64,000 nucleotides of DNA. Source: Nonomuraea thailandensis. GTDB lineage: Bacteria > Actinomycetota > Actinomycetes > Streptosporangiales > Streptosporangiaceae. The position numbers and the translations under genes were made by a program. How positions within the stretch are numbered: position 1 is the stretch's first letter; each line of letters begins with the position of its first letter. Below are positions 1 through 64,000 of the stretch, piece by piece. The notes below the pieces were generated by a model. The model saw only the letters and a program-made list of their open reading frames with translations. It made no database searches and was not told where the DNA came from. The DNA is taken from the NCBI RefSeq assembly GCF_024172165.1, contig NZ_JAMZEB010000002.1, positions 9,584,501 through 9,648,500 on the forward strand, in the 5' to 3' direction.

Positions 1-1289
1 ACCCGGCCCTCCGGGTACGGCAACGCGGCCACCCACTCCATCCGCAGGTACGTGGGCGGGTGGGTGCTATCGACCCGGAGTTCCTCCAGGCGGGCGGCGC
101 GGCGGCGGCGCTCCAGCTCCGAGGCGGGGACGGCGGCGACGGAGGTGCGCAGGGCCGTCCACAGGTTCTCGGGCTTGGCGGTGTGCGCGCTGCTCTCCAG
201 GAAGCCGAAGGCGGAGAGCGCTCGGGTGTTCAAGGCGTCCAGGAGCGAGATCATCGCGGATGTGCCCGCGACGCGGGCGCCCAGCTCGTCGGCGCGGTAC
301 TCGGCGCGCTGGGACGTGCGGTGGAGCAGGAGCTCCATCGCCGCCATGAGGCCGCGGACGGGGAGGCCGAGCACGGCGAGCAGGGATTCGGCGATGAGGC
401 GGGCCAGGCCGTCGCCTTCCTTCCAGTCGAAGCGGGTCACGTCGACCAGTACGGCGAGAGAGTGGAACGCGCTGCCCACGACGAAGCCGTGGCGGCTGTC
501 GCCGTTGCTCGAATGGGCCATTTCGTGGGCGAGCAGGCCGACGCGTTCCCGCGGGGTGAGGATCAGCCACATCGGGTAGCCGATCTCGATCACCGGGCGG
601 CGGCGCCAGCCGTAGGTGCGGGATGAGGCGTTCACCTCGCCGCTGATGGCCACCACGTCGGTACGCGGGGCGCCTACCTCGGCGCCGATGCGGTCGAGCA
701 GGGCGAACAGGTGCGGGGCCGTCTCTCTGGTGAGGGGGCGGGTGTCCGGCGGAAAGGGGGCGGCGCGGGGACGCAGGAGCCAGGCCAGGTCGAGTGCCAC
801 GAGGGCCGGGAGGACGGCGAAGAGGGCGCCGCGGGTCAGGAGGTAGATGCCGAGGATGAGAAAGGCCGGGGTGAGGAGGTGGGTCAGGAGGGCGAGGGCG
901 TAGACGACGGCGCGGGCGATGCCGCGGGGAGCGGTAGGGGCGGTAGGGGCGGTAGGGGCGGTGTTGCGGATGGCCGCGGTGGAGCCGGGGTCGGCGGCGA
1001 GATGGAGGTGGGGGCGGTGGGCGAGGTCGGGTCGAGGGTCGCGGGCGGAGGGGGCGGGAAAGGGAGCAGCGGAGGTGGAGGGCGCGGTGGAGGTGGAGGG
1101 CGTGGGGTGGGAGCGGAGTACGTCTTCGTGCAGTCCGCGAACCAGCCGGGCCTGTAAGCGGGCGAACCGGACCTTCTGGAGCTCACGGGAGGACGTGGAA
1201 CGGACGACGTTCCAGTCGCAGGACGAGCACCACTCGGGATGGGGCGGCTCGGAAGTGAGCGGCTGGTCGCACTCGGGGCAGGCGGACAT
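1..1289 (-). CDS. M48-family membrane zinc metallopeptidase, 3' end outside the window
   Basis: The N-terminus carries a zinc-ribbon-like pair (CPEC near residue 4 and CSSC near residue 21). A Pro/Ala/Thr-rich linker follows, then a hydrophobic block at about 125-170 (two membrane segments), then the catalytic HEMAH (HExxH, His255/Glu256/His259). Downstream EYRAD supplies the expected third metal ligand. This is the HtpX/Ste24-type fold: a membrane protease that degrades misfolded or membrane proteins. The start is ATG at 1289, chosen because the zinc ribbon begins directly after it. The reading frame is open to the left edge, so the C-terminus is missing. The linker contains a short tandem repeat. 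It lies next to a solitary nuoA, as an htpX-like gene does beside a partial nuo set in Streptomyces (recollection). Confidence 0.85.
   Translation of the reverse strand, partial: MSACPECDQPLTSEPPHPEWCSSCDWNVVRSTSSRELQKVRFARLQARLVRGLHEDVLRSHPTPSTSTAPSTSAAPFPAPSARDPRPDLAHRPHLHLAADPGSTAAIRNTAPTAPTAPTAPRGIARAVVYALALLTHLLTPAFLILGIYLLTRGALFAVLPALVALDLAWLLRPRAAPFPPDTRPLTRETAPHLFALLDRIGAEVGAPRTDVVAISGEVNASSRTYGWRRRPVIEIGYPMWLILTPRERVGLLAHEMAHSSNGDSRHGFVVGSAFHSLAVLVDVTRFDWKEGDGLARLIAESLLAVLGLPVRGLMAAMELLLHRTSQRAEYRADELGARVAGTSAMISLLDALNTRALSAFGFLESSAHTAKPENLWTALRTSVAAVPASELERRRRAARLEELRVDSTHPPTYLRMEWVAALPYPEGR
933..959 (-). repeat. Three tandem 9-bp units inside the M48 gene linker
   Basis: GGTAGGGGC is repeated three times without a break. 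On the coding strand it gives a Thr-Ala-Pro repeat in the linker between the zinc ribbon and the membrane segments. Unit length is a multiple of three, so copy-number change would keep the frame. Confidence 0.9.
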
Positions 1290-1324
1290 GGCACAGCAAG
1301 ATAGCCAGCCCTCCGGCCGGCCCA

Positions 1325-1696
1325 CTACGTCCAGCTGAGGACCCGTTTGCGCCAGGCGTACAGGATGCCCAGCGCGATGAACCCCAGGAACACGAACATC
1401 TCCACCAGCGTCGTCATCCCGTAGCCCGGCGCGTCGAAGACGGTGGCCCAGGGGAACAGGAAGACGGCGTCCACGGCGAAGACGACGTACAGGTAGGTGA
1501 AGACGTAGTAACGCACCTGAGACTGCGCCCAGCCGTCCCCCACGGGATCGACCCCGCACTCGTACGTGGTCAGCTTCTCGGGGGTGGGCCGGGTGGGGCG
1601 GAGGAGGCGGTTGGCGAAGAGGGCGCCGGCCACGATGGCGACGCCGATGGCCAGGAGCGCGGCGACGAGTACGTAGGACTCGTAGTAGCCGTCCAT
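1325..1696 (-). CDS. nuoA: NADH-quinone oxidoreductase subunit A (solitary nuoA)
   Basis: A 123-residue protein with three membrane segments. It has the family signature TYECGVDP around residue 45 and the conserved run RYYVFTYLYVVFAVD before an acidic membrane position. NuoA is a small membrane subunit at the junction of the peripheral and membrane arms of complex I. The usual partners nuoB to nuoN are not beside it: the flanking genes are the M48 peptidase and a deacetylase. The main nuo operon is at the other end of the window (57629 onward). The start is the ATG at 1696. An upstream in-frame extension is open but lacks family similarity. It may be a relic of a second nuo set or a replacement subunit for another complex. 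Confidence 0.9.
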   Translation of the reverse strand: MDGYYESYVLVAALLAIGVAIVAGALFANRLLRPTRPTPEKLTTYECGVDPVGDGWAQSQVRYYVFTYLYVVFAVDAVFLFPWATVFDAPGYGMTTLVEMFVFLGFIALGILYAWRKRVLSWT

Positions 1697-1805
1697 GAAG
1701 CGATGGTAACCCGCGTCCCTCGGAGTACCCAGTGTGGTCAAAGTGTCCGGAGCTTTCACACAAAATCGGGGTAAATCGTAAGATCGGCCCCATACTCTGA
1801 CAGGC

Positions 1806-3281
1806 ATGCACAAATCGCGATTCTTCTCCGGAATCGCTCTGCTGGCCCTCTCGGCCTCAGGGTGCGCTCTGGCCGCCGCCTCCCCAGAGCCGGACGTCGT
1901 CGTCCCCGCAGAGCCGACGGCGATCGACTTCGTCGACCCAGCGACCGTCATCGGCCTGTCCACCAGGACAGTGACCGAGGGAGACTCCCCGGGCAGCGGA
2001 TACGTGCACATCGACTACCCCGAGTTCGCCGGCGCCACCGCGCTCAACCGCGAGCTGCGCGCCCAGGCCGAGCGGCAGCTGGGCGACTTCAGGGCCAGGA
2101 ACCGCGGCGTCGAGCCCGTCAGCCCGCGCCCCGAGCTGAACGTGGACTGGCAACTGGCCGCCGCCTCCCCCGAGGCCGTCGCGGTGCGGCTGCGCACCGG
2201 CGAGTTCCAGGGCGAGCGCTGGGCCAACTCCACGCGCACGTTCTGGTTCGACCCCCGCACCCGGCAGGCGACCGGGTCCACCGGGCTGCTGGACGAGCAC
2301 GCCGCGCTGGTCCGGCTGGCGGAGCTGGTCGGGGAGCGGCTCAAGGAGCGCGGGAACCAGGTCGAGCGCGACGCCGTGACCGCCGGGGGCGACGACTTCG
2401 ACTCGATGGCGTTCAACCGCCACGGGGACCTCGTGGTCGAGTTCGACGACTGCCAGGTGGGGCCGTGCTCGCTGGGCCGGGTGGCCGTGGCGGTGCCGGC
2501 CGGGCAGGTGACGCCGTTGTTGTCGAAGCTGGGGCGGCAGGCGCAGGAGAGCGCGCGGCAGGCTCGGGGCGGCAGCGTCGACAGCCCGGACTTCGCCCCC
2601 GCGAACAGCCCCGACGCCGTCAGCAACCGGGCGGGGAGCGTGGACTGCGCCAGGGTCAAGTGCGTGGCGCTGACGTTCGACGACGGGCCCGGGCCGTACA
2701 CGGGACGGCTGCTCGACCTGCTGAAGCAGGAGCGGGCGCGGGCCACGTTCTTCACCGTGGGCAGCAACGCGATGGCGCAGCCGGCGCTGCTGCGGCGGAT
2801 GAGCGTGGAGGGCCATCTCGTCGGGAACCACACCTGGGCCCATCGGGACCTGTCGAAACAGGGCAGCAGCAAAATCACTGAGACCATCGCCAAGACCGGG
2901 GACGCGGTGTCGGCGATCATCGGGCAGACGCCGAAGCTGGTGCGGCCGCCGTACGGGGCGGTGAGCCAGCAGGTGTGCAACGTCGCCCGCGAGATGGGGT
3001 TGTCCCTGGTCACCTGGAGCGTCGACGCGAAGGATCAGGACGGCGACAAGGCGAAAGACATCACCGACCGGACCGTGCGCGAAGCCCATCCAGGTGCGAT
3101 CATTCTCATGCACGACATTCATCGGGAAACCGTTGACGCGGTTCCGGACATCCTCAAACAGTTGCGCGGGAAGGGTTACACCTTCGTGACCGTTCCTGAG
3201 TTGTACGGCTCTGCGGGGATGCAGGCCGGACGCCTGTACAGGTCAGGGAACGAGCTGCCGGGTAAGCAGCCCCTGACGTAG
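1806..3281 (+). CDS. Secreted polysaccharide deacetylase (NodB domain), probable lipoprotein
   Basis: A 491-residue protein with a signal peptide ending at Cys20 (sequence ASGC, a plausible lipobox). The middle (about 60-260) resembles the DUF3298/RsiV-like fold. The C-terminal NodB homology domain shows TFDDG (T290-G294), HTWAH (H342-H346), RPPYG, a TWSVDA segment and MHDIH. These supply the metal-binding Asp-His-His triad and catalytic residues of CE4 enzymes, which remove N- or O-acetyl groups from peptidoglycan or exopolysaccharide outside the cell. It is divergent from nuoA, with about 110 bp between the starts. It stands apart from the polymer locus that begins at 6435, so a peptidoglycan role is as likely as a role in that polymer. 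Confidence 0.88.
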   Translation: MHKSRFFSGIALLALSASGCALAAASPEPDVVVPAEPTAIDFVDPATVIGLSTRTVTEGDSPGSGYVHIDYPEFAGATALNRELRAQAERQLGDFRARNRGVEPVSPRPELNVDWQLAAASPEAVAVRLRTGEFQGERWANSTRTFWFDPRTRQATGSTGLLDEHAALVRLAELVGERLKERGNQVERDAVTAGGDDFDSMAFNRHGDLVVEFDDCQVGPCSLGRVAVAVPAGQVTPLLSKLGRQAQESARQARGGSVDSPDFAPANSPDAVSNRAGSVDCARVKCVALTFDDGPGPYTGRLLDLLKQERARATFFTVGSNAMAQPALLRRMSVEGHLVGNHTWAHRDLSKQGSSKITETIAKTGDAVSAIIGQTPKLVRPPYGAVSQQVCNVAREMGLSLVTWSVDAKDQDGDKAKDITDRTVREAHPGAIILMHDIHRETVDAVPDILKQLRGKGYTFVTVPELYGSAGMQAGRLYRSGNELPGKQPLT

Positions 3282-3530
3282 CGCACGTGTTGGGGGGACG
3301 TATAGTTGGCGCTCGTGACCCGAACCGTCCTGTTCGCCCGCCTGCATGTAGACCTCTGCAGGCTCGCGTCCGGGCTGTGTCGTCGTTCTCGCACCTCACC
3401 CTGACTGAACTCCGACCGCGTTTACCCGCTTTGCGCGGCATGCAAACGCGTGACCTTCCGAGGATCTAGCATGGAAACAGAGAACGCGCCCGAAGCAACC
3501 GCGCATTGGCGCGTCGAGGAGGACTGAGCT

Positions 3531-5375
3531 GTGACGAAGCAGGTCCAGCAACTCGACCGCGTGATCATCAGATTCGCTGGGGACTCCGGCGACGGCATGC
3601 AGCTGACCGGTGACCGTTTCACCGCCGGCACTGCGGAGTTCGGCAACGACCTGTCGACTCTGCCCAACTTCCCAGCGGAGATCCGCGCGCCCGCAGGCAC
3701 CCTGCCCGGCGTGTCGAGTTTCCAGTTGCACTTCGCCGACCACGACATCCTCACGCCCGGCGACGCGCCGAACGTGCTCGTGGCCATGAACCCCGCCGCG
3801 CTCAAGGCCAACCTGGGAGACCTGCCCAGGGGCGCGGACATCATCGCGAACATCGACGAGTTCACCAAGCGCAACCTCCAGAAGGTCGGCTACGCCGCCA
3901 ACCCGCTGGAGGACGACTCGCTCAGCGAGTGGCGCCTGCACGCCGTGCCGCTGACCTCGCTCACCGTCAAGGCACTCGAGGGCTTCGACCTTTCCAAGAA
4001 GGACGCCGAGCGTTCGAAGAACATGTTCGCCCTCGGCCTGCTGTCGTGGCTCTACCACCGGCCGACCGAGCAGACGATCAAGTTCCTGGAGCAGAAGTTC
4101 GCCAAGAAGCCCGATCTCGCCAAGGCGAACATCGCGGCCTTCCAGGCAGGCTGGAACTACGGCGAGACGACCGAGTCGTTCTCGGTCTCGTACGAGGTCA
4201 AGCCCGCGCAGCTGGCACCGGGCGTCTACCGCAACATCTCCGGTAACCAGGCGCTGGCCTACGGTTTGATCGCCGCGAGCGTGCAGTCGAAGCTGCCGCT
4301 GTTCCTGGGGTCGTACCCGATCACCCCGGCCAGCGACATCCTGCACGAGTTGTCCAAGCACAAGCGGTTCGGGATTCGCACGTTCCAGGCCGAGGACGAG
4401 ATCGCCGGCGTCGGGGCGGCGCTCGGGGCCGCGTTCGGCGGCGCGCTGGGCGTGACGACGACGAGCGGTCCGGGTGTGGCGCTGAAGGGTGAGACGGTCG
4501 GTCTGGCGGTCATGACCGAGCTGCCGTTGATCGTCGTGGACGTGCAGCGGGCGGGGCCGAGCACGGGCATGCCGACCAAGACCGAGCAGACGGACCTGCT
4601 GATGGCCATGTTCGGGCGCAACGGCGAGTCGCCGGTGCCGATCGTGGCGCCGATGTCGCCGAGCGACTGCTTCGACGCGGCGGTCGAGGCAGCCAGGATC
4701 GCGGTCAAGTACCGCACTCCGGTCATCCTGCTCTCGGACGGCTACCTGGCCAACGGCTCGGAGCCCTGGCGCCTGCCCGAAATTTCCGACTTGCCCGACA
4801 TTTCGCAGGAATTCACGCTTGAGCCGAACGGCGCCGACGGCGAATACCTGCCCTACAAGCGTGACACCGAGACGCTCGCCCGCCCGTGGGCCATCCCCGG
4901 CACGCCCGGGCTCGAGCACCGCATCGGCGGCATCGAGAAGGCCGACGGCACCGGCAACATCTCCTACGACCCGAACAACCACGACCTGATGGTCCGCACG
5001 CGGGCCGCCAAGATCGCCGGGATCGACGTCCCCGACCTCGCGGTGGACGACCCCGACGGCGACGCGACGGTGCTCGTGCTCGGGTGGGGCTCGACGTACG
5101 GGCCGATCGCCGCCGCCGTGCGGCGCATCAGGCGCGCGGGCGGCAAGGTCGCCCAGGCCCACCTGCGCCACCTCAACCCGCTGCCCGCCAACACCGGCGA
5201 GGTCCTCAAGCGCTACGACAAGGTGCTGCTGCCCGAGATCAACCTCGGCCAGCTCGCCCTGCTGCTGCGGGCCAGGTACCTCGTGGACGTGATCAGCTAC
5301 AACCGTGTGCGCGGGCTCCCGTTCAAGGCCGAGGAGCTGGCCGGAGTCATCCAGGACGTGATCGAGAGTGACTGA
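3531..5375 (+). CDS. korA: 2-oxoacid:ferredoxin oxidoreductase alpha subunit
   Basis: This is the fused gamma-alpha subunit (614 aa). Residues about 10-200 form the gamma domain (FAGDSGDGMQ). From about 230 comes the alpha/pyrimidine-binding domain with SYPITPAS, FQAEDEIAG, TTTSGPG and QRAGPSTGMPTKTEQ. With KorB it oxidatively decarboxylates a 2-oxoacid, most likely 2-oxoglutarate by analogy with the mycobacterial and streptomycete enzymes, to acyl-CoA and reduces ferredoxin. The start is GTG at 3531 behind a strong ribosome site (GAGGAGG, 3516-3522). It overlaps korB by 8 bp, so the two are translated together. Substrate specificity cannot be read from sequence alone. Confidence 0.95.
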   Translation: MTKQVQQLDRVIIRFAGDSGDGMQLTGDRFTAGTAEFGNDLSTLPNFPAEIRAPAGTLPGVSSFQLHFADHDILTPGDAPNVLVAMNPAALKANLGDLPRGADIIANIDEFTKRNLQKVGYAANPLEDDSLSEWRLHAVPLTSLTVKALEGFDLSKKDAERSKNMFALGLLSWLYHRPTEQTIKFLEQKFAKKPDLAKANIAAFQAGWNYGETTESFSVSYEVKPAQLAPGVYRNISGNQALAYGLIAASVQSKLPLFLGSYPITPASDILHELSKHKRFGIRTFQAEDEIAGVGAALGAAFGGALGVTTTSGPGVALKGETVGLAVMTELPLIVVDVQRAGPSTGMPTKTEQTDLLMAMFGRNGESPVPIVAPMSPSDCFDAAVEAARIAVKYRTPVILLSDGYLANGSEPWRLPEISDLPDISQEFTLEPNGADGEYLPYKRDTETLARPWAIPGTPGLEHRIGGIEKADGTGNISYDPNNHDLMVRTRAAKIAGIDVPDLAVDDPDGDATVLVLGWGSTYGPIAAAVRRIRRAGGKVAQAHLRHLNPLPANTGEVLKRYDKVLLPEINLGQLALLLRARYLVDVISYNRVRGLPFKAEELAGVIQDVIESD

Positions 5376-6414
5376 GCTGGTGAACGGGAAGGGCCTGTCG
5401 CTCGTCCCGAAGACCGACGTGAAGCAGGGCCTGAAGGACTTCAAGTCCGACCAGGAGGTGCGCTGGTGCCCGGGTTGCGGTGACTACGCGATCCTGGCCG
5501 CGGTGCAGAGCTTCCTGCCGGAGCTGGGGCTCAAGCGCGAGAACATCGTGTTCGTCTCGGGCATCGGCTGCTCCTCGCGGTTCCCGTACTACCTGAACAC
5601 CTACGGTTTCCACTCCATCCACGGCCGGGCGCCGGCGATCGCCACCGGGCTGGCGGCGAGCAGGCCCGACCTGAGCGTGTGGGTGATCACGGGTGACGGC
5701 GACGCGCTGTCGATCGGCGGCAACCACCTGATCCACGCGCTGCGCCGCAACGTCAACCTGAACATCCTGCTGTTCAACAACAGGATCTACGGTCTGACGA
5801 AGGGCCAGTACTCCCCCACCTCCGAGGTCGGCAAGATCACCAAGTCGACGCCGATGGGCTCGCTGGACAAGCCGTTCAACCCGATCTCGCTGGCCATCGG
5901 CGCCGAGGCGTCGTTCGTGGCCAGGACCATCGACTCCGACCGCAAGCACCTGCAGTCGGTGCTGCGCGAGGCCACCGCGCACCGCGGCACGTCGCTGGTC
6001 GAGATCTACCAGAACTGCAACATCTTCAACGACAACGCCTTCGAGCAGCTCAAGGACCCCGAGGTCCGCGACGACATCACGCTGCGCCTGGAGCACGGCC
6101 AGCCGATCGTGAGCTCCTCCAAGGCCGTCGTGCGCGGCCCGAACGGCGGCGTCGAGGTCGTGGCCCGCGACAGCGTGAGCGAGGACCAGATCCTCGTGCA
6201 CGACGCGCACAACCCCGACCCGTCGGTGGCGTTCGCGCTCAGCAGGCTCGACGAGCCGGCCTTCGAGCACGTGCCGATCGGCATCTTCCGCAGCGTGGAC
6301 CGGCCCTCGTACGAGTCGCTGATGTCCGAGCAGCTCGAGGAGTCCGTGGCGCAGAAGGGCCCCGGTGACCTGAGCGAGCTGCTGCTGGGTGGCGACACCT
6401 GGCGCATCGGCTGA
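5368..6414 (+). CDS. korB: 2-oxoacid:ferredoxin oxidoreductase beta subunit
   Basis: A 348-residue thiamine-diphosphate-binding subunit. Cysteines at WCPGCGDY and IGCSS fit the beta-subunit iron-sulfur ligands. The TPP motif runs from GDGDALSIGG to LFNNRIYGLTKGQ. It pairs with KorA and feeds low-potential electrons to ferredoxin, with a CoA-linked product for the TCA cycle. The start is GTG at 5368, overlapping the korA stop by 8 bp. Together with the nuo genes in the same window, this is a respiratory and central-carbon neighbourhood. Confidence 0.95.
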   Translation: MTELVNGKGLSLVPKTDVKQGLKDFKSDQEVRWCPGCGDYAILAAVQSFLPELGLKRENIVFVSGIGCSSRFPYYLNTYGFHSIHGRAPAIATGLAASRPDLSVWVITGDGDALSIGGNHLIHALRRNVNLNILLFNNRIYGLTKGQYSPTSEVGKITKSTPMGSLDKPFNPISLAIGAEASFVARTIDSDRKHLQSVLREATAHRGTSLVEIYQNCNIFNDNAFEQLKDPEVRDDITLRLEHGQPIVSSSKAVVRGPNGGVEVVARDSVSEDQILVHDAHNPDPSVAFALSRLDEPAFEHVPIGIFRSVDRPSYESLMSEQLEESVAQKGPGDLSELLLGGDTWRIG

Positions 6415-6434
6415 TTTTTCGCGACTATGCCGGG

Positions 6435-7367
6435 GTGGCGAAGACGTGGTGGTATGTCATAGCCGCGGTCGCCGCCCTGGCACTGGTCGTGGCCGCCGCG
6501 CAGGAGCTGGGGACCCCGAGCCGGCAGGCGGCCGAGTCGCCCATCAGGCCCTCCGTCCCGGCCGGCACGCCGGCCCCGCAGGTCCCCGCGGGCTTTCCCG
6601 GCGCTGACACGACCGGTGTGCCGCCCGGCACCCCGCTCACCGAGGTCACCGGTGACCGGACCTTCGCCAAGGACGGCGAGGTCGTCGAGGGGAAGGTCTT
6701 CTACGGGTTCGTCGTGGTGACCGCCAGTAACGTGACGTTCAGGAAGTGCGTCTTCCGCGGCGGCCCCACCCAGGACGTACGCCCGCTGCTCGACACCGAG
6801 CACGCCCGCGGCACCGTGGTGGAGGACTCCGAGTTCCACCCCACCCACCCCTCCGCCTCGATCGACGGCATCTGGGCCGCCCACACCGAGATCTACCGCT
6901 CGGAGTTCCGCGGCACCGTGGACGGGATCAAGGCCCACACCGGCACCCTCGTCCAGGACTCCTGGATCCACGACCTGGGCTGGTTCGCCAGCGACCCCGA
7001 CCAGGGCGGGGAGCCCACGCACAACGACGGCGTGCAGGCCTTCGCCGACCAGACCGGCGTCACGCTGCGGCACAACACGATCGACCTGTCCACCACGAAG
7101 GACCCGAACGCGGCCGTGCAGTCCTCGGCCGACGAGCTGCGCGTGGAGGGCAACTATCTCGACGGCGGCGGCTGCGTCGTCAACATCGACCACACGCCGC
7201 TGGGCCGCCCGCTGACCGGCCAGCGCGTGACGGGCAACCGGTTCGGGCGCAACTCGGCGCACGACTGCCCGATCCTGCTGAGCACCCGGTCGGAGCTCAG
7301 GGCCGCGGAGGGAAACGTCTGGCACGACACGGGCGATCCCATACCGGCACCCGAACAACACGACTGA
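6435..7367 (+). CDS. Secreted right-handed parallel beta-helix protein
   Basis: A 310-residue protein with an N-terminal hydrophobic anchor or signal (about residues 4-22), a Pro-rich linker, then short repeated strands of the kind xVTFRKCVFRGG, TVVEDSEF, IYRSEFRG and LVQDSWIHDLG. These strands build a pectate-lyase-type solenoid. The stretch THNDGVQAF is typical of actinobacterial right-handed beta-helix proteins. Such folds bind or cleave polysaccharides, but no catalytic triad can be assigned here. The start is GTG at 6435. It is the first gene of the polymer locus, 20 bp after korB and 11 bp before the epimerase gene. A second beta-helix gene lies at 14928. Confidence 0.75.
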   Translation: MAKTWWYVIAAVAALALVVAAAQELGTPSRQAAESPIRPSVPAGTPAPQVPAGFPGADTTGVPPGTPLTEVTGDRTFAKDGEVVEGKVFYGFVVVTASNVTFRKCVFRGGPTQDVRPLLDTEHARGTVVEDSEFHPTHPSASIDGIWAAHTEIYRSEFRGTVDGIKAHTGTLVQDSWIHDLGWFASDPDQGGEPTHNDGVQAFADQTGVTLRHNTIDLSTTKDPNAAVQSSADELRVEGNYLDGGGCVVNIDHTPLGRPLTGQRVTGNRFGRNSAHDCPILLSTRSELRAAEGNVWHDTGDPIPAPEQHD

Positions 7368-7378
7368 AGGCAGGCCGC

Positions 7379-8260
7379 ATGTGGCAGGGGACGCGGGCCC
7401 TGGTGACGGGCGCGACCGGTTTCATCGGAGCTCATCTCGTCCGGCGCCTCGAAGATCTGGGCGCGGAGGTGCACGCGGTCAGCCGCGGGAGCACGGACCG
7501 GGAGCGGTGGCACCGGGTGGACCTGAGCGACGCCGCGGCCACCGCCGAGCTGGTCGGGCGGGTCCGCCCCGAGGTGGTCTTCCACCTGGCCAGCGAGGTC
7601 ACGGGGGTCCGCGAGCCGGCGGTCGTGGCCCCGACCCTGGCCTCCGGTCTGGGCGCCGCGGTGAACCTGCTGACGGCGGTCACCGGCACCGGGGTGCGCA
7701 GCGTGGTGCTGGCGGGCTCGGTGGAGGAGCCGCGCGACGGCGCGGCCCCCGGCTCGCCGTACGCGGCGGCCAAGGCGGCGGCGACCGGCTACGCCCGCAT
7801 GTACCACGCGCTGTGGCAGGTGCCGGTGTCGGTGCTGCGCGTGGCCATGGTCTACGGGCCCGGGGAGCCGAACCCGCGCAGGCTGGTGCCGTACGTGACG
7901 ACGTCCCTGCTGCGCGGCGAGTCGCCCGAGCTGACCTCCGGCACCAGGCTCGTCACCTGGGTGTACGTCGAGGACGTCGTGGACGCGTTCGTCAGGGCGG
8001 GGGCGAGCGGCGAGGCGGCCGGTCACGTCCTGGACATCGGCACCCCCGAGCCCGTCTCCATCCGTCACACCGCCGACCTGATCGCCGGCCTCGTCGGCGG
8101 CCCGGCCCGCCCGGTGTACGGGGCGGTGGCGGCCAGGCCGCTGGACCGCACGCAACGCTCGGACGTCGAGCCGGCCGCCCGGGTCCTGGGCTGGCGGCCG
8201 GTCACCTCCTTGACGGCAGGGCTCACAAAAACTGTCGAATGGCATTCAAAGCAGATGTAA
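7379..8260 (+). CDS. NAD-dependent sugar epimerase/dehydratase (extended SDR)
   Basis: A 293-residue extended short-chain dehydrogenase. It has the dinucleotide-binding motif GATGFIGAHL at residues 10-19 and the catalytic YxxxK in PYAAAK. A Ser in VLAGSVEEP replaces the usual S/T of the triad region. A substrate domain with WVYVEDVVDAF follows. This class interconverts or dehydrates nucleotide sugars in the cytoplasm. The start is ATG at 7379, 11 bp after the beta-helix gene. It is likely co-transcribed with the deacetylase and glycosyltransferase that follow. The exact nucleotide sugar is not identifiable. Confidence 0.8.
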   Translation: MWQGTRALVTGATGFIGAHLVRRLEDLGAEVHAVSRGSTDRERWHRVDLSDAAATAELVGRVRPEVVFHLASEVTGVREPAVVAPTLASGLGAAVNLLTAVTGTGVRSVVLAGSVEEPRDGAAPGSPYAAAKAAATGYARMYHALWQVPVSVLRVAMVYGPGEPNPRRLVPYVTTSLLRGESPELTSGTRLVTWVYVEDVVDAFVRAGASGEAAGHVLDIGTPEPVSIRHTADLIAGLVGGPARPVYGAVAARPLDRTQRSDVEPAARVLGWRPVTSLTAGLTKTVEWHSKQM

Positions 8261-8315
8261 CGGTCCATCCCGGAAGGCGATATCACTCCTGGCGGCACTC
8301 TGATCAGGGGGCGGG

Positions 8316-8975
8316 ATGCGTGCGGTGACGAATCTGACCGTGCACGGCATCGGAGAGACGACCCGGGAGCTGGATCGGGGCGAGGACACGACGTGGGTGT
8401 CGGTCGAGCAGTTCGAGCGGGTGGTGGACGCGGTGGCCGGCCGGCCGGACGTACGCATCACCTTCGACGACGGCAACGCCTCCGACGTGGAGATCGCACT
8501 CCCCCGGCTGCTGGAGCGCGGGCTCAAGGCGGAGTTCTTCGTGCTGGCCGGGCTGCTCGGCGAGCCGGGCAGGCTGGACGCCGACGGCGTGCGCGAGCTG
8601 GTCGGCAAGGGCATGCGGGTCGGCTCGCACGGCTGGGCGCACCGCGACTGGCGGACGATCAGCGCGGTCCAGGCCACCGAGGAGCTGGAGCGGGCGCACG
8701 AGGTGCTCGGCGAGCTGACCGGCGAGCCGGTGTCGCGGGTGGCGATCCCGTTCGGCTCGTACGACAGGCGCGTGCTGCGCCGGTTACGCCGTGCCGGCGT
8801 GACCAGGGCGTACACCAGCGACGGCGGCAGGGCCCGGCCCGGCTCCTGGCTGCAGGCGCGCAACAGCCTCAGGCACGACCTGGACGCCTCCTGGATCGGC
8901 GGGGTGCTGGGCGGGCCCTCGCTCGGCCGCCGGGCGGGCAAGCTGGGCATGCGGCTGTACAAGCGGGTGCGTTGA
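8316..8975 (+). CDS. Polysaccharide deacetylase (short NodB-type)
   Basis: A 219-residue NodB-fold protein with ITFDDGN near residue 49, a metal-site SHGWAHRDW near 110, and AIPFGSYD as motif 3. No signal peptide or membrane segment is visible, so it may act in the cytoplasm on lipid-linked or nucleotide-linked sugars, unlike the exported enzyme at 1806. Its stop overlaps the ATG of the next gene by one base (TGATG), which implies coupled translation with a glycosyltransferase. It probably deacetylates an N-acetylated sugar of the polymer; this is inference from context. Confidence 0.8.
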   Translation: MRAVTNLTVHGIGETTRELDRGEDTTWVSVEQFERVVDAVAGRPDVRITFDDGNASDVEIALPRLLERGLKAEFFVLAGLLGEPGRLDADGVRELVGKGMRVGSHGWAHRDWRTISAVQATEELERAHEVLGELTGEPVSRVAIPFGSYDRRVLRRLRRAGVTRAYTSDGGRARPGSWLQARNSLRHDLDASWIGGVLGGPSLGRRAGKLGMRLYKRVR

Positions 8976-9877
8976 TGCGCAGGGCCGCGGTCGTCATCGT
9001 CACCTACAACAGCGCCGACGTGCTGCCGGGCTGCCTCGACTCGCTGCCCGCGGGCGCGGCGGGCGTGGAGCTGGCCGAGGTCGTGGTGGCCGACAACGCC
9101 TCCAAGGACGACTCCGCCGCCATCGCGGAGAAGGCAGGAGTCACCCTGGTGCGGGTGGGCAGGAACGCCGGGTACGCGGCGGCGATCAACGCCGGGATCG
9201 CCGCGCTCGACCTGGACCGCCTCGACGGCGTCTACGTGCTCAACCCGGACTGCCGCCTGCGCCCGGGCGCGATCGCGCCGCTGCTGGACGCCCTGCGGGA
9301 GCCGGGCAGGGGCATCGCGGTGCCGTACATGGTCAATCCCGACGGCACGTTGCAGCCGTCGCTGCGCCGGATGCCGACCGTGGGCCGGGCGCTGGCCGAG
9401 GCCGTGGTCGGCGGCGGGCGGGCCGGGCGGATCGGCAAGCTGGGCGAGCTGGTGACCCATCCGCGCGACTACGCCGAGCCGGGCGCGTTCGCCTGGGCGA
9501 CGGGGGCGGCCATGCTGCTCTCGCCCCAGGTCATCCGCGAGGTGGGGCCGTGGGACGAGTCGTTCCTGCTCTACAGCGAGGAGACGGACTACTGCCTGCG
9601 GGCCGCCGACCTGGGCTACGCCACCTGGTACGAGCCCGCGTCGGTGATCGAGCACATCGGCGGCGACTCGGGGGTGAACCCGATGCTGGCCTCCATGCTC
9701 GTGGTGAACAAGGTCCGGCTGTACCGGCGGCGGCATGGGCCGGTGCCGGGGACGGCGTACTACCTGGCCGTGCTGGCGGGTGAGGCCGTGCGGGCGCTGG
9801 CGGGCCGGCGTACGTCCAGGGCCAGCGTGGCGGCGCTGCTGCGGCCCTCGCGGCGGGTCACGGTGCTCCCCCAATGA
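8975..9877 (+). CDS. Family 2 glycosyltransferase, rhamnosyltransferase-like
   Basis: A 300-residue GT-A enzyme. It opens with VVIVTYNSADVLPGCLDSL, then VVADNASKDDS, NAGYAAAINAG and LNPDCRL (the DxD-equivalent metal site). Later come a WATGAAMLL segment and EETDYCLRA, the usual GT2 active-site region of rhamnosyltransferase-type enzymes. It transfers a sugar to a growing lipid-linked oligosaccharide at the inner face of the membrane. The start is ATG at 8975, overlapping the deacetylase stop. Its own stop overlaps the next gene by 4 bp (ATGA). The donor sugar is not determinable; dTDP-rhamnose from the rml genes is a candidate. Confidence 0.85.
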   Translation: MRRAAVVIVTYNSADVLPGCLDSLPAGAAGVELAEVVVADNASKDDSAAIAEKAGVTLVRVGRNAGYAAAINAGIAALDLDRLDGVYVLNPDCRLRPGAIAPLLDALREPGRGIAVPYMVNPDGTLQPSLRRMPTVGRALAEAVVGGGRAGRIGKLGELVTHPRDYAEPGAFAWATGAAMLLSPQVIREVGPWDESFLLYSEETDYCLRAADLGYATWYEPASVIEHIGGDSGVNPMLASMLVVNKVRLYRRRHGPVPGTAYYLAVLAGEAVRALAGRRTSRASVAALLRPSRRVTVLPQ

Positions 9878-10869
9878 ACGTCAGGAGCTTCGACGCGCTC
9901 ACCGTGGGCGAGCTGGACACCTGGGAGGAGCTGCGGGCCGGCAACCCGGCGCTCGACAGCCCGTACTTCCATCCCGGCTTCTCCGCGGCCGTGCACGCCG
10001 CCGGGCGTACCGTGCACGTGGCCGTGGGCGACGGCGTGTTCGTGCCGCACCACAGGGACGGGCGGCTGCTGCGGCCGGTCGGCTGGCCCGGCGCCGACTT
10101 CCAGGGGCCGATCCTGGCCGCGGGCGCCCCGTTCCGGCCGCTGGACCTGCTGGGGAACGGCGCGGGCGGCTACGCGTTCGACCATCTGATCGAGCAGGCG
10201 CCCGGGTTCGAGCGGTGGGTGGTCACGCGCAGGCCGTCGCCGTACCTGGACGTCAGCGGCGGGCTGGACGGCTATCTGGGGCGCGCCTCCAAGAGCGGCA
10301 AGGACAACATGGGGCAGGCCAGGCGGCGGCTGGCCAGGGCCGCGCGGGAGCTCGGCGAGGTGCGGTTCGAGGCCGACTCCTGCGACGCGGAGGCGCTGGC
10401 GCGGGTGATCGAGCTCAAGCGCGCCCAGTACGCCGCGACCGGCGCGCAGGACTACTTCGCCGAGCCGGAGCGCGTGCGGCTGCTGGAGAGCCTGCTGAAG
10501 ACCCGCGACCCGGGCTTCGGCGGCGTGCTGTCCACCGTGCACGCGGGGCCGCGGCTGCTGGCGGCGCACTTCGGGCTGCGGTCCGGCGGGGTGCTGCACT
10601 GGTGGTTCCCGGTCTACGACCCGGAGCTGGCCAAGCTCTCTCCCGGCTGGATCCTGCTGCGCGAGCTGGTCGCCGCCGCCCCGGCGCTCGGGGTCTCCAG
10701 GATCGACCTGGGCCGGGGCGAGGACGAGTACAAGCGGCGGGCCAAGACGGGCGAGAGCGTGGTGTGCCAGGGGATCGTGACCCGCAACCCGCTGCGCCGG
10801 GCCGCGGTGACGGCCCTCGCCCGGGCCAGGGAGATGGCAAGGAACGGACGTTTACCGAGAAGTCGGTAA
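9874..10869 (+). CDS. FemAB/BioF2-like GNAT acyltransferase
   Basis: A 331-residue protein with two GNAT-like lobes. It resembles the CelD/BioF2-like acetyltransferase and FemAB groups that often sit in exopolysaccharide clusters. Supporting stretches are SPYFHPGFSAAV near the N-terminus, a basic helix (KDNMGQARRRLARAA) around 145-160, and a C-terminal PGWILLRELV then DLGRGEDEYKRR. It probably adds an acyl or aminoacyl group to a sugar or lipid intermediate. It starts with ATGA overlap on the glycosyltransferase and ends the first co-directional run; about 100 bp separate it from the dehydrogenase gene. Confidence 0.7.
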   Translation: MNVRSFDALTVGELDTWEELRAGNPALDSPYFHPGFSAAVHAAGRTVHVAVGDGVFVPHHRDGRLLRPVGWPGADFQGPILAAGAPFRPLDLLGNGAGGYAFDHLIEQAPGFERWVVTRRPSPYLDVSGGLDGYLGRASKSGKDNMGQARRRLARAARELGEVRFEADSCDAEALARVIELKRAQYAATGAQDYFAEPERVRLLESLLKTRDPGFGGVLSTVHAGPRLLAAHFGLRSGGVLHWWFPVYDPELAKLSPGWILLRELVAAAPALGVSRIDLGRGEDEYKRRAKTGESVVCQGIVTRNPLRRAAVTALARAREMARNGRLPRSR

Positions 10870-10972
10870 CGTTCCAATACGCATGCCCGACATATCCCTT
10901 GGAGGCGGGGGGAATCACGCGCTGCCCTCCAAAGACGGTCCACGTTAGACGGTCCAACACGGAGGGCGGCTC

Positions 10973-12280
10973 ATGCGGATCAGTGTCTTCGGGCTCGGTT
11001 ACGTGGGGTGCGTCTCGGCGGCCTGCCTGGCCTCCATGGGGCATCAGGTGACCGGCGTGGACGTGAATCCGGACAAGGTCGATCTGATCAACAACGGGCA
11101 GGCGACGATCGTCGAGGAGCGCATCGGCGAGCTGATCGCGAGAACGACCGCCGACGGCCTGTTGCGGGCCACCACCGACGCGGCCGAGGCGGTCGCGGGC
11201 AGCGAGGTGTCGCTGGTCTGCGTGGGCACCCCGTCGGCGCCGAACGGCAGCCTGTCCACGACGTACCTGGAGCGGGTGGCCGAGCAGATCGGCCGGGCGC
11301 TGCGGCCCGGGCACGTGGTGGTCTTCCGCAGCACGATGTTGCCCGGCACCTGCGCCGAGCTGCTGGTGCCGATCCTGGAGCTGTCGTCGGGCATGCGGGC
11401 GGGGGTGGACTTCGGGGTGGCGGTCAACCCCGAGTTCCTGCGCGAGGGCACGAGTGTGCGCGACTTCTTCGCGCCGCCCAAGACGGTGATCGGCGAGTCG
11501 GACGAGACCTCGGGGAGCGTGGTGGCCGGCCTGTACGAGGGCCTGCCCGGCGAGGTCTTCCGGGTGCCCATCCCGGTAGCCGAAATGACGAAATATGCGG
11601 ACAACGCCTTTCATGCCATGAAGATCGGCTTCGCCAACGAGATCGGCGCCATCTGCCAGGCCATGGGGCTCGACTCGCACCGCGTCATGGACGTCTTCCT
11701 GGCCGACCGCAAGCTCAACATCAGCCCGGCCTACCTGCGGCCCGGCTTCGCCTTCGGCGGCTCCTGCCTGCCCAAGGACCTGCGCGGCCTGGTCTACGCG
11801 GCCAGGAAGGCCGACGTGTCCGTCCCGCTGCTGTCGCACGTGCTGCCCGCCAACGACGCCCACCTGCAGCGCGCCTTCGACCTGGTCACCGCGCCGGGCA
11901 GGCGCCGGATCGGCGTCTTCGGCCTGTCGTTCAAGCCCGGCACCGACGACCTGCGCGAGAGCCCGCTGGTCGAGCTGGCGGAACGGCTCCTCGGCAAGGG
12001 CTACGACCTGCGCATCTACGACGCCAACGTGTCCCTGTCGCGCCTCGTCGGCGCCAACAGGGCCTACATCGCCGAGCGCCTGCCCCACCTGGGCGACCTG
12101 CTCGCCGACTCGGTGGAGGAGGTGCTGGAGCACGCCGAGGTGTGCGTGGTCGGGTGCAAGGACGCGCCGGTGCTGGAGGCGCTGGCCCGCGCGGGCGACC
12201 GCGTGATCGTCGACCTCGTACGCCTTCCCGACGCGGAAACCCACCGGGGCAGAAGGGACTACACAGGCATTGGCTGGTAG
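10973..12280 (+). CDS. UDP-glucose/GDP-mannose 6-dehydrogenase family protein
   Basis: A 435-residue enzyme. The N-terminal NAD domain begins FGLGYVGCVSA. A central NPEFLREGTSVRDFFAPPK region follows, then the catalytic cysteine in GGSCLPKD (Cys265) and a C-terminal domain with GLSFKPGTDDLRESP. It oxidises the C6 alcohol of a nucleotide sugar twice to the uronic acid. The REGTSVRDF and FAPPKTVIG stretches are closer to GDP-mannose dehydrogenases (AlgD type) than to classical UDP-glucose dehydrogenases, but the substrate is uncertain. The product would add an acidic residue to the polymer. It overlaps the next gene's TTG start by 11 bp. Confidence 0.88.
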   Translation: MRISVFGLGYVGCVSAACLASMGHQVTGVDVNPDKVDLINNGQATIVEERIGELIARTTADGLLRATTDAAEAVAGSEVSLVCVGTPSAPNGSLSTTYLERVAEQIGRALRPGHVVVFRSTMLPGTCAELLVPILELSSGMRAGVDFGVAVNPEFLREGTSVRDFFAPPKTVIGESDETSGSVVAGLYEGLPGEVFRVPIPVAEMTKYADNAFHAMKIGFANEIGAICQAMGLDSHRVMDVFLADRKLNISPAYLRPGFAFGGSCLPKDLRGLVYAARKADVSVPLLSHVLPANDAHLQRAFDLVTAPGRRRIGVFGLSFKPGTDDLRESPLVELAERLLGKGYDLRIYDANVSLSRLVGANRAYIAERLPHLGDLLADSVEEVLEHAEVCVVGCKDAPVLEALARAGDRVIVDLVRLPDAETHRGRRDYTGIGW

Positions 12281-13463
12281 AGCTGGCAGAGCGCTCATCC
12301 TCGTCGAGAACCTCTCCGTACCGCTCGACCGGCGGGTCTGGCAGGAGAGCACCGCCCTGCGCCAGGCCGGTTGGGAGGTGCACGTCATCTGCCCGAAGGG
12401 CGCCAGGCAGGACACCGAGGCGGAGGTCGTCATCGACGGCGTCCACATCCACCGCTACCCGCTGCGCGCCGCCACCGGCGGCCCGATCGGGTTCGTCCAG
12501 GAGTACGGCTCGGCGCTGTGGCACACCTTCCGCATCGCCAGGAGGCTGGGACGCTTCGACGTCGTGCACGGCTGCAACCCGCCCGACCTGTTCTTCCTGG
12601 TCGCGCTGGCCATGCGGCGGCGCGGCACGCGGTACGTCTTCGACCAGCACGACCTGGTGCCCGAGCTGTACCTGTCGCGGTTCGGGCGGGGCAGGGACCT
12701 GCTGTACCGGGGGGTGCTGATGGCGGAGCGGCTGACGTACCGGGCGGCGCGCGTCGTCATCGCGACCAACGAGAGCTACCGTCAGATCGCGCTGACCAGG
12801 GGCGGCAAGCGGCCGCAGGACGTGTTCGTGGTGCGCAGCGCGCCCGTGGTCGAGCGGTTCCACCAGGTGCCGCCCGACGCGTCGGTGCGGCGCGGGAAGC
12901 CGTACCTGCTGTGCTACCTCGGCGTGATGGGCCCGCAGGACGGCGTGGACTACGCGCTGCGCAGCCTGGCCAAGTTGCGGGACGAGCACGGCAGGACGGA
13001 CTGGCACGCCGTGTTCGTCGGCGGCGGCGACACCTTCGACGCGATGGTGGCGCTCTCGCGGGAGCTGGGCCTGGGCGACTGCGTCGAGTTCACCGGCCGG
13101 ATCCCGGACGAGGACCTGATGCGTTACCTCTCCACGGCCGACGTGTGCCTGTCGCCCGACCCGCTCAACCCGCTCAACGACGTCTCGACCATGAACAAGG
13201 TCATGGAGTACATGGCCATGTCCAGACCCATCGTCTCCTTCGAGTTACGCGAGGCCCGCGTGTCCGCGGGCGAGGCGGCGCTGTACGCGCCCGCGAACGA
13301 CGAGTCGGAGTTCGCCAAGCTGATCGCCCGGCTCCTGGACGACCCGGACGAGCGGCGGCGGATGGGCGAGATCGGCCGCGAGCGCGTGGCCGGGCCGCTG
13401 TCCTGGGAACACTCCAGGACGGCGCTCCTGGCGGCCTACGAAGCCGCGATGAGGCCCCGATGA
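12270..13463 (+). CDS. Family 4 glycosyltransferase
   Basis: A 397-residue GT-B enzyme. The N-lobe has LILVENLSVPLDRRVWQES, VHVICPKG and FDVVHGCNPPD. The C-lobe has LCYLGVMGPQDGVDYAL, VEFTGRIPDEDL, the donor site SPDPLNPLNDVSTMNKVMEYMAM and a terminal helix. It transfers a sugar from a nucleotide donor to the lipid-linked intermediate. The likely start is TTG at 12270, inside the end of the dehydrogenase gene; there is no ATG or GTG nearby before the conserved N-lobe. A 59-bp segment after its stop repeats the sequence of its own last codons (see 13431-13522). Confidence 0.85.
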   Translation: MAGRAGRALILVENLSVPLDRRVWQESTALRQAGWEVHVICPKGARQDTEAEVVIDGVHIHRYPLRAATGGPIGFVQEYGSALWHTFRIARRLGRFDVVHGCNPPDLFFLVALAMRRRGTRYVFDQHDLVPELYLSRFGRGRDLLYRGVLMAERLTYRAARVVIATNESYRQIALTRGGKRPQDVFVVRSAPVVERFHQVPPDASVRRGKPYLLCYLGVMGPQDGVDYALRSLAKLRDEHGRTDWHAVFVGGGDTFDAMVALSRELGLGDCVEFTGRIPDEDLMRYLSTADVCLSPDPLNPLNDVSTMNKVMEYMAMSRPIVSFELREARVSAGEAALYAPANDESEFAKLIARLLDDPDERRRMGEIGRERVAGPLSWEHSRTALLAAYEAAMRPR

Positions 13464-13522
13464 AGGCGGAGACGTCAGCGGAGACGCCGGCGGCCTACGA
13501 GGCCGCCGTAGGGTCGCGATGA
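13431..13522 (+). repeat. Degenerate duplication of the GT4 gene tail including the stop codon
   Basis: The last 33 bp of the GT4 gene (13431-13463, encoding AAYEAAMRPR then stop) recur in degenerate form at 13490-13522 (AAYEAAVGSR then stop), 59 bp downstream. About 26 of 33 bases match by eye. The second copy is the end of a 20-codon ORF (13460-13522) whose ATG overlaps the GT4 stop as ATGA. This looks like an old tandem duplication of a gene end and not a functional gene. The second copy overlaps the end of the opposing glycosyltransferase gene. Confidence 0.6.
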
Positions 13523-14340
13523 CGGGTGCCCGCGTCGGTGCCCCAACCGGCCGGGCCGCGGCGCAGCCTGGTCAGCAGCCGGTCCAGCACGAGCACGCTC
13601 AGGTAGCAGGCGGCGTCGAGCGGCCCGACCTCGCGCGCGGCCACCAGCCGGCCGAGCGCGCCGAGCCGCAGCGCCCGGCCGGGCCTGCCGAGCGCGGCCA
13701 GTTGCCGGTTGCCCTGCCGCACCCGGACCCGCCTGCGCAGGTGGGCCCTGACCGTGCGCGGCGGCCGCACCACGGACCTGGCCTCGGTCACGACGACCCG
13801 TTCGGAGCCGGTGAAGCAGCCGTCCACCCAGCCGTCGTCCGAGATCACGTCGGGCAGCGGGAAGGCCCGCTCGTGCCCCCGCTCGTTCAGCACGTACACG
13901 CCGACCCCGGCCAGCGCGCGTACGGGCGCGATGAGCCTGTCGTGCACCCGGTGCACCCGCCGGACCACCGGTCCGGTGCCGCGCAGGTCCCACACCGGCA
14001 CCGGCGCGCAGGCCAGCACGCCCGGCCGGCCCGCCGCCTCGACCAGCAGCCGGACGGACTCCGCGTCGAGGCGCACGTCGGCGTCCAGGTAGACGCGGGG
14101 AAAGGCGCGGCAGGCCGCGTCGCCCAGGCGCAGCGCGCCGACCTTGCCCGCGGCCGGCGTCTCCAGCACGCGCACGCCCGGCCGGGCGGCGGCCCGCGCG
14201 GTGCCGTCGGAGCAGCCGTTGGCCACCACGACGACGTCGAACTCCCCCGGCGCGGCCCCCGCGAGCAGCTGGTCCAACCCCGCCCGCACGACGGGCTCCT
14301 CGTTGTGCGCCGCAATCACGACACTGACCACAGGCTTCAT
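13495..14340 (-). CDS. Family 2 glycosyltransferase
   Basis: A 281-residue GT-A enzyme: VSVVIAAHNEEPVVRAGL, VVVVANGCSDGTA, a GALRLGDAACRAFPRVYLDADVRL metal-site region, then a CFTGSERVVV segment and a basic run ending in a short hydrophobic stretch (about 230-265). It probably works at the membrane on a lipid-linked acceptor. It is transcribed against the GT4 gene and divergently from the RmlC-like gene at 14367, with only 26 bp between starts. Because of that spacing, promoters for one or both must lie within coding sequence or overlap. Confidence 0.82.
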   Translation of the reverse strand: MKPVVSVVIAAHNEEPVVRAGLDQLLAGAAPGEFDVVVVANGCSDGTARAAARPGVRVLETPAAGKVGALRLGDAACRAFPRVYLDADVRLDAESVRLLVEAAGRPGVLACAPVPVWDLRGTGPVVRRVHRVHDRLIAPVRALAGVGVYVLNERGHERAFPLPDVISDDGWVDGCFTGSERVVVTEARSVVRPPRTVRAHLRRRVRVRQGNRQLAALGRPGRALRLGALGRLVAAREVGPLDAACYLSVLVLDRLLTRLRRGPAGWGTDAGTRHRDPTAAS

Positions 14341-14366
14341 CGCACGCCTTCCAGGAAGGACCGGAC

Positions 14367-14915
14367 ATGAAAGTGGAGCAGGGCGAGCTCGACGGGGTGC
14401 TGCTGTTCACCCCCGTGCCGCACCGCGACAGCCGCGGCCTGTTCACCAGGACCTTCGACGCGGCCGTGGCCGCCGGCGCGGGCCTGGACCCCTGCGCGTT
14501 CATCCAGGACAGCCAGTCCAGGTCCCGCACGGGCGTGATCCGCGGCCTGCACGGGCGCTCCGGCAGGGGCGAGGCCAAGCTGGTGCGGTGCGCGCGGGGC
14601 GCGGTCCACGACGTGCTGGTGGACGCCAGGCCGCACTCGCCCACGTTCGGCCGCAGCATGGCGGTGCGCCTGGACGACGAGGACTTCGTCACGCTCTACG
14701 TGCCCCCGGGCCTGCTGCACGGCTTCCAGGCGCTCACCGAGCAGGCCGACACGTGCTACCGCATCGACAGGGAGCACGATCCGGGCGAGGATCTGGCAGT
14801 GCGCTACGACGATCCCGACCTGCGGATAGCCTGGCCGCTCGCGGCGGCGGAGGTCAGCCGGCGCGACCTGGACGCGGGCTCCTGGGCCGAGCTGCTGCCC
14901 AGGCTGGGCGCCTGA
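14367..14915 (+). CDS. RmlC-like nucleotide-sugar epimerase with altered catalytic tyrosine
   Basis: A 182-residue cupin of the dTDP-4-keto-6-deoxyhexose 3,5-epimerase family: RDSRGLFTRTF, GVIRGLHG with catalytic His62, Lys71, DARPHSPTFG, PPGLLHGFQAL and DDPDLRIAWP. It aligns without gaps to the second RmlC of this window (29018) from HGF onward. At the position of that protein's Tyr133, the proposed catalytic acid, this one has His137. A different product stereochemistry or a different substrate is therefore possible. It is divergent from the GT2 gene and followed 12 bp later by a secreted beta-helix gene. Confidence 0.82.
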   Translation: MKVEQGELDGVLLFTPVPHRDSRGLFTRTFDAAVAAGAGLDPCAFIQDSQSRSRTGVIRGLHGRSGRGEAKLVRCARGAVHDVLVDARPHSPTFGRSMAVRLDDEDFVTLYVPPGLLHGFQALTEQADTCYRIDREHDPGEDLAVRYDDPDLRIAWPLAAAEVSRRDLDAGSWAELLPRLGA

Positions 14916-14927
14916 GAGGTGGCGGCG

Positions 14928-15833
14928 ATGCGCGCACGTGCCCTCATGCTCCTGGTGGCGGCGATGACACCGGTGGCCTGCCAGGCCGCCCCCGCCGATC
15001 CGGCGCCCTCGCCGGCCCCGTCGTCCCCTCCGCCCGCCATCGTCCGGTCCGACGGCTCCTCCTGCCCCGACCATCCGACGCCCGCCTGCACGGGCGCCCT
15101 GCGCGGGACCGAGCTGACCAAGGTCGCGCTCAACACGGAGGACGTCGCCTTCCGCGTGCGCACTTCCGGCGCCGTGCTCGACGGCGTGCACGTCCCCGGC
15201 CACCTGCTGATCCACGCCGACGACGTGACGATCAGGAACAGCGTGATCGACGGCGACGTGATCAACGCCGACGGGCCGCAGTCGTTCCGGTTCACGATCA
15301 CCGACTCCACGGTGGGCACCACGGGCAAGTGCGAGCCGCTGCCCGGGATCGGCCACGACAAGTACAAGGCGACCAGGGTGCTGGTGCAGGGGCACAGCGA
15401 CGGCTTCCGCGTCTCGGGCGACGACGTGGAGATCCGCGACTCCTACGTCAAGCTCTGCTCGCGGGCGGGCGACCACTCCGACGGCATCCAGGCCTACAAC
15501 GGCGGCAAGGGCCTGCTGTTCCACCACAACACCGTCGACCAGCGGGAGGCCAAGGACATCACCGCGCCCGTCTTCCTGGTGGACGAGAAGTCGCGGGACG
15601 TGGTGGTGACCGACAACCTCGTCATGGGCGGCACGTACAGCATCCAGGTGCGCAACGCGCGCGGCAGGCAGGTGGTGCGCGGCAACAAGCTGGTGGACAA
15701 GTCGTGGGTGTACGGGCCGGTGGACTCCGAGTGCGCCAGGACGGAGTGGGCCGGCAACGAGCTGGTCACCATCGACGAGAACTATCGGGTCACCTCGATC
15801 GTCGGCCCGCTGGCCTGCGCGGGAGAGAGCTGA
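14928..15833 (+). CDS. Secreted right-handed parallel beta-helix protein, possible lipoprotein
   Basis: A 301-residue protein with an N-terminal signal (ALMLLVAAMTPVAC, Cys close to the cleavage point), a Pro/Ala/Ser linker, a Cys pair (SCPDHPTPAC), and then beta-helix rungs such as VTIRNSVIDGDV, VEIRDSYVKLC, LFHHNTVDQ and VVVTDNLVMGG. DHSDGIQAY is the counterpart of THNDGVQAF in the 6435 protein. The ATG at 14928 is preferred to a GTG at 14919 because a GAGAGG ribosome site precedes it at normal distance. It may bind or cleave the exported polymer. Its last 52 bp overlap the 3' end of the opposing polymerase gene. Confidence 0.75.
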   Translation: MRARALMLLVAAMTPVACQAAPADPAPSPAPSSPPPAIVRSDGSSCPDHPTPACTGALRGTELTKVALNTEDVAFRVRTSGAVLDGVHVPGHLLIHADDVTIRNSVIDGDVINADGPQSFRFTITDSTVGTTGKCEPLPGIGHDKYKATRVLVQGHSDGFRVSGDDVEIRDSYVKLCSRAGDHSDGIQAYNGGKGLLFHHNTVDQREAKDITAPVFLVDEKSRDVVVTDNLVMGGTYSIQVRNARGRQVVRGNKLVDKSWVYGPVDSECARTEWAGNELVTIDENYRVTSIVGPLACAGES

Positions 15834-17140
15834 CCCGACTCGGCCGTGGCCGCGCGCAGCAGCGCGCCCGCCGCGCCGGCCAGGACGAACGCCAGGCCGG
15901 TCACGGTGTGGAAGGACAGCAGGTCGAAGGTGAACGACCCGACGAGCGGCACCAGCATGACGGCGGCGATGGTCAGGCCGAGGTCGCGGTCGCCGGCGTC
16001 GGCGCTGAGGTGCCGGGCCCGCAGCGCGGCGTAGCAGGCCACCGCGAAGATCGCGGCGAACGTGACGGTGCCGAACAGGCCGGTCTCGACCATCGACAGG
16101 ATGTACTGGTTGTCGAAGATCTGGTGCTTGGGGGCGTACCAGGTGCCCAGGCCGCGGCCGAGCCAGAAGTGCCGGCCGATCTCCTGGGCCGCGACGGCGT
16201 AGTCGTGCGTGCGGTACTGGATGCTCTCGTCGTTGCCGATGTTGGAGAAGAGCCCCGTGATCGCCCCGAGCAGGCCCGGCACCGTGATCCTGATGACCAC
16301 CAGGAAGGCTGCGGCGATCAGCAGCGTGTATCCGCGCCGCCGCCACGACCAGCCCGCGAACAGCACCGCCCCCACCACGGCCAGGCTGAGCATGGCCGAG
16401 CGCGACACGGAGAACATCAGGCCGCACCCGATCAGCCCCGTGCACACCCACCAGCGCAGCGCGGGCTCGGCCCGCAGCCGCGCCTGGCTCGCGTAGTGCG
16501 CGGCCAGCGGCAGCAGGATGGCGCAGGTGACGCCGAACTCGATGGGATGCCCCGTGGTCGCGGCCACCCGGCGCAGGTCCGCCCGCTCCAGCACGAACGA
16601 GTCGCCCTCGCTGGTGTAGCGCAGGATCGGCAGCTCCAGGAACCGGGTCAGATCGATGGACAGCAGGAACTGGAAGGCCGCGATCACGGAGATCACCGCG
16701 CCGCCGACCACCAGCGTCTGCAGCAGGAAGTCCAGCCGCCGCCGGTCGCGCACCCCGTCGCAGACCGTCAGCGCGATGCCGACCAGGGCGATCACCAGAA
16801 CGAACGCGTGATCGCTCAGGTTCAGCTCGTCCGAGTCCATGTAACCCCAGGTGGAGAACCCGTAGGTGGCCACCATCGAGGTGAAGTAGGCGAACAGCGC
16901 CGTGCGCACGGGGTTGCGCCCCTTGGCCGCCCCCAGCGTGAGCGTGAACTGCGCGCACAACCACAACAACGCCGCGCCCAGGCTCACCACGTTGGCCGGG
17001 GTGAGCGAGAGCGGCAGCGCCTTGAGCACCAGGCGGGCGGGCACGATGAGCAGCACCGCCGCGAAGATCGCGGCCACGGTGGCCCCGTCGGCGCGGCCGG
17101 GCGGCGGCGGCGCCCCCGCGCCCGGGCCCCTGAGGGTCAT
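15782..17140 (-). CDS. O-antigen ligase/Wzy-like polysaccharide polymerase
   Basis: A 452-residue multi-pass membrane protein with roughly 10-12 hydrophobic segments. A large loop after the middle of the protein includes the TTGHPIEFGVTCA segment, and FSVSRSAML and LGRGLGTWY follow. These are hallmarks of the Wzy_C/O-antigen ligase family. It would polymerise flipped repeat units on the outer face of the membrane or ligate the polymer to an acceptor. It is followed upstream, 3 bp away, by a Wzz-type gene, so polymerase and chain-length regulator form a two-gene unit. It converges on the beta-helix gene with a 52-bp antisense overlap. Confidence 0.82.
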   Translation of the reverse strand: MTLRGPGAGAPPPPGRADGATVAAIFAAVLLIVPARLVLKALPLSLTPANVVSLGAALLWLCAQFTLTLGAAKGRNPVRTALFAYFTSMVATYGFSTWGYMDSDELNLSDHAFVLVIALVGIALTVCDGVRDRRRLDFLLQTLVVGGAVISVIAAFQFLLSIDLTRFLELPILRYTSEGDSFVLERADLRRVAATTGHPIEFGVTCAILLPLAAHYASQARLRAEPALRWWVCTGLIGCGLMFSVSRSAMLSLAVVGAVLFAGWSWRRRGYTLLIAAAFLVVIRITVPGLLGAITGLFSNIGNDESIQYRTHDYAVAAQEIGRHFWLGRGLGTWYAPKHQIFDNQYILSMVETGLFGTVTFAAIFAVACYAALRARHLSADAGDRDLGLTIAAVMLVPLVGSFTFDLLSFHTVTGLAFVLAGAAGALLRAATAESGQLSPAQASGPTIEVTR

Positions 17141-17143
17141 CGC

Positions 17144-17869
17144 CTAGACCCCCGTCTTCTCGGGGACCGCTTCCGGTGCCCGAGCGGGCGGCTCCCCGCG
17201 CCTGCGCAGACGCGCCACAGCGCCGCTCAGCGGCCCTGAGAGGCTCTCCGCGGCGAACGCCCCGCACAGCGCGGCGATCACCCCAAGGCCCAGCGCCGAG
17301 GCGGCGGAGCGCAGCTTCCTGCCCTGCTGGGGGGCCGGCGTGGTCGGCGGCACGGCCTCGCTGATCGTGATGTACGTGCCCTTCGGCGCCTGCACCTGCC
17401 GCTGGCGCACGTCCAGCTCCTGCTCGATGCGGTCGATGGCCTTGCGCGCGATCCGCGTGGCCTCCTCCGGCGTCCGGCTCTCCCCCTCGACGAACACCAG
17501 CGGTCCCGTGGCCAGCGACTCCAGGTTGTTGGTGCCGTTCGTGACCGCGTACGTGGTGGGGCCGCCGCTCGTGACCCCCATGGCCGCCACCATGTCCGGC
17601 GTGCTCATGACGCTGATCAGGATGGAGGCGGCCACGTCGAGCCCGTGGTCGAAGTTCAGCAGCGGGTTGACCCTGGGGACGGGCTGGTCGGGGTCGGGCG
17701 GCAGGGTGCCGCCGCTGGTGGGCGCGGTGAGCACGAGGACGGCGGTCGTGGTGTAGGTGACCGGGATCGTGGAGTAGGCGTAGAAGGCGGCGCCGACGGC
17801 CGCCAGGAAGGCGGGCAGGGCCACGTACCATCGCCGAAACAGGACGAGGAGCGTCCCCCAGAAATCCAC
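17144..17869 (-). CDS. Wzz/YveK-type chain-length determinant protein
   Basis: A 241-residue protein with one membrane segment near the N-terminus (about 17-35), an extracytoplasmic domain and a second segment near 195-215. The outer domain contains VTYTTTAVLVLTAP, NPLLNF and VFVEGESRTPEEATRIARKA, typical of polysaccharide co-polymerases. No Walker A tyrosine-kinase domain is attached and none is encoded nearby. It sets polymer length together with the adjacent polymerase. A paralogue lies at 19744-20724; both carry the pattern TxxxxxLTxPxxGGTL and NPLLxF. Confidence 0.8.
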   Translation of the reverse strand: MDFWGTLLVLFRRWYVALPAFLAAVGAAFYAYSTIPVTYTTTAVLVLTAPTSGGTLPPDPDQPVPRVNPLLNFDHGLDVAASILISVMSTPDMVAAMGVTSGGPTTYAVTNGTNNLESLATGPLVFVEGESRTPEEATRIARKAIDRIEQELDVRQRQVQAPKGTYITISEAVPPTTPAPQQGRKLRSAASALGLGVIAALCGAFAAESLSGPLSGAVARLRRRGEPPARAPEAVPEKTGV

Positions 17870-17922
17870 GCGCCCTCCCTCGCGAGTCCCGCCTCATACA
17901 TGTCGCCCGGTTGGTGTGGAGC

Positions 17923-17942
17923 GTTACACAAAACCCTGTAAC
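17923..17942. promoter_or_regulatory. Perfect inverted repeat between divergent Wzz and glycosyltransferase genes
   Basis: GTTACA, 8 bp, TGTAAC forms a perfect palindrome in the 142-bp divergent region between the genes starting at 17869 and 18012. It could be an operator for either direction. A related GTTACACCAAACC occurs at 20788, upstream of the second Wzz gene but at the end of a coding sequence. The protein that binds is unknown. Confidence 0.35.
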
Positions 17943-18011
17943 ACCACCCATTACGGGGCGATATGGAGTACGAGGGGCGTCACTCCCGGCGGGGGACGGA
18001 GATCAGTTTTC

Positions 18012-18896
18012 ATGAGCGCACTGGCCGTGGTCACGCCCACGTACGCCCCTGACGCCGAGCTCTTCGCCCACCTGCACCGATCCGTGCTCGCGCACACCTC
18101 CGACGACACGGTGCACCACGTGGTCGTGCCCGACTCCGACCGCCGCCTGTTCTCCCGGTACGCCGGGCCCCGCTGCAGGATCTGGACCTACGCCGAGATC
18201 CTGCCCCGCCGGATCGTCCGGGTGCCGCTGGCCGGCGTGTGGATCGATCCCGGACGGCCGTGGCCGCCGCTGCGCGGCTGGGTGGCGCAGCAGGCCGTGA
18301 AGGTGGCGGTGACGGCGCGGCTCGACGCGAAGGTGGTGCTGGTCGCCGACTCCGACGTGGTCCTGGTCCGCCAGGCCACGCCCGACCTGTTCATCCAGGA
18401 CGGTCAGGTCTGCATGTTCCGGATGGACGGCGGCGTGCACGAGCTCATGACCGACCACGTCACCTGGCACCGGGTGGCCCGCGAGCTGCTGGGCCTGCCG
18501 GGGCCCGCGCCGCTGCCCCTGCCGGACTACGTCAGCTCGCTGGCGTGCTGGGATCCGGCCGTCGTGCGCGAGATGCAGCGGCGGATCACCGAGTCGACGG
18601 GGCGTGACTGGCTGTCCGCCTTCATCTCGCACCTGCGGGTCTCGGAGTTCATCGTCTACGGCGTGTTCGTGGACGAGGTGCTCGGGGCCGCGCCTCCGGT
18701 CAACACCGCGATCTGCCACAGCCGGTGGGATCGCACCCCTCTCGACCCTGCCGGAGCCATCGCCTTCGCCGACCTGCTACCTCACGACGCGGTGGGAATG
18801 ATGATCTCGGCCAAGTCGGGGACGCCCATGGCGGCCAGGATGGCGGCGATCGAGCGATGCTCCCAGATCACCGGACCCGACGGGAGTCATCCGTGA
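18012..18896 (+). CDS. Putative glycosyltransferase, DUF6492-like (first of a tandem pair)
   Basis: A 294-residue protein: LAVVTPTYAPDAELFAHLHRS at the start, a likely metal site VADSDVVLV (DxD) near residue 112, then PLPDYVSSLACWDP and SEFIVYGVFVDEVLG. It matches the pattern I associate with DUF6492 proteins, which look like GT-A glycosyltransferases without an assigned activity. The ATG at 18012 is chosen because the fold begins there; an upstream in-frame ATG adds unrelated residues. The stop overlaps the next gene by 4 bp (GTGA). The two proteins are clear paralogues. Confidence 0.65.
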   Translation: MSALAVVTPTYAPDAELFAHLHRSVLAHTSDDTVHHVVVPDSDRRLFSRYAGPRCRIWTYAEILPRRIVRVPLAGVWIDPGRPWPPLRGWVAQQAVKVAVTARLDAKVVLVADSDVVLVRQATPDLFIQDGQVCMFRMDGGVHELMTDHVTWHRVARELLGLPGPAPLPLPDYVSSLACWDPAVVREMQRRITESTGRDWLSAFISHLRVSEFIVYGVFVDEVLGAAPPVNTAICHSRWDRTPLDPAGAIAFADLLPHDAVGMMISAKSGTPMAARMAAIERCSQITGPDGSHP

Positions 18897-19765
18897 GCAA
18901 GCTGGCGGTCATCACGCCTTCCTACGCCCTGGACGCCGAGCTGTTCGCCGACCTGCACAGATCAGTGCTCGAATACACCTCAGAGGACACCATCCACCAC
19001 GTCTTCGTGCCGCCCGGCGACCGCGACGCGTTCGCCGGGTTCGAGGGGCCCCGCTGCCACGTGTGGGTGCGCTCGGAGCTGCTGCCGCGCAGGTACCTGC
19101 GCATGCCGGGCGCCGACGTGTACGTCAACTACCGCCGCCCGTGGCCGCCGCTGCGCGGCTGGGTGATGCAGCAGACCGTCAAGATCGCCTCGGCGGGCCT
19201 GATCGACGCCGACGCCATGCTCATCGTGGACTCCGACGCCGTCCTGGTCCGCCCGACCAGCGCCGAGTCCTTCACCAGGGACGGGCGGCTGTGCCTGTAC
19301 CGGCTGGAGAACGGCGTGACGGCCGAGATGAAGCGGCACGTCATCTGGCACCAGGTGGCCCGCGAGTTGCTCGGCCTGCCTCCGGCGCCGCCACCGCCGC
19401 TGCCCGACTACGTGACGGCGCTGACGTTCTGGGACCCCGAGATCGTGCGGGCGATGCAGCGGCGGATCACCCAGGTGACCGGCCGCGACTGGCTCGACGC
19501 GTTCAACGCGCAGCTGCACGTCTCGGAGTTCATCCTGTACGGCGTCTTCGTGGACGAGGTGCTGAAGACCGACCCGCCGATCAACACCACGATCTGCCAC
19601 CTGAGCTACAACCACGAGCCGTGGGACGAGGCCCAGGCCGTCGCCTTCGCCGACCGGCTGCCGCCGGAGGCGGTCGGGATGATGATCTCGGCCAAGTCGC
19701 ACACCCCGATGGAGGCCAGGCAGGCCGCCATCAGGAGGTGCGCTCAGGTCGTCGAGTCGAGCTGA
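18893..19765 (+). CDS. Putative glycosyltransferase, DUF6492-like (second of the pair)
   Basis: A 290-residue paralogue of the preceding protein, collinear throughout: LAVITPSYALDAELFADLHRS, metal site IVDSDAVLV, LPDYVTALTFWDPEIVRAMQRRIT and SEFILYGVFVDEVL. It starts with GTG overlapping the previous stop. The conserved DSD motif in both copies suggests that both are active, perhaps adding successive or alternative sugars. Its last 22 bp overlap the 3' end of the opposing Wzz gene. Confidence 0.65.
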   Translation: MSKLAVITPSYALDAELFADLHRSVLEYTSEDTIHHVFVPPGDRDAFAGFEGPRCHVWVRSELLPRRYLRMPGADVYVNYRRPWPPLRGWVMQQTVKIASAGLIDADAMLIVDSDAVLVRPTSAESFTRDGRLCLYRLENGVTAEMKRHVIWHQVARELLGLPPAPPPPLPDYVTALTFWDPEIVRAMQRRITQVTGRDWLDAFNAQLHVSEFILYGVFVDEVLKTDPPINTTICHLSYNHEPWDEAQAVAFADRLPPEAVGMMISAKSHTPMEARQAAIRRCAQVVESS

Positions 19766-20724
19766 CCGTCGCCGTCCTCGCTCCTCCCGGCCGGCTCGTC
19801 GTCGTCCTTGACCACCTGGATCGGTCCCGTCTGCTCCTGGGCCAGCTCCTCCACCGTCAGGGGGAAGCCCGCGGCGGCGGCCGGCGGGTGCGACCGGGAG
19901 CCGTTGAGCGCCTGCGCGGGATGCTCCCCCGGCTCGCTCTCCGCTCCCGGCTGCTCGGCGACGACCTCCGCCCAGATCTCCGGCTCGGGCCTGAGCCCTG
20001 TGCCGGATCCGGTCTCGTTCTGGGGCTCGTTCTGGGACTCGTTCTCGGGCTCGTTCTCGGGCTCGGGCCGGGCGCGTGCCCAGCGCACCCGCTGGACGCC
20101 GTACGCCACCCCGATCCCGGCGATCAGGCCGAACACGCCGCCGAAGGCCGCGTAGAGCAGGCGGTCGCCGAGGGCGGCCCTGGGGCCCGAGGCCGGCATC
20201 ACGTCCATGATCCCGATGTGCGTGCTGATCGGCGCGTCCAGCGCCGTCTGCCGCCTGGCCAGCTCCAGCCGCACCCGTAGCTGGGCCTTGCGCATGACCT
20301 CCCGCACCGTGGCGGGGTCGTCGCCCTCCACCTCGACGTAGATGAAGGGCCCGTTGGTGCTGATGCTCAGCAGGTCGGGGTTGGTCCGGCCGTCGTTGAT
20401 GGTCACGACGGTGGGCCCGCTCTCGGGCGCGCCGATCTCCTTGTAGACGTCGATCGTGTTGGTGGCCAGGATCAGGATGCCCGCGGTGGTCCGCAACGCG
20501 TCGTTGAACTGGAGCAGCGGGTTGGTCAGGCCGGGCTTGCTCGCCGGCTCGGTCTCCAGGGTGCCGCCGGTGGCGGGCACGGTGAGGACCATGGAGGCGG
20601 TCGAGACGTATCGGCTCGGCATCAGGAAGTACGCCGCCAGGGCGAGGCCGATGGCCGCGACGGCGACAGGCGGCCCAACGAACTTCTTCCGGGCCAGACC
20701 AAGGATGGCCTTCCAGAAGCGCAC
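19744..20724 (-). CDS. Wzz-type chain-length determinant with acidic C-terminal tail
   Basis: A 326-residue paralogue of the 17144 protein. It has a membrane segment near 18-35, an outer domain with STASMVLTVPATGGTLE, NPLLQFNDAL and IYVEVEGDDPATVREVMRKA, and a second membrane segment near 195-215. An extra C-terminal cytoplasmic tail of about 110 residues is rich in Glu, Asn and Pro and contains a four-unit tandem repeat. The tail may contact cytoplasmic partners, a role that BY-kinases play in other systems; this is inference. No kinase gene is present in the window. Confidence 0.78.
   Translation of the reverse strand: MRFWKAILGLARKKFVGPPVAVAAIGLALAAYFLMPSRYVSTASMVLTVPATGGTLETEPASKPGLTNPLLQFNDALRTTAGILILATNTIDVYKEIGAPESGPTVVTINDGRTNPDLLSISTNGPFIYVEVEGDDPATVREVMRKAQLRVRLELARRQTALDAPISTHIGIMDVMPASGPRAALGDRLLYAAFGGVFGLIAGIGVAYGVQRVRWARARPEPENEPENESQNEPQNETGSGTGLRPEPEIWAEVVAEQPGAESEPGEHPAQALNGSRSHPPAAAAGFPLTVEELAQEQTGPIQVVKDDDEPAGRSEDGDGQLDSTT
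20014..20061 (-). repeat. Four tandem 12-bp units in the Wzz gene tail
   Basis: Four units of the form CTCGTTCT(G/C)GG(G/A) lie head to tail. They encode an Asn-Glu-rich four-residue repeat (PENE, SQNE and PQNE types) in the cytoplasmic tail. Unit length preserves the frame, so copy number could vary between strains. Confidence 0.9.
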
Positions 20725-20788
20725 TATTTCCGCCCCCGTCGACTTTTGTATCGATGCAAACGGGAAATCGCTCTGCCCATCGGACGTG

Positions 20789-21661
20789 TTACACCAAACC
20801 GACCAGAGATAGCAGTTTGCGGCCGCGGTGCGCGAGCGTGCGCCGCTGCCGCCGCGCGTACATGCGCATCACCTCGGAGCGCGCCCGCCGCCGCTGCTCC
20901 TCGGTCAGCTCCGCGTCGCGCACCCATCTCAGCAGCTCCCTGCACTGCAGCGTGTTGGCCAGGTGGGACTGCCAGGACGGCACGTCCAGGCGCCGGGCGA
21001 TGCGGCCGATCCGCTCCAGCCGCCAGTTGCGGTGCGAGAGCACCGCGGGGACGTGCGCCCACGGCCCCGACAGCGCCAGCTTGGCCGCGAACACCTCGTC
21101 CTCGCGCAGCATGTTGCGCCGCGGGATGCCGACGGCGGCCTCGCGCCGCAGCAACCCGTAGAGCGGGTCGATGAGGTACGGGCTCTCGTTGAGCAGCCTG
21201 AGCATCTCGGCGAAGCGCTCCACCGGATCGTCGGAGCCGAGCCGGGTGCCGGTGTAGGGCACCGTCACCTCCCCGTCGGGTCCTGTGTAGGAGACCTGGT
21301 TGGTGACGAGGATCAGCCGCTCGTCCGCGGCGAAGACGGCCAGGGCCGCCGAGACGCAGTCGGGCTCCAGCCGGTCGTCGTCACCGATCCAGCGCACGTA
21401 CGCGCCCTTGGAGATGCGGGCCGCGTGCATGAAGTTGCCGAGCAGGCCGACGTTCTGCGGGTGCCGGTGGTAGACGATCCTGGGATCGGCCGCCGCCAGG
21501 TCGCGGCAGAGCTCCTCGGTGCCGTCCGTGGAGGCGTTGTCGGAGATGACCAGCTCGATGCGCGGATGGTCCTGCGCCAGCACCGAGCGGACCACGGCCT
21601 CCAGGCGGCCGGCCCCGTTGCGCACCGGCAGCGCGATCGATACGAGGTCAGATTCGTGCAT
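20789..21661 (-). CDS. Family 2 glycosyltransferase
   Basis: A 290-residue GT-A enzyme: VSIALPVRNGAGRLEAVVRSVL, VISDNASTDGTEELC, YHRHPQNVGLLGNF and RWIGDDDRL (DDD metal site). The C-terminal half is Arg-rich (EEQRRRARSEVMRMYARRQRR) and likely lies on the membrane surface. It starts with ATG at 21661 and overlaps the end of the flippase gene by 14 bp, so it is the last gene of the long coupled operon 28958-20789. It probably adds a sugar made by that operon. Confidence 0.85.
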   Translation of the reverse strand: MHESDLVSIALPVRNGAGRLEAVVRSVLAQDHPRIELVISDNASTDGTEELCRDLAAADPRIVYHRHPQNVGLLGNFMHAARISKGAYVRWIGDDDRLEPDCVSAALAVFAADERLILVTNQVSYTGPDGEVTVPYTGTRLGSDDPVERFAEMLRLLNESPYLIDPLYGLLRREAAVGIPRRNMLREDEVFAAKLALSGPWAHVPAVLSHRNWRLERIGRIARRLDVPSWQSHLANTLQCRELLRWVRDAELTEEQRRRARSEVMRMYARRQRRTLAHRGRKLLSLVGLV

Positions 21662-23096
21662 GCGCCCTCCCTTGGCGTACGAGCCGCTTGAGCACCGCGC
21701 GCGGCACCACGACCAGCACGAACAGCAGCAACCCCGCGCCTCCGGCCACGCAGAGCTCGAAGAAGGCGCCGTCGATCACCGTGGCCAGCGCCACCATGAC
21801 CACGCCGGCCGCCGCCGCGCCCAGCAGCGGCCTGGCCAGCCCGGCGCCGACCAGTCCCACCGGCACCCCGGAGCGGTGCAGGGCCACGCCCAGCAGCGGC
21901 AGCGCCACCACCACGGCGACGACCGCGTGCGCCACGGCCGCGCCCTCGATGCCGTCGAGACGGGCGCCCACCAGCAGCGCGGGCACCAGCGCGACGGCCC
22001 AGCACAGGTTCACCCACATGGTCGCCTTCGTCCGGCCGAGCGCGGCCAGGATGTCGGTGATGAGCAGCGTCAGCATGCGCACGGCCATCACCACGGCCAG
22101 GAAACGCAGCACCTGGGCGGCGGGCAGCCAGTTCGTGCCGTACAGGAACTCCACGACGGCGGGGGCCAGCGTGCCCATCAGCACCGCGATCGGCAGCACC
22201 ATGCCCGCCAGCAGCGGGACGGACTGCCGCACGCCCTCCCGCACGGCCTCGGTCCCCTCCTCCACCAGGCGCGAGAAGCTGGGCAGCGCGACGTACCGGA
22301 TGGCGGTCCCGATCAGGCCAGGCACCCAGCTGGAGATGTTGAAGGCGAGCAGGTAGAAGCCCAGCCAGGCCGGGCCGAGCACGTCGCCGACGATGACCGA
22401 GTCCACGTTGAGCAGCAGGCCCTCGATGCCGAGACTGACGCACAGCGGCAGCCCGAACCGCAGCAGCCGCGCGGCCTGCGCACGGTCGAAGCCGAGCTCG
22501 ATCTTCACGCGCGCCAGCGCGACCACCAGCACGCCGGTGAGCACGCCACCGCTGAGCTGCCCCCAGGCGAAGCTGTAGGCCCCGGCGCCGTTCGCGGCCA
22601 GCGTGATGGAGACGCCGGCGTTGGCGACGAACCCCGCCAGGTTGGCCAGGGCCAGCTTGTCCTGCTCGAACCGGCGCATGAGCGCGGCGCTGCGCACCGC
22701 TGTCAGCCCGTAGACGAGGTTGGTGGCCATGAGGATACGGATCACCCAGATGGCGTCCTCGCTCCCGGCCAGCCGCGCGTAGAACGGCGCGATCACCCAG
22801 AACAGCGCGTAGAGGGCGAAGCTCGACAGGATCGCCACGACCGTGGCCGTGGGCGCGATCTCCTCCAGCCTGCCCCGCCACTGCACGGTCGCCGCGATCA
22901 CGCCGGCGTCGTTGATGTAGATGACGAACTGGGTGGCAGCCAGCGCGATCGCGAACACGCCGAAGTCCTCGGGCACCAGCAACCTGGCCAGGACGAGGCT
23001 CATCACGAACGAGCCCGCCTTCATCACCAGGTTGCCCAGCAGGCTCCAGCGCAGCCCGCGACCGGCCTTGCGGCCGATGTCGCCGACCTCACTCAC
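21648..23096 (-). CDS. Wzx-type polysaccharide flippase (MOP superfamily)
   Basis: A 482-residue protein with about 12-14 hydrophobic segments. Near the N-terminus it has RGLRWSLLGNLVMKAGSF and LARLLVPEDFGVFAIALA, the classical opening of the polysaccharide transporter family. FSRLVEEGTEAVREGVRQS and YGTNWLPAAQVLRFLA are typical later motifs. It moves undecaprenyl-linked repeat units across the membrane. The start is GTG at 23096, overlapping the stop of the cysteine-domain gene (GTGA). Confidence 0.88.
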   Translation of the reverse strand: MSEVGDIGRKAGRGLRWSLLGNLVMKAGSFVMSLVLARLLVPEDFGVFAIALAATQFVIYINDAGVIAATVQWRGRLEEIAPTATVVAILSSFALYALFWVIAPFYARLAGSEDAIWVIRILMATNLVYGLTAVRSAALMRRFEQDKLALANLAGFVANAGVSITLAANGAGAYSFAWGQLSGGVLTGVLVVALARVKIELGFDRAQAARLLRFGLPLCVSLGIEGLLLNVDSVIVGDVLGPAWLGFYLLAFNISSWVPGLIGTAIRYVALPSFSRLVEEGTEAVREGVRQSVPLLAGMVLPIAVLMGTLAPAVVEFLYGTNWLPAAQVLRFLAVVMAVRMLTLLITDILAALGRTKATMWVNLCWAVALVPALLVGARLDGIEGAAVAHAVVAVVVALPLLGVALHRSGVPVGLVGAGLARPLLGAAAAGVVMVALATVIDGAFFELCVAGGAGLLLFVLVVVPRAVLKRLVRQGRAHARI

Positions 23097-24046
23097 GAAG
23101 TCTCGACCCTCTCCAGCCAGATCTCCCGCCAGAACGGCACGAACTCGCGCGGGCAGTTGGCGTTGTAGACGCCCTCGCAGACGAGATCGTCGAGGATGAT
23201 GCACGGGCTCTTCATGGTCAGCATCCGGCCGGTCTTCTCGTCCAGGCAGCGCTCGACCCTGGCCCGTACGCGCGCGGTCCTGCCGCAGTAGCGGGCCATC
23301 TCCTCCTCGAAGCCCATCCCGCGGTTGAGCAGGTCGTCGTTGAGCGTGTCGAGGATCTCCTGCTTGGACCTGATCCTGACCAGCTCGCCCACCTTCAGGT
23401 CCAGCGTGGCCGTCGGCGTCTTCTTCCCGGCCCGGCCCTCGATGAAGCCCCAGCGCAGCCCCCGCCTGATCCACAGGCGGCGCGGCAGCACCTTCTTGCT
23501 GAGGTCCTGGAAGCGGTTGAACAGCCCGACCAGGAAGGTGCGGACGGTCCGGCCGACGCCCACGTTGCCGCTGCGCACGTCGGTGACGTACTGGCCGAGG
23601 TCGCGGAACGGCAGGCAGGCGGGCGCGGCCCGCAGCAGCTCGGTGGCCTGGCAGGAGTAGCCGTCCGGGCCCTTGCGCGTGTTGGCGTCGAGCAGCTTCA
23701 GCAGCCGCTCCTCCGGGATCTGGCGAGCCACGGGCTCGTCCGGATCGACCCGTTTGAGCCACGCCTCCTTCCAGTAGAGCGAGCAGGCCGTCTGGCAGCC
23801 GCCGTGCCCGCCGCCGTCACACCGCGCGCCGGTCAGGTGCACCGCGCTGTCCATGCGCCGCATGCCGCTGCGGCTGATGGTGTCGCACAGCTTGTGCGCG
23901 ACCTTGTGCACGGTCATCCGCCGCCCGCAGTAGGCCAGCATCTCCGGCATGAACGGCAGGTTCTCCAGCTCGCCCCGCTCGTCCAGCGTGGCCAGGATCT
24001 CCGCCGCGCTCCGCACTTCGACGAGGTCCCCCACCCGCAGGTTCAT
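23093..24046 (-). CDS. Unrecognised protein with two copies of a four-cysteine domain
   Basis: A 317-residue soluble protein that I do not recognise. Residues 4-100 and 218-314 are two copies of one domain. Each copy starts VG(D/E)LV.(V/I)RS..EIL.TL and continues EM..YCGR. It ends C-x7-C-x7-W(K/R)E.WL.RV. Copy 1 uses Cys40, Cys54, Cys76, Cys84 and Trp92; copy 2 uses Cys254, Cys267, Cys290, Cys298 and Trp306. The spacing from the first to the third cysteine is 35 residues in both. This suggests a metal- or cluster-binding unit with an SH3-like opening. The linker holds Cys132 and Cys144. It starts with ATG overlapping the DUF4910 gene stop and its own stop overlaps the flippase start. A role in making or handing over the unusual sugar is inferred from this position only. 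Confidence 0.6.
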   Translation of the reverse strand: MNLRVGDLVEVRSAAEILATLDERGELENLPFMPEMLAYCGRRMTVHKVAHKLCDTISRSGMRRMDSAVHLTGARCDGGGHGGCQTACSLYWKEAWLKRVDPDEPVARQIPEERLLKLLDANTRKGPDGYSCQATELLRAAPACLPFRDLGQYVTDVRSGNVGVGRTVRTFLVGLFNRFQDLSKKVLPRRLWIRRGLRWGFIEGRAGKKTPTATLDLKVGELVRIRSKQEILDTLNDDLLNRGMGFEEEMARYCGRTARVRARVERCLDEKTGRMLTMKSPCIILDDLVCEGVYNANCPREFVPFWREIWLERVETS

Positions 24047-25314
24047 GCGCCCTCCCCCACCCGTTTGAGCAGGCCCGCACCCTCCAGAGCGGCGGCCGCC
24101 TCGGCGACCGCGCCGAAGGGCAGGCCTGAGCGGCCGGCGACGTCCAGCAGGCTGTGCTCGCCGTCCGACAGGTTCAACACCCATAACATCGCCAGCTGCG
24201 CCTGTTTCGTGTCACTGCGTCCGCCGAGAGATCCGTACAGGCCGCGCCTGCCGAGCTGCGGCTCGCCGTACGGGCTCAGGTTCTGGTATCGGCCGTCGTG
24301 CTCCAGCACCTCGACCGCCGACCACAACGTCTCCAGCGTGTCGGCCATGGCCTGCGGCGAGACGAAGCCCGGGTCGTCCCCCGAGGTGTGGTACTCGGGG
24401 TATCCGGCGTACGGCGTCCTGGTCAGGCTGCCGACCGGCAGGTCGAAGCCGGGCGAGCAGTACTGCCGCTCGTCGTAGCCGTACGGCGAGAAGTCCACGA
24501 TCGTGTGCGGCCGGTCGCGCAGCACGGCCGCCATCACCCGGTCGACGGGCGCGTCGCCGCGCCTGCTGCGCTTGTACGTCAGCGCCCCCCGGTCACCGGC
24601 GCAGGCGAGCGTCAGCCCGTGCCTGATGCGCCCGGTGCTCTCCCGGTTGCGCGCCAGCCAGGTGATCGCGCCGATCGTGCCGGGCGCGAACACGAACCGG
24701 TAGGTGAGACGCGGCTCCCTGAGCCTGCGGGCCAGCGCCGTGGCCACCGCGATCCCGGCCAGGTTGTCGTTGGCCAGCGACGGATGGCAGACGTGGCAGG
24801 AGATCAGCACCTCGTCGTCGGTGCGCCCCGGCACGACGTGCTCGGCGTAGGTCAGGTGCCCGTCGGCCAGCGTCGAGTCGATCACCACCTCGTACGGCCC
24901 CTCGCCCATCCCGTCGAGCGTGTCCTGGCTCAGGCAGAACCCCCACGTCGGCGCGTAGTACGAGGTCCGGTAGGGCACCAGGTCCGGCCGGCCGGGCAGC
25001 GTGTGCAGGTGGGGCCGCAGCTCGGCCAGGGTCATGGTGGCCGACACCGGCACGCTGTAGCCCACGACGTGCAGGTTCGACCGCTGGAAGTCCACCACCC
25101 GGTTCCCCGCCGGATCCTTGATGTAGGCGTCGCGGATGTTCCACTCCTGCGGGATCGTCCAGTCGAGCACCTGGGTCCCGGTCGGCACCTCGTGCACGTC
25201 CAGCTCCAGCAGCTCCCCGACGATCCCCAGCGTGGCGCGCACGCCGTCGCCCGTGATGGAGCGGCACAGCGGGTAGAGCCGCTCCACCAGGGCGTGCATC
25301 TCCTCCCCGGTCAC
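24043..25314 (-). CDS. DUF4910/M28-like aminopeptidase-fold protein with C-terminal winged helix
   Basis: A 423-residue protein of the DUF4910 type, a zinc-aminopeptidase fold found in polysaccharide and secondary-metabolite clusters. Visible markers are LCRSITGDGVRATL, WNIRDAYIKD, APTWGFCLSQDTLD, the metal-site stretch SCHVCHPSLANDNLAG, and PGFDLPVGSLTRTPYAGYPEYHTSGDD. The last 55 residues look like a winged helix. Family members have unknown substrates; in clusters like this they probably act on a sugar or amide intermediate and not on protein. The start is GTG at 25314, overlapping the epimerase stop (GTGA). An ATG at 25299 is the alternative. Confidence 0.75.
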   Translation of the reverse strand: MTGEEMHALVERLYPLCRSITGDGVRATLGIVGELLELDVHEVPTGTQVLDWTIPQEWNIRDAYIKDPAGNRVVDFQRSNLHVVGYSVPVSATMTLAELRPHLHTLPGRPDLVPYRTSYYAPTWGFCLSQDTLDGMGEGPYEVVIDSTLADGHLTYAEHVVPGRTDDEVLISCHVCHPSLANDNLAGIAVATALARRLREPRLTYRFVFAPGTIGAITWLARNRESTGRIRHGLTLACAGDRGALTYKRSRRGDAPVDRVMAAVLRDRPHTIVDFSPYGYDERQYCSPGFDLPVGSLTRTPYAGYPEYHTSGDDPGFVSPQAMADTLETLWSAVEVLEHDGRYQNLSPYGEPQLGRRGLYGSLGGRSDTKQAQLAMLWVLNLSDGEHSLLDVAGRSGLPFGAVAEAAAALEGAGLLKRVGEGA

Positions 25315-26330
25315 GTGCGCAGCTCCTCGGAGACGGTCCCGGCCTTGCGGCGGTCGGCCAGCCACGCCAGCCGGGTGAACCGCTGGCGGAAGTCCCCGGC
25401 GGTCAGGCCGTGGTAGCGGTAGGCGTCGGCCAGCTCGACGGCGCCCGCCTTCACCGTCCAGCGGGCGTGGTAACCGGGCAGCGCCTCGCGGATCCGCGAG
25501 AACGAGACCCGGTAGGAGCGCGGGTCGGCGCCGGTCTCGCCGGTGATCATCAGCTCGGAGCCGGGCACCGCCTCGACGACGTGCTCGGCGATCTCGGCCA
25601 CGGTCAGGTTGTTCAGCTCGCCGCCCACGTTGAACGCCCTGGCGTGCACGGCCTGGCGCGGCGCGGCCAGCGCGGCCAGGAAGGCGTCGGCGATGTCGGC
25701 CACGTGCACCAGGGGCCGCCACGGGGTGCCGTCCGACAGCACGCGCACCTGCCCGGTCAGGTGGGCGTGGCCGACGAGGTTGTTCAGCACGATGTCGGCG
25801 CGCAGCCGGGGCGAGAACCCGAACGCGGTCGCGTTGCGCAGGAACACCGGGGTGAAGTCGTCGTCGGCCAGGTCGACCAGCTCGTCCTCGACGCGCACCT
25901 TCGACTCGGCGTACGGGGTGACGGGCCGCAGCGGGGCGTCCTCGTCGAGCAGGTCGTCGCCTCCGGAGGCGCCGTAGACCGAGCAGGTGGAGGCGTACAG
26001 GAAGCGGCGCACACCGGCGTCCCTGGCCAGCCTGGCCAGCCGGACGGAGGCGTGGTGGTTGATGTCGTAGGTCAGCTCGGGCGCGAGCGCGCCGAGCGGG
26101 TCGTTGGAGAGCGCGGCCAGGTGGATCACCGCGTCGCAGCCTTCGAGCACGTTCGCGGGCACGTCGCGCAGGTCCACGCGGTGCCCCGGCGGGTCGTCCG
26201 GCACGGGGCCGAGCACGCACTCGGCGAACAGCCCCGAGTCCAGGCCCGTCACCTCGTGGCCGGCCTTGGCGAGCATGGGTGCCATGACCGTGCCGAGATA
26301 GCCCTGGTGCCCCGTGAGTAAGACACGCAT
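25311..26330 (-). CDS. NAD-dependent nucleotide-sugar epimerase/dehydratase
   Basis: A 339-residue extended SDR with LLTGHQGYLGTVMAPML (NAD site), HLAALSNDPLGAL, STCSVYG (catalytic Ser/Thr region), PYAESK (YxxxK) and RNATAFGFSPRLRADIVLNNL. The latter group resembles enzymes paired with C-methyltransferases in branched-sugar pathways. It sits 5 bp after the PIG-L gene, overlaps the DUF4910 gene by 4 bp, and is probably a 4-keto reductase or 4-epimerase of the CDP- or dTDP-sugar made by the same operon. Confidence 0.82.
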   Translation of the reverse strand: MRVLLTGHQGYLGTVMAPMLAKAGHEVTGLDSGLFAECVLGPVPDDPPGHRVDLRDVPANVLEGCDAVIHLAALSNDPLGALAPELTYDINHHASVRLARLARDAGVRRFLYASTCSVYGASGGDDLLDEDAPLRPVTPYAESKVRVEDELVDLADDDFTPVFLRNATAFGFSPRLRADIVLNNLVGHAHLTGQVRVLSDGTPWRPLVHVADIADAFLAALAAPRQAVHARAFNVGGELNNLTVAEIAEHVVEAVPGSELMITGETGADPRSYRVSFSRIREALPGYHARWTVKAGAVELADAYRYHGLTAGDFRQRFTRLAWLADRRKAGTVSEELRT

Positions 26331-26335
26331 GTCGA

Positions 26336-26986
26336 TCAGCCTCCAGCTAGATCTAGAGCGAGTTTGTGCAGGTAGAAGGCCTCCGCGTAGCGTGCGTGAC
26401 ACTCGATGCCGCGGATCCTGGCCAGCCCGAGGAACGCCTCCCTGTCGAACCAGGGGCGGTGGCGCTGGGAGGGGTAGTGCTCCCAGAGCAGGGAGACCTT
26501 GCGCTCGGCCAGCGCGAGGTCGAGCGGCTGGTAGGCGTTGGGCCGGCCGAGGTCGCCGTCCCACTTGAGGATCTCGTAACCGAGCGTGAGGTGGTCGCGG
26601 AACGCGGTGGGCACCAGTCGCGCCAGCCCCCGGTGGTCCTGGTGCGCGTCGCCGGCCTGCGGCGCCAGGATCAGGTCCGGCTCGGTCCGCATCCGCAGCT
26701 CCTCGACCGCGTTCTTGGCCTCGTCCCAGTGGGCGGGGAGCCGGCCGTCGGGCACCTTGGCCACGGTCACGCGCAGGTCGGCGTCCGGGCAGAAGGCGGC
26801 CAGCGCGTTGCGCTCCTCCTCCTCGCGCGCGGTCCCGCCGCCGGAGAGCACCAGGGCGTCCACCTGGATGCCCGGGTGCGCGGTGCACATGACCAGCAGG
26901 GTGCCGCCCGCGCCGATCGCCAGGTCGTCGCAGTGGGCGGCGAGCAGCGCGACGCGGCTCAGGCCGCTGGGGAAGAGCCGGTTCAC
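26336..26986 (-). CDS. PIG-L family deacetylase
   Basis: A 216-residue LmbE/PIG-L protein: VALLAAHCDDLAIGAGGTLL is the AHxDD zinc motif (here AHCDD), and LAPQAGDAHQDHRGLARL is the second metal site (HQDH). The family removes N-acetyl or other acyl groups from sugars such as GlcNAc-inositol. The start is GTG at 26986, overlapping the stop of the cytidylyltransferase gene by 4 bp. Within this operon it could deacetylate an amino-sugar precursor, which would fit the two NodB-type genes elsewhere in the locus. Confidence 0.85.
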   Translation of the reverse strand: MNRLFPSGLSRVALLAAHCDDLAIGAGGTLLVMCTAHPGIQVDALVLSGGGTAREEEERNALAAFCPDADLRVTVAKVPDGRLPAHWDEAKNAVEELRMRTEPDLILAPQAGDAHQDHRGLARLVPTAFRDHLTLGYEILKWDGDLGRPNAYQPLDLALAERKVSLLWEHYPSQRHRPWFDREAFLGLARIRGIECHARYAEAFYLHKLALDLAGG

Positions 26987-27759
26987 GCCCGCTCCCACAG
27001 GGCCCAGGGGCGGTCGCCGCGGGAGTAGGCCCGGTCCAGCTCCATGCGCTGGTTGACGGTGTCGGTGGGCCGCCAGTAGCCGCGGTAGGGGTAGGCCATC
27101 AGCCGCCCGCGTTTGGCCAGCTCCTTGCAGCCGTCCACGAGCAGGTCGCCGTTCTCGGGGATGTGGTCGAAGATCTCCTGACGTAAGACGAAATATCCCC
27201 CGTTCACCCACAGCGGCATCTCGGTGACGGCGGTGATCTGGCCCACCAGCCCGTCCTCGGCGATCTCCACACAGTGGAAGGTCCCCGGCGGCGGCACGGC
27301 CATCAGCGCGCCACCGGCGCCCGACTTCTCCAGCCGCTCGATGATCTCCGGCAGCGGCGCATCCGTGAGCACGTCGGCGTAGTTGGCCAGGAACATCTCG
27401 TCGCCCTGGAGATGGTCGCGCACCCGGCGCAGCCGCTCCCCGATCGACGACTCGACGCCGGTGTGGACGAACGAGATCGTCCAGTCGGAGATGTCGGCTC
27501 CCAGCAGCTCGACGTCGCCGCCGCGCAGCACGAAGTCGTTGGAGGCGGTCTCCTCGTAGCGGAGGAAGAACTCCTTGATCTGCTCGGCCCCGTAGCCGAG
27601 GCAGAGGATGAACTCCTTGTGGCCGAAGTGCGCGTAGTAGCGCATGACGTGCCAGATCAGCGGCCGGGGACCGACAAGCTGCATGGGCTTCGGCGCGTCG
27701 CCGGCGGCGCCCGTACGCATGCGGGTGCCGTAACCCCCGCAGAAGAGCACGACCTTCAC
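26983..27759 (-). CDS. Glucose-1-phosphate cytidylyltransferase-like nucleotidyltransferase
   Basis: A 258-residue RfbF-type enzyme: VVLFCGGYGTRM (nucleotide-binding GGxGTR loop), PKPMQLVGPRPLIWHVMRYY, FILCLGYGAEQIKEFF, FLANYADVLTD and YWRPTDTVNQRMELD. Family members join CTP and glucose-1-phosphate to CDP-glucose, the entry to 3,6-dideoxy and branched sugars. No CDP-glucose 4,6-dehydratase is obvious beside it, so downstream chemistry may go through the epimerase at 25311 or use a different sugar phosphate. The start is GTG at 27759 with GTGA overlap on the methyltransferase stop. Confidence 0.82.
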   Translation of the reverse strand: MKVVLFCGGYGTRMRTGAAGDAPKPMQLVGPRPLIWHVMRYYAHFGHKEFILCLGYGAEQIKEFFLRYEETASNDFVLRGGDVELLGADISDWTISFVHTGVESSIGERLRRVRDHLQGDEMFLANYADVLTDAPLPEIIERLEKSGAGGALMAVPPPGTFHCVEIAEDGLVGQITAVTEMPLWVNGGYFVLRQEIFDHIPENGDLLVDGCKELAKRGRLMAYPYRGYWRPTDTVNQRMELDRAYSRGDRPWALWERA

Positions 27760-28958
27760 ACGACCTCCAGCGTGGGGATGGGGAAGACCAGCCGGCCGCC
27801 CCAGTCGCGGATGTAGGAGAGCTGGTCGATCAGCTCGTCGCGCAGGTTCCACGGCAGGACGAGCACGTAGTCCGGCTTGTCGGCGGCGATGCGCTCCGGC
27901 TCGAAGATCGGGATGCGCGCGCCGGGGGTGAACTTGCCGTGCTTGTACGGGTTGCGATCCACCGTGTACGGCAGCAGGTCGGGCCGGACGCCGCAGTGGT
28001 TGAGCAGCGTGTTGCCCTTGCCGGGAGCCCCGTACCCGACCACCGTGCTGCCCTCCTCGGCAGCGGTGATCAGGAAGCCCAGCAGGTCGCGCCGGACCTT
28101 GGCCACCCGCTCGGTGAAGTCGATGTAGCCGGAGATCTCGTGCAGCCCGGCGGCCTTCTCCATCGCCAGCACGTCCGACACCCGCTGCGACGGGGCGCCC
28201 GACGGCGCGGCCCAGAGCCGGATCGAGCCGCCGTGCGTGGTCAGCAGCTCCACGTCCACCAGCGTCAGCCCGCCGGTGGCCAGGGCCCGCTGGGCGGAGG
28301 CGACGGTGTAGTACTGGAAGTGCTCGTGGTAGATCGTGTCGTACTGGTTGAGCTGCATCAGCGTGAGCAGGTGCTGCACCTCGACCGAGACCAGCCCGTC
28401 GTCGGCGACCAGCGTGCGCAGCCCCTCGGTGAAGCCGATCACGTCGGGGATGTGCGCGTAGACGTTGTTGGCCACCACGTAGTCGGCCTTGCCGTGCTCC
28501 GCCACGACCGCCTGCGCGCTCTCGGGCGTCAGGAACGCCGTCACCGTCGGCACGCCGCGCTCCCTGGCGGCCTGGCCGACGTTCACCGACGGCTCGACGC
28601 CCAGGCAGCGCACCCCGCGCTCCACCACGTGCCGCAGCAGGTAGCCGTCGTTGCTGGCCACCTCCACCACGAACGAGTCCGGCCGCAGGTCGAGGCCCGC
28701 CACGAAGGCGCGGGCGTGCTCCACCCAGGAGGCCGAGTAGGAGGAGAAGTAGGCGTAGTCCGTGAACGTCTCCTCCGGGGTGATCAACGGCGGGATCTGC
28801 GCGAGCCAGCACGACGTGCACACGCGCAGGTGCAGCGGGTAGGTCACCTCGGGCTCGTCGAGCTGGTCGGCCGTGAGGATCCGCTCGCAGGGCGGCGTCG
28901 CCCCCAGGTCCACCACGCCGGTGAGATCGTCCGAGCCGCATAACCGGCAAGTCATCAT
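27756..28958 (-). CDS. SAM-dependent sugar C-methyltransferase
   Basis: A 400-residue protein with the three-part build of sugar C-methyltransferases (NovU/TylC3 type). It has an N-terminal zinc-binding domain (CRLCGSDDL and CTSCWLAQ) and a central SAM domain (VVEVASNDGYLLRHV, GVEPS). The motif YHEHFQYY follows, then a C-terminal domain with GYGAPGKGNTLLNHCG and WNLRDELI. It would place a branching methyl group on a 4-keto nucleotide sugar. The start is ATG at 28958 with a GGAG ribosome site. It is the first gene of the coupled operon that runs down to 20789, and is divergent from the RmlC gene at 29018. Confidence 0.87.
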   Translation of the reverse strand: MMTCRLCGSDDLTGVVDLGATPPCERILTADQLDEPEVTYPLHLRVCTSCWLAQIPPLITPEETFTDYAYFSSYSASWVEHARAFVAGLDLRPDSFVVEVASNDGYLLRHVVERGVRCLGVEPSVNVGQAARERGVPTVTAFLTPESAQAVVAEHGKADYVVANNVYAHIPDVIGFTEGLRTLVADDGLVSVEVQHLLTLMQLNQYDTIYHEHFQYYTVASAQRALATGGLTLVDVELLTTHGGSIRLWAAPSGAPSQRVSDVLAMEKAAGLHEISGYIDFTERVAKVRRDLLGFLITAAEEGSTVVGYGAPGKGNTLLNHCGVRPDLLPYTVDRNPYKHGKFTPGARIPIFEPERIAADKPDYVLVLPWNLRDELIDQLSYIRDWGGRLVFPIPTLEVV

Positions 28959-29017
28959 TCGCACGCTCCAAGAGATTGATATTTCGCGAGGGCCGGTGAT
29001 CTCGTTACTGTCAGCCC

Positions 29018-29599
29018 ATGGATCCCCTCGGCATCGATGGCGTCTGGCGCCACACGCCGCCTGTCCACTCCGATCCCCGCGGCTCGTTCTACGAGGCCTT
29101 CCGCGCCGCCGACCTGCCCGGGCGGCGGTTCGACCTGGCACAGGTCAACTGCTCCGTCTCGGCCCGCGGCGTGCTGCGCGGCGTGCACTTCGCCGACGTG
29201 CCGCCGGGGCAGGCCAAGTACGTGATGTGCCTGTCCGGCAGCGTCATGGACGTCGTCGTGGACCTGCGCACGGGCTCGCCCACCTTCGGCCGGTGGGAGG
29301 GCGTGACACTGGACGACGTGAGCAGGAGCGCCGTCCTGGTGGCCGAGGGCCTCGGGCACGGGTTCATGGCGCTGAGCGAGCACGCCACGGTGATGTACCT
29401 GTGCTCCGAGCCGTACTCGCCGGCCCGCGAGCACGGGGTGCACCCGCTCGACCCGGCGCTCGGCATCGCCTGGCCGGCCGGCATCGAGCCCGTGCTCTCG
29501 GAGAAGGACGCCAAGGCCCCCACGCTCGACGAGGCGCTCAGGGCCGGGCTGCTGCCCGACCACGCCGCCTGCCAGGAGTTCTACGCCACGCTGCACTGA
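29018..29599 (+). CDS. rmlC: dTDP-4-keto-6-deoxyhexose 3,5-epimerase
   Basis: A 193-residue RmlC with all usual residues: PRGSFYEAF, GVLRGVHF (His57), Lys67, DLRTGSPTFG, GHGFMAL, and Tyr133 in CSEPYSPAREHGVHPLDP. It converts dTDP-4-keto-6-deoxyglucose to dTDP-4-keto-rhamnose in the rhamnose pathway, or one of its epimers in deoxysugar pathways. It is divergent from the methyltransferase gene (59 bp between starts) and converges on rmlD, with a 19-bp overlap at the ends. The presence of a second, altered RmlC in the locus suggests two different deoxysugars. Confidence 0.9.
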   Translation: MDPLGIDGVWRHTPPVHSDPRGSFYEAFRAADLPGRRFDLAQVNCSVSARGVLRGVHFADVPPGQAKYVMCLSGSVMDVVVDLRTGSPTFGRWEGVTLDDVSRSAVLVAEGLGHGFMALSEHATVMYLCSEPYSPAREHGVHPLDPALGIAWPAGIEPVLSEKDAKAPTLDEALRAGLLPDHAACQEFYATLH

Positions 29600-30432
29600 C
29601 GGCTCCTCGACAGGACGGGCCAGGCCGCGTGCAGCGCGGCGCGCCAGTGCCGGATCGGCTCCCCCCGGGTGTGCGCCAGCACGCTGTTGGCCGGGCGCCG
29701 GGCCGGGCGGGGGAAGGCCGAGGTCGGCACCGGGCGCACCCGCTCCGGGTCCTGGCCCAGCAGCGTGAAGATCTCCCTGGCGAACCCGCACCAGGTCGTC
29801 TCCCCCGCGCTCGTGCCGTGGTAGACGCCCGGCGGCAGGTCCGACTGCGCCAGCCGGACGAGGTAGTCGGCCAGGTCGGCCGTCCAGGTGGGCTGGCCGT
29901 GCTGGTCGTCCACCACGTCCAGGATGGGCCGCTCCCCGGCCAGCCTGATCATGGTGGTGGCGAAGTTCGCGCCGTGGGCGCCGTACAGCCAGGCGGTGCG
30001 CACCACGTAGTGGCCGAGCTCCAGCACCGCCCGCTCGCCCGCCAGCTTGGTCCTGCCGTAGGCGTTCACCGGCCCCGTCGGCGCGTCCTCGGTGTACGGC
30101 GGGCCCGCCGCCCCGTCGAAGACGTAGTCGGTGGACACGTGCACGAGCCGGGCGCCGATCCGGTCGCACGCCTCGGCCAGCCAGCGGGCGGCGTCCCCGT
30201 TGACCGCCAGCGCCTCGGCCTCGTGCGTCTCGGCGTCGTCCACCGCGGTCCAGGCCGCGCAGTTCAGCACGGCCCTGGGCCGGTAGGCGGAGACGAAGTC
30301 GTGCACCGCCCGCCTGTCACGCACGTCCAGGTCGGCCCGGCCGAGCGCGAGCACCGGCTCGCCCGTCAGCGCGGTCCTGCAGAGGACGTCGGCGGCCAGC
30401 ATTCCGCCCGCCCCCGTGATGAGCCACCTCAT
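29581..30432 (-). CDS. rmlD: dTDP-4-dehydrorhamnose reductase
   Basis: A 283-residue SDR: LITGAGGMLAADVL (NAD(P) site), NCAAWTAVDDAE, STDYVFDG, and YGRTKLAGE (YxxxK), then TAWLYG. It reduces dTDP-4-keto-L-rhamnose to dTDP-L-rhamnose, the last step of donor synthesis. It is the last gene of the minus-strand set rmlA-rmlB-rmlD, separated from rmlB by 78 bp. Its end overlaps the rmlC end by 19 bp on the opposite strand. Confidence 0.88.
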   Translation of the reverse strand: MRWLITGAGGMLAADVLCRTALTGEPVLALGRADLDVRDRRAVHDFVSAYRPRAVLNCAAWTAVDDAETHEAEALAVNGDAARWLAEACDRIGARLVHVSTDYVFDGAAGPPYTEDAPTGPVNAYGRTKLAGERAVLELGHYVVRTAWLYGAHGANFATTMIRLAGERPILDVVDDQHGQPTWTADLADYLVRLAQSDLPPGVYHGTSAGETTWCGFAREIFTLLGQDPERVRPVPTSAFPRPARRPANSVLAHTRGEPIRHWRAALHAAWPVLSRSRQCSVA

Positions 30433-30510
30433 GCGGCCTCCCGGCCTGATCGGGCGATCCCCTGTCCCATCGCCGAGCTCCGCTCGGAGAAGACCGCGAT
30501 CGAGTCCTCG

Positions 30511-31479
30511 CTACGCTGCGGATCCATCGCGGCCCCACCAGTCGCGGTGCGCGGCATACCAGCGGACGGTGTCCTTCAGCCCCTGCTCGAACGGGATCTC
30601 AGGGCGGTAGCCCAGCGCCCGCAGCTTGGAGTCGTCCAGCGAGTACCTGCGGTCGTGGCCCTTGCGGTCGGCCACGTACGCGACCATGTCCCAGCCCTTG
30701 CCGCAGGCTTCGAGCAGGCGCGCGGTGAGCTCCTTGTTGGTCAGCTCGGCCGTGCCCGCGATGTGGTAGATCTCGCCCGGCTCGCCCTTCTCGGCGACCA
30801 GGCGGATGCCCGCGCAGTGGTCCTCGACGTGGATCCAGTCCCGCACGTTGCCGCCGTCGCCGTACAGCGGCACCTTCCTGCCGCGCAGCAGGTTCGTGAC
30901 GAACAGCGGGATGAGCTTCTCGGGGTACTGCCTGGGCCCGTAGTTGTTGCCGCAGCGGGTGATCGACACGTTCAGCCCGTACGTGATCGCGTACGCGCGG
31001 GCGATCAGGTCCCCGCTCGCCTTCGACGCCGCGTACGGCGACCGGGGCCGCACCGGCGCGGCCTCGTCCCAGGAGCCGATGTCGATCGAGCCGTACACCT
31101 CGTCGGTCGAGACCTGCACCACCTTCGGCACCCCGGCCTCCAGGCACGCCTGCAGCAGCGTCTGGGTGCCGAGCGCGTTGGTGCGCATGAACTCGGCGGC
31201 GCCCTCGATCGACCGGTCCACGTGCGACTCGGCGGCGAAGTTGACCACGAGGTCGTGGCCGGGGACGACCCGCGCGAGCAGCTCGGCGTCGCAGATGTCC
31301 CCGTGCACGAACTCGTGCCGCACCCCGTCGAGGTTGGCGCGGTTGCCGGCGTACGTCAGCTTGTCCAGCACCGTGACGGCCGCGCCGGACCCGGGCGCAT
31401 CAGAAGTCGACTCGTGGAGGTTCCGGACGAAGTGGGAGCCGATGAATCCCGCGCCACCGGTGACCAGAATTCTTGTCAT
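30511..31479 (-). CDS. rmlB: dTDP-glucose 4,6-dehydratase
   Basis: A 322-residue SDR: ILVTGGAGFIGSHFVRN, DKLTYAGNRANL, NFAAESHVDRSI, STDEVYGSI (catalytic Asp/Glu), SPYAASKAS and TRCGNNYGPRQYPEKLIP. It dehydrates dTDP-glucose to dTDP-4-keto-6-deoxyglucose, the branch point for rhamnose and other deoxysugars. It starts with ATG overlapping the rmlA stop (ATGA). Confidence 0.94.
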   Translation of the reverse strand: MTRILVTGGAGFIGSHFVRNLHESTSDAPGSGAAVTVLDKLTYAGNRANLDGVRHEFVHGDICDAELLARVVPGHDLVVNFAAESHVDRSIEGAAEFMRTNALGTQTLLQACLEAGVPKVVQVSTDEVYGSIDIGSWDEAAPVRPRSPYAASKASGDLIARAYAITYGLNVSITRCGNNYGPRQYPEKLIPLFVTNLLRGRKVPLYGDGGNVRDWIHVEDHCAGIRLVAEKGEPGEIYHIAGTAELTNKELTARLLEACGKGWDMVAYVADRKGHDRRYSLDDSKLRALGYRPEIPFEQGLKDTVRWYAAHRDWWGRDGSAA

Positions 31480-32543
31480 GAACTGATCTGTACCTTGCTG
31501 TGATCGCCCAGTACGAGACGGTGGGCTTTGGGCGTGTTGGGCGCCGGGGTGACCTCGACGTCGTGGCCGATCAGCGACGACTCGATGCGGCCCACCCCGG
31601 CGATGGAGGCGCGGGGCAGCACGATCGAGTACTCGATCTCGCTGCCGTTGACGGCGCAGGAGGCGCCGATGGAGGTGTACGGGCCGACGTAGCTGTCCTG
31701 GATGCGGGCGCCGGCGCCGATGATCGCCGGGCCGACCACGCGCGAGCGCTCGACCACCGCGCCCGGCTCGATCGCGACCCGGCCGATGAGCTCGCTGGCG
31801 GCGTCCACCCGCCCGTCGATCCTGGGCTCGACCGACTCCAGCACGAGCCGGTTGACCTCCAGCATGTCGGTGACGTTGCCGGTGTCCTTCCAGTAGCCGG
31901 AGATCACCGAGGACTCGACGCGCTCCCCCGCCTCGATCAGCCACTGGATCGCGTCGGTGATCTCCAGCTCGCCCCGCCACGACGGCTTGAGCTCCGCCAC
32001 CGCCGCGTGGACGGCCGGGCTGAACAGGTAGACGCCGACCAGCGCCAGATCGCTCTTGGGCCGCTCGGGCTTCTCCTCCAGGCCGATCACGCGCCCCTCG
32101 GTGTCCAGCTCGGCCACCCCGAACTGGCGCGGGTCGCCGACCTTGGTCAGCATGATCTGCGCGGCGGGGCGTTCCCTGGCGAACCGGTCGACCAGGTCGT
32201 TGATGCCGCCCACGACGAAGTTGTCGCCGAGGTACATGACGAAGTCGTCGTCGCCCAGGTAGTCGCGGGCGATCAGCACGCCGTGGGCCAGCCCGAGCGG
32301 GGCCTCCTGCCGCAGGTACGTCACCTGCAGCCCGAACGCCGAGCCGTCGCCCACGGCCGCCTCGATCTCCGCGTGCGTGTCCCCGACCACCAGGCCGAGC
32401 TCCTGGATCCCGGACTCCGCGATGGCCTCCAGGCCGTAGAACAGGACCGGCTTGTTGGCGACGGGGACCAGTTGCTTGGCCGACGTGTGCGTGATGGGGC
32501 GTAGCCGGGTGCCCGACCCCCCGGCGAGCACGAGTGCTTTCAC
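31476..32543 (-). CDS. rmlA: Glucose-1-phosphate thymidylyltransferase, long form
   Basis: A 355-residue enzyme: ALVLAGGSGTRLRPIT, AKQLVPVANKPVLFYGLE, YLGDNFVVGG, EEKPERPKSDLALVGVY and WKDTGNVTDMLEVN. A C-terminal left-handed beta-helix (about 250-340) follows, with hexapeptide-like turns. The extended form is the one common in actinomycete deoxysugar clusters. It makes dTDP-glucose from dTTP and glucose-1-phosphate. The start is GTG at 32543, 2 bp after the glycosylphosphotransferase stop, so initiation of the repeat unit and donor supply are co-transcribed. Confidence 0.93.
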   Translation of the reverse strand: MKALVLAGGSGTRLRPITHTSAKQLVPVANKPVLFYGLEAIAESGIQELGLVVGDTHAEIEAAVGDGSAFGLQVTYLRQEAPLGLAHGVLIARDYLGDDDFVMYLGDNFVVGGINDLVDRFARERPAAQIMLTKVGDPRQFGVAELDTEGRVIGLEEKPERPKSDLALVGVYLFSPAVHAAVAELKPSWRGELEITDAIQWLIEAGERVESSVISGYWKDTGNVTDMLEVNRLVLESVEPRIDGRVDAASELIGRVAIEPGAVVERSRVVGPAIIGAGARIQDSYVGPYTSIGASCAVNGSEIEYSIVLPRASIAGVGRIESSLIGHDVEVTPAPNTPKAHRLVLGDHSKVQISS

Positions 32544-32545
32544 CG

Positions 32546-34000
32546 CTAGTAAGCCCCTTCTCCACGGGTGACGACGGACCAGGTCTTCCACAGGATCTGC
32601 AGGTCGAGGATGAGCGACCAGTTCTCCACGTAGCGCAGGTCGAGGCGTACGGACTCCTCCCACGTCAGGTCGGAACGCCCGCTGACCTGCCACAGCCCGG
32701 TGATGCCCGGCTTGACCACGAGGCGGCGCCGGACGTCGGTGCCGTACTCGGCGACCTCCTCCGGCAGCGGCGGGCGCGGGCCGACGAGCGACATCTCGCC
32801 GCGCAGGACGTTCAGCAGCTGGGGCAGCTCGTCGAGGGAGTATTTCCGGAGGAAAGCGCCTGCCCTGGTGATCCTTGGATCGTTCCTAATCTTGAAGAGC
32901 ACTCCGTCGAACTCGTTCGCTTCGAGCAACGCGCCCTTGAGCCGCTCCGCATCGACCACCATGGTCCTGAATTTCACCAGACGGAACTCCTTGCCGCCCT
33001 TGCCGACCCTGGTCTGGTAGAAGAGCGCGGGGCCGGGGCTGGTCAGGCGGATGACCAGCGCGATCGCCAGCAGCGGCAGCGCGAGCACCAGCAGCGCGAC
33101 CCCCGCCACCAGGCGGTCGAAGACGGTCTTCACGAACTGCCGCATCCCGCCGAACTCGGGATGCTCCACGTGCAGGAGCGGCATGCCCGCGACCGGCCTG
33201 ATGCTGATCCGCGGCCCGGCCACGTCGAGGAGCGCGGGCGCCACGAACAGGTCCGTGCGCGCGGTCTCCAGGCTCCACGCCAGCCGGCGCAGCGCGGCGC
33301 CGTCCAGCTCCGGGCAGGCCAGCACGGCCACGGCGTCGACCTGCTCCCGCTGGACGACAGTGGCCACGTCGCCGAAGTCGCCGAGCACCGGGATGCCGTC
33401 GAGGTCCACGTCCATGGCGTTGCCCGGCAGGCAGGCTCCCACCACCTGCATCCCGTGGTACGGCTGGCGCCTGAACTGCATCACCAGGTCGAGGATCGAC
33501 TCCCGGTGCCCTACCGCGATCACCTGGCGCATGTAGTCGCCCACCGCTCTGCGCCGGTGCAGCCGCTTGCGCATCCGGTAGCGGTAGTAGAGCGTCGCGA
33601 GCAGGGCCAGCGGCAACATCGCCATCACGAAGCTGCGCGCGATGGCGGTCTGCGTGGCGTAGGCCATGATGGCGACGGCCGCCATCAGCCCGATGCCGCC
33701 GTTCAGTACGGCCTTGAACTCCTCCGTTCCCTCGCCGTTGGCGCGCTGGCGGTACGCGCCGCCCATCCACAGCGCGATGGGCCAGGCGATGACCAGGCCG
33801 AATCCCAGCAGGAACTCGACCGTCGGAATGTACGCGCCGGCGATCAGCCGGATGCCCAGCACGCACACGCACGCGAGCAGCGCGCACGCCGTGTCACCCG
33901 ATAACAGGAGCCGTAAGTACGCACGCGTCCAGATGCTCGACGCGCGGCGCGGTACGGCCTCGAGGAGCACGACAGCGGACTCCCCAGTCCCCACCCTCAT
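32546..34000 (-). CDS. Polyprenyl-phosphate glycosyl-1-phosphate transferase (initiating enzyme)
   Basis: A 484-residue protein. The N-terminal part has four to five membrane segments (about 30-150), then a Rossmann-like central domain, a further hydrophobic segment, and the C-terminal bacterial sugar transferase domain. The last shows LTSPGPALFYQTRVGKGGKEFRLVKFRTM, RKYSLDELPQLLNVL and MSLVGPRPPLPEE. It transfers a sugar-1-phosphate from a nucleotide donor to undecaprenyl phosphate, the first step of repeat-unit assembly. The start is ATG at 34000, since the membrane domain begins soon after; an upstream extension is open. It is the first gene of the set with rmlA, rmlB and rmlD. Confidence 0.9.
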   Translation of the reverse strand: MRVGTGESAVVLLEAVPRRASSIWTRAYLRLLLSGDTACALLACVCVLGIRLIAGAYIPTVEFLLGFGLVIAWPIALWMGGAYRQRANGEGTEEFKAVLNGGIGLMAAVAIMAYATQTAIARSFVMAMLPLALLATLYYRYRMRKRLHRRRAVGDYMRQVIAVGHRESILDLVMQFRRQPYHGMQVVGACLPGNAMDVDLDGIPVLGDFGDVATVVQREQVDAVAVLACPELDGAALRRLAWSLETARTDLFVAPALLDVAGPRISIRPVAGMPLLHVEHPEFGGMRQFVKTVFDRLVAGVALLVLALPLLAIALVIRLTSPGPALFYQTRVGKGGKEFRLVKFRTMVVDAERLKGALLEANEFDGVLFKIRNDPRITRAGAFLRKYSLDELPQLLNVLRGEMSLVGPRPPLPEEVAEYGTDVRRRLVVKPGITGLWQVSGRSDLTWEESVRLDLRYVENWSLILDLQILWKTWSVVTRGEGAY

Positions 34001-34267
34001 AGCACCACCCTGACAACTCTGTGCACCGCGATAACTTGACGTTCCTTGAACCACATGGGTTGACAAGTCCCACGCACAATCAAGGGCGGCGGCCCCCACT
34101 AAAGAGTAAAGATCGATTCCGGCATGAGGAATACCGGCAAATGTCCACATTCGGACGATTGCCAGGGCCTGCGGGGGCTTGACGGAACGGTCCACAAGTG
34201 GCAGCAGTTGACAAGGGAAATGCCAGATTTACTGCGATATTTCTGCAGGTTGCCGATTTATGAAGGG
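34001..34267. promoter_or_regulatory. Upstream region of the glycosylphosphotransferase operon
   Basis: A 267-bp gene-free stretch, less G+C-rich than its surroundings. It probably holds the promoter of the minus-strand operon starting at 34000. GTTGACAAG occurs twice (near 34059 and 34207), with related copies CTTGACG and CCTGACAAC nearer to 34000. These could be binding sites for one regulator. No convincing -35/-10 pair for the minus strand could be fixed by eye. Confidence 0.3.
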
Positions 34268-34618
34268 CTAGTCGTACTCCAGGTCCGGCAGCGCCGACGG
34301 CGGGTCGGGGCTGCGCCAGACCACCACGACGCCGTCGTGCGCGGAGTCGGCGGCCAGGGTCAGCCGGTCGAGGTCGAAATCCGGGAGGTAACGCAACCGG
34401 GCGAGAAACGTCGCGTCCGTGGCGGAGCGGGGCACGACGCAGCCCTCTCCGTCGCGGTCGAGAAGGATATAGAGGACGTCTTCCCCTGATTCCGTGACAA
34501 CACGGACCTCCACCACGTCCTCCCAGGCGAGGGCCTCGACGCTACCGTCCGCATAGTGACGAGTGACGCCCTCTTCCGTGACATACACGTAGGAGTCCGG
34601 CATCGGGTTGCCGTGCAT
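34268..34618 (-). CDS. Small hypothetical protein, PH-like beta fold
   Basis: A 116-residue acidic protein that I do not recognise at family level. The pattern of short strands (YVYVTEEGVTRHYADG, WEDVVEVRVVTES, DVLYILLDRDGEGCVVPRS) ending in one helix (ATFLARLRYLPDFDLDRL) resembles small pleckstrin-homology-like proteins of actinobacteria. The start is ATG at 34618; MPDSYVYV five codons later is possible. No neighbour suggests its role. It sits between the polymer locus and the GntR gene. Confidence 0.6.
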   Translation of the reverse strand: MHGNPMPDSYVYVTEEGVTRHYADGSVEALAWEDVVEVRVVTESGEDVLYILLDRDGEGCVVPRSATDATFLARLRYLPDFDLDRLTLAADSAHDGVVVVWRSPDPPSALPDLEYD

Positions 34619-34665
34619 GGCCGCGATTCTTGCGAGTTACGGGGCAGTCCCGCAAGGGTTCGCAC

Positions 34666-35310
34666 TCAAAGGTGCCGATGTACTCGGCCGTCGCCGCCCC
34701 ACGAGTGGCTGAGATGCGCGGCGACGGCCGCCCGCGCGGCCTCCTCCGGGCCGTTCGCGATGGCGTCGAGCAGCTCGCGATGCTCGGCGACCAGCACGTC
34801 CCTGTCCTCGTAGACCTCGCGCAGCCGCACCAGCCCGAGCCGGGTCTCGGCGGCCAGCACGCCGTAGAGCCGCTCCAGCCGCGGGCTGCCGACGGCCTCG
34901 ATGAGCGCCTGGTGCAGGGCCATGTGCTCGGCCACGGCCTCCGACCAGGGCGCGTCCGCGGGCAGGGCGGCCATCCGGTGCAGCGCCGCCTCCGCACCCG
35001 GCACCGTCCTGCCGGCCACGGCCCGCGCCATGAGGTCCTCCAGGGGGCGGCGGACGTACATGAGATCTTCGAGGTCCGAAAGCGTCACTTCCGGGACATA
35101 GGCACTGCGGTTGCGCTCGCGTCTGAGCAGCCCCTCGTGGACCAGGCTCGCCAGCGCCTCCCGCACGGTCGGCCTGGCGACGCCGTACGAGGCGGCGATC
35201 TCCTGCTCGGGCAGCGCGGTGCCGGGCGGGATCTCGCCGGACAACACCCTGCTGCGCAGGGCGTCGGCGAGCGCACCGACGGTGGAGACGGGTCTGAGCG
35301 GCAACGTCAC
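34666..35310 (-). CDS. GntR-family regulator, FadR/FCD subgroup
   Basis: A 214-residue regulator. It has a winged helix at about 10-75 (LADALRSRVLSGEIPPGTALPEQEIAASYGVARPTVREAL) and an all-helical FCD ligand domain with RPLEDLMARAVAG, HMALHQALIEAVGS and EHRELLDAIANG. These supply the usual Asp/His metal-binding positions for a carboxylate effector. It starts with GTG overlapping the EamA transporter stop (GTGA), so transporter and regulator share a transcript. Two matching operator sequences lie at the head of the transporter gene (36205-36245). Confidence 0.88.
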   Translation of the reverse strand: MTLPLRPVSTVGALADALRSRVLSGEIPPGTALPEQEIAASYGVARPTVREALASLVHEGLLRRERNRSAYVPEVTLSDLEDLMYVRRPLEDLMARAVAGRTVPGAEAALHRMAALPADAPWSEAVAEHMALHQALIEAVGSPRLERLYGVLAAETRLGLVRLREVYEDRDVLVAEHRELLDAIANGPEEAARAAVAAHLSHSWGGDGRVHRHL

Positions 35311-36197
35311 GGCTGCGACTCTAGCTCCCTTTCCGGCATACGCTCCCTTTCTCGCGTCCTTTCCGGTACGGCCACCGCCGCCAGGCTCAGCCCCAGCAGC
35401 ACGAGCCCGGCGATCGAGACCGGGGCCAGCCGCTCGCCCAGCACCACCAGCCCGAGCAGCGCGGCCACGGCCGGCTCGGCCAGCGACAGCGTGGCGGCCG
35501 TGGCCACGGGCGTGGTGCGCAGGCCCCGGCCGTACAGGAAGTAGGACAGGGCCGTGGTGCCGAGCCCGAGGTAGAGCACGGCGAGCAGCGCCCGCGGCTC
35601 GCCCATCCAGGCGACGCCGCTGACCGCGAGCACCGGCACCATGATCAGCGCGGCGCCGCCGAACATCACCCCCATCACCGCGTTCGACTGGCCGCCCTGG
35701 CCGATCGCCCGGGCCGCCATGACGGCGTAGAAGGCGTACAGCAGCCCGCCCAGCAGCGCGAGCGCGATGCCGGAGACCACCTGCGCGCCCGCGTCGGCGC
35801 CGCCGCCCACGATCAGCGCCGCGCATCCGCAGATGGCCGCCGCGGTGGCCGCGCTCCACCGCCTCGTCGGCCTGCGCCCGTGCAGCACCCAGGACAGCAG
35901 CCCGGTGAACACCGGCCCGCTGCCGATCGCGACCACCGTGCCGATGGCCACCCCGGTACGGCTGACGGCCGCGAAGAAGCAGAGCTGGTACGCGGCCACC
36001 GCCACGGCCCCCAGCAACAGCCCCGGCCTGACGGCCTTCCACAGCCCGGCCCCGGCCACGAGCGCCAGCGCGGCGCCTCCGATCACGAGCCGGGCGGCGG
36101 CCAGCGCCACCGAGTCGGCGGACACCAGCAGCCCGGCCGTGCCCGCGGTCCCCCAGAGCACGGAGGCACCCACGACGGCAAGCGGTCCATTCCTCAT
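35307..36197 (-). CDS. EamA/DMT-family transporter
   Basis: A 296-residue membrane protein with ten hydrophobic segments in two EamA repeats (VLWGTAGTAGLL in the first; LSYFLYGRGLRTTPVATAATLSLAEPAVAALLG in the second). It probably exports a small metabolite or amino-acid-like compound. The ATG at 36197 begins MRNGPLAVVGASVLWG, just before the first membrane segment; a TTG at 36215 would add six residues but overlaps an operator. It forms an operon with the downstream GntR gene. Confidence 0.82.
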   Translation of the reverse strand: MRNGPLAVVGASVLWGTAGTAGLLVSADSVALAAARLVIGGAALALVAGAGLWKAVRPGLLLGAVAVAAYQLCFFAAVSRTGVAIGTVVAIGSGPVFTGLLSWVLHGRRPTRRWSAATAAAICGCAALIVGGGADAGAQVVSGIALALLGGLLYAFYAVMAARAIGQGGQSNAVMGVMFGGAALIMVPVLAVSGVAWMGEPRALLAVLYLGLGTTALSYFLYGRGLRTTPVATAATLSLAEPAVAALLGLVVLGERLAPVSIAGLVLLGLSLAAVAVPERTRERERMPERELESQP

Positions 36198-36204
36198 GGA
36201 CCCA

Positions 36205-36245
36205 TTGTCAGACAACCAGACAGCATTCGTCTAGTTGTCAGACAA
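36205..36245. promoter_or_regulatory. Two FadR-type operators, TTGTCAGACAA, 30 bp apart
   Basis: The 11-bp sequence TTGTCAGACAA occurs at 36205-36215 and again at 36235-36245. It is TTGTC-N-GACAA, a perfect palindrome around one base. It fits the known FadR-subgroup consensus TNGTNNNACNA. The first copy is 8 bp upstream of the EamA start. The second lies in the last codons of the preceding gene. The GntR protein at 34666 is the obvious binder, giving autoregulation. Confidence 0.65.
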
Positions 36246-36614
36246 TTCTTCCAGCAATTGCCCGATGAGCCGCTCCGCCGGCGCCGCCACCTCCCCCGCG
36301 TAGTCGTCGAACGCGGCCAGCCCTTCCTCGATGTCCGGCACGCTCTTGCGGGGCAGCTCCAGCAGCGTCTCCGCCTCGGCCTGGATGCCGCCCTCCACGT
36401 GAAATGCCTTGCCGGACGCGGCGATGGAGACCTCGAACCTGACCTCGCGGCCGTCGGGCAGCACGAAGGTGGTGCCGACGCGGGCGCCTGCCGGCGGGAA
36501 GAAATAGGAGAACTGCTCGCTTCTCACGAACGGATGGCGTAACTCGGCGAGAATCTCCGACGCCCGGCTCAGAGCTTCCAACAGCCCGGCCGCGGCCAGA
36601 CTCTCGCTGTCCAC
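36231..36614 (-). CDS. Small hypothetical protein
   Basis: A 127-residue acidic protein with no recognised family. It starts with a helix (SLAAAGLLEALSRASEILAELRH), then strands (YFFPPAGARVGTTFVLPDGREVRFEVSIAASG), then helices rich in Glu. The start is GTG at 36614. No signal peptide or membrane segment is seen. Its 3' end contains one of the two GntR operators, so its tail and the control region of the EamA gene overlap. Confidence 0.55.
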   Translation of the reverse strand: MDSESLAAAGLLEALSRASEILAELRHPFVRSEQFSYFFPPAGARVGTTFVLPDGREVRFEVSIAASGKAFHVEGGIQAEAETLLELPRKSVPDIEEGLAAFDDYAGEVAAPAERLIGQLLEELSDN

Positions 36615-36687
36615 CCGCCACAGCGTAGTTCAGCCCGCACGCGCGACGCCAGGCGACCGGCCCTCGCCGACCGACAGCGCGGCCCGA

Positions 36688-37179
36688 TCAGTCGGTGGCC
36701 AGGCGGGCGTGCCGCTCCACGTCGTACCGGACGCCCTCGTAGCAGAGCTTGCCCCGCTCGATGCCCTCCGGCAGGAACCCGGCCTTCGTGGCGACCCGGC
36801 ACGAGGCCGGATTGTTCGTGCGGTGCCCCAGCTCCAGCCGGTAGAGCCCGCGCTCGTCGAACGCCCACCGCGCCACCAGCTCGGTGGCCGCCACCGCGAC
36901 CCCCTTCCCCCTGGCCTCGGGCACGACCCAGTAGGACACCCAGCCGTTGCCATGGGAGTCGAGCTTGGTCACGGCCACGTTCCCGACGACCCGCTCGCCC
37001 TCGACCACGGCGAAGGCGTGCCCCACCCCTTCCCAGGAGGCGATCCAGCCCGAGGCGTCCTTGAGCGTGACGACGGGCCAGGGAGCCTGGCGGCGCAGGT
37101 CGGGAGCTTGGAAGGCACGCAGCACGACGGGCGCGTCGGCCTCGCGCCACTCCCGCAGCCGCACGTTCACAGGGGTCAC
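36688..37179 (-). CDS. GNAT N-acetyltransferase, RimJ/RimL-like
   Basis: A 163-residue acetyltransferase: VRLREWREADAPVVLRAF, FAVVEGERVVGNVAV, WVVPEARGKGVAVAATELVARWAF (acetyl-CoA loop RGKGVA), and LGHRTNNPASCRVATKAGF, typical of RimJ/RimL and antibiotic-resistance-type GNATs. The substrate is unknown. The start is GTG at 37179; codons further upstream are in frame but no better start exists. It is 11 bp downstream of the MmcQ gene and likely co-transcribed with it. Confidence 0.82.
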   Translation of the reverse strand: MTPVNVRLREWREADAPVVLRAFQAPDLRRQAPWPVVTLKDASGWIASWEGVGHAFAVVEGERVVGNVAVTKLDSHGNGWVSYWVVPEARGKGVAVAATELVARWAFDERGLYRLELGHRTNNPASCRVATKAGFLPEGIERGKLCYEGVRYDVERHARLATD

Positions 37180-37190
37180 AATGTCGGAGA

Positions 37191-37562
37191 TTACCCGGAT
37201 TGCACCTTCTTCCCGATCGGATGGGTCGCCTCGAAGTCGTCCACGAGCTGCTTGGGTGCGGTCAGGCACCACGCCTCGGCCATCAGCTCGAACAGCTCCT
37301 CCGCGTCGATCCTGTCGAGGTGGACCACCACCCAACCGAACCGCCCGGCCGTGAACTGCACCTCGAACACCTCGGGCCGCTCGCTGACCAGCGCGATCTG
37401 CTCCTCGATCGTCGCCTTCAGCCCGACCGTCTCGGTCGCCTCCCACAGGTAGCCGAACCCCTTGTCGTGCACCTTGAGGCCGACCCACTCGCCGCCGTGA
37501 CTCATCCGCACGTCGGGCAGCTCGTCCAGCAGTTTCAGGAACTCATCGACGGTGACACCCAT
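37191..37562 (-). CDS. MmcQ/YjbR family protein
   Basis: A 123-residue protein with the CyaY-like YjbR fold: LDELPDVRMSHGGEWVGLKVHDKGFGYLW, RFGWVVVHLDRIDAEELFELMAEAWCLTAPK. The function of the family is unclear; some members bind DNA. It starts with ATG at 37562 and is divergent from the SRPBCC gene. Its 5' end is only about 40 bp from the first of two TetR operators, so it may share their control. Confidence 0.78.
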   Translation of the reverse strand: MGVTVDEFLKLLDELPDVRMSHGGEWVGLKVHDKGFGYLWEATETVGLKATIEEQIALVSERPEVFEVQFTAGRFGWVVVHLDRIDAEELFELMAEAWCLTAPKQLVDDFEATHPIGKKVQSG

Positions 37563-37602
37563 GCCGCCTGTGTACCAGAACCCGCCGACACTTCCGAGCG
37601 TC

Positions 37603-37651
37603 TTGAGCGATCGCTCAAACACTCTTATAGTCGCCTTAAGCGATCGCTCAA
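37603..37651 (+). promoter_or_regulatory. Promoter covered by two TetR-type palindromes
   Basis: TTGAGCGATCGCTCAA (37603-37618) is a perfect 16-bp palindrome. TTAAGCGATCGCTCAA (37636-37651) is a second copy with one change. Between them is TATAGT (37626-37631). TTGAGC inside the first palindrome (37603-37608) is exactly 17 bp upstream and can serve as -35. A repressor bound to both sites would cover the -35 box and the start point of the transcript for 37670-39623, whose last gene encodes a TetR protein. Confidence 0.75.
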
Positions 37652-37669
37652 ATCTCACGATGAGGGGTC

Positions 37670-38380
37670 ATGCGGCTGTACATCGAGATCCTGATCAGGG
37701 CCGACCTGGAGGCGCTGTGGCAGGCCACCCAGGATCCGGCCCGGCACGAGCGCTGGGACCTGCGCTTCGGCAGCATCAAGCGCCTGTCCGAGCGCAGGTT
37801 CCGCTACTCGACCCTCGGCATCACTGGCGTCGGCGTGCACACGGGCGACCGGCACGCCTCCGACGGCACCTGCACCTCGGCACTCCGCTTCGGCTCGGAC
37901 CACCCGCTCTCCCCGATCCGCGCGGGCTCCGGCTACTGGCGCTACCTGCCCACCCCGGCCGGGATCCGCTTCCTCACCTCCTACGACTACCGCCCGCACG
38001 TCCTGCCGCCCCGGCTCATGTGGTGGGCCACCGCCTGGTCGTTCGACCGGCTGCGCCTGTGGCTGGAGACCGGTAGATCGCCCGTGCGCACCCTCCTCCA
38101 GGCCCTGGCGGAAGCGGCGACCAGAACGGCCGCCGTCGGCCTGGCCGCCTGGCTGCTCGGGCCCCTGCCCGCACTGGCCGCGGCGGCGCTCGCCGTCGCC
38201 GTCCCGCCCCTGCCGGGCACCCCAGCGGCCCGCCGCTGCCTACGCCGTCCCATCGAGCATCCACGGGAGCGACCATGCCCTCGATCTTCCAGCGCGCGCT
38301 CGGCCCCGACTTCGCCCGCCTCCACCCCCAGCTCCAGCGCCGCTTCGGCGTCGGGCTCGACAGCGGCGAGGCCTGCATAG
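37670..38380 (+). CDS. SRPBCC-type protein with C-terminal membrane segment
   Basis: A 236-codon frame. Residues 1-150 look like a START/SRPBCC ligand-binding fold (IEILIRADLEALWQATQDPARHERWDLRFGSIKRL, YRPHVLPPRLMWWATAWSFDRLRLWLE). A hydrophobic stretch follows at about 155-185 (AWLLGPLPALAAAALAVAV). The last 35 codons overlap the next gene in another frame and read as a Ser/Ala-rich shadow, so the natural end may be altered by a frameshift or the tail may be non-functional. It is the first gene under the promoter at 37603, followed by a DUF4166 gene and the TetR gene. Confidence 0.7.
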   Translation: MRLYIEILIRADLEALWQATQDPARHERWDLRFGSIKRLSERRFRYSTLGITGVGVHTGDRHASDGTCTSALRFGSDHPLSPIRAGSGYWRYLPTPAGIRFLTSYDYRPHVLPPRLMWWATAWSFDRLRLWLETGRSPVRTLLQALAEAATRTAAVGLAAWLLGPLPALAAAALAVAVPPLPGTPAARRCLRRPIEHPRERPCPRSSSARSAPTSPASTPSSSAASASGSTAARPA

Positions 38381-38943
38381 GCGAGGGGGTCATGCGCCGC
38401 GTCTGGAACGCCGGCCCCGCCGTCCGCCCGTTCCTGACGCTCGGCGGCCTCAGGAACATCCTCATCAAGGACACCGGCCGCGACGTCCCGTTCCGGATCG
38501 AGAACTACCCGTACACCGACTCGCACGGCCGCGAGACCGTCACCTTCGTGCGCACCTTCCCCCTCAGCCGCTTCGACGCGACCATGATCTACGACGAGGC
38601 CGGCGCCCGCGTCGTCGACTACCTGGGCACCCACCAGCACATCGCCACCCCGCTCGCCCTGTCGGTGGACGAGCGCGGCGGCCTGGTCATCCGCTCGGGC
38701 CCGCAACGCCTCCTGGAGGGCCCGCTCGCCGTCCGCATCCCGGCCGCCGCCACCGGCACCGCCCTGGTCACCGAGCATTACGACGACCGCGCCGGGCGCT
38801 TCAGGATCGCGGTCACCGTGTCGAACCCGCTGCTCGGCCGGATCTTCGGCTACTGGGGCAGCTTCACCGCCTCGTACGTGGACGTCGCGGCGCACGGCGT
38901 TCCCGCTAGCGTGAGGCCCAGGCGGGAGGTGGCCCGCCTGTGA
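38275..38943 (+). CDS. DUF4166 domain protein
   Basis: A 222-residue protein of the DUF4166 type: IFQRALGPDFARLHPQLQRRFG at the start, GEGVMRRVWNAG, IENYPYTDSHGRETVTFVRTF and a terminal FGYWGSFTASYVDV. The biochemical role is unknown; family members occur with SRPBCC and epimerase proteins and may handle a lipid or hydrophobic ligand. The start is ATG at 38275 behind GGGAGCG. It overlaps the preceding gene by 106 bp and the TetR gene by 4 bp (GTGA). Confidence 0.78.
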   Translation: MPSIFQRALGPDFARLHPQLQRRFGVGLDSGEACIGEGVMRRVWNAGPAVRPFLTLGGLRNILIKDTGRDVPFRIENYPYTDSHGRETVTFVRTFPLSRFDATMIYDEAGARVVDYLGTHQHIATPLALSVDERGGLVIRSGPQRLLEGPLAVRIPAAATGTALVTEHYDDRAGRFRIAVTVSNPLLGRIFGYWGSFTASYVDVAAHGVPASVRPRREVARL

Positions 38944-39623
38944 ACGCTCGAGGGAGCCCGGTGGCCGACACACGTACGAAGCTGCTCGACGCGGCGCTCG
39001 AAACGCTCAAGAAGCAGGGGATGGCCGGCGCCTCCGCCCGTACGATCGCCGCGACCGCGGGCGTCAACCAGGCTCTCGTCTTCTACCACTTCGGCAGCGT
39101 CGACCAGCTCCTGGCCGCCGCCTGCGAGCACGGCGCCCAGCAGCGCATCCCCCTCTACCGCGACCGCTTCGCCGCCGTGACCTCGCTGCGCGAGCTGCTC
39201 GACCTCGGCCGCGAGCTGCACGCGCAGGAGCGCGCGGAAGGCAGCGTCGCGGCGCTGGCCCAGCTCCTGGCGGGCAGCCAGACCGACGAGAAGCTGGCCG
39301 CGGCGGTCGTGAAGGGGCTCGAACTGTGGATGGCCGAGGTGGAGCAGGCGCTGGGCCGGGTGCTGGCGAGCTCGCCCCTGGCGGAGTTCGTGGACGTGAC
39401 CGGGCTGGCCAAGGCGACGGCGGCGGCGTTCGTGGGGCTGGAGCTCTACGAGGGCGTCGACGCCGACGGCGCGGCCCAGGCGCTGGACGCCCTGGAGGAG
39501 CTGGCCGCGCTGGTGACGGTCCTGGACGACCTGGGGCCGGTGCTGCGCAGGACCGTGCGGGCCAGGCTCACTCGTAGTATCGGACCTCGATCACGTTCCC
39601 GTCCGGGTCGGGAAAGAACATAG
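38940..39623 (+). CDS. TetR-family regulator
   Basis: A 227-residue regulator with an N-terminal HTH (TRTKLLDAALETLKKQGMAGASARTIAATAGVNQALVFYHFGSVDQLL) and a helical ligand domain. The GTG at 38940 overlaps the DUF4166 stop; a GTG six codons later (VADTRTKLL) is equally likely. It is the third gene behind the operator pair at 37603-37651, as expected for a repressor of its own operon. The last 56 bp overlap the end of the opposing VOC gene. Confidence 0.88.
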   Translation: MNARGSPVADTRTKLLDAALETLKKQGMAGASARTIAATAGVNQALVFYHFGSVDQLLAAACEHGAQQRIPLYRDRFAAVTSLRELLDLGRELHAQERAEGSVAALAQLLAGSQTDEKLAAAVVKGLELWMAEVEQALGRVLASSPLAEFVDVTGLAKATAAAFVGLELYEGVDADGAAQALDALEELAALVTVLDDLGPVLRRTVRARLTRSIGPRSRSRPGRERT

Positions 39624-39987
39624 TCTCGGGCGCGATGCCCTGGGCGCCGAACGAGTTCGCGCCGCCGCCGGTGATCTCCACGCCGTGCTGCTTCAGCCGC
39701 ACCTGCAGCGCGTCGTAGTCGTCCTTGCCGACCGCCAGGCAGAAGTGGTTGATCGGGTGCCCGGCGCTGCCCTTCACGCCGGTGCCCTCGTCCACGCCGC
39801 GCATCGCCTCGTACGCCATCAGGTCGAGGATGGTCTCGGGCGCGATCCGCACGCTGGGGAACGGCGCCATCCCGTCGCGGAACTCCTCGGCCCGGACCCC
39901 GGGCAGGCCGATCACCTGCTCGTAGAAGTCCAGGGACGCGCGGGGGTCGGAGACCCAGCAGACGAGATGGTCAAGGCGTGCATGCAT
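39568..39987 (-). CDS. VOC/glyoxalase-family protein
   Basis: A 139-residue vicinal-oxygen-chelate protein: ARLDHLVCWVSDPRASLDFYEQVIGLPG, INHFCLAVGKDDYDAL and MFFPDPDGNVIEVRYYE. His and Glu positions of both halves are suitable for metal binding. The substrate is unknown; such proteins act as dioxygenases, lyases or resistance proteins. The start is ATG at 39987. The 3' end overlaps the TetR gene on the other strand by 56 bp. Confidence 0.83.
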   Translation of the reverse strand: MHARLDHLVCWVSDPRASLDFYEQVIGLPGVRAEEFRDGMAPFPSVRIAPETILDLMAYEAMRGVDEGTGVKGSAGHPINHFCLAVGKDDYDALQVRLKQHGVEITGGGANSFGAQGIAPETMFFPDPDGNVIEVRYYE

Positions 39988-40180
39988 ACAACACCGTCCT
40001 TCGCGTTCCCTCCAATATCTGATGGCCGAATCCCTGTTGTCCACCTAATGCCTCATCGCCCGGCAAATAGCCACCTGACGGAAAGGGCCGGTTCATGCGG
40101 CGTCCTGCGCGGCGTCCGGATGAACACCTCCACCGCCTCCCCTCCCATCCCACCGCACCAGCAACCAGCCACCAGCCGCC

Positions 40181-40236
40181 GACCGCCAACCGCCGACCGC
40201 CGACCGCCGACCGCCGACCGCCGACCGCCGACCGCG
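40181..40236. repeat. Eight tandem 7-bp units GACCGCC
   Basis: Eight consecutive heptamers; the second is AACCGCC and the last ends in G. The unit is not a multiple of three, so the array is unlikely to be coding. Confidence 0.92.
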
Positions 40237-40341
40237 GGGTAACGCCCGCACGAGCTGAGCACGTGCCCGCCGAGCTCGGCGGGCTGTCCGTGGGGGGTGC
40301 CGCAGCACCGCGCCCAGCTCCCTGATCCGCCCGGTCGCGAA

Positions 40342-40404
40342 CCCGTGCGCCTCGCTGATCCCGTGCGCCTCGCCGATCCCTGCGCCTCGCTGGTGCCGTG
40401 CGCC
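40342..40404. repeat. 18-bp degenerate tandem repeat, about 3.5 units
   Basis: Units CCCGTGCGCCTCGCTGAT (40342), the same with one change (40360), a third with one deleted base (40378) and a partial fourth (40395). The single-base deletion would break any reading frame through the array. Confidence 0.85.
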
Positions 40405-40626
40405 CGCTCCAGCCGGGTGAGCGCGGCGCGGAGGGGCGGATGGTCGCGGGCAGGCTCGAACGCCGGCCCGTCCGTCGCCTGCGGTGTCTCAGGAACGTAC
40501 CCGAATCCGTGGACGGTTCGTGATCGCCATCGCGGGCGACCTTACTGAACCACCTTCGGATCGTCCGGAGATCCAGTGGACAGCCCGCCAGTGCTCCACC
40601 GGACCTTCGCATCGCCAGGAGGCCCG

Positions 40627-40681
40627 GTGGAGCCCCGCTGGAGACCCGCTGGAGACCCGGCAGAGACCCGGTGGAGCCCCG
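40627..40681. repeat. Five tandem 11-bp units abutting the TetR gene stop
   Basis: Units of the type (C/G)TGGAG(A/C)CCCG, five in a row, end at the base before the stop codon of the TetR gene at 40682. This could affect the 3' end of that transcript. Confidence 0.88.
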
Positions 40682-41266
40682 TCAGGAGTCCGCCGGACCC
40701 GCCAGCTTCGCCAGCGCCCGCAGCCCTTCCAGGACCTCGGCCGCGCTGGGCGCGTTCTCCGGATTGCCCAGACTCTGGATCATCACCCCGGACATCAACG
40801 CCGTCTGCACCATCCCGAGAGTGCGAGCGGACCGCTCGGACACGCTCTCTTCCGGCACGCTCTCCAGGATCGCGCCCATGCCACGCCAGCCCTCCGCCAT
40901 GCCCTCGGCCACCCTGGAGCGCAGCTCGGGCTGCCGCCGCCCCTGCAGGAACAGCTCCACCGTGGCCAGCCACAGGTCCGGATGCTCGGCGAACTGCCGC
41001 ACGAGCCCTTCCCACATGCGCTCGTACGCGCGGACCGCGTCGTCGCCCGCCTCAGGGGCCAGCGCGCGACCGAGGCTGTCGCCCCACTCGTCCAGCAGGC
41101 CGAACAGCGCCTGAGTGAGCAGCGCCTCCCGCGAGCCGTAGTGGTAGCCGATCGCCGCCGTGCTCACGCCGGCCGCGGCGGCGATGTCGCGGACGCTGGT
41201 GCGGTCGTATCCCTGCTCGCGCAGGCAGCGCTTGGCGCCCGCGAGCAGGTCTTCACGGTTTCCCAT
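40682..41266 (-). CDS. TetR-family regulator
   Basis: A 194-residue regulator: NREDLLAGAKRCLREQGYDRTSVRDIAAAAGVSTAAIGYHYGSREALLTQAL is the HTH domain, followed by a helical domain with WEGLVRQFAEHPDLWLATVELFLQG. It is divergent from the carboxylesterase gene, with a 124-bp shared control region that contains repeated operator-like sequences. It probably represses the esterase and itself. Sequence of the HTH and of the presumed operator differ from those of the TetR unit at 37603-39623. Confidence 0.88.
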   Translation of the reverse strand: MGNREDLLAGAKRCLREQGYDRTSVRDIAAAAGVSTAAIGYHYGSREALLTQALFGLLDEWGDSLGRALAPEAGDDAVRAYERMWEGLVRQFAEHPDLWLATVELFLQGRRQPELRSRVAEGMAEGWRGMGAILESVPEESVSERSARTLGMVQTALMSGVMIQSLGNPENAPSAAEVLEGLRALAKLAGPADS

Positions 41267-41290
41267 GGGCTACACCGTACCAACAGATTA

Positions 41291-41357
41291 GCACGAACGT
41301 TTGATGCATTCGTTTTGCGCGTTCGTTTTGCGCGATCGTGCAAATGTGGGCTAGGGT
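41291..41357 (+). promoter_or_regulatory. Shared TetR/carboxylesterase control region with 13-bp direct repeats
   Basis: TTCGTTTTGCGCG occurs twice back to back (41309-41321 and 41322-41334). Outer inverted arms GCACGA and TCGTGC flank the region, and ACGAA/TTCGT forms an inner inverted pair. TTGCGC (41328-41333), 18 bp and TAGGGT (41352-41357) is a possible promoter for the esterase. Operator placement over the -35 box would suit repression by the TetR protein. Confidence 0.5.
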
Positions 41358-41390
41358 TCTGCCATCGCTTGATCGACAGGGAGAACGACC

Positions 41391-42998
41391 ATGAAGAAGC
41401 AGATGATCGCGTCGGCGGGCCTCGGCCTGGCACTGCTCACCCCGTACGGCACCCCAGCCGCCGCCTCCTCGGGCCCCGGCTCCTCCGCGTCCTCGGGCCC
41501 CGGCTCCTACGCCTCCGCCTCGTCGGCCTCCGGCTCCGCAGCTGCCTCGGCCTCGGCCGTCGTGAGGACCGCCGACGGCGCCGTCCGCGGCACCACCGGC
41601 CCGCAGGTGCGCACCTTCCAGGGCATCCCGTACGCCACCGCCGCCCGCTTCGCCGCCCCGGCCCCCATCGCCGCGTGGAAGGGCACCCGAGACGCCACCA
41701 AGCCCGGCAACGTGTGCGCCCAACCGGTCGGCTACCCCATCGGCAAGCCCAGCACCGACGAGAACTGCCTCAACCTCAACGTCACCACCCCCGCGGGCAA
41801 GCGCGGCAAGCTACCGGTCATCGTGTGGATCCACGGCGGCAGCCTGATGTACGGCATGGGCGACCTGTACCGGGCAGACCGGCTGGCGGCCGGCGGCGCC
41901 GTCGTGGTGTCCATGAACTACCGCCTGGGCGTCACCAGCTTCCTGACCCACCCGTCGCTGCCGGACTCCGGCGGCCTGGCCCTGGACGACCAGCGCGCGG
42001 CACTGCGCTGGGTGCGCAAGAACATCGCGGCGTTCGGCGGCGACCCCCGCAAGGTGACGATCATGGGCCAGTCCGGCGGCGGCTTCGCCGTCTGCGGCCA
42101 CCTCGCCTCCCCCGCCTCCGCGGGCCTGTTCCAGCGGGCGATCATCCAGAGCGCACCCTGCGGGGAAGCCTCACGCACCGAGGCCGAGGCGCTGGCGGAG
42201 AGCACGGAGGTCATCGAGAAGGCCGGCTGCGCCGACGCCCCCGACGTGGCGAGCTGCCTGCGCGAGCTCCCCATGGCCAAGCTCCTGGACGCCTACGGCA
42301 CCGAGCGGGAGCCGCGCCCGTACAGCGGCACGCCCTCCTTGCCGCTCCCCGTCGACCAGGCCCTGCGCACGGGCCGCTTCAACCGTGTCCCCGTCCTCGT
42401 CGGCGTCAATCACGACGAGGAGAACGGCATGATCCTCGGCCTGGAGCTGGCCACCGGCAAGCCCATGGCCGCCGCGGCCTACCGGCCCGCCGTCGAGCAG
42501 GCGTACGGCGGGAACGCCGCCGCCGTGCTGCGGCGCTACCCCCTGGGCAAGTCGGCGGGCAGGACCCTGGCGACGCTCAAGACCGACTCGACCTGGTCGG
42601 CGCCGACCCTCGACACCGCCCGCGCCCTGTCCCGCTGGACCTCCACGCGCATGTTCGAGTTCGCCGAGCAGCGGACTCCCTGGTACGCGGGCTACCCGAA
42701 GCCGAGCTTCCCCGCCGCCGCCCAGCACATGGCCGAACTGCCCTACCTGTTCGACCTGGCCCTGTTCGAGAAGCTGTCGCCCCAGCAGACCCGCCTCGCC
42801 GACCGCCTGATCGCCACCTGGACGCGCTTCGCCCGCACCGGCGACCCCAACGGTGACGGCGAGCAGAGCTGGGCCGTTCTGCGGGATGATCGTGGTGAGG
42901 CGGGGTGGCATGTGCAGTCGCTGACGAGTGGGACCTGGAAGCGCGCCGACTTCGTCGAGGACCACCAGTACCGCTTCTGGAGCACCGTCAAGAAGTGA
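41391..42998 (+). CDS. Secreted type-B carboxylesterase
   Basis: A 535-residue alpha/beta hydrolase with a signal peptide (MKKQMIASAGLGLALLTPYG...AAA), a Ser/Ala/Gly-rich linker (about 28-60), then the carboxylesterase core. FQGIPYA, DENCLNLNVTTP and VIVWIHGGSLMYG (oxyanion hole) lead to the nucleophile Ser in GQSGGGFA. NHDEENGMI supplies the acidic residue and AAQHMAELPYLF the His. It hydrolyses esters or lactones outside the cell. The linker is typical of exported actinobacterial hydrolases. Controlled by the divergent TetR gene. Confidence 0.9.
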   Translation: MKKQMIASAGLGLALLTPYGTPAAASSGPGSSASSGPGSYASASSASGSAAASASAVVRTADGAVRGTTGPQVRTFQGIPYATAARFAAPAPIAAWKGTRDATKPGNVCAQPVGYPIGKPSTDENCLNLNVTTPAGKRGKLPVIVWIHGGSLMYGMGDLYRADRLAAGGAVVVSMNYRLGVTSFLTHPSLPDSGGLALDDQRAALRWVRKNIAAFGGDPRKVTIMGQSGGGFAVCGHLASPASAGLFQRAIIQSAPCGEASRTEAEALAESTEVIEKAGCADAPDVASCLRELPMAKLLDAYGTEREPRPYSGTPSLPLPVDQALRTGRFNRVPVLVGVNHDEENGMILGLELATGKPMAAAAYRPAVEQAYGGNAAAVLRRYPLGKSAGRTLATLKTDSTWSAPTLDTARALSRWTSTRMFEFAEQRTPWYAGYPKPSFPAAAQHMAELPYLFDLALFEKLSPQQTRLADRLIATWTRFARTGDPNGDGEQSWAVLRDDRGEAGWHVQSLTSGTWKRADFVEDHQYRFWSTVKK

Positions 42999-43011
42999 CA
43001 CCGCAGCACAC

Positions 43012-43051
43012 GTACGGGGACGGTGCCGCATGTACGGGGACGGTGCCGCAC
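43012..43051. repeat. Two tandem copies of a 20-bp unit
   Basis: GTACGGGGACGGTGCCGCA plus one base occurs twice in direct succession right after the esterase stop. The core GTACGGGGACGGTGCC resembles short dispersed intergenic elements seen in other genomes. Only these two copies were noticed in the window. Confidence 0.8.
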
Positions 43052-43089
43052 CCAAGAGACAGCGGCGCCCGCATCAACCACCCAGGTCA

Positions 43090-43506
43090 TCACACCGATC
43101 GGCGAGCCTCGCGCCAGGTGTCCCATTTCAGCTCGGCCGGCAACTCACCCTCCTCAGCATCCGGATCGAATCCTGTGGCGCGTACCTCCTCCTCCCACTC
43201 CTCATCGAGCCGCTGCGGTAACCGCGCCCCGCACCACGGGCAGTGCCGGATGGCGATGAAGCTGCTTCCCCCGTCATGGATCGGCAGCCCGTAGCCCCGG
43301 TACTCGGCGAGGAAGGTCACCACCGCATCCGGGCAGTCGAAGGGCTCCGGATGCAGGTCGCACGCATGCTCCAGACGCGTCGCCATCTCCGCGCAGCAAT
43401 GCTCCACCCAGGCCGTCCCTTCCCTGACGCAGTCGCCCGCGCCCATACAGTCCCAGAAATTCGTGCCGCCGGCGTGTAGAAGACGTCCGGGCGGCTCCGA
43501 CCTCAT
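43090..43506 (-). CDS. DUF6980-like cysteine-containing hypothetical protein
   Basis: A 138-codon frame. The conserved-looking part runs from EHCCAEMATRLEHACDL through FDCPDAVVTFLAEYRGYGLPIHDGGSSFIAIRHCPWCGARLPQRLDEEW. The HCC, C, and CPWCG positions suggest a zinc-binding fold; I associate this pattern with DUF6980. The start is uncertain: ATG at 43506 gives 30 extra residues before the conserved part, and a GTG nearer EHCC is plausible. It is convergent with the esterase and divergent from the RibD-like gene. Confidence 0.65.
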   Translation of the reverse strand: MRSEPPGRLLHAGGTNFWDCMGAGDCVREGTAWVEHCCAEMATRLEHACDLHPEPFDCPDAVVTFLAEYRGYGLPIHDGGSSFIAIRHCPWCGARLPQRLDEEWEEEVRATGFDPDAEEGELPAELKWDTWREARRSV

Positions 43507-43553
43507 GGTGAAGGCGGCGCCAGACAGGCGCCCGAACAGCAGGAGGCAGTGAG

Positions 43554-44153
43554 ATGAGCAAGGTCACGTGCGACATGGCGATGTCCGTCGACGGCTTCGT
43601 GGCAGGGCTGCACCAGAGCTTGGAAGAGCCGTTCGGCGAGGGTGTGGGCGACCGCCTGCACCAGTGGATGTTCGAGGAGGCCGAGCAGCACGCAGCGGTG
43701 CTCGAGAGCATCACGGCGGCCGGCGCGTTCATCATGGGCCGCAACATGTTCAGCCCCGGCCGCGGCGCCTGGGACCTGAACTGGACCGGCTGGTGGGGCG
43801 AGGAGCCGCCGTACCACGCGCCGGTCTTCGTCCTCACGCACCACCCGCGCGAGCCGTTGCCGAAGAAGGGCGGCACGACGTTCATGTTCGTCACCGACGG
43901 GATCGAGTCGGCGCTGGCCCAGGCCCGCGAGGCCGCGGGCGACCGCGACATCGCCATCGCGGGCGGCGCCGCGACGGTGAACCAGTACCTGGCGGCGGGC
44001 CACATCGACGAGTTGCGCCTGCACGTCGCCCCCGTCATCCTCGGCAGAGGCGAACGCCTGCTCCACAACGTCGGCGACATCACCCTCGAACCCCTCGGCG
44101 CCCCCTCCGGCACCCGCCTCGTCACCCACCTGACCTACCGGGTGATCCGGTGA
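43554..44153 (+). CDS. Dihydrofolate-reductase-like (RibD C-terminal) protein
   Basis: A 199-residue protein: KVTCDMAMSVDGFVAG at the start, GAFIMGRNMFSPG, HHPREPLPKKGGTTFMFVTDG, and IAGGAATVNQYLAAGHIDELRLHVAPVILG. These are the NADPH-binding and core motifs of the DHFR/RibD-C family of stand-alone reductases, whose substrates are mostly unknown. The last codons (YRVIR, stop) are repeated just downstream (44132-44183). Confidence 0.88.
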   Translation: MSKVTCDMAMSVDGFVAGLHQSLEEPFGEGVGDRLHQWMFEEAEQHAAVLESITAAGAFIMGRNMFSPGRGAWDLNWTGWWGEEPPYHAPVFVLTHHPREPLPKKGGTTFMFVTDGIESALAQAREAAGDRDIAIAGGAATVNQYLAAGHIDELRLHVAPVILGRGERLLHNVGDITLEPLGAPSGTRLVTHLTYRVIR

Positions 44154-44183
44154 CACCGACCTACCGGGTGATCCGATGACGCC
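44132..44183 (+). repeat. 26-bp tandem duplication of a gene tail with its stop codon
   Basis: The 26 bp from GACCTACCGG to the base after the stop (44132-44157) are repeated at 44158-44183 with two changes. The copy again encodes TYRVIR followed by a stop. The duplication leaves the gene intact and adds a second, in-frame-like end behind it. Confidence 0.9.
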
Positions 44184-44270
44184 GAAGCCCGCAGGGCGTA
44201 CTCAAGGTCGGAGCCTCCACCCGCCCCGCATCGCTCGACGTGCCGCCAGGGCGGGGCGGTGGCGCCGAAG

Positions 44271-44310
44271 CCCGCGGACCTGCCTGAGGTGCCCGCGGAC
44301 CTGCCTGAGG
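44271..44310. repeat. Two copies of a 19-bp sequence at 21-bp spacing
   Basis: CCCGCGGACCTGCCTGAGG at 44271-44289 and 44292-44310, in the 231-bp gap between the RibD-like gene and the response regulator. The rest of the gap shows no gene. Confidence 0.85.
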
Positions 44311-44384
44311 CCCGGGCCCTTCCCCTCCCGCCCGGCACTTCCGCCCACTCCCTCTCCGGCGCGATGTCCGCGCCGGATCCCGCA

Positions 44385-45086
44385 TCACCGACGATCGCTC
44401 CGGGAAGGGCTGCTCACGAGCCCGGCCTCGAATGCCGCGATCACGAGCTGCGCCCGATCACGAGCCTCCAGTTTGGCCAGGAGATGACCGATGTGCGTCT
44501 TCACCGTGCCGACGGTGAGGTGAAGGTGCTCGGCGATGTCACGGTTGGACAGCCCCGTGGCAACGAGCGTGAGCACCTCGCGCTCGCGGGGAGTGACCCC
44601 GTCGAGGGAGCGCGGCGCGGGAACCTGTGCGGCACGCTGCAGGAACTCCGTGATGAGCCGGCGCGTGACGGTCGGCGCGAGCAGGGCTTCCCCACCGGCC
44701 ACCACCCGGATCGCGCTCAGGAGCTCGGCCGCCGTGGTGTTCTTGATGAGGAAGCCGCTCGCACCGGCCCGCAGCGCGGCGTACACGTACTCGTCCAGGT
44801 CGAAGGTGGTGAGGATCAGCACGCGAGTGCCGGAGCTCTGCGGGGAGCCGCAGATGTGCCTGGTCGCTTCGATCCCGTCCATCTCCGGCATGCGCACGTC
44901 CATGAGCACGACGTCGGGACGTAACCGGCCGGCCAGCCGCACCGCCTCGCCGCCTGTGCCCGCCTCGCCCACGGTCACCATCCCGGGCGTGCTGTCGATG
45001 AGCATCTTGAAGCTGTCGCGCAACAGCACCTGATCTTCAGCGAGCAGGACCTTGATGGACGAGCCCGCCCCCTCCTGTGCCTCCAA
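44385..45086 (-). CDS. NarL/LuxR-family response regulator
   Basis: A 233-residue regulator. The receiver domain has IKVLLAEDQVLLRDSF, the phospho-acceptor Asp63 in VVLMDVRMPEMDGIEA, and LILTTFDLDEYVYAALRAGASGFLIKN. The DNA-binding domain has LTPRE-type GVTPREREVLTLVATGLSNRDIAEHLHLTVGTVKTHIGHLLAKL. The likely start is TTG at 45086 behind GGGAG; no ATG or GTG fits. It lies 134 bp after its cognate kinase gene on the same strand. Confidence 0.9.
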   Translation of the reverse strand: MEAQEGAGSSIKVLLAEDQVLLRDSFKMLIDSTPGMVTVGEAGTGGEAVRLAGRLRPDVVLMDVRMPEMDGIEATRHICGSPQSSGTRVLILTTFDLDEYVYAALRAGASGFLIKNTTAAELLSAIRVVAGGEALLAPTVTRRLITEFLQRAAQVPAPRSLDGVTPREREVLTLVATGLSNRDIAEHLHLTVGTVKTHIGHLLAKLEARDRAQLVIAAFEAGLVSSPSRSDRR

Positions 45087-45220
45087 GCGACCTACTCCCT
45101 CACCACGTCAAGGCTCACGCCACCACCCCGTCCGGGCCGAACAGATCATGCCACCCGACCCCGTGCCGACCGCCCCCAGCCTCCCCGGACACGACCACGC
45201 CGGCTGTGCGGCCGCCGGGG

Positions 45221-46426
45221 TCATGCCGCGGCACCCACCGGACCGTAGGGCAGGCGTGCCACCACGTGGAACCCGCCGTCGGTGTGAGGCCCGGCGCTGA
45301 GCGTGCCGCCGAACATCACCGCCCGTTCACGCATCCCGACCAGACCGTGCCCGCCCGGGACCGCCGACCGTGCTTCGCGTGGCGTCCGTGGGCCGCCGTC
45401 GCGGACCTCGATCACCGCTTGTCCGTTATCGAGCCGCACGGTGATCGAGCATCGGGTGGGCGCCGCGTGCTTGACGACGTTCGTCAGGGCCTCCTGGACG
45501 ATCCGGTACGCCGACAGGGCCACCGCGGACGGCAACGCCGCGTCCGCGGGCACGCTCAGCTCCACCTCCACCCCCGCCGACGTGGCCTGATCCACCAGCC
45601 CGGACAGGTCGGCCAGGCCGGGCACCGGCGTCAGGGAGTCGTCCGGGTCGCCGTCGGATCGCAGCAGGCCGAGGACCCGGCGGATCTCGGTGAGCGTGCT
45701 CTGGCTCGTCTGCTCGATGACCGCCATCGCGGCACGCACCTCCTGGGGATGGAGGTCGGCCACGTGGTTGGCCACGGTGGCCTTGACGGCGATCACGCTC
45801 ATGCTGTGCCCGATGATGTCGTGCAGCTCCCTGGCGATGCGCCTGCGCTCGTCGGCGACGGCGGCTTCGGCACGGTGGCGGGCCAGGCGGGCGACCAGGA
45901 ACCGCTGGCGGCGGACCATCACGCCGATGCCCCACGCGGCGCTCATGAAGATGCCGATCGCGCTGCCCTCGACCGGAAGGTAGGGAGGCAACTCGGTGCG
46001 TTCGAGAGCGGGCGGCAGGGTCGGCAGCACCTGCGCGTAGAAGACCAGTACGGCGGCCGCCGCGGCGCACAGGCATCCGGCCAGGAGAGCCGCCGAGCGG
46101 CCGAGCGGAGCGGTGGAGGCGACCAGGTAGAGCGCGAGCGCCGCCGGGATGAACGACACCCAGATGGCACCGGCGGCCACGGCGCCCGCCGCGGTGGCCA
46201 GCACGGCCGCCGAGCCCGCGACGGCGAACATGGCCTGGGGCCATCGCCGCCGGAAGGCGACCGGCAGGCTCATGACCGCGGCCACCGGCCAGGCCGCCCA
46301 CACCGGCAGCCACGAGGACGGCCCCGGCGGATCGACGAGCGCGTAGCCGAGGAACAGGGTCAGGGCCACCGCCGCACCGGCCTCGGCGACCGGCCGCCAC
46401 ACCATCCGCCGTGCTGGGCTCATCAT
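45221..46426 (-). CDS. Two-component sensor histidine kinase (NarL-type)
   Basis: A 401-residue kinase. Residues 1-190 hold about five to six membrane segments with little outside the membrane. Next come the dimerisation box with the phospho-acceptor His (ERRRIARELHDIIGHSMSVIAVKA) and the HATPase domain (YRIVQEALTNVVKHAAPTRCSITVRL, VEIRDGG-like IEVRDGGPRTP, GGHGLVGMRERAVMFGG). This is the HisKA_3 type common in actinomycetes. It phosphorylates the adjacent response regulator. The start is ATG at 46426, followed directly by a second ATG. Confidence 0.9.
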   Translation of the reverse strand: MMSPARRMVWRPVAEAGAAVALTLFLGYALVDPPGPSSWLPVWAAWPVAAVMSLPVAFRRRWPQAMFAVAGSAAVLATAAGAVAAGAIWVSFIPAALALYLVASTAPLGRSAALLAGCLCAAAAAVLVFYAQVLPTLPPALERTELPPYLPVEGSAIGIFMSAAWGIGVMVRRQRFLVARLARHRAEAAVADERRRIARELHDIIGHSMSVIAVKATVANHVADLHPQEVRAAMAVIEQTSQSTLTEIRRVLGLLRSDGDPDDSLTPVPGLADLSGLVDQATSAGVEVELSVPADAALPSAVALSAYRIVQEALTNVVKHAAPTRCSITVRLDNGQAVIEVRDGGPRTPREARSAVPGGHGLVGMRERAVMFGGTLSAGPHTDGGFHVVARLPYGPVGAAA

Positions 46427-46550
46427 GCGGAGAACGTATCGCGGGGGTGCCGGGCGGGGCATCTGACCAGGGTCGGAGATTTCGCGTCCACCCCTGGTCG
46501 TACCTGGGACTTCTCCCATCCCCGAGTATCCGACCGCACGTCAGGTCAAC

Positions 46551-47933
46551 TCACCGCGAAACGGGCACCTTCCGCGGGATCGCCAGCCCGGCCAGCACCC
46601 CGACCACCGCGATCCCCGCCGCCGCGAGGAACGCCCCACGCAGTCCCTCGACCGTCGCCACCCGCAACGCCTCACCGGCCGGTCCCTCGCCCCCACGGCC
46701 GGCCACCGCCACCAGCACAGCCAGCCCCACCCCGCTCCCGGCCTGCAGGACCGTGGACGAGAGCCCGGACACCGCCCCCTGCTCATGCGCGGCCACCCCG
46801 GTAGAGGCAAGGATGAACATGGTGGTGAACGACAGCCCGGACCCCACCCCGAAGCCGACGGCCCCCACGAGCAGCCCGAGGTACGTACCGTCCACGGACA
46901 AACCGAAGGCCAGCACACCGGTGCCGGCCACCCCCACCAGCACGCTGAGGAGCAGCGTGCCCCGCAGCCCGATGCGCGGGATCAGCCGCTCGCCGACGAG
47001 GTTGCCCAGGGCGATCCCCAGCGTCGGCCCGAGAAAGGCCAGGCCCGACTGCATGGCGTCGTAGCCGAGCACGTCCTGGAAGTGCAGGGTGAGGAAGTAC
47101 GGCACGCACTGCATGCTCATGCCGTACAGCAGGATGGCCCCGGCGGCGGCGCTGGTGTGCCGGTTGGCCAGCAGCCGCAACGGCATGAGCGGGCTACGGC
47201 TGCGCGCCTCGATCACCACGAACGCGACCAGCAGACCCACCGCCGCCACCAGCGGCACCAGCACTCCGGCGGAGCCCCACCCCCACTCGGCGCCACGCGA
47301 GATCGCGAACACCAGCCCGGTGACACCCGCGGTGCCGGTCAGCGCCCCGGGCAGGTCGAACCCGCCCGCACGACGCTCCCCGTCCGGCGCGAGCACGCCG
47401 AACGCCGCCACAACGGCGACCACGGCCAGCGGCACGTTCACGAAGAACACCGCCTCCCACCCGAACGCCCCGGTCAGCACACCACCGAGCAGCGCCCCCA
47501 CGCTCATCCCGCTGGCCCCGCACACCGCCCACACCGTCATCGCCCGATTCCGCGCCCGCCCTTCCTCGAACATGGTCACCACCAGCGAAAGAGTCGCCGG
47601 CATCAGCACCGCGCCCCCGAGCCCTTGCAGCGCCCGCGCACCGACCAACGCCCCGGGAGCACCGGCCAGCCCGCCGAGCAGCGACGCGACGCCGTACAGG
47701 ATCATGCCCAGCACGAACATGCGCCGCCTGCCGAGCAGGTCCGACAGCCGCCCCCCGAGCAGCAGGAAGCCCCCGAACGGCACGGCGTACGCGCTGACCA
47801 CCCACTGCAGGTCGGAGGAGGCGAACCCGACCTCCCGCCCGATCTCCGGCAGCGCGACGTAGACGATCGTGAAATCGAGGGCAGTGATCATGCTGCCCAG
47901 CCCCAGCAGGAAAAGAGGGATCATGGATCTCAT
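46551..47933 (-). CDS. MFS exporter, DHA2-like
   Basis: A 460-residue major-facilitator protein with many membrane segments: MITALDFTIVYVALPEIGREVGFASSDLQWVVSAYAVPFGGFLLLGGRLSDLLGRRRMFV contains motif A, and GARALQGLGGAVLMPATLSLVV follows. It resembles drug:H+ antiporters. It is divergent from an HTH regulator (48014), which probably controls it through the palindrome at 47980-47991. Confidence 0.88.
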   Translation of the reverse strand: MRSMIPLFLLGLGSMITALDFTIVYVALPEIGREVGFASSDLQWVVSAYAVPFGGFLLLGGRLSDLLGRRRMFVLGMILYGVASLLGGLAGAPGALVGARALQGLGGAVLMPATLSLVVTMFEEGRARNRAMTVWAVCGASGMSVGALLGGVLTGAFGWEAVFFVNVPLAVVAVVAAFGVLAPDGERRAGGFDLPGALTGTAGVTGLVFAISRGAEWGWGSAGVLVPLVAAVGLLVAFVVIEARSRSPLMPLRLLANRHTSAAAGAILLYGMSMQCVPYFLTLHFQDVLGYDAMQSGLAFLGPTLGIALGNLVGERLIPRIGLRGTLLLSVLVGVAGTGVLAFGLSVDGTYLGLLVGAVGFGVGSGLSFTTMFILASTGVAAHEQGAVSGLSSTVLQAGSGVGLAVLVAVAGRGGEGPAGEALRVATVEGLRGAFLAAAGIAVVGVLAGLAIPRKVPVSR

Positions 47934-47979
47934 GCCGGACAGCCTGCTGGCGGTCCCGAACCGCAGCCAGCCCCGCGTG

Positions 47980-47991
47980 TTGGCTAGTCAA
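47980..47991. promoter_or_regulatory. Palindrome between the divergent MFS and HTH-regulator genes
   Basis: TTGGCTAGTCAA is palindromic in 10 of 12 positions. It sits in the 80-bp divergent region, 23 bp before the regulator's GTG at 48014 and 47 bp before the MFS start. A TAGGCT at about 47999 would place transcription close to the GTG, implying a short or absent leader. Confidence 0.4.
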
Positions 47992-48013
47992 TTTTTGCCT
48001 AGGCTGGGCGGAT

Positions 48014-48907
48014 GTGGATCGAAGCGCTGAGCTGAGTGAGTTCCTCAAGTCCCGGCGGGCCCGGCTGCGGCCCGAGGAGGTCGGCGTGCCGTACCGGAGC
48101 AACGGCACGCGACGGGTGCGCGGGCTGCGCCGCGAGGAGCTGGCGCTGCTCGCCGGCGTGAGCGTCACCCACTACACCCGCCTGGAGCAGGGACGCAGCC
48201 AGAACGTCTCGGCCGAGGTGCTGGACGCCATCGCCGACGTGCTGCGGCTCACCGGGGACGAGCGGGCGTACCTGCACGCGCTGGCCCACCCGGCGCACCG
48301 CTGCCGCGACTTCCCCCGGACGCCGGTACGGCCGGGGCTGCAACGGCTGCTCGACTCCCTCGTGCTCACCCCGGCCTTCGTCCTGGGCCGCCACGCCGAC
48401 ATCGTGGCCTGGAACAGGCTCGCCGCCGCCGTGTTCGCCGACTTCGCCGCGATCCCCGGCGACCGCAGGACGATCGCCCACCTGATCTTCCTGGACGCGG
48501 GCATCAGGCGCCTGCACGGCGAGCGCTGGCCGCGCCTGGCCAGGGAGCACGTGGCCCAGCTCCGCATCCTGGCCGCGCGCTACCCGCAGAACCCGCACGT
48601 CATGGCACATGTCGACGCCCTGCGCCAGGAGAGCCCCGAGTTCCGCGACCTGTGGCGGGAGCATCACGTGGCCGCCGCGACGCACCGCGACTACGTGCTC
48701 GACCATCCGATCGTGGGCGAGCTGCGGCTGTCGGCCGAGCTCGTCACCCTGCCGGGGGACCCCGAGCTGCAGGGCATGGACCTGTTCGCGGCCGAGGCGG
48801 GCTCGGAGTCGGAGGCCGGGCTGCGCCACCTGGCCGCCACGACCACGCTCGCGGCGTCGTCCCACGAGGGAATGCCGCACCCGCCCGCGCAGTTGGGGCC
48901 GTCATGA
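48014..48907 (+). CDS. XRE/HTH regulator with MmyB-type ligand domain
   Basis: A 297-residue regulator: SEFLKSRRARLRPEEVG at the start, HTH (RVRGLRREELALLAGVSVTHYTRLEQGRSQNVSAEVLDAIADVLRLT), then the MmyB-like C-terminal domain (AFVLGRHADIVAWNRLAAAVF, HRDYVLDHPIVGELRLSAE). Such proteins typically control an adjacent oxidoreductase. It overlaps the next gene, an NADP-dependent reductase, by 4 bp (ATGA), and is divergent from the MFS gene. The start is GTG at 48014. Confidence 0.88.
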   Translation: MDRSAELSEFLKSRRARLRPEEVGVPYRSNGTRRVRGLRREELALLAGVSVTHYTRLEQGRSQNVSAEVLDAIADVLRLTGDERAYLHALAHPAHRCRDFPRTPVRPGLQRLLDSLVLTPAFVLGRHADIVAWNRLAAAVFADFAAIPGDRRTIAHLIFLDAGIRRLHGERWPRLAREHVAQLRILAARYPQNPHVMAHVDALRQESPEFRDLWREHHVAAATHRDYVLDHPIVGELRLSAELVTLPGDPELQGMDLFAAEAGSESEAGLRHLAATTTLAASSHEGMPHPPAQLGPS

Positions 48908-49584
48908 CGACAATCGCCTTCATCGGCAGTGGACACATCGGCGGCACCGTCGCCCGGCTCTCCGTCGAAGCCGGTTACGACGTCGTGCTCAGCAACTCCC
49001 GCGGCCCCGAGACGCTCAAGGACCTGGTCGACGAGCTCGGCCCCAAGGCCCGCGCGGCGACCCCGGCGGAGGCGGCGGAGGCCGGCGACCTGGTCGTCGT
49101 CAGCATCCCGCTGCGGGCCTACCGCGACGTCCCGGTGGAGCCGCTGGCCGGCAAGCCGGTCATCGACACCAACAACTACTACTCGCAGCGGGACGGGGAC
49201 TTCCCCCGGCTCGACGACGGTTCGCTCACGTCCAGCGAGCTGCTGCAGCAGCACCTCCCGGCGTCGAGGGTGGTCAAGGTCTTCAACAACATCTTCTTCG
49301 TGCACCTGAGGGCGCTGCCCCGCCCGAGCGGCGCTCCCGACCGCACCGCCCTGCCGATCGCGGGTGACGACGCCGCCGCGAAGGAGACGGTGACCGCGTT
49401 CCTGGACGCGATCGGGTACGACGCCGTCGACGCGGGCCCGCTGGCGCAGGGCTGGCGGTTCCAGCCCGGGACCCCGGTGTACGGCAACGCGTACGCGGGA
49501 GACGACCCGAACTTCGCCCAGTCACCGGGAGTGCCGGCCGGCACGGAGAAGATCCGTACCGCCCTGGACGCCGCCAGGCGCTGA
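48904..49584 (+). CDS. NADP/F420-type oxidoreductase (NPD superfamily)
   Basis: A 226-residue protein with TIAFIGSGHIGGTVARLSVEAGYDVVLSNSRGPETL (nucleotide-binding GxGxxG), VVVSIPL and VKVFNNIFF. It resembles the NADPH-dependent F420 reductase group (NADP oxidoreductase, coenzyme F420-dependent). It is translationally coupled to the HTH regulator upstream. Substrate unknown. It converges with the SDR gene at 49590 with only 5 bp between the two ends. Confidence 0.83.
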   Translation: MTTIAFIGSGHIGGTVARLSVEAGYDVVLSNSRGPETLKDLVDELGPKARAATPAEAAEAGDLVVVSIPLRAYRDVPVEPLAGKPVIDTNNYYSQRDGDFPRLDDGSLTSSELLQQHLPASRVVKVFNNIFFVHLRALPRPSGAPDRTALPIAGDDAAAKETVTAFLDAIGYDAVDAGPLAQGWRFQPGTPVYGNAYAGDDPNFAQSPGVPAGTEKIRTALDAARR

Positions 49585-49589
49585 CACCG

Positions 49590-50468
49590 TCACCGGTAGG
49601 AACCGCCGGCGAGGTCCTCCAGGAGTGCGGGGCCGGTGGGCTTCCAGCCGAACAGCCGCCCGGCCCTGGACGAGTCCATCGGCGCGGACCTGGCCAGCAC
49701 GGCGGCGAACGGCCCCATGGCCCGCACCGCCTGCTCCGCCGTGAGCGAGACGGCCCTGGCGCCGGTCAGCCCGGCCACCGCCTCGGCGATCCGCCGGAAG
49801 GGCGTGCGTTCTGCCGTGGCCGCGTTCACGACGGTCCCGGGGGACGGGCGTTCCAGGATGGCCAGGTAGAGCGCGGCGAGGTCGTCCACGTGCACCGACG
49901 ACCACTCGTTGGCGCCGTCCCCGATGTAGGGCACGGTGCCGCTCTGCCTGCCGCCGGCGATGAGCCCCTGCAACAGGCCCGACCCGCCCCGGCCGTACAC
50001 CAGGGCCGCCCGGATCACCGCGCCCGCCACGTGATCGGCGGCCAGCACCCGGCGCTCGCCCAGCACCTTGTACGGCTGCGGCGACTCATCCGGGTCGAGC
50101 GGTCGCCCCTCGTCCACGGCGACGCCCTCGCCGTCCGGGTAGACCAGGCCGGTGCTGGTGTAGACGAACGTGCCTCCGGCGTGCATCCCGTCCAGCATCG
50201 CGCGCAGCGCGCCGTCCTCCATCTCGCCCATCCCGGGATGGGCGTAGTCGACGGCCGCGTGCACCACGGCGTCGGCGCCGGCCGCCGCCGTACGCAGGGT
50301 CTGGAGGTCCTCCAGGCCACCGCGCACCGCCTTCGCCCCCAGCGCCTCGACGCGCTCGCGCGCGCTGTCGGAGCGGGCCAGCGCGGCGACATCGTGACCG
50401 GCCTCGACCAGGTGCTCGGCGACGACCCCGCCGACGTAGCCGCTCGCTCCGGTGATGAAGATCTGCAT
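49590..50468 (-). CDS. NAD-dependent epimerase/dehydratase (atypical or extended SDR)
   Basis: A 292-residue SDR: IFITGASGYVGGVVAEHLVEAGHDV (NAD site), VVHAAVDYAHPGM, TSTGLVYPDG, and a KxLGE in place of the classical YxxxK (PYKVLGERR: Tyr and Lys are adjacent, so the catalytic pair is unclear). Similar to actinobacterial SDRs next to HTH regulators. It is divergent from the regulator at 50588, and its promoter region holds a 25-bp palindrome. Confidence 0.8.
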   Translation of the reverse strand: MQIFITGASGYVGGVVAEHLVEAGHDVAALARSDSARERVEALGAKAVRGGLEDLQTLRTAAAGADAVVHAAVDYAHPGMGEMEDGALRAMLDGMHAGGTFVYTSTGLVYPDGEGVAVDEGRPLDPDESPQPYKVLGERRVLAADHVAGAVIRAALVYGRGGSGLLQGLIAGGRQSGTVPYIGDGANEWSSVHVDDLAALYLAILERPSPGTVVNAATAERTPFRRIAEAVAGLTGARAVSLTAEQAVRAMGPFAAVLARSAPMDSSRAGRLFGWKPTGPALLEDLAGGSYR

Positions 50469-50529
50469 GGTTTCGTACGCCTTAGGTAGATGATCGGTAC
50501 GACCTCACGCTCCCGCCATCGCCTCCGCA

Positions 50530-50554
50530 CAACCAGGGACCATGAGTCCTTGGG
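50530..50554. promoter_or_regulatory. 25-bp operator-like palindrome between SDR and HTH-regulator genes
   Basis: AACCAGGGAC, 5 bp, GTCCTTGGGT: the arms match in 8 of 10 positions. It lies centrally in the 119-bp divergent region 50469-50587. The MmyB-type regulator at 50588 is the likely binder. A CATAGAG near 50571 could be the -10 box of that gene. Confidence 0.5.
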
Positions 50555-50587
50555 TAACGCCCCACCTGCGGACATAGAGTCGCAACC

Positions 50588-51457
50588 ATGGACAAGCACG
50601 CCCTGGGCGAATTCCTGCGCAACAAGCGCGAACGGGTCAGCCCCGCCGACGTGGGCCTGCCGCAGGGACGCCGCCGGCGTACACCGGGATTGCGGCGCGA
50701 GGAGGTCGCCCAGCTCGCGTACATCTCGGTCGACCACTACACCCGCCTGGAGCAGGCACGCGGACGCCACCCGTCACGGCGCGTGCTGGACGGCATCTCG
50801 CGCGCGCTGCGCCTGTCGTCCCAGGAGCGGGCGCGGCTGTTCCAGCTCGCGGGCGAGCGGGAGGAACGGGAGGCCGCCACCCCGGTACGCGAGGTGCAGC
50901 CGAGCATCCTGAACCTGATCGGCCGCCTGACCGACTCCCCCGCGATCGTCGTGGACCCCACCTGCCGGGTCCTGGCCTGGAACCCGCTGGCGGCGGCCGT
51001 GTTCGAGGACTTCTCCGACCTGGAGGGCCAGGAGCGCAACGTCATCCGCCGCTACTTCCTGAACCCCGACAAGGACCGGCCGCGTTACGGTGTGACGGAC
51101 CCGGAACGGTTCGTCGTCACGGCGGTCAGCTACCTGCGCATGGCCGTCACCCGCTACCCCGACAACGCGGAGCTGCTCAGCCTGGTGGACGAGCTGCTGG
51201 CCGGCAGCGAGGACTTCGCCAGGATGTGGAACTCCCACGAGTTCCGCATCGACCGGCACCTGCGCCAGACGGTGCGCCACCCGGAGATCGGCCCGATCGA
51301 GCTGGAATTCGACATCCTCACCGTCCCCGAGCAGGAGCAACAGGTCATCATCTTCACCGCCGACCCCGGCTCCCCCGCCCACCGGGCGCTCCAGCTCCTG
51401 AAGGTCATCGGCGCTCAGCGAACCAACTCGCCCGCACCCGTGTCCAACCCATCATGA
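50588..51457 (+). CDS. XRE/HTH regulator with MmyB-type ligand domain
   Basis: A 289-residue paralogue-type relative of the regulator at 48014: LGEFLRNKRERVSPADVGLPQGRRRRTPGLRREEVAQLAYISVDHYTRLEQARGRHPSRRVLDGISRALRL, then AIVVDPTCRVLAWNPLAAAVFEDF in the MmyB-like domain. It is divergent from an SDR gene that it probably controls. The stop overlaps the next gene start by 4 bp (ATGA). Confidence 0.9.
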   Translation: MDKHALGEFLRNKRERVSPADVGLPQGRRRRTPGLRREEVAQLAYISVDHYTRLEQARGRHPSRRVLDGISRALRLSSQERARLFQLAGEREEREAATPVREVQPSILNLIGRLTDSPAIVVDPTCRVLAWNPLAAAVFEDFSDLEGQERNVIRRYFLNPDKDRPRYGVTDPERFVVTAVSYLRMAVTRYPDNAELLSLVDELLAGSEDFARMWNSHEFRIDRHLRQTVRHPEIGPIELEFDILTVPEQEQQVIIFTADPGSPAHRALQLLKVIGAQRTNSPAPVSNPS

Positions 51458-52056
51458 TCAGCGCGACACTCTCCCTGCTCCTGGCCCTGTCTCCCGCGGC
51501 CGCCACCGAGATCCCGAAGAACTTCCTGCTGAGCGAACGCGACGCGCGCAGGAACCCGGGCCCCGTGCAGGCCGACGAGCAGGGCTACACGATCAGCGGC
51601 AAGCTGACCGTCCCGCTGGAGCTGAATCCGTGCCTGCACAAGCGCGCGACCGACCGCGACCGGCTGGCGGCCCGCACGATCACCCACTGGACCAGCGCCC
51701 CGAGCAACTCCTCCGAACAGCTCGTCCTCTACAGGAGCCCCCGCGCCGCCCACGCCGCACTGAACGGCCTGCGCGCCGACGTCAAGCGATGCGCGCGCAA
51801 GAGCGACCCGTCGGAGCCGCGACTCAAGATCCAGTGGCGGACGAGCGGGGCCAAGGCGGGGGACGAGGCCGTGGGCATGGGTTACGAGACCCGGCAGGGC
51901 GGCGGCGTGAACCAGACGATCACCGGCCTCGTCGCCCGCAGGGGCAGCGCTCTGATGATCTACACGACCAGCGAGGGCTTCCACGACCCCGGCCGGCTGA
52001 CCGAGAACGCCAGGAAGATGGCCGTCAAGGTGTGCCGCTTGCCGGGCGTCTGCTGA
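51454..52056 (+). CDS. Secreted hypothetical protein, PknH-sensor-like
   Basis: A 200-residue protein with a signal peptide (ISATLSLLLALSPAAA), then a domain with four Cys (LNPCLH, VKRCARK, VCRLPGVC), which suggests two disulfides. The layout resembles the extracellular sensor domain of mycobacterial PknH, which appears as a stand-alone secreted protein in actinomycetes. It is translationally coupled to the HTH regulator. Function unknown. Confidence 0.65.
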   Translation: MISATLSLLLALSPAAATEIPKNFLLSERDARRNPGPVQADEQGYTISGKLTVPLELNPCLHKRATDRDRLAARTITHWTSAPSNSSEQLVLYRSPRAAHAALNGLRADVKRCARKSDPSEPRLKIQWRTSGAKAGDEAVGMGYETRQGGGVNQTITGLVARRGSALMIYTTSEGFHDPGRLTENARKMAVKVCRLPGVC

Positions 52057-52081
52057 AGGCACCGGTAGATCGTCATGCCGC

Positions 52082-53014
52082 TCAGGAAGGCGCGTCGTTG
52101 GAAAGGTTGATGCGAATCTCCGTGTTGCGGTATCCCGCCCGCCGGAACGCCGCCGCCATCGGCGCGTTACCCAGGTCGGTGGTGGCGGTGATACGCGACT
52201 CACCGTTGCCCGCGTGAATGCGGGTGATCTCGCCCAGCACCTCGTCCACGTACCCCCGCCCCCGAAACTCCGGGACCACCCCGAGATAACCCACATTCAC
52301 GCTGTACGGCGTCGCCGAAGGAATGGCCATGCCCGCCACCTCGCCCTCGGGCGTGCAGGCGATCCGCCACCACTCCCGCTTACCCGGCGCGCCGAGATAG
52401 AAGTCCATCTCCTCCCGCGCCGCCGCCTCCGACCCCTTGGCCGCCACGCTCGCCCGCGTCTGAGCATCCAGACTGCCCTCGGCGATCCTCCGGAACACCG
52501 CCAGGAACTCCTCATCGGACGCCCCCGCGAACCGCAACGTCCCCGCCGCCGCAGGCACCCCGTCGCCCGGCGCCCACTCGAACTGCAGCCGCTCCACCTC
52601 CCGGGTGAACCCGGCCGCCCGCGCGGCCGCCCGCCGCCACCCCACGGCCGCCGAGACGACCGGATCCTCACGCCATCCCCCGGCCACCTTGATCGCGTAC
52701 TGCACCGGGCGCGGGAACCCGCCCAGCGCGGCCTCGATCAGCCCGGCGGCGACCGTTGCCCGATCCCCCACACTCGGGTCCACGTCGAGGCAGTCGAGCG
52801 CGACCGGATACGCGCTGTCCCCCGGCCCCCACCACAGAGCCCGCCCCACGACCCGCCCCTCGGCCTCGGCGATCCACGTCCACTCCGGCCGGTACATGTT
52901 CTCGGACAGCTCCGCGAGGTAACGATCGGCCGCGATCCAGCCGACGGGCTCGGTCACGATCCAGTCCGTCACCCGGTCGAGGTCCGCGGGGACGATCGTA
53001 CGGTAGGTAATCAT
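52082..53014 (-). CDS. GNAT acetyltransferase with an N-terminal extension
   Basis: A 310-residue protein with two GNAT-like halves. The C-terminal half holds the acetyl-CoA region (VGYLGVVPEFRGRGYVDEVLGEITRIH, loop RGRGY) and LGNAPMAAAFRRAGYRNTEIRINL. The N-terminal half (TYRTIVPADLDRVTDWIV, WTWIAEAEGRVVGRALWWG) is a degenerate copy. Substrate unknown. It stands alone on the minus strand and converges with the secreted protein gene. Confidence 0.8.
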   Translation of the reverse strand: MITYRTIVPADLDRVTDWIVTEPVGWIAADRYLAELSENMYRPEWTWIAEAEGRVVGRALWWGPGDSAYPVALDCLDVDPSVGDRATVAAGLIEAALGGFPRPVQYAIKVAGGWREDPVVSAAVGWRRAAARAAGFTREVERLQFEWAPGDGVPAAAGTLRFAGASDEEFLAVFRRIAEGSLDAQTRASVAAKGSEAAAREEMDFYLGAPGKREWWRIACTPEGEVAGMAIPSATPYSVNVGYLGVVPEFRGRGYVDEVLGEITRIHAGNGESRITATTDLGNAPMAAAFRRAGYRNTEIRINLSNDAPS

Positions 53015-53037
53015 CCGAAGAGGTTAGCGGTGCCCGC

Positions 53038-54234
53038 CTAACCGGCTGTGCTGTCATGGATGACGAGCCAGTTGGTCCCACGCTTGAAGTGGAGCGTGTC
53101 CGTGCCGACGTAGAGGGTCGGGGAGGCCTTGCGGAGGTCGGTGATCCACAACCTGCCGGCCCGTGACGTCTCGAGATCGAAGACCGCTTCGGCCTTCCGC
53201 CCTTGCTTGTCGACCTGGCTGATGGTGACGAAACGATCGGCCACGAGCGACCGGGGGTGGTTGCCCGGAAGATCCACGACGCGGCTGCCGTCGCGGCGGA
53301 TCGCCTGGTTGCCGGTGAGGCACCAGGTCACGTCGCAGAGCGCCTGCGGGGGGTCGTCGGGCCGCGCCCCGGTACTCAGGTTGAGCAGTTCCCTCATTCC
53401 CACCCAGCCGTCGTTGGCCCGCCCGGCCCAGGGCCAGCGGAAGAGCCGGAGCTTCTCCGTGTCCGGCACGGACGACGGCTCGCCGCCCCGCACCGGAACC
53501 TGATGGACCCCGCCCGACTTGGTCGACGACCAGAAGATCTTGCCGTCCCCGATGGCCAGGTCGACACCGTGGATGCTGTCGCCGTTCACCTTGTCCACGT
53601 CCCGCTCGGCCGGGAACGACACCACCGTGCGGGGCGTGCCCCCCGTCACCGGGATCGTCATGATGTGGATGTCCCGCTTCACGTACTTGAACCAGGCGAT
53701 CACGCCTTCCCCTACCGCCGGCGAGTTCACCGGCGCGATGGGACTGTCGAGGGTGGCCAGCCGCCGGAACGTCCGCGAATCCAGGCGATAAGCCCACAAT
53801 TCAGGCGCAGGATCGTAGCCCTGCTTCGACACGTATCCCAGCATGGTGCGCGCATCGATGAACAGCTTCGGCGTGAAGGCCCTACCACCCGGAACCTTCC
53901 GCGGCACCTCGGCGACCACCGCGGGCAGCGCCTGCTCCAACGGCGGCGCGACCTCCTCCACGACCCGTGCCCCCTCGATCCGCGGCGTCGGCCTCACCGT
54001 CACGGCGGGCTGCGGCGTGACGGCAGGCTCCGGCCCGGAAGCCCGCTCCACCACGACCGCCGTCACCCCGATCACGAGCCCGGTCGCCGCCACACCCGCC
54101 AGCACCAGCCCCCGGCGCCTGCGCCCAGCCTGTGGTGGCACTGTCATCCGCCGCAGCAGCTCCGGCGGCATCGCCGGGACCCGCTCCTGCGCGCGGGCGA
54201 ACGTACGACGCAAGGCCTCTTCAACATCGATCAT
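53038..54234 (-). CDS. Membrane-anchored partner of the SigE-type sigma factor
   Basis: A 398-residue protein: a short cytoplasmic N-terminus (MIDVEEALRRTFARAQERVPAMPPELLRRM), one membrane segment (about 41-62), and a large outer domain with beta-propeller-like repeats. Examples are LWAYRLDSRTFRRLATLDSPIAPVNSPAVG, IFWSSTKSGGVHQVPVRGG and LWITDLRKASPTLYVG. It overlaps the sigma factor gene by 4 bp (ATGA). Proteins in this position usually modulate the sigma factor. It lacks the classical zinc anti-sigma motif, so an anti-sigma role is inferred from context. Confidence 0.65.
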   Translation of the reverse strand: MIDVEEALRRTFARAQERVPAMPPELLRRMTVPPQAGRRRRGLVLAGVAATGLVIGVTAVVVERASGPEPAVTPQPAVTVRPTPRIEGARVVEEVAPPLEQALPAVVAEVPRKVPGGRAFTPKLFIDARTMLGYVSKQGYDPAPELWAYRLDSRTFRRLATLDSPIAPVNSPAVGEGVIAWFKYVKRDIHIMTIPVTGGTPRTVVSFPAERDVDKVNGDSIHGVDLAIGDGKIFWSSTKSGGVHQVPVRGGEPSSVPDTEKLRLFRWPWAGRANDGWVGMRELLNLSTGARPDDPPQALCDVTWCLTGNQAIRRDGSRVVDLPGNHPRSLVADRFVTISQVDKQGRKAEAVFDLETSRAGRLWITDLRKASPTLYVGTDTLHFKRGTNWLVIHDSTAG

Positions 54235-54710
54235 TGCAGGCTCCTCGGCTGGGTGACGGTGGCGCGCAGCTTGTCCAGGGCACGGGACGCCTGACTCCGC
54301 ACGGTTCCCGGAGAAATGCCGAGCATCTCGGCGATCTCCACATCCGACCGGTCCTCGTAGTAACGCAGGACGAGCACGGCCCGCTGACGCTTGGGCAACT
54401 TCGCCAGCTCGTCCCACAGGTCCAACGGCGATTCCGCCACCGGCTGGGGCTGCTCGTGCACCTCCCACACCAGGTGTTCACGCCTGCGCCGCCTCCAGAC
54501 GGAGATGTGCAGCCGGGCGATCGTGGTCTTCACGTAGCTCTCCGGGTTGTGCTTGCGCTGCACGCGCGACCACGAGCCGCGCAGCCGCATCATCGCCTCC
54601 TGCACGAGGTCGGCGGCGTCGTGCGGGTTGCCGGTGAGCATGTAGGCGTAGCGGAACAACGCATGGCCCCGATTGGCGGCGAAGTCCGCGAAATCCGGTG
54701 CGTCATCCAC
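54231..54710 (-). CDS. SigE-family ECF sigma factor
   Basis: A 159-residue sigma factor: FADFAANRGHALFRYAYMLTGNPHDAADLVQEAMMRLRGSW is region 2, and LAKLPKRQRAVLVLRYYEDRSDVEIAEMLGISPGTVRSQASRALDKLRA is region 4 with its HTH. Small size and RYAYMLTGNPHDAADLVQ are typical of the SigE (M. tuberculosis/Streptomyces ECF) group. The start is GTG at 54710. It is followed by its membrane partner gene and preceded by a possible self-recognised promoter (54743-54767). Confidence 0.9.
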   Translation of the reverse strand: MDDAPDFADFAANRGHALFRYAYMLTGNPHDAADLVQEAMMRLRGSWSRVQRKHNPESYVKTTIARLHISVWRRRRREHLVWEVHEQPQPVAESPLDLWDELAKLPKRQRAVLVLRYYEDRSDVEIAEMLGISPGTVRSQASRALDKLRATVTQPRSLQ

Positions 54711-54742
54711 GAAGGGGGATCCTCTCGTTCATCCCGTCTGAG

Positions 54743-54767
54743 ACGCATCAGGACCCCTTGGATGTTG
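54743..54767 (-). promoter_or_regulatory. Possible ECF-type promoter of the sigma factor gene
   Basis: On the minus strand, AAC (54767-54765) lies 18 bp before CGTC (54746-54743), a layout used by many ECF sigma factors. It is about 33 bp upstream of the GTG at 54710. GGATG, 6 bp, CATCC forms an inverted repeat over the AAC box. Autoregulation is plausible but unproven. Confidence 0.3.
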
Positions 54768-54812
54768 CATCATCCGGAAACTCGCCGAAGACGAGGACGC
54801 CATACAGGCAGT

Positions 54813-54952
54813 TCACGTCCGGCTCAGGCCGTACGCGGCGGCAACGTCGCAGGCCAGCCCCACCCGCCGCCGCAGGACGTCATCCGCGTCCCCGTACACC
54901 TCGACCGAGACCACGCGGCCACCCACCGCCTGGGCGAGCCTGAGATCGAGCC

Positions 54953-54956
<4 letters not shown>
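54813..54956 (-). CDS. Short 47-residue ORF coupled to msrA
   Basis: The GTG at 54956 overlaps the msrA stop (GTGA) and opens 47 codons. The protein is Arg/Val/Ala-rich, with a strand-like core ([12 protein letters not shown]) and a helical end ([16 protein letters not shown]). Coupled translation and coding-like composition support a real gene; there is no recognised family, and a chance frame is possible. Confidence 0.4.
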
Positions 54957-55600
<644 letters not shown>

Positions 55601-55712
55601 GGCGCTACCTCCCTGGATCAGATCCAGCCTACTCACGCCGCAACACTTAAGGATATCTACACATTTCCGCTTAGTGCATGAAATTTGTGATTAAGGGTGG
55701 TAAGGCTCGACA

Positions 55713-56648
55713 ATGGGGTACATGCCTGACCTTCGGCGTGGCGTGTTCTTCGGGATCGCCGCCTACATCATGTGGGGGCTGTTCCCCCTCTACTGGCCCC
55801 TCCTCAAGCCCTCCGGAGCCGTCGAGATCCTCGCCCACCGGATGGTCTGGTCGCTGGTGGTCGTCGTCGCCGTGCTCGCTCTGCGCAAGCACTGGGCCTG
55901 GGTCAAGGAGATGGTCCGCCAACCGAAGAAGCTCGGCCTGCTGACCCTCGCCGCCATCTTCGTGACGGTCAACTGGGGCACCTACATCTACGCCGTCAAC
56001 ACCGGCCACGTCGTGGAGAGCGCCCTCGGCTACTTCATCAACCCGCTGGTCAACGTGCTGTTCGGCGTGGTGCTGCTGCGCGAGCGCCTGCGTACGCTGC
56101 AGTGGGTGGCGGTGGGGTTCGGCGCGCTGGCGGTGCTGGTGCTGACCTTCGACTACGGGCGCCTGCCCTGGATCGCCCTCACGCTGGCCTTCAGCTTCGG
56201 CGTCTACGGGCTGGTCAAGAAGAAGGCGGGCGTGCCCGCGACCGAGAGCCTGGCCGTCGAGACGCTGGTCCTGCTGCTGCCCGCCCTCGCCTACGTGGGG
56301 TTCCTGCAGACGACGGGGCAGGGCACGTTCGCCCAGGAGGGCGCCGGGCACGCGCTGCTGCTGGTGGGGGCCGGGGTGATCACGGCCGTGCCGCTGCTCT
56401 GCTTCGGCGCGGCGGCCATCAGCGTGCCGCTGAGCACGATCGGGCTGTTGCAGTACATCGCGCCGATCCTGCAGTTCGGGTGCGGGGTGCTGATCGCCAA
56501 GGAGGTCATGCCGTCGAGCCGGTGGATCGGGTTCTCGATCGTGTGGCTGGCGCTGGCCGTCTTCACCTACGACAGCCTGCGGGCGGCACGGATGAACCGT
56601 ACCGCCCGCAGGGCCGCGATGCTTCAGCCGGAGCGCTCGACCACGTAG
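55713..56648 (+). CDS. rarD: RarD-type EamA transporter
   Basis: A 311-residue membrane protein with ten hydrophobic segments: RRGVFFGIAAYIMWGLFPLYWPLLKPSGAVEILAHRMVWSL is the RarD signature, with NWGTYIYAVNTGHVVESALGYFINPLVNVLFGV and TTIGLLQYIAPILQF-like STIGLLQYIAPILQF further on. The substrate of RarD proteins is not known. It starts with ATG at 55713 or at 55722 (MPDLRRG). Its 3' end overlaps the polyprenyl synthase gene by 25 bp. Confidence 0.88.
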   Translation: MGYMPDLRRGVFFGIAAYIMWGLFPLYWPLLKPSGAVEILAHRMVWSLVVVVAVLALRKHWAWVKEMVRQPKKLGLLTLAAIFVTVNWGTYIYAVNTGHVVESALGYFINPLVNVLFGVVLLRERLRTLQWVAVGFGALAVLVLTFDYGRLPWIALTLAFSFGVYGLVKKKAGVPATESLAVETLVLLLPALAYVGFLQTTGQGTFAQEGAGHALLLVGAGVITAVPLLCFGAAAISVPLSTIGLLQYIAPILQFGCGVLIAKEVMPSSRWIGFSIVWLALAVFTYDSLRAARMNRTARRAAMLQPERSTT

Positions 56649-57613
56649 TCGCACAGCGCCAGGAACGCGTCCTTGGCCGGGATGTCGGGCAGGCCCGAGA
56701 TGTCGGCCCGGGCGCGGTCCACCCAGGCTCCCAGCTCCGCCCGGGCCCGCGCCATGCCGGAGTGGGCGCGCAGCAGGGTGAGCGCCTCCTCGACGTCCTG
56801 CTCGGCCACCGGGCCCGACAGCAGGGCCGTCAGGCGCGGGGAGTCGCCGGCGGCCAGCGCGTACAGGACCGGCAGGGTCTTGATGCCCTCCCGCAGGTCC
56901 GTGCCGGGCGTCTTGCCCGACTGGGCACCGGAGGAGGCCACGTCCAGCAGGTCGTCGCCGAGCTGCCAGGCCACGCCGATCGCCTCGCAGGCGCGGCTGA
57001 GGCGCTCCTCGACGTCCGCGGGGGAACCCGACAGCAGCGCGCCGAAGCGGCCGGAGGCGGCGATGAGCGAGCCCGTCTTGTCGGCCAGGACGCCGAGGTA
57101 GTGGGCGATCGGGTCCTCGTCGGCGCGCGGGCCGATGGTCTCGCGGATCTGCCCCTGCACGAGGCGGGAGAACGTCTGGGCCTGGATCCGGATCAGTTCG
57201 GGCCCCAGGTCGGCCAGCAGGTCGGAGGCCTGGGCGAACAGGTAGTCGCCGGTGAGGATCGCGACGGTGTTGTCCCACCGGGCGTTGGCGGACGGGGAGC
57301 CCCGGCGGACCGGGGCCTCGTCCATGACGTCGTCGTGGTAGAGCGAGCCGAGGTGGGTCAGCTCGATGACCACGGCGCCGGGCACCACGCCCGGCGCCGA
57401 CGGGTCGCCGAACTGGGCGGCCAGCAGCACCATCAGCGTACGGAACCGCTTGCCGCCCGCCTCGATGAGGTGCTTGGACACCTCGGTGACGAAGGCGTCC
57501 TCCGTCTCCACTGACGAGCGCAGGAGCTTCTCGACTGCGGCCAGCCCGTTGGCCACGTCCTGCGCCAACCGCTCGTCCGCAATGGGAAGGTCAACCACGG
57601 GTGGCGCAGACAT
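56624..57613 (-). CDS. Long-chain polyprenyl diphosphate synthase
   Basis: A 329-residue all-helical isoprenyl synthase: GGKRFRTLMVLLAAQFG (IPP-binding region), LYHDDVMDEAPVRRG (first Asp-rich motif, DDxxD) and WQLGDDLLDVASSG (second Asp-rich motif, DDxxD). The residues before the first motif (HLGSLYHDD) are small or bulky in a way that fits a long-chain (C40-C50) product. It likely makes the menaquinone side chain. It is 15 bp downstream of nuoN on the same strand, consistent with a shared electron-transport role. Confidence 0.87.
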   Translation of the reverse strand: MSAPPVVDLPIADERLAQDVANGLAAVEKLLRSSVETEDAFVTEVSKHLIEAGGKRFRTLMVLLAAQFGDPSAPGVVPGAVVIELTHLGSLYHDDVMDEAPVRRGSPSANARWDNTVAILTGDYLFAQASDLLADLGPELIRIQAQTFSRLVQGQIRETIGPRADEDPIAHYLGVLADKTGSLIAASGRFGALLSGSPADVEERLSRACEAIGVAWQLGDDLLDVASSGAQSGKTPGTDLREGIKTLPVLYALAAGDSPRLTALLSGPVAEQDVEEALTLLRAHSGMARARAELGAWVDRARADISGLPDIPAKDAFLALCDYVVERSG

Positions 57614-57628
57614 ACGAGATCCCCTTGT

Positions 57629-59221
57629 CTATCTGATGAACAGGCTGCTGGCAGCGTCGTTGGCGACACCGAGCACGGACTCCGGATAGAGCCCCACCCC
57701 TACGGTAACCAGCAGCGAAACCGCGATGACGGCCACGGTCCCCATACTGGGGGCCGCCACCGCCGGGCCGTCGGCCGCCGGCTCGCTGAAGAACATCAGC
57801 ACGATCACGCGGACGTAGAAGAACGCGGCGATCGCGGAGGCGACCACGCCCAGCACCACCAGGCCGGCCATCCAGCCGCCCATCGAGTCGCCGGGCTGGG
57901 TGCCGCTGTTCAGCGCAGCGGCGAACACGGCGTACTTGCCCATGAAGCCGCTCGTCAGCGGGATGCCGGCGAAGGCGAGCAGGAAGAAGGCGAACACGCC
58001 GGACAGGACGGGCGCGCGCTTGCCGAGCCCGGCCCAGCGGGACAGGTGCCCCGCCTCGCCGCCCGGGTCGCGCACCAGCGTCAGCACGGCGAACGCGCCG
58101 ACGGTGGTGATGCCGTAGACCGCCAGGTAGAACAGGATCGCCTTGAGCGAGCCGGAGTTCTGCTGGGCGCTGCCGTACGTGGCCATCACGCCGACCAGCA
58201 GGAAGCCGGCGTGCGCGATGGACGAGTAGGCCAGCATGCGCTTGATCTCGGTCTGCGTGATCGCCAGGATCGAGCCGACGACCATCGTGAGCGCGGCGAC
58301 GACCCAGATGACCGGCCGCCACTCCCAGTCGAGGTTGCCCAGCCCCACCCAGAACACCCGCAGCACGGCGCCGACGGCCGCCACCAGCGTGCCGGAGGCC
58401 ATGAGCGCGGTGATGGGCGTCGGGGCGCCCTGGTAGACGTCCGGCTTCCAGGCCTGGAACGGCGCGGCGCCGATCTTGAACAGCAGGCCCACGCCGAGCA
58501 GCGCGAACCCGATCAGCAGCAGCGGGTCGAGCGCGTTGCCCGCGGCCATGGCCTGGTTGATGCCCGGCAGCGAGACGGTGCCCGCGAAACCGTAGACCAT
58601 CGCGGTGCCGTACAGGAAGAACGCCGAGGAGAAGGCGCCCAGCAGGAAGTACTTCATCGACGCCTCCTGCGACAGGAGGCGGCGCCTGCGGGCCAGGCCG
58701 CACAGCAGGTACAGCGGCAGCGACATGACCTCAAGGGCCACGAACATCATCAGCAGGTCGTGCGAGGCCGGGAAGAGCAGCATGCCGCCCACGGCGAACA
58801 GGACCAGCGGGTAGACCTCGGTGTGGCCGGTGCCGTTGTCGTGGGCCTCGGCCTCCTCCTCGTCGGCGCTGCCCGGCACGGCCGCGGCGGAGGCCACGAA
58901 GTGCCCCTCGTCGTTGATCAGCAGCACGCAGACGAACGACAGGACGAGGATGATGCCCCAGATGAACAGGGCGGGCCCGTCCACCGCGACCGCGCCCATG
59001 GCGGAGGCCGTCGTGGACACCTGGCCGCGCACCGTCTGCACCAGGACCAGCGCGAACGCGCCGGCCAGGCTCAGCAGGGTGAGCGGCACGTGGATGGACT
59101 TGCGCAGGTAGCGCGGCGCGAACGCCTCGACGAGCACGCCGATGCAGGCCGCGCCGAAGATGATCAGCAGCGGCGCCAGCGTGCCGTACTCGATCGTCGG
59201 CGCTTCGATGGCGGGGTTCAC
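57629..59221 (-). CDS. nuoN: NADH-quinone oxidoreductase subunit N
   Basis: A 530-residue antiporter-like membrane subunit with about 14 segments: LYLLCGLARRRRLLSQEASMKYFLLGAFSSAFFLYG, KIGAAPFQAWKPDVYQGAPTPITALMASG and KRMLAYSSIAHAGFLLVG. These contain the Lys and Glu residues of the proton channel. It completes the membrane arm of complex I. It starts with ATG overlapping the nuoM stop (ATGA). Confidence 0.96.
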   Translation of the reverse strand: MNPAIEAPTIEYGTLAPLLIIFGAACIGVLVEAFAPRYLRKSIHVPLTLLSLAGAFALVLVQTVRGQVSTTASAMGAVAVDGPALFIWGIILVLSFVCVLLINDEGHFVASAAAVPGSADEEEAEAHDNGTGHTEVYPLVLFAVGGMLLFPASHDLLMMFVALEVMSLPLYLLCGLARRRRLLSQEASMKYFLLGAFSSAFFLYGTAMVYGFAGTVSLPGINQAMAAGNALDPLLLIGFALLGVGLLFKIGAAPFQAWKPDVYQGAPTPITALMASGTLVAAVGAVLRVFWVGLGNLDWEWRPVIWVVAALTMVVGSILAITQTEIKRMLAYSSIAHAGFLLVGVMATYGSAQQNSGSLKAILFYLAVYGITTVGAFAVLTLVRDPGGEAGHLSRWAGLGKRAPVLSGVFAFFLLAFAGIPLTSGFMGKYAVFAAALNSGTQPGDSMGGWMAGLVVLGVVASAIAAFFYVRVIVLMFFSEPAADGPAVAAPSMGTVAVIAVSLLVTVGVGLYPESVLGVANDAASSLFIR

Positions 59222-60777
59222 TGACCTGTCCCCTTCTCAGCGATGGTGGAGGTGGGCACCTTCACGTTGGTCAGCGTCTGTTGCACAGACGGGTTGATCA
59301 CATCGAGCAGCGGCTTGGGGAAGAAGCCGAAGCCGATGATGAGGGCGACCAGCGGAGCCAGCACCCAGACCTCGCGGGCGTTCAGGTCCTTGAACGCCTT
59401 GACCGGCTCGGCCGTCGGCCCGTTCATGGTGCGCTGGATCATCCACAGGATGTAGACGGCCGCGAGGATGACGGCCACCGCCGAGATGATCGCGGCCACC
59501 GTGAGCGCGCCGGAGCCGTGCGCCTGGGTGGAGTACGTGCCGATCATCACCATGAACTCGCTGACGAACGACGACAGGCCCGGCAGCGAGAGCCCGGCCA
59601 GACCGGCGACCAGGAAGAACCCCGCGAGCACCGGCGCGACCTTCTGCACGCCTCCGTAGTCGCTGATGAACGGCGACCCGCGCCTGGCGATGAGGAAGCC
59701 CGCCGCCAGGAACAGCGCGCCGGTGGCGAAGCCGTGGTTGACCATGTAGAGCGCGGCGCCGGACTGGGCGACGTCCGACATGGCGAACACGCCGAGGACG
59801 ATGAAGCCGAAGTGCGAGATCGACGTGTAGGCGATGAGCCGCTTCATGTCGGTCTGGCCGATGGCCACGATCGCGCCGTAGATGATGCTGATGACCGCCA
59901 GCACGACGATCGGCATCGTGAACGCCTTGGCGGCGTCGGGGAACAGCTCCAGGCAGAAGCGCAGCATGCCGAACGTGCCGACCTTGTCCAGCACGCCCAC
60001 CAGCAGCACCGCGGCGCCGGCCGGAGCCTGGGCGGCCGCGTCGGGCAGCCAGGTGTGCACCGGCCACAGCGGCGCCTTGATGGCGAAGGCGATGAAGAAG
60101 CCGGCGAACAGCCACTTCTGCATGACCGGGTCCTGGATGGCCCCGACGAGCTCGGGGAACATGAACGTCTGCTTGCCCGCGACGAAGTACAGCCCGATGA
60201 CCGCGACCAGCATGAGCAGGCCGCCGAAGAGCGAGTACAGCAGGAACTTGACGGCCGCGTAGGACCGCTGGGCGCCGCCGTACGACCCGATCATGAAGTA
60301 CATCGGGATCAGCATGGCTTCGAAGAAGACGTAGAACAGGAAGATGTCGGTCGCCGCGAAGACGCCGATCATCATCGCTTCCAGCACGAGCAGCAGCGAG
60401 AAGTACGTCTTGACCGACCGCTTGGGCGTGATCAGCGTGCCGTCGGCGGTCTTGACGCCGTCGGCGTCGTGCCAGGAGGCCAGGATCACGATCGGCACCA
60501 GCACCGCCGACAGCGCGATGAGCACCAGGGCCACGCCGTCCACGCCGACCCCGAACTTCACGCCGAAGCTCGGGATCCAGTTGTACTCGGCGACGAACTG
60601 GAAGCGGTCGCCGGACGGCTTGAACCCGGCGGCCACGACGCCCGTGAGGACCAGCACCAGCAGCGAGACGAGCAGCGCTACCTGCTTGGCCAGCTTGTCA
60701 CTGCCCTTGGGAAGCAGGGCCACCACGACGGCGCCCACCACGGGCACCGCCATGAGTATCGGGAGCCAGGGTGACAT
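59218..60777 (-). CDS. nuoM: NADH-quinone oxidoreductase subunit M
   Basis: A 519-residue antiporter-like subunit: FFEAMLIPMYFMIGSYGGAQRSYAAVKFLLYSLFGG, KAPLWPVHTWLPDAAAQAPAGAAVLLVGVLDKVGTFGM and KRLIAYTSISHFGFIVLG. Glu and Lys residues of the proton pathway are in place. It overlaps the nuoL stop by one base and nuoN by four. Confidence 0.96.
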   Translation of the reverse strand: MSPWLPILMAVPVVGAVVVALLPKGSDKLAKQVALLVSLLVLVLTGVVAAGFKPSGDRFQFVAEYNWIPSFGVKFGVGVDGVALVLIALSAVLVPIVILASWHDADGVKTADGTLITPKRSVKTYFSLLLVLEAMMIGVFAATDIFLFYVFFEAMLIPMYFMIGSYGGAQRSYAAVKFLLYSLFGGLLMLVAVIGLYFVAGKQTFMFPELVGAIQDPVMQKWLFAGFFIAFAIKAPLWPVHTWLPDAAAQAPAGAAVLLVGVLDKVGTFGMLRFCLELFPDAAKAFTMPIVVLAVISIIYGAIVAIGQTDMKRLIAYTSISHFGFIVLGVFAMSDVAQSGAALYMVNHGFATGALFLAAGFLIARRGSPFISDYGGVQKVAPVLAGFFLVAGLAGLSLPGLSSFVSEFMVMIGTYSTQAHGSGALTVAAIISAVAVILAAVYILWMIQRTMNGPTAEPVKAFKDLNAREVWVLAPLVALIIGFGFFPKPLLDVINPSVQQTLTNVKVPTSTIAEKGTGQ

Positions 60778-62690
60778 CAGATGTTCCCAACGAGGAGCAG
60801 GGCGCCGGTCAGCAGGGCGGCACCGATGAAGATGGACAGCGCGTACGTTCTGGCGAAGCCCGTCTGGACCCGCCGCAGGCGCCCGGAGCTGCCGCCGATG
60901 CCCGCCGCCAGGCCGTTGACGATCCCGTCGATGCCGCGGTTGTCGAAGAACACCGCGAGACGGGTCAGCCACTGGCCGGGGCGCATGAAGAGCGACTCGT
61001 TGAGCGCGTCACCGTAGAGGTCACGCCGGGCGAACGTGGTGAGGAAGGAGCCGCGCGGCTGCACCGACGGCACCTCGACCCGGCCGTACCGCATCCAGGC
61101 GAAGGCCGCGCCGACCGCGACGAGCGCCAGCGTCGCCAGGCCCGGCGTGGTGACGAAGTGGAACTCTGGAGCCGCGGCGGGGTCGCCGCCCACGGCGGGG
61201 CTCAGGAACCTGTACAGCGTTCCGTTCAGGACGAGGTAGCCGCCCAGGAAGAGCGACCCGACCGACAGGATCATCAGCGGCACCGTCATGACGAGCGGCG
61301 ACTCGTGCGGGTGCGCGTCGTCGGCCCACCGCTTCTCGCCGAAGAAGGTCATGAAGACCATCCGCGACATGTAGAAGCCGGTGATGCCGGCGCCCAGCAC
61401 GGCCAGCCAGCCGAGGATCGGCTGGTGGTGCACCGCGGTCTCGATGATGCCGTCCTTGGTGAAGTAGCCGGACAGCAGCGGGAAACCGATGATCGCCAGG
61501 TAGCCGATGAAGAACGTGATGAACGTGATCGGCATGAACTTGCGCAGCCCGCCGTACTTGCGCATGTTGACCTCGTCGTTCATGCCGTGCATGACGGAGC
61601 CGGCGCCGAGGAACATGTTGGCCTTGAAGAAGCCGTGCGTGATCAGGTGGCCGATCGCGAAGGCGTACCCCGCCGGGCCGAGGCCCGCGCCGAGCATCAT
61701 GTAGCCGATCTGCGACATCGTCGAGCCGGCCAGGCCCTTCTTGATGTCGTCCTTGGCGCAACCGATGATCGCACCGGCGAGCAGCGTGACCGCGCCGACG
61801 ATGGCGACGGCGAGCGCGGCGCCCGAGCCCTCGGGGAAGAAGAACGCCCCGGAGCGGACCACCAGGTAGACGCCGGCGGTGACCATGGTCGCGGCGTGGA
61901 TGAGGGCCGAGACCGGGGTCGGGCCCTCCATGGCGTCCAGAAGCCAGGACTGCAGCGGGAGCTGCGCCGACTTGCCGCAGGCGCCGAGGAGCAGCAGCAG
62001 GCCGATGGCGAGCATGGTGCCGTTCGTCTGGCCGGGCTGGATCTGCTCGCCCAGCTCCCTGAAGGTCAGGGTGCCGAACGTGGTCCAGATGATGAACATG
62101 CCGACCAGCAGGCCGAAGTCACCGACGCGGTTGACGACGAACGCCTTCTTGGCCGCGACCGCCGCGGACGGCTTGAACTGCCAGAAGCCGATCAGCAGGT
62201 ACGAGGCCAGGCCGACGCCCTCCCAGCCGATGAACAGCCCGACGTAGTTGTCGGCCAGCACCAGCAGGAGCATCGCGGCCACGAACAGGTTCAGGTAGGC
62301 GAAGAACCTGCGGCGGTGCTCGTCGTGAGCCATGTAGCCGATCGAGTAGATGTGGATCAGCGAGCCCACACCGGTGATCAGCAGCGCGAAGCTGATGGAC
62401 AGGGGGTCGATGAGCAGCCCCATGTCGACCATGCCGGGGATGAACTCGTACAGGTGCACCGCCCGGCGGCGCTCCTCCGCCCCGAACCCGATCAGCTCGA
62501 AGAACGCCAGCACCGCCACGACGAACGAGGCGAGGGACATGGCCACGCCCAGCAGATGGCCCCAGCGGTTGGTGAACCGGTTGAACACCAGCATGATGAA
62601 CGCCCCGACGAGCGGGAACGCGATCATCAGCCAGGCGTTGCCGATCACTCCACCGGTGTGCTGGACGATCTCAGCGATATGAGATTCCAC
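60777..62690 (-). CDS. nuoL: NADH-quinone oxidoreductase subunit L
   Basis: A 637-residue subunit, the largest antiporter-like membrane protein of complex I: LINDGVGSL-type [101 protein letters not shown] and [21 protein letters not shown] long C-terminal amphipathic helix region follows. The start is GTG at 62690, 10 bp after nuoK. Confidence 0.96.
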
Positions 62691-62700
62691 CAGTCACCTC

Positions 62701-62997
62701 TTAGTACTTCAGCAGGTTCGCGTCGTCGACCGACGCGGACCTGCGGGTTCGGAAGATCGTCACGATGATGGCCAGGCCGACCACGACCTCGGCCGCGGCC
62801 ACCACCATCACGAAGAACGCGATGATCTGGCCCTCCAGGTTGCCGACCTGCCTGGAGAAGGTGACGAAGGCGAGGTTGCAGGCGTTGAGCATGAGCTCCA
62901 CGCACATGAACACCACGATCGCGTTACGCCTGATCAGCACGCCCATGGCGCCGATGGCGAAGAGAATGCCGGACAGGACGAGGTAGTGCGTCGTCAC
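62701..62997 (-). CDS. nuoK: NADH-quinone oxidoreductase subunit K
   Basis: A 98-residue subunit with three membrane segments: [41 protein letters not shown] carries the conserved Glu (CVELMLN), and [22 protein letters not shown] carries the second Glu. It overlaps nuoJ by 4 bp (ATGA). Confidence 0.96.
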
Positions 62998-63797
62998 TTG
63001 GTCACCTCATTGGTCTCGGCTTCCTTCTCCGCCTCGGTCGGCGCCTCGTCGATCTCGGCCGTGTGCTTGATCGCGTCGGCGAGCTTGGGGTCCTCGGGCA
63101 GGTGGTCGTGCTCGACGTCGTAGCGCGCGATGTACCTGTTGACCGAGGACTCGGCGACCGACCCGTCGGGCAGCAGCGCCGGCATGTCGATGGCGTTGCT
63201 CCTGGCATAGGTGCCGGGGCCGGGCAGCGGCGAGGGGTGGTCGCCGAGGAACCGGGCGCGGGACAGGTCCTTCTGCGTGACCTTCTCGGTGAGCTTCTCG
63301 CGGTGCGCGAGCACCATCGCGGCCAGCGCGGCGGTGATCAGCAGTGCCGAGGTGATCTCGAACGCGAACACGTACTTGGTGAACAGCAGCAGCGCGATCG
63401 AGCGGATGTAGCCGCCCTGCCCGGTGGCCTGCGCCAGGCCGGCCTGCGGTGCGAAGACCGCGTTGCCGACGGCCAGCACGATCAGCGCCAGGAAGCCGAG
63501 GCCCGCCAGGACCGCCCAGAAGCGCTGCCCCTTGAGCGTCTCGACGAAGGAGTCGGAGGAGTCGACGCCGACGAGCATGAGCACGAACAGGAACAGCATC
63601 ATGATCGCGCCGGTGTAGACGATGATCTGCACCGCGGCCAGGAAGGGCGCGTCCTGCACCGCGTACAGGACGGCCAGGCAGAGCATCACGGTGCCGAGCA
63701 TCAGCGCGGAGTACACGGCCTTGCGGTTGAAGACCATGCCGAGCGCGGCGCCGACGGAGACGACGGCCAGCACCCAGAAAGTGATGGTCTCACCCAT
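62994..63797 (-). CDS. nuoJ: NADH-quinone oxidoreductase subunit J
   Basis: A 267-residue subunit with five membrane segments: [55 protein letters not shown], and a long charged C-terminal tail (about 195-267) that is common in actinobacterial NuoJ. The start is ATG at 63797 (MGETITFW), overlapping the nuoI stop by 8 bp. Confidence 0.95.
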
Positions 63798-64000
63798 TGG
63801 TCCGCCCCAGCCGGTAGTAGTCCTCTTCGGTCTCACCGAGCCGCATGGGGTGCGGCGGCTGCTCCATGCCCTGGGTCAGCGGCGCGAGCAGCATCTCCTT
63901 GGTGTAGATGAGGCTCTCGCGGTTGCTGTCGGCGAGCTCGTACTCGTTGGTCATGGTGAGCGCGCGGGTCGGGCAGGCCTCGATGCACAGGCCGCACAGG
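63790..64000 (-). CDS. nuoI: NADH-quinone oxidoreductase subunit I, 5' end outside the window
   Basis: The last 69 residues of Nuo[21 protein letters not shown] is the second 4Fe-4S ferredoxin motif (CxxCxxxCP), followed by [20 protein letters not shown] and a Tyr-rich C-terminus (EDYYRLGRT). NuoI carries clusters N6a and N6b that link the peripheral arm to the quinone. The gene continues beyond the right edge. Confidence 0.95.

Follow-up and report, generated by a model that had tools for sequence, protein, structure and literature searches.

The 317-residue protein encoded within a polysaccharide operon of Nonomuraea thailandensis is a true internal duplication, and it is a member of a conserved, unnamed family whose fold is not new but varies the known SH3-like repeat. 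According to the predicted structure, it is made of two SH3-like barrels of the Mind bomb/nitrile-hydratase-beta type with a helical linker between them. Its gene and those around it are listed in Table 1 by their positions in the window, by which we mean the whole 64,000-nucleotide stretch of DNA that was analysed. The stop codon of the DUF4910 gene overlaps the start of the gene by 4 bp (24043-24046), and its own stop overlaps the GTG start of the flippase gene, again by 4 bp (23093-23096), exactly as an earlier note on this DNA had read from the letters. Comparison with three close relatives gave a dN/dS of 0.25-0.27. Elsewhere in the window, two adjoining DUF6492 (PF20102) proteins are encoded on the plus strand at 17916-19765, amid minus-strand polysaccharide genes.

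Table 1. Positions in the window of the gene for the 317-residue protein, its parts and its neighbours
Feature	Position	Strand	Remarks
317-residue tandem cysteine-rich SH3-like protein	23093..24046	-	ATG at 24046, TGA at 23093
N-terminal SH3-like domain (predicted), residues 1-101	23744..24046	-	Residues 1-104 modelled at pLDDT 86.2; fits 4tse_A
Cysteine segment C40, C54, C76, C84, C88	23783..23929	-	C54, C76, C84 and C88 in 83/83, C40 in 82/83
Linker, residues 102-213	23408..23743	-	C132 (23651-23653), helices, basic stretch 164-213
C-terminal SH3-like domain (predicted), residues 214-317	23096..23407	-	Fits 4xi7_A
Cysteine segment C254, C290, C298	23153..23287	-	83/83 each; 6/6 divergent sequences
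GT2 glycosyltransferase (GT2a)	20789..21661	-	PF00535, 95 bits
Wzx-type flippase	21648..23096	-	PF13440, 190 bits (cut-off 23); 4-bp overlap with the gene for the 317-residue protein
DUF4910/DUF2172/HTH_47 protein	24043..25314	-	PF16254, 362 bits; own start codon inferred
NAD-dependent sugar epimerase/dehydratase	25311..26330	-	PF01370, 161 bits
PIG-L family deacetylase	26336..26986	-	PF02585, 48 bits; start inferred
Nucleotidyltransferase nearest glucose-1-phosphate cytidylyltransferase (CytT)	26983..27759	-	TIGR02623, 179 bits, below cut-off 300; start inferred
Sugar C-methyltransferase (CMT)	27756..28958	-	PF08484, 209 bits, and PF08421; start inferred

The duplication is apparent both from the protein itself and from its family. 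BLASTP aligns residues 1-105 with residues 213-317 at 31% identity over 101 residues without a gap (E=2e-16), and a profile-profile comparison of the two halves, built from 81 sequences and shallow (Neff 1.6 and 2.3), gives a probability of 99.3 and E=3.8e-20 over 102 columns. The gapless alignment that the earlier note had described for the last 60 residues is therefore real and wider than was claimed. The same note spoke of a duplicated four-cysteine domain, of which the duplication stands and the count does not, since three cysteines align per half (C40 with C254, C76 with C290 and C84 with C298). At least three coincidences of five against five cysteines in 101 columns arise in 0.06% of random placements. 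A cysteine 13-14 residues further on, proposed as a common feature of the halves, is not aligned, because C54 faces L268 and C267 faces L53, each off by one; C88 belongs to the N-terminal half and has no counterpart in the other.

Eight cysteines (C54, C76, C84, C88, C132, C254, C290 and C298) are kept in all 89 sequences compared, of which 83 comprise the window protein, 80 genome_contigs loci and homologues from Mesorhizobium (L001) and Bosea (L002), and six are divergent actinobacterial sequences (L117, L118, L119, L136, L137 and L138). C40 and C267, to which the earlier note also pointed, are not among these eight and are replaced in some homologues: of the 83 sequences, 82 retain C40, 77 retain C282 and 74 retain C267; the six divergent sequences all have the eight invariant cysteines, with C40 in three and C267 in none; and across the eight distant homologues (these six plus Mesorhizobium and Bosea) C40 is replaced in three and C267 in every one. 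Exact spacing in both copies, likewise claimed, holds for all 81 close relatives (the window protein and 80 loci), in which 36 residues separate C254 from C290 and position 40 from C76 (L071 has valine for C40), but it shifts by a few residues in some distant homologues through small insertions or deletions.

With eight cysteines invariant, binding of a metal or cluster is plausible, and their number would suffice for two four-ligand sites. The set of ligands is uncertain because C40 is lost in L071 and in three of the six divergent sequences, and on account of the latter we dropped C40, C76, C84 and C88 as one firm site. Judging from the strand register of the model, C40 would face C76 across hairpin 43-55/61-75, and C254 would be roughly opposed to C290 across hairpin 257-268/274-285. 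C54 would then mark the tip of its hairpin, and the loops after the hairpins would hold C84, C88 and C298.

The AlphaFold2 model of the whole protein, made from an 81-sequence alignment, has a pLDDT of 91.7 and a pTM of 0.87, and the N-terminal domain (residues 1-104) predicted alone has a pLDDT of 86.2. The structure ranked first by VIA-align for the C-terminal domain is a Mind bomb 1 repeat (4xi7_A, residues 331-400; Z 7.4, rmsd 2.1 Å, 69 residues), and the N-terminal domain fits 4tse_A (Z 8.0, 2.3 Å, 72 residues) and 4xi7_A (Z 7.8, 2.2 Å, 69 residues), although SH3-like barrels are common and models that resemble nothing clearly also typically reach a best Z of 7-8. Both predicted domains have the fold of the MIB1 REP repeat (331-404) at an rmsd of 2.1-2.3 Å, and because they fit this same third structure the two halves probably share one fold, as the earlier note had supposed. 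The lead of Mind bomb is modest, since ribosomal SH3-like proteins come next with Z up to 6.2 and 6.7.

SH3_15 (PF18346, the Mind bomb SH3 repeat) is the best Pfam match of the window protein, and it matches 28 of 81 members (the window protein and 80 loci) at E<=0.1. When 40 of the 80 loci were scanned singly, L071 alone rose above the cut-off (25.9 versus 24 bits), with L080 at 23.6. The match falls on the N-terminal half in some proteins (L044, L109, L053 and L036) and on the C-terminal half in others (the window protein, L067, L054, L055, L059, L080 and L071); among seven distant homologues (L001, L002, L117, L119 and L136-L138) that of Bosea is the one to match (E=0.052). Kinship with SH3_15 at the level of the family is therefore likely, with the window protein itself falling short of formal membership (18.1 bits against the cut-off of 24). 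Like the Mind bomb repeats (MIB1 REP; PDB 4tse, 4xi6 and 4xi7), the family has its SH3-like barrels in tandem, and the likeness extends to the weak, repeated SH3_15 matches on both halves. Unlike Mind bomb, it is bacterial, is encoded mostly in polysaccharide loci, and has invariant cysteines and a long basic linker between the repeats, with no other domain found. In eukaryotes, the SH3 repeats of Mind bomb are described as substrate-recognition domains (PMC11701565).

The claim that the protein belongs to no named family was correct, in that none from Pfam, NCBIfam or PADLOC exceeds its cut-off for the window protein; NCBIfam offers nothing up to E=1, and PADLOC nothing for three homologues either. 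A sequence search of the PDB returned four rows, all at E>1 and attributable to chance, a BFVD fold search gave no row under E 0.001 among the 50 matches listed, and peptide patterns and tblastn found no viral relatives in viral_contigs. In the literature we found nothing that pairs the Mind bomb SH3 repeat with bacterial polysaccharide, a search that proteins printed under a locus tag would escape; the main text of PMC13390465 mentions neither PIG-L nor a hypothetical protein nor Nonomuraea, and no description of the 317-residue protein was found there. Relatives are encoded in 262 stretches of genome_contigs, 80 of which were analysed. Two further profile matches, in genomes G156 and G555 (E 0.005-0.006), were rejected as chance, tblastn giving nothing under E 3 in the first and nothing at 1e-5 in the second.

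Between the barrels, the linker contains C132, which is found in 83/83 and 6/6 divergent sequences, three modelled helices (113-122, 150-158 and 164-186) and a basic stretch (residues 164-213) with a net charge of +11 in the window protein; across 81 proteins its charge ranges from +2 to +12, with a mean of +7.6. We considered whether the linker crosses the membrane as a helix and do not claim that it does: the average hydropathy maximum of the 81 proteins is 1.17, and the threshold for a membrane span is 1.6. This maximum is centred at 280-299 in 55 of the 81 proteins and at 160-189 in 15, and it exceeds 1.6 in two, within the linker in L103 and outside it in L085; the Mesorhizobium and Bosea homologues have it in the linker, at 1.2 and 1.35. 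No signal sequence was seen by eye, which suggests that the protein is cytoplasmic.

The genomic setting of the family was described by searching for 14 window proteins, among them the 317-residue protein itself, in 82 loci, namely L001, L002 and those of 80 of the 262 relatives; neighbour gene calls in GC-rich loci came from a crude script, which missed the homologue in L064, L100 and L118, where tblastn finds it. The order DUF4910, 317-residue protein, Wzx occurs in 60 loci, the 317-residue protein followed by GT2a in eight, DUF4910, 317-residue protein, GT2a in five, and the 317-residue protein followed by Wzx in four; one locus (L078) ends after DUF4910 and the 317-residue protein, and four have no panel neighbour. 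The next gene downstream is a Wzx or GT2a homologue in 77 loci, and DUF4910 directly precedes the homologue in 66. L001 has another PF13440 flippase downstream of the homologue, with a 4-bp overlap, and in L002 such a flippase is encoded divergently. DUF4910, the 317-residue protein and GT2a stay together in the rearranged loci L102, L105, L106, L107 and L110. Five loci (L068, L069, L074, L079 and L084) have a GT2a match of only 32-35%, on the other strand. In two Crossiella loci (L101 and L104; locus positions 10001-10981) the next gene is folD, with neither Wzx nor GT2a; this folD-like gene is followed there by a malate/lactate dehydrogenase gene, and MFS transporters are encoded upstream.

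Sugar genes were counted at 44% identity and 60% coverage in 81 loci (L002, in which no match passes, was dropped): at least four of the five are present in 67, one to three in four, and none in ten. Those without any are four of the five Rhodococcus loci (L047, L061, L064 and L081, and not L065), Nocardia L089 and L095, Aldersonia L086, the metagenome-assembled contig L091 and the two Crossiella loci. Seven of the ten have full 10-kb flanks, and the absence carries less weight at L047, L091 and L095 because a flank is short. The linkage to DUF4910 and the sugar genes is thus strong but not without exception, and homologues without the sugar genes, which the earlier note had named as evidence against its reading, do exist. 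None of the other 13 panel genes occurs in the flanks of the two Crossiella loci or of L117 and L118, the two copies of genome G217, which lie on two contigs and have about 10 kb around them free of panel genes; some of the genes that flank these copies look duplicated too.

A sample of 394 genomes drawn evenly from the class has 14 that match, counting the window's own and G555 (taken as chance), and DUF4910 adjoins the homologue in nine of the other 12. Of the remaining three, G653 encodes downstream of the homologue an epimerase, a C-methyltransferase, a cytidylyltransferase-like protein and a PIG-L protein; in G035 and G574, Wzy- and Wzx-like genes are not adjacent to it but are no more than 10 kb away. 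The phylum sample has four matching genomes of 396, the window's own and G156 (taken as chance) included; the other two are G217, with the two copies described above, and G230, where the homologue has genes for a flippase, a GT4-type enzyme and a C-methyltransferase nearby. In Mesorhizobium ciceri, the homologue shares a plasmid with relatives of the sugar genes (L001:6944-17594), suggesting that the module has moved between phyla, and homologues occur on three more Mesorhizobium plasmids. L091, a 3.2-kb contig labelled as a Bacteroidetes metagenome-assembled genome, encodes a 66% identical homologue adjoining a GT2a homologue and is likely a mis-binned actinobacterial contig. PqqD-family genes (PF05402) are found upstream in two loci, directly in L137 (8846-9187) and about 8 kb away in L100 (1349-1744), a possible link to peptide-modification genes.

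Co-occurrence was followed in 36 genomes of the window's genus, one of them 63% complete. The 317-residue protein is present in 27 and full-length DUF4910 in 27; 26 have both, eight have neither, G035 has the former alone and G006 the latter alone. GT2 being a large family, a search with GT2a finds something in 58 of 59 genomes, and we therefore counted close matches (E<=1e-90, the next being 2.6e-30), which occur in 25 of the 36 genomes, all 25 with the 317-residue protein; G025 and G035 have the protein without a close GT2a. G006 retains the sugar operon and, at 48%, a homologue of Wzx, but has no 317-residue protein between them and no close GT2a. Outside the genus, G056 has DUF4910 (77%) and sugar genes and lacks the protein, with an unrelated-looking flippase-like frame and another GT2 alongside, and G055 has DUF4910 without it. 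Given these breaks in both directions, the protein is neither required by the sugar module nor confined to it. Over 61 loci, its pairwise divergence correlates best with that of DUF4910 (r 0.75), then Wzx (0.64) and GT2a (0.60), with CMT, CytT, PIG-L and the epimerase at 0.25-0.45; partial correlations are 0.59 for DUF4910, 0.30 for GT2a and 0.22 for Wzx. Chromosomal linkage alone could account for part of these correlations.

We tentatively favour the view, as possible rather than probable, that the 317-residue protein is a cytoplasmic, metal-bound tandem-SH3 protein that acts as a non-catalytic adaptor for Wzx/Wzy-dependent polysaccharide assembly. Its cysteines would most likely hold zinc and, less likely, an iron-sulfur cluster, the basic helical linker that joins the barrels may rest on the inner membrane, and the barrels would keep proteins of the assembly machinery in contact, chiefly the flippase and the GT2 enzyme encoded alongside. 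Favouring such an adaptor are the Wzx or GT2a gene downstream in nearly all loci and the finding that a close GT2a never occurs in the genus without the 317-residue protein. Against it stand the strongest partial correlation, which is with DUF4910 and not with Wzx or GT2a, the Crossiella and G217 copies without panel genes, the G006 operon with its Wzx and no 317-residue protein, and the five loci with a poor GT2a match on the other strand.

Alternatively, the protein may belong to the modified-sugar pathway, where as an auxiliary or catalytic subunit it would act together with the DUF4910 protein on an amino sugar linked to a nucleotide. We regard this as unlikely, though it draws on the divergence correlation with DUF4910, the highest of all, on DUF4910 being so often the gene directly upstream and on the 26 of 36 genus genomes that have both. 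The DUF4910/DUF2172/HTH_47 family (PDB 3k9t) has been proposed to function in the biosynthesis of surface or modified carbohydrates, in a paper whose main text does not contain the term "SH3" (PMC4000134). As a frequent direct neighbour it shares the modified-polysaccharide setting, but it is a different protein family, and each of the two occurs without the other. The loci with no sugar genes or with one to three of them also speak against a pathway subunit, with the reservation that flanks are short at L082, L091, L047 and L095, as do G006 and G056, which have DUF4910 and sugar genes without the protein, and G055, which has DUF4910 without it. Moreover, no enzyme family in Pfam or NCBIfam matches the 317-residue protein.

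It is improbable that the protein regulates the polysaccharide locus, or senses redox state for it, by means of a metal or of thiols. The many invariant cysteines, the basic linker and a fold also seen in ribosomal proteins would suit such a role, but no DNA-binding family matches above its cut-off and the gene is embedded in the operon by 4-bp overlaps in the manner of a pathway gene. Less credible still is a role in the service of a partner enzyme, as a metallochaperone or as an accessory subunit resembling nitrile hydratase beta. Nitrile hydratase beta chains (PDB 3wvd, 3a8m and 2ahj), which have the same type of barrel, head the Foldseek list for the whole model (E=2.8e-4), yet the TM-score is 0.21 over that model, the best such row in VIA-align covers residues 206-314 only, and no hydratase alpha subunit was found among the six window neighbours scanned. 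We can largely dismiss the idea that the protein is a cytoplasmic cysteine-rich substrate glycosylated by the adjacent GT2 enzyme, for although GT2a follows directly in 13 of 82 loci (eight of them without DUF4910 directly upstream), conservation spans the whole of the folded domains and five loci carry the homologue without a close GT2a.

The cytoplasmic tethering of glycosyltransferases and flippases in Wzx/Wzy systems is poorly known. A conserved, cysteine-bearing tandem-SH3 protein whose gene overlaps that of the flippase offers a concrete candidate for a scaffold, and one that is simple to delete. A bolder form of the idea, which we think rather doubtful, is that the protein is a metal-clamped bacterial form of the partner-recognition repeat of the Mind bomb/KEG E3 ligases, a scaffold that couples a glycosyltransferase, the Wzx flippase and a sugar-modifying enzyme and so sets the repeat unit that is exported. 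The family would also extend the Mind bomb-type SH3 repeat to a bacterial setting. Were the protein no more than a minor accessory of structure, what would be gained is an annotation for a family with relatives in 262 stretches of genome_contigs.
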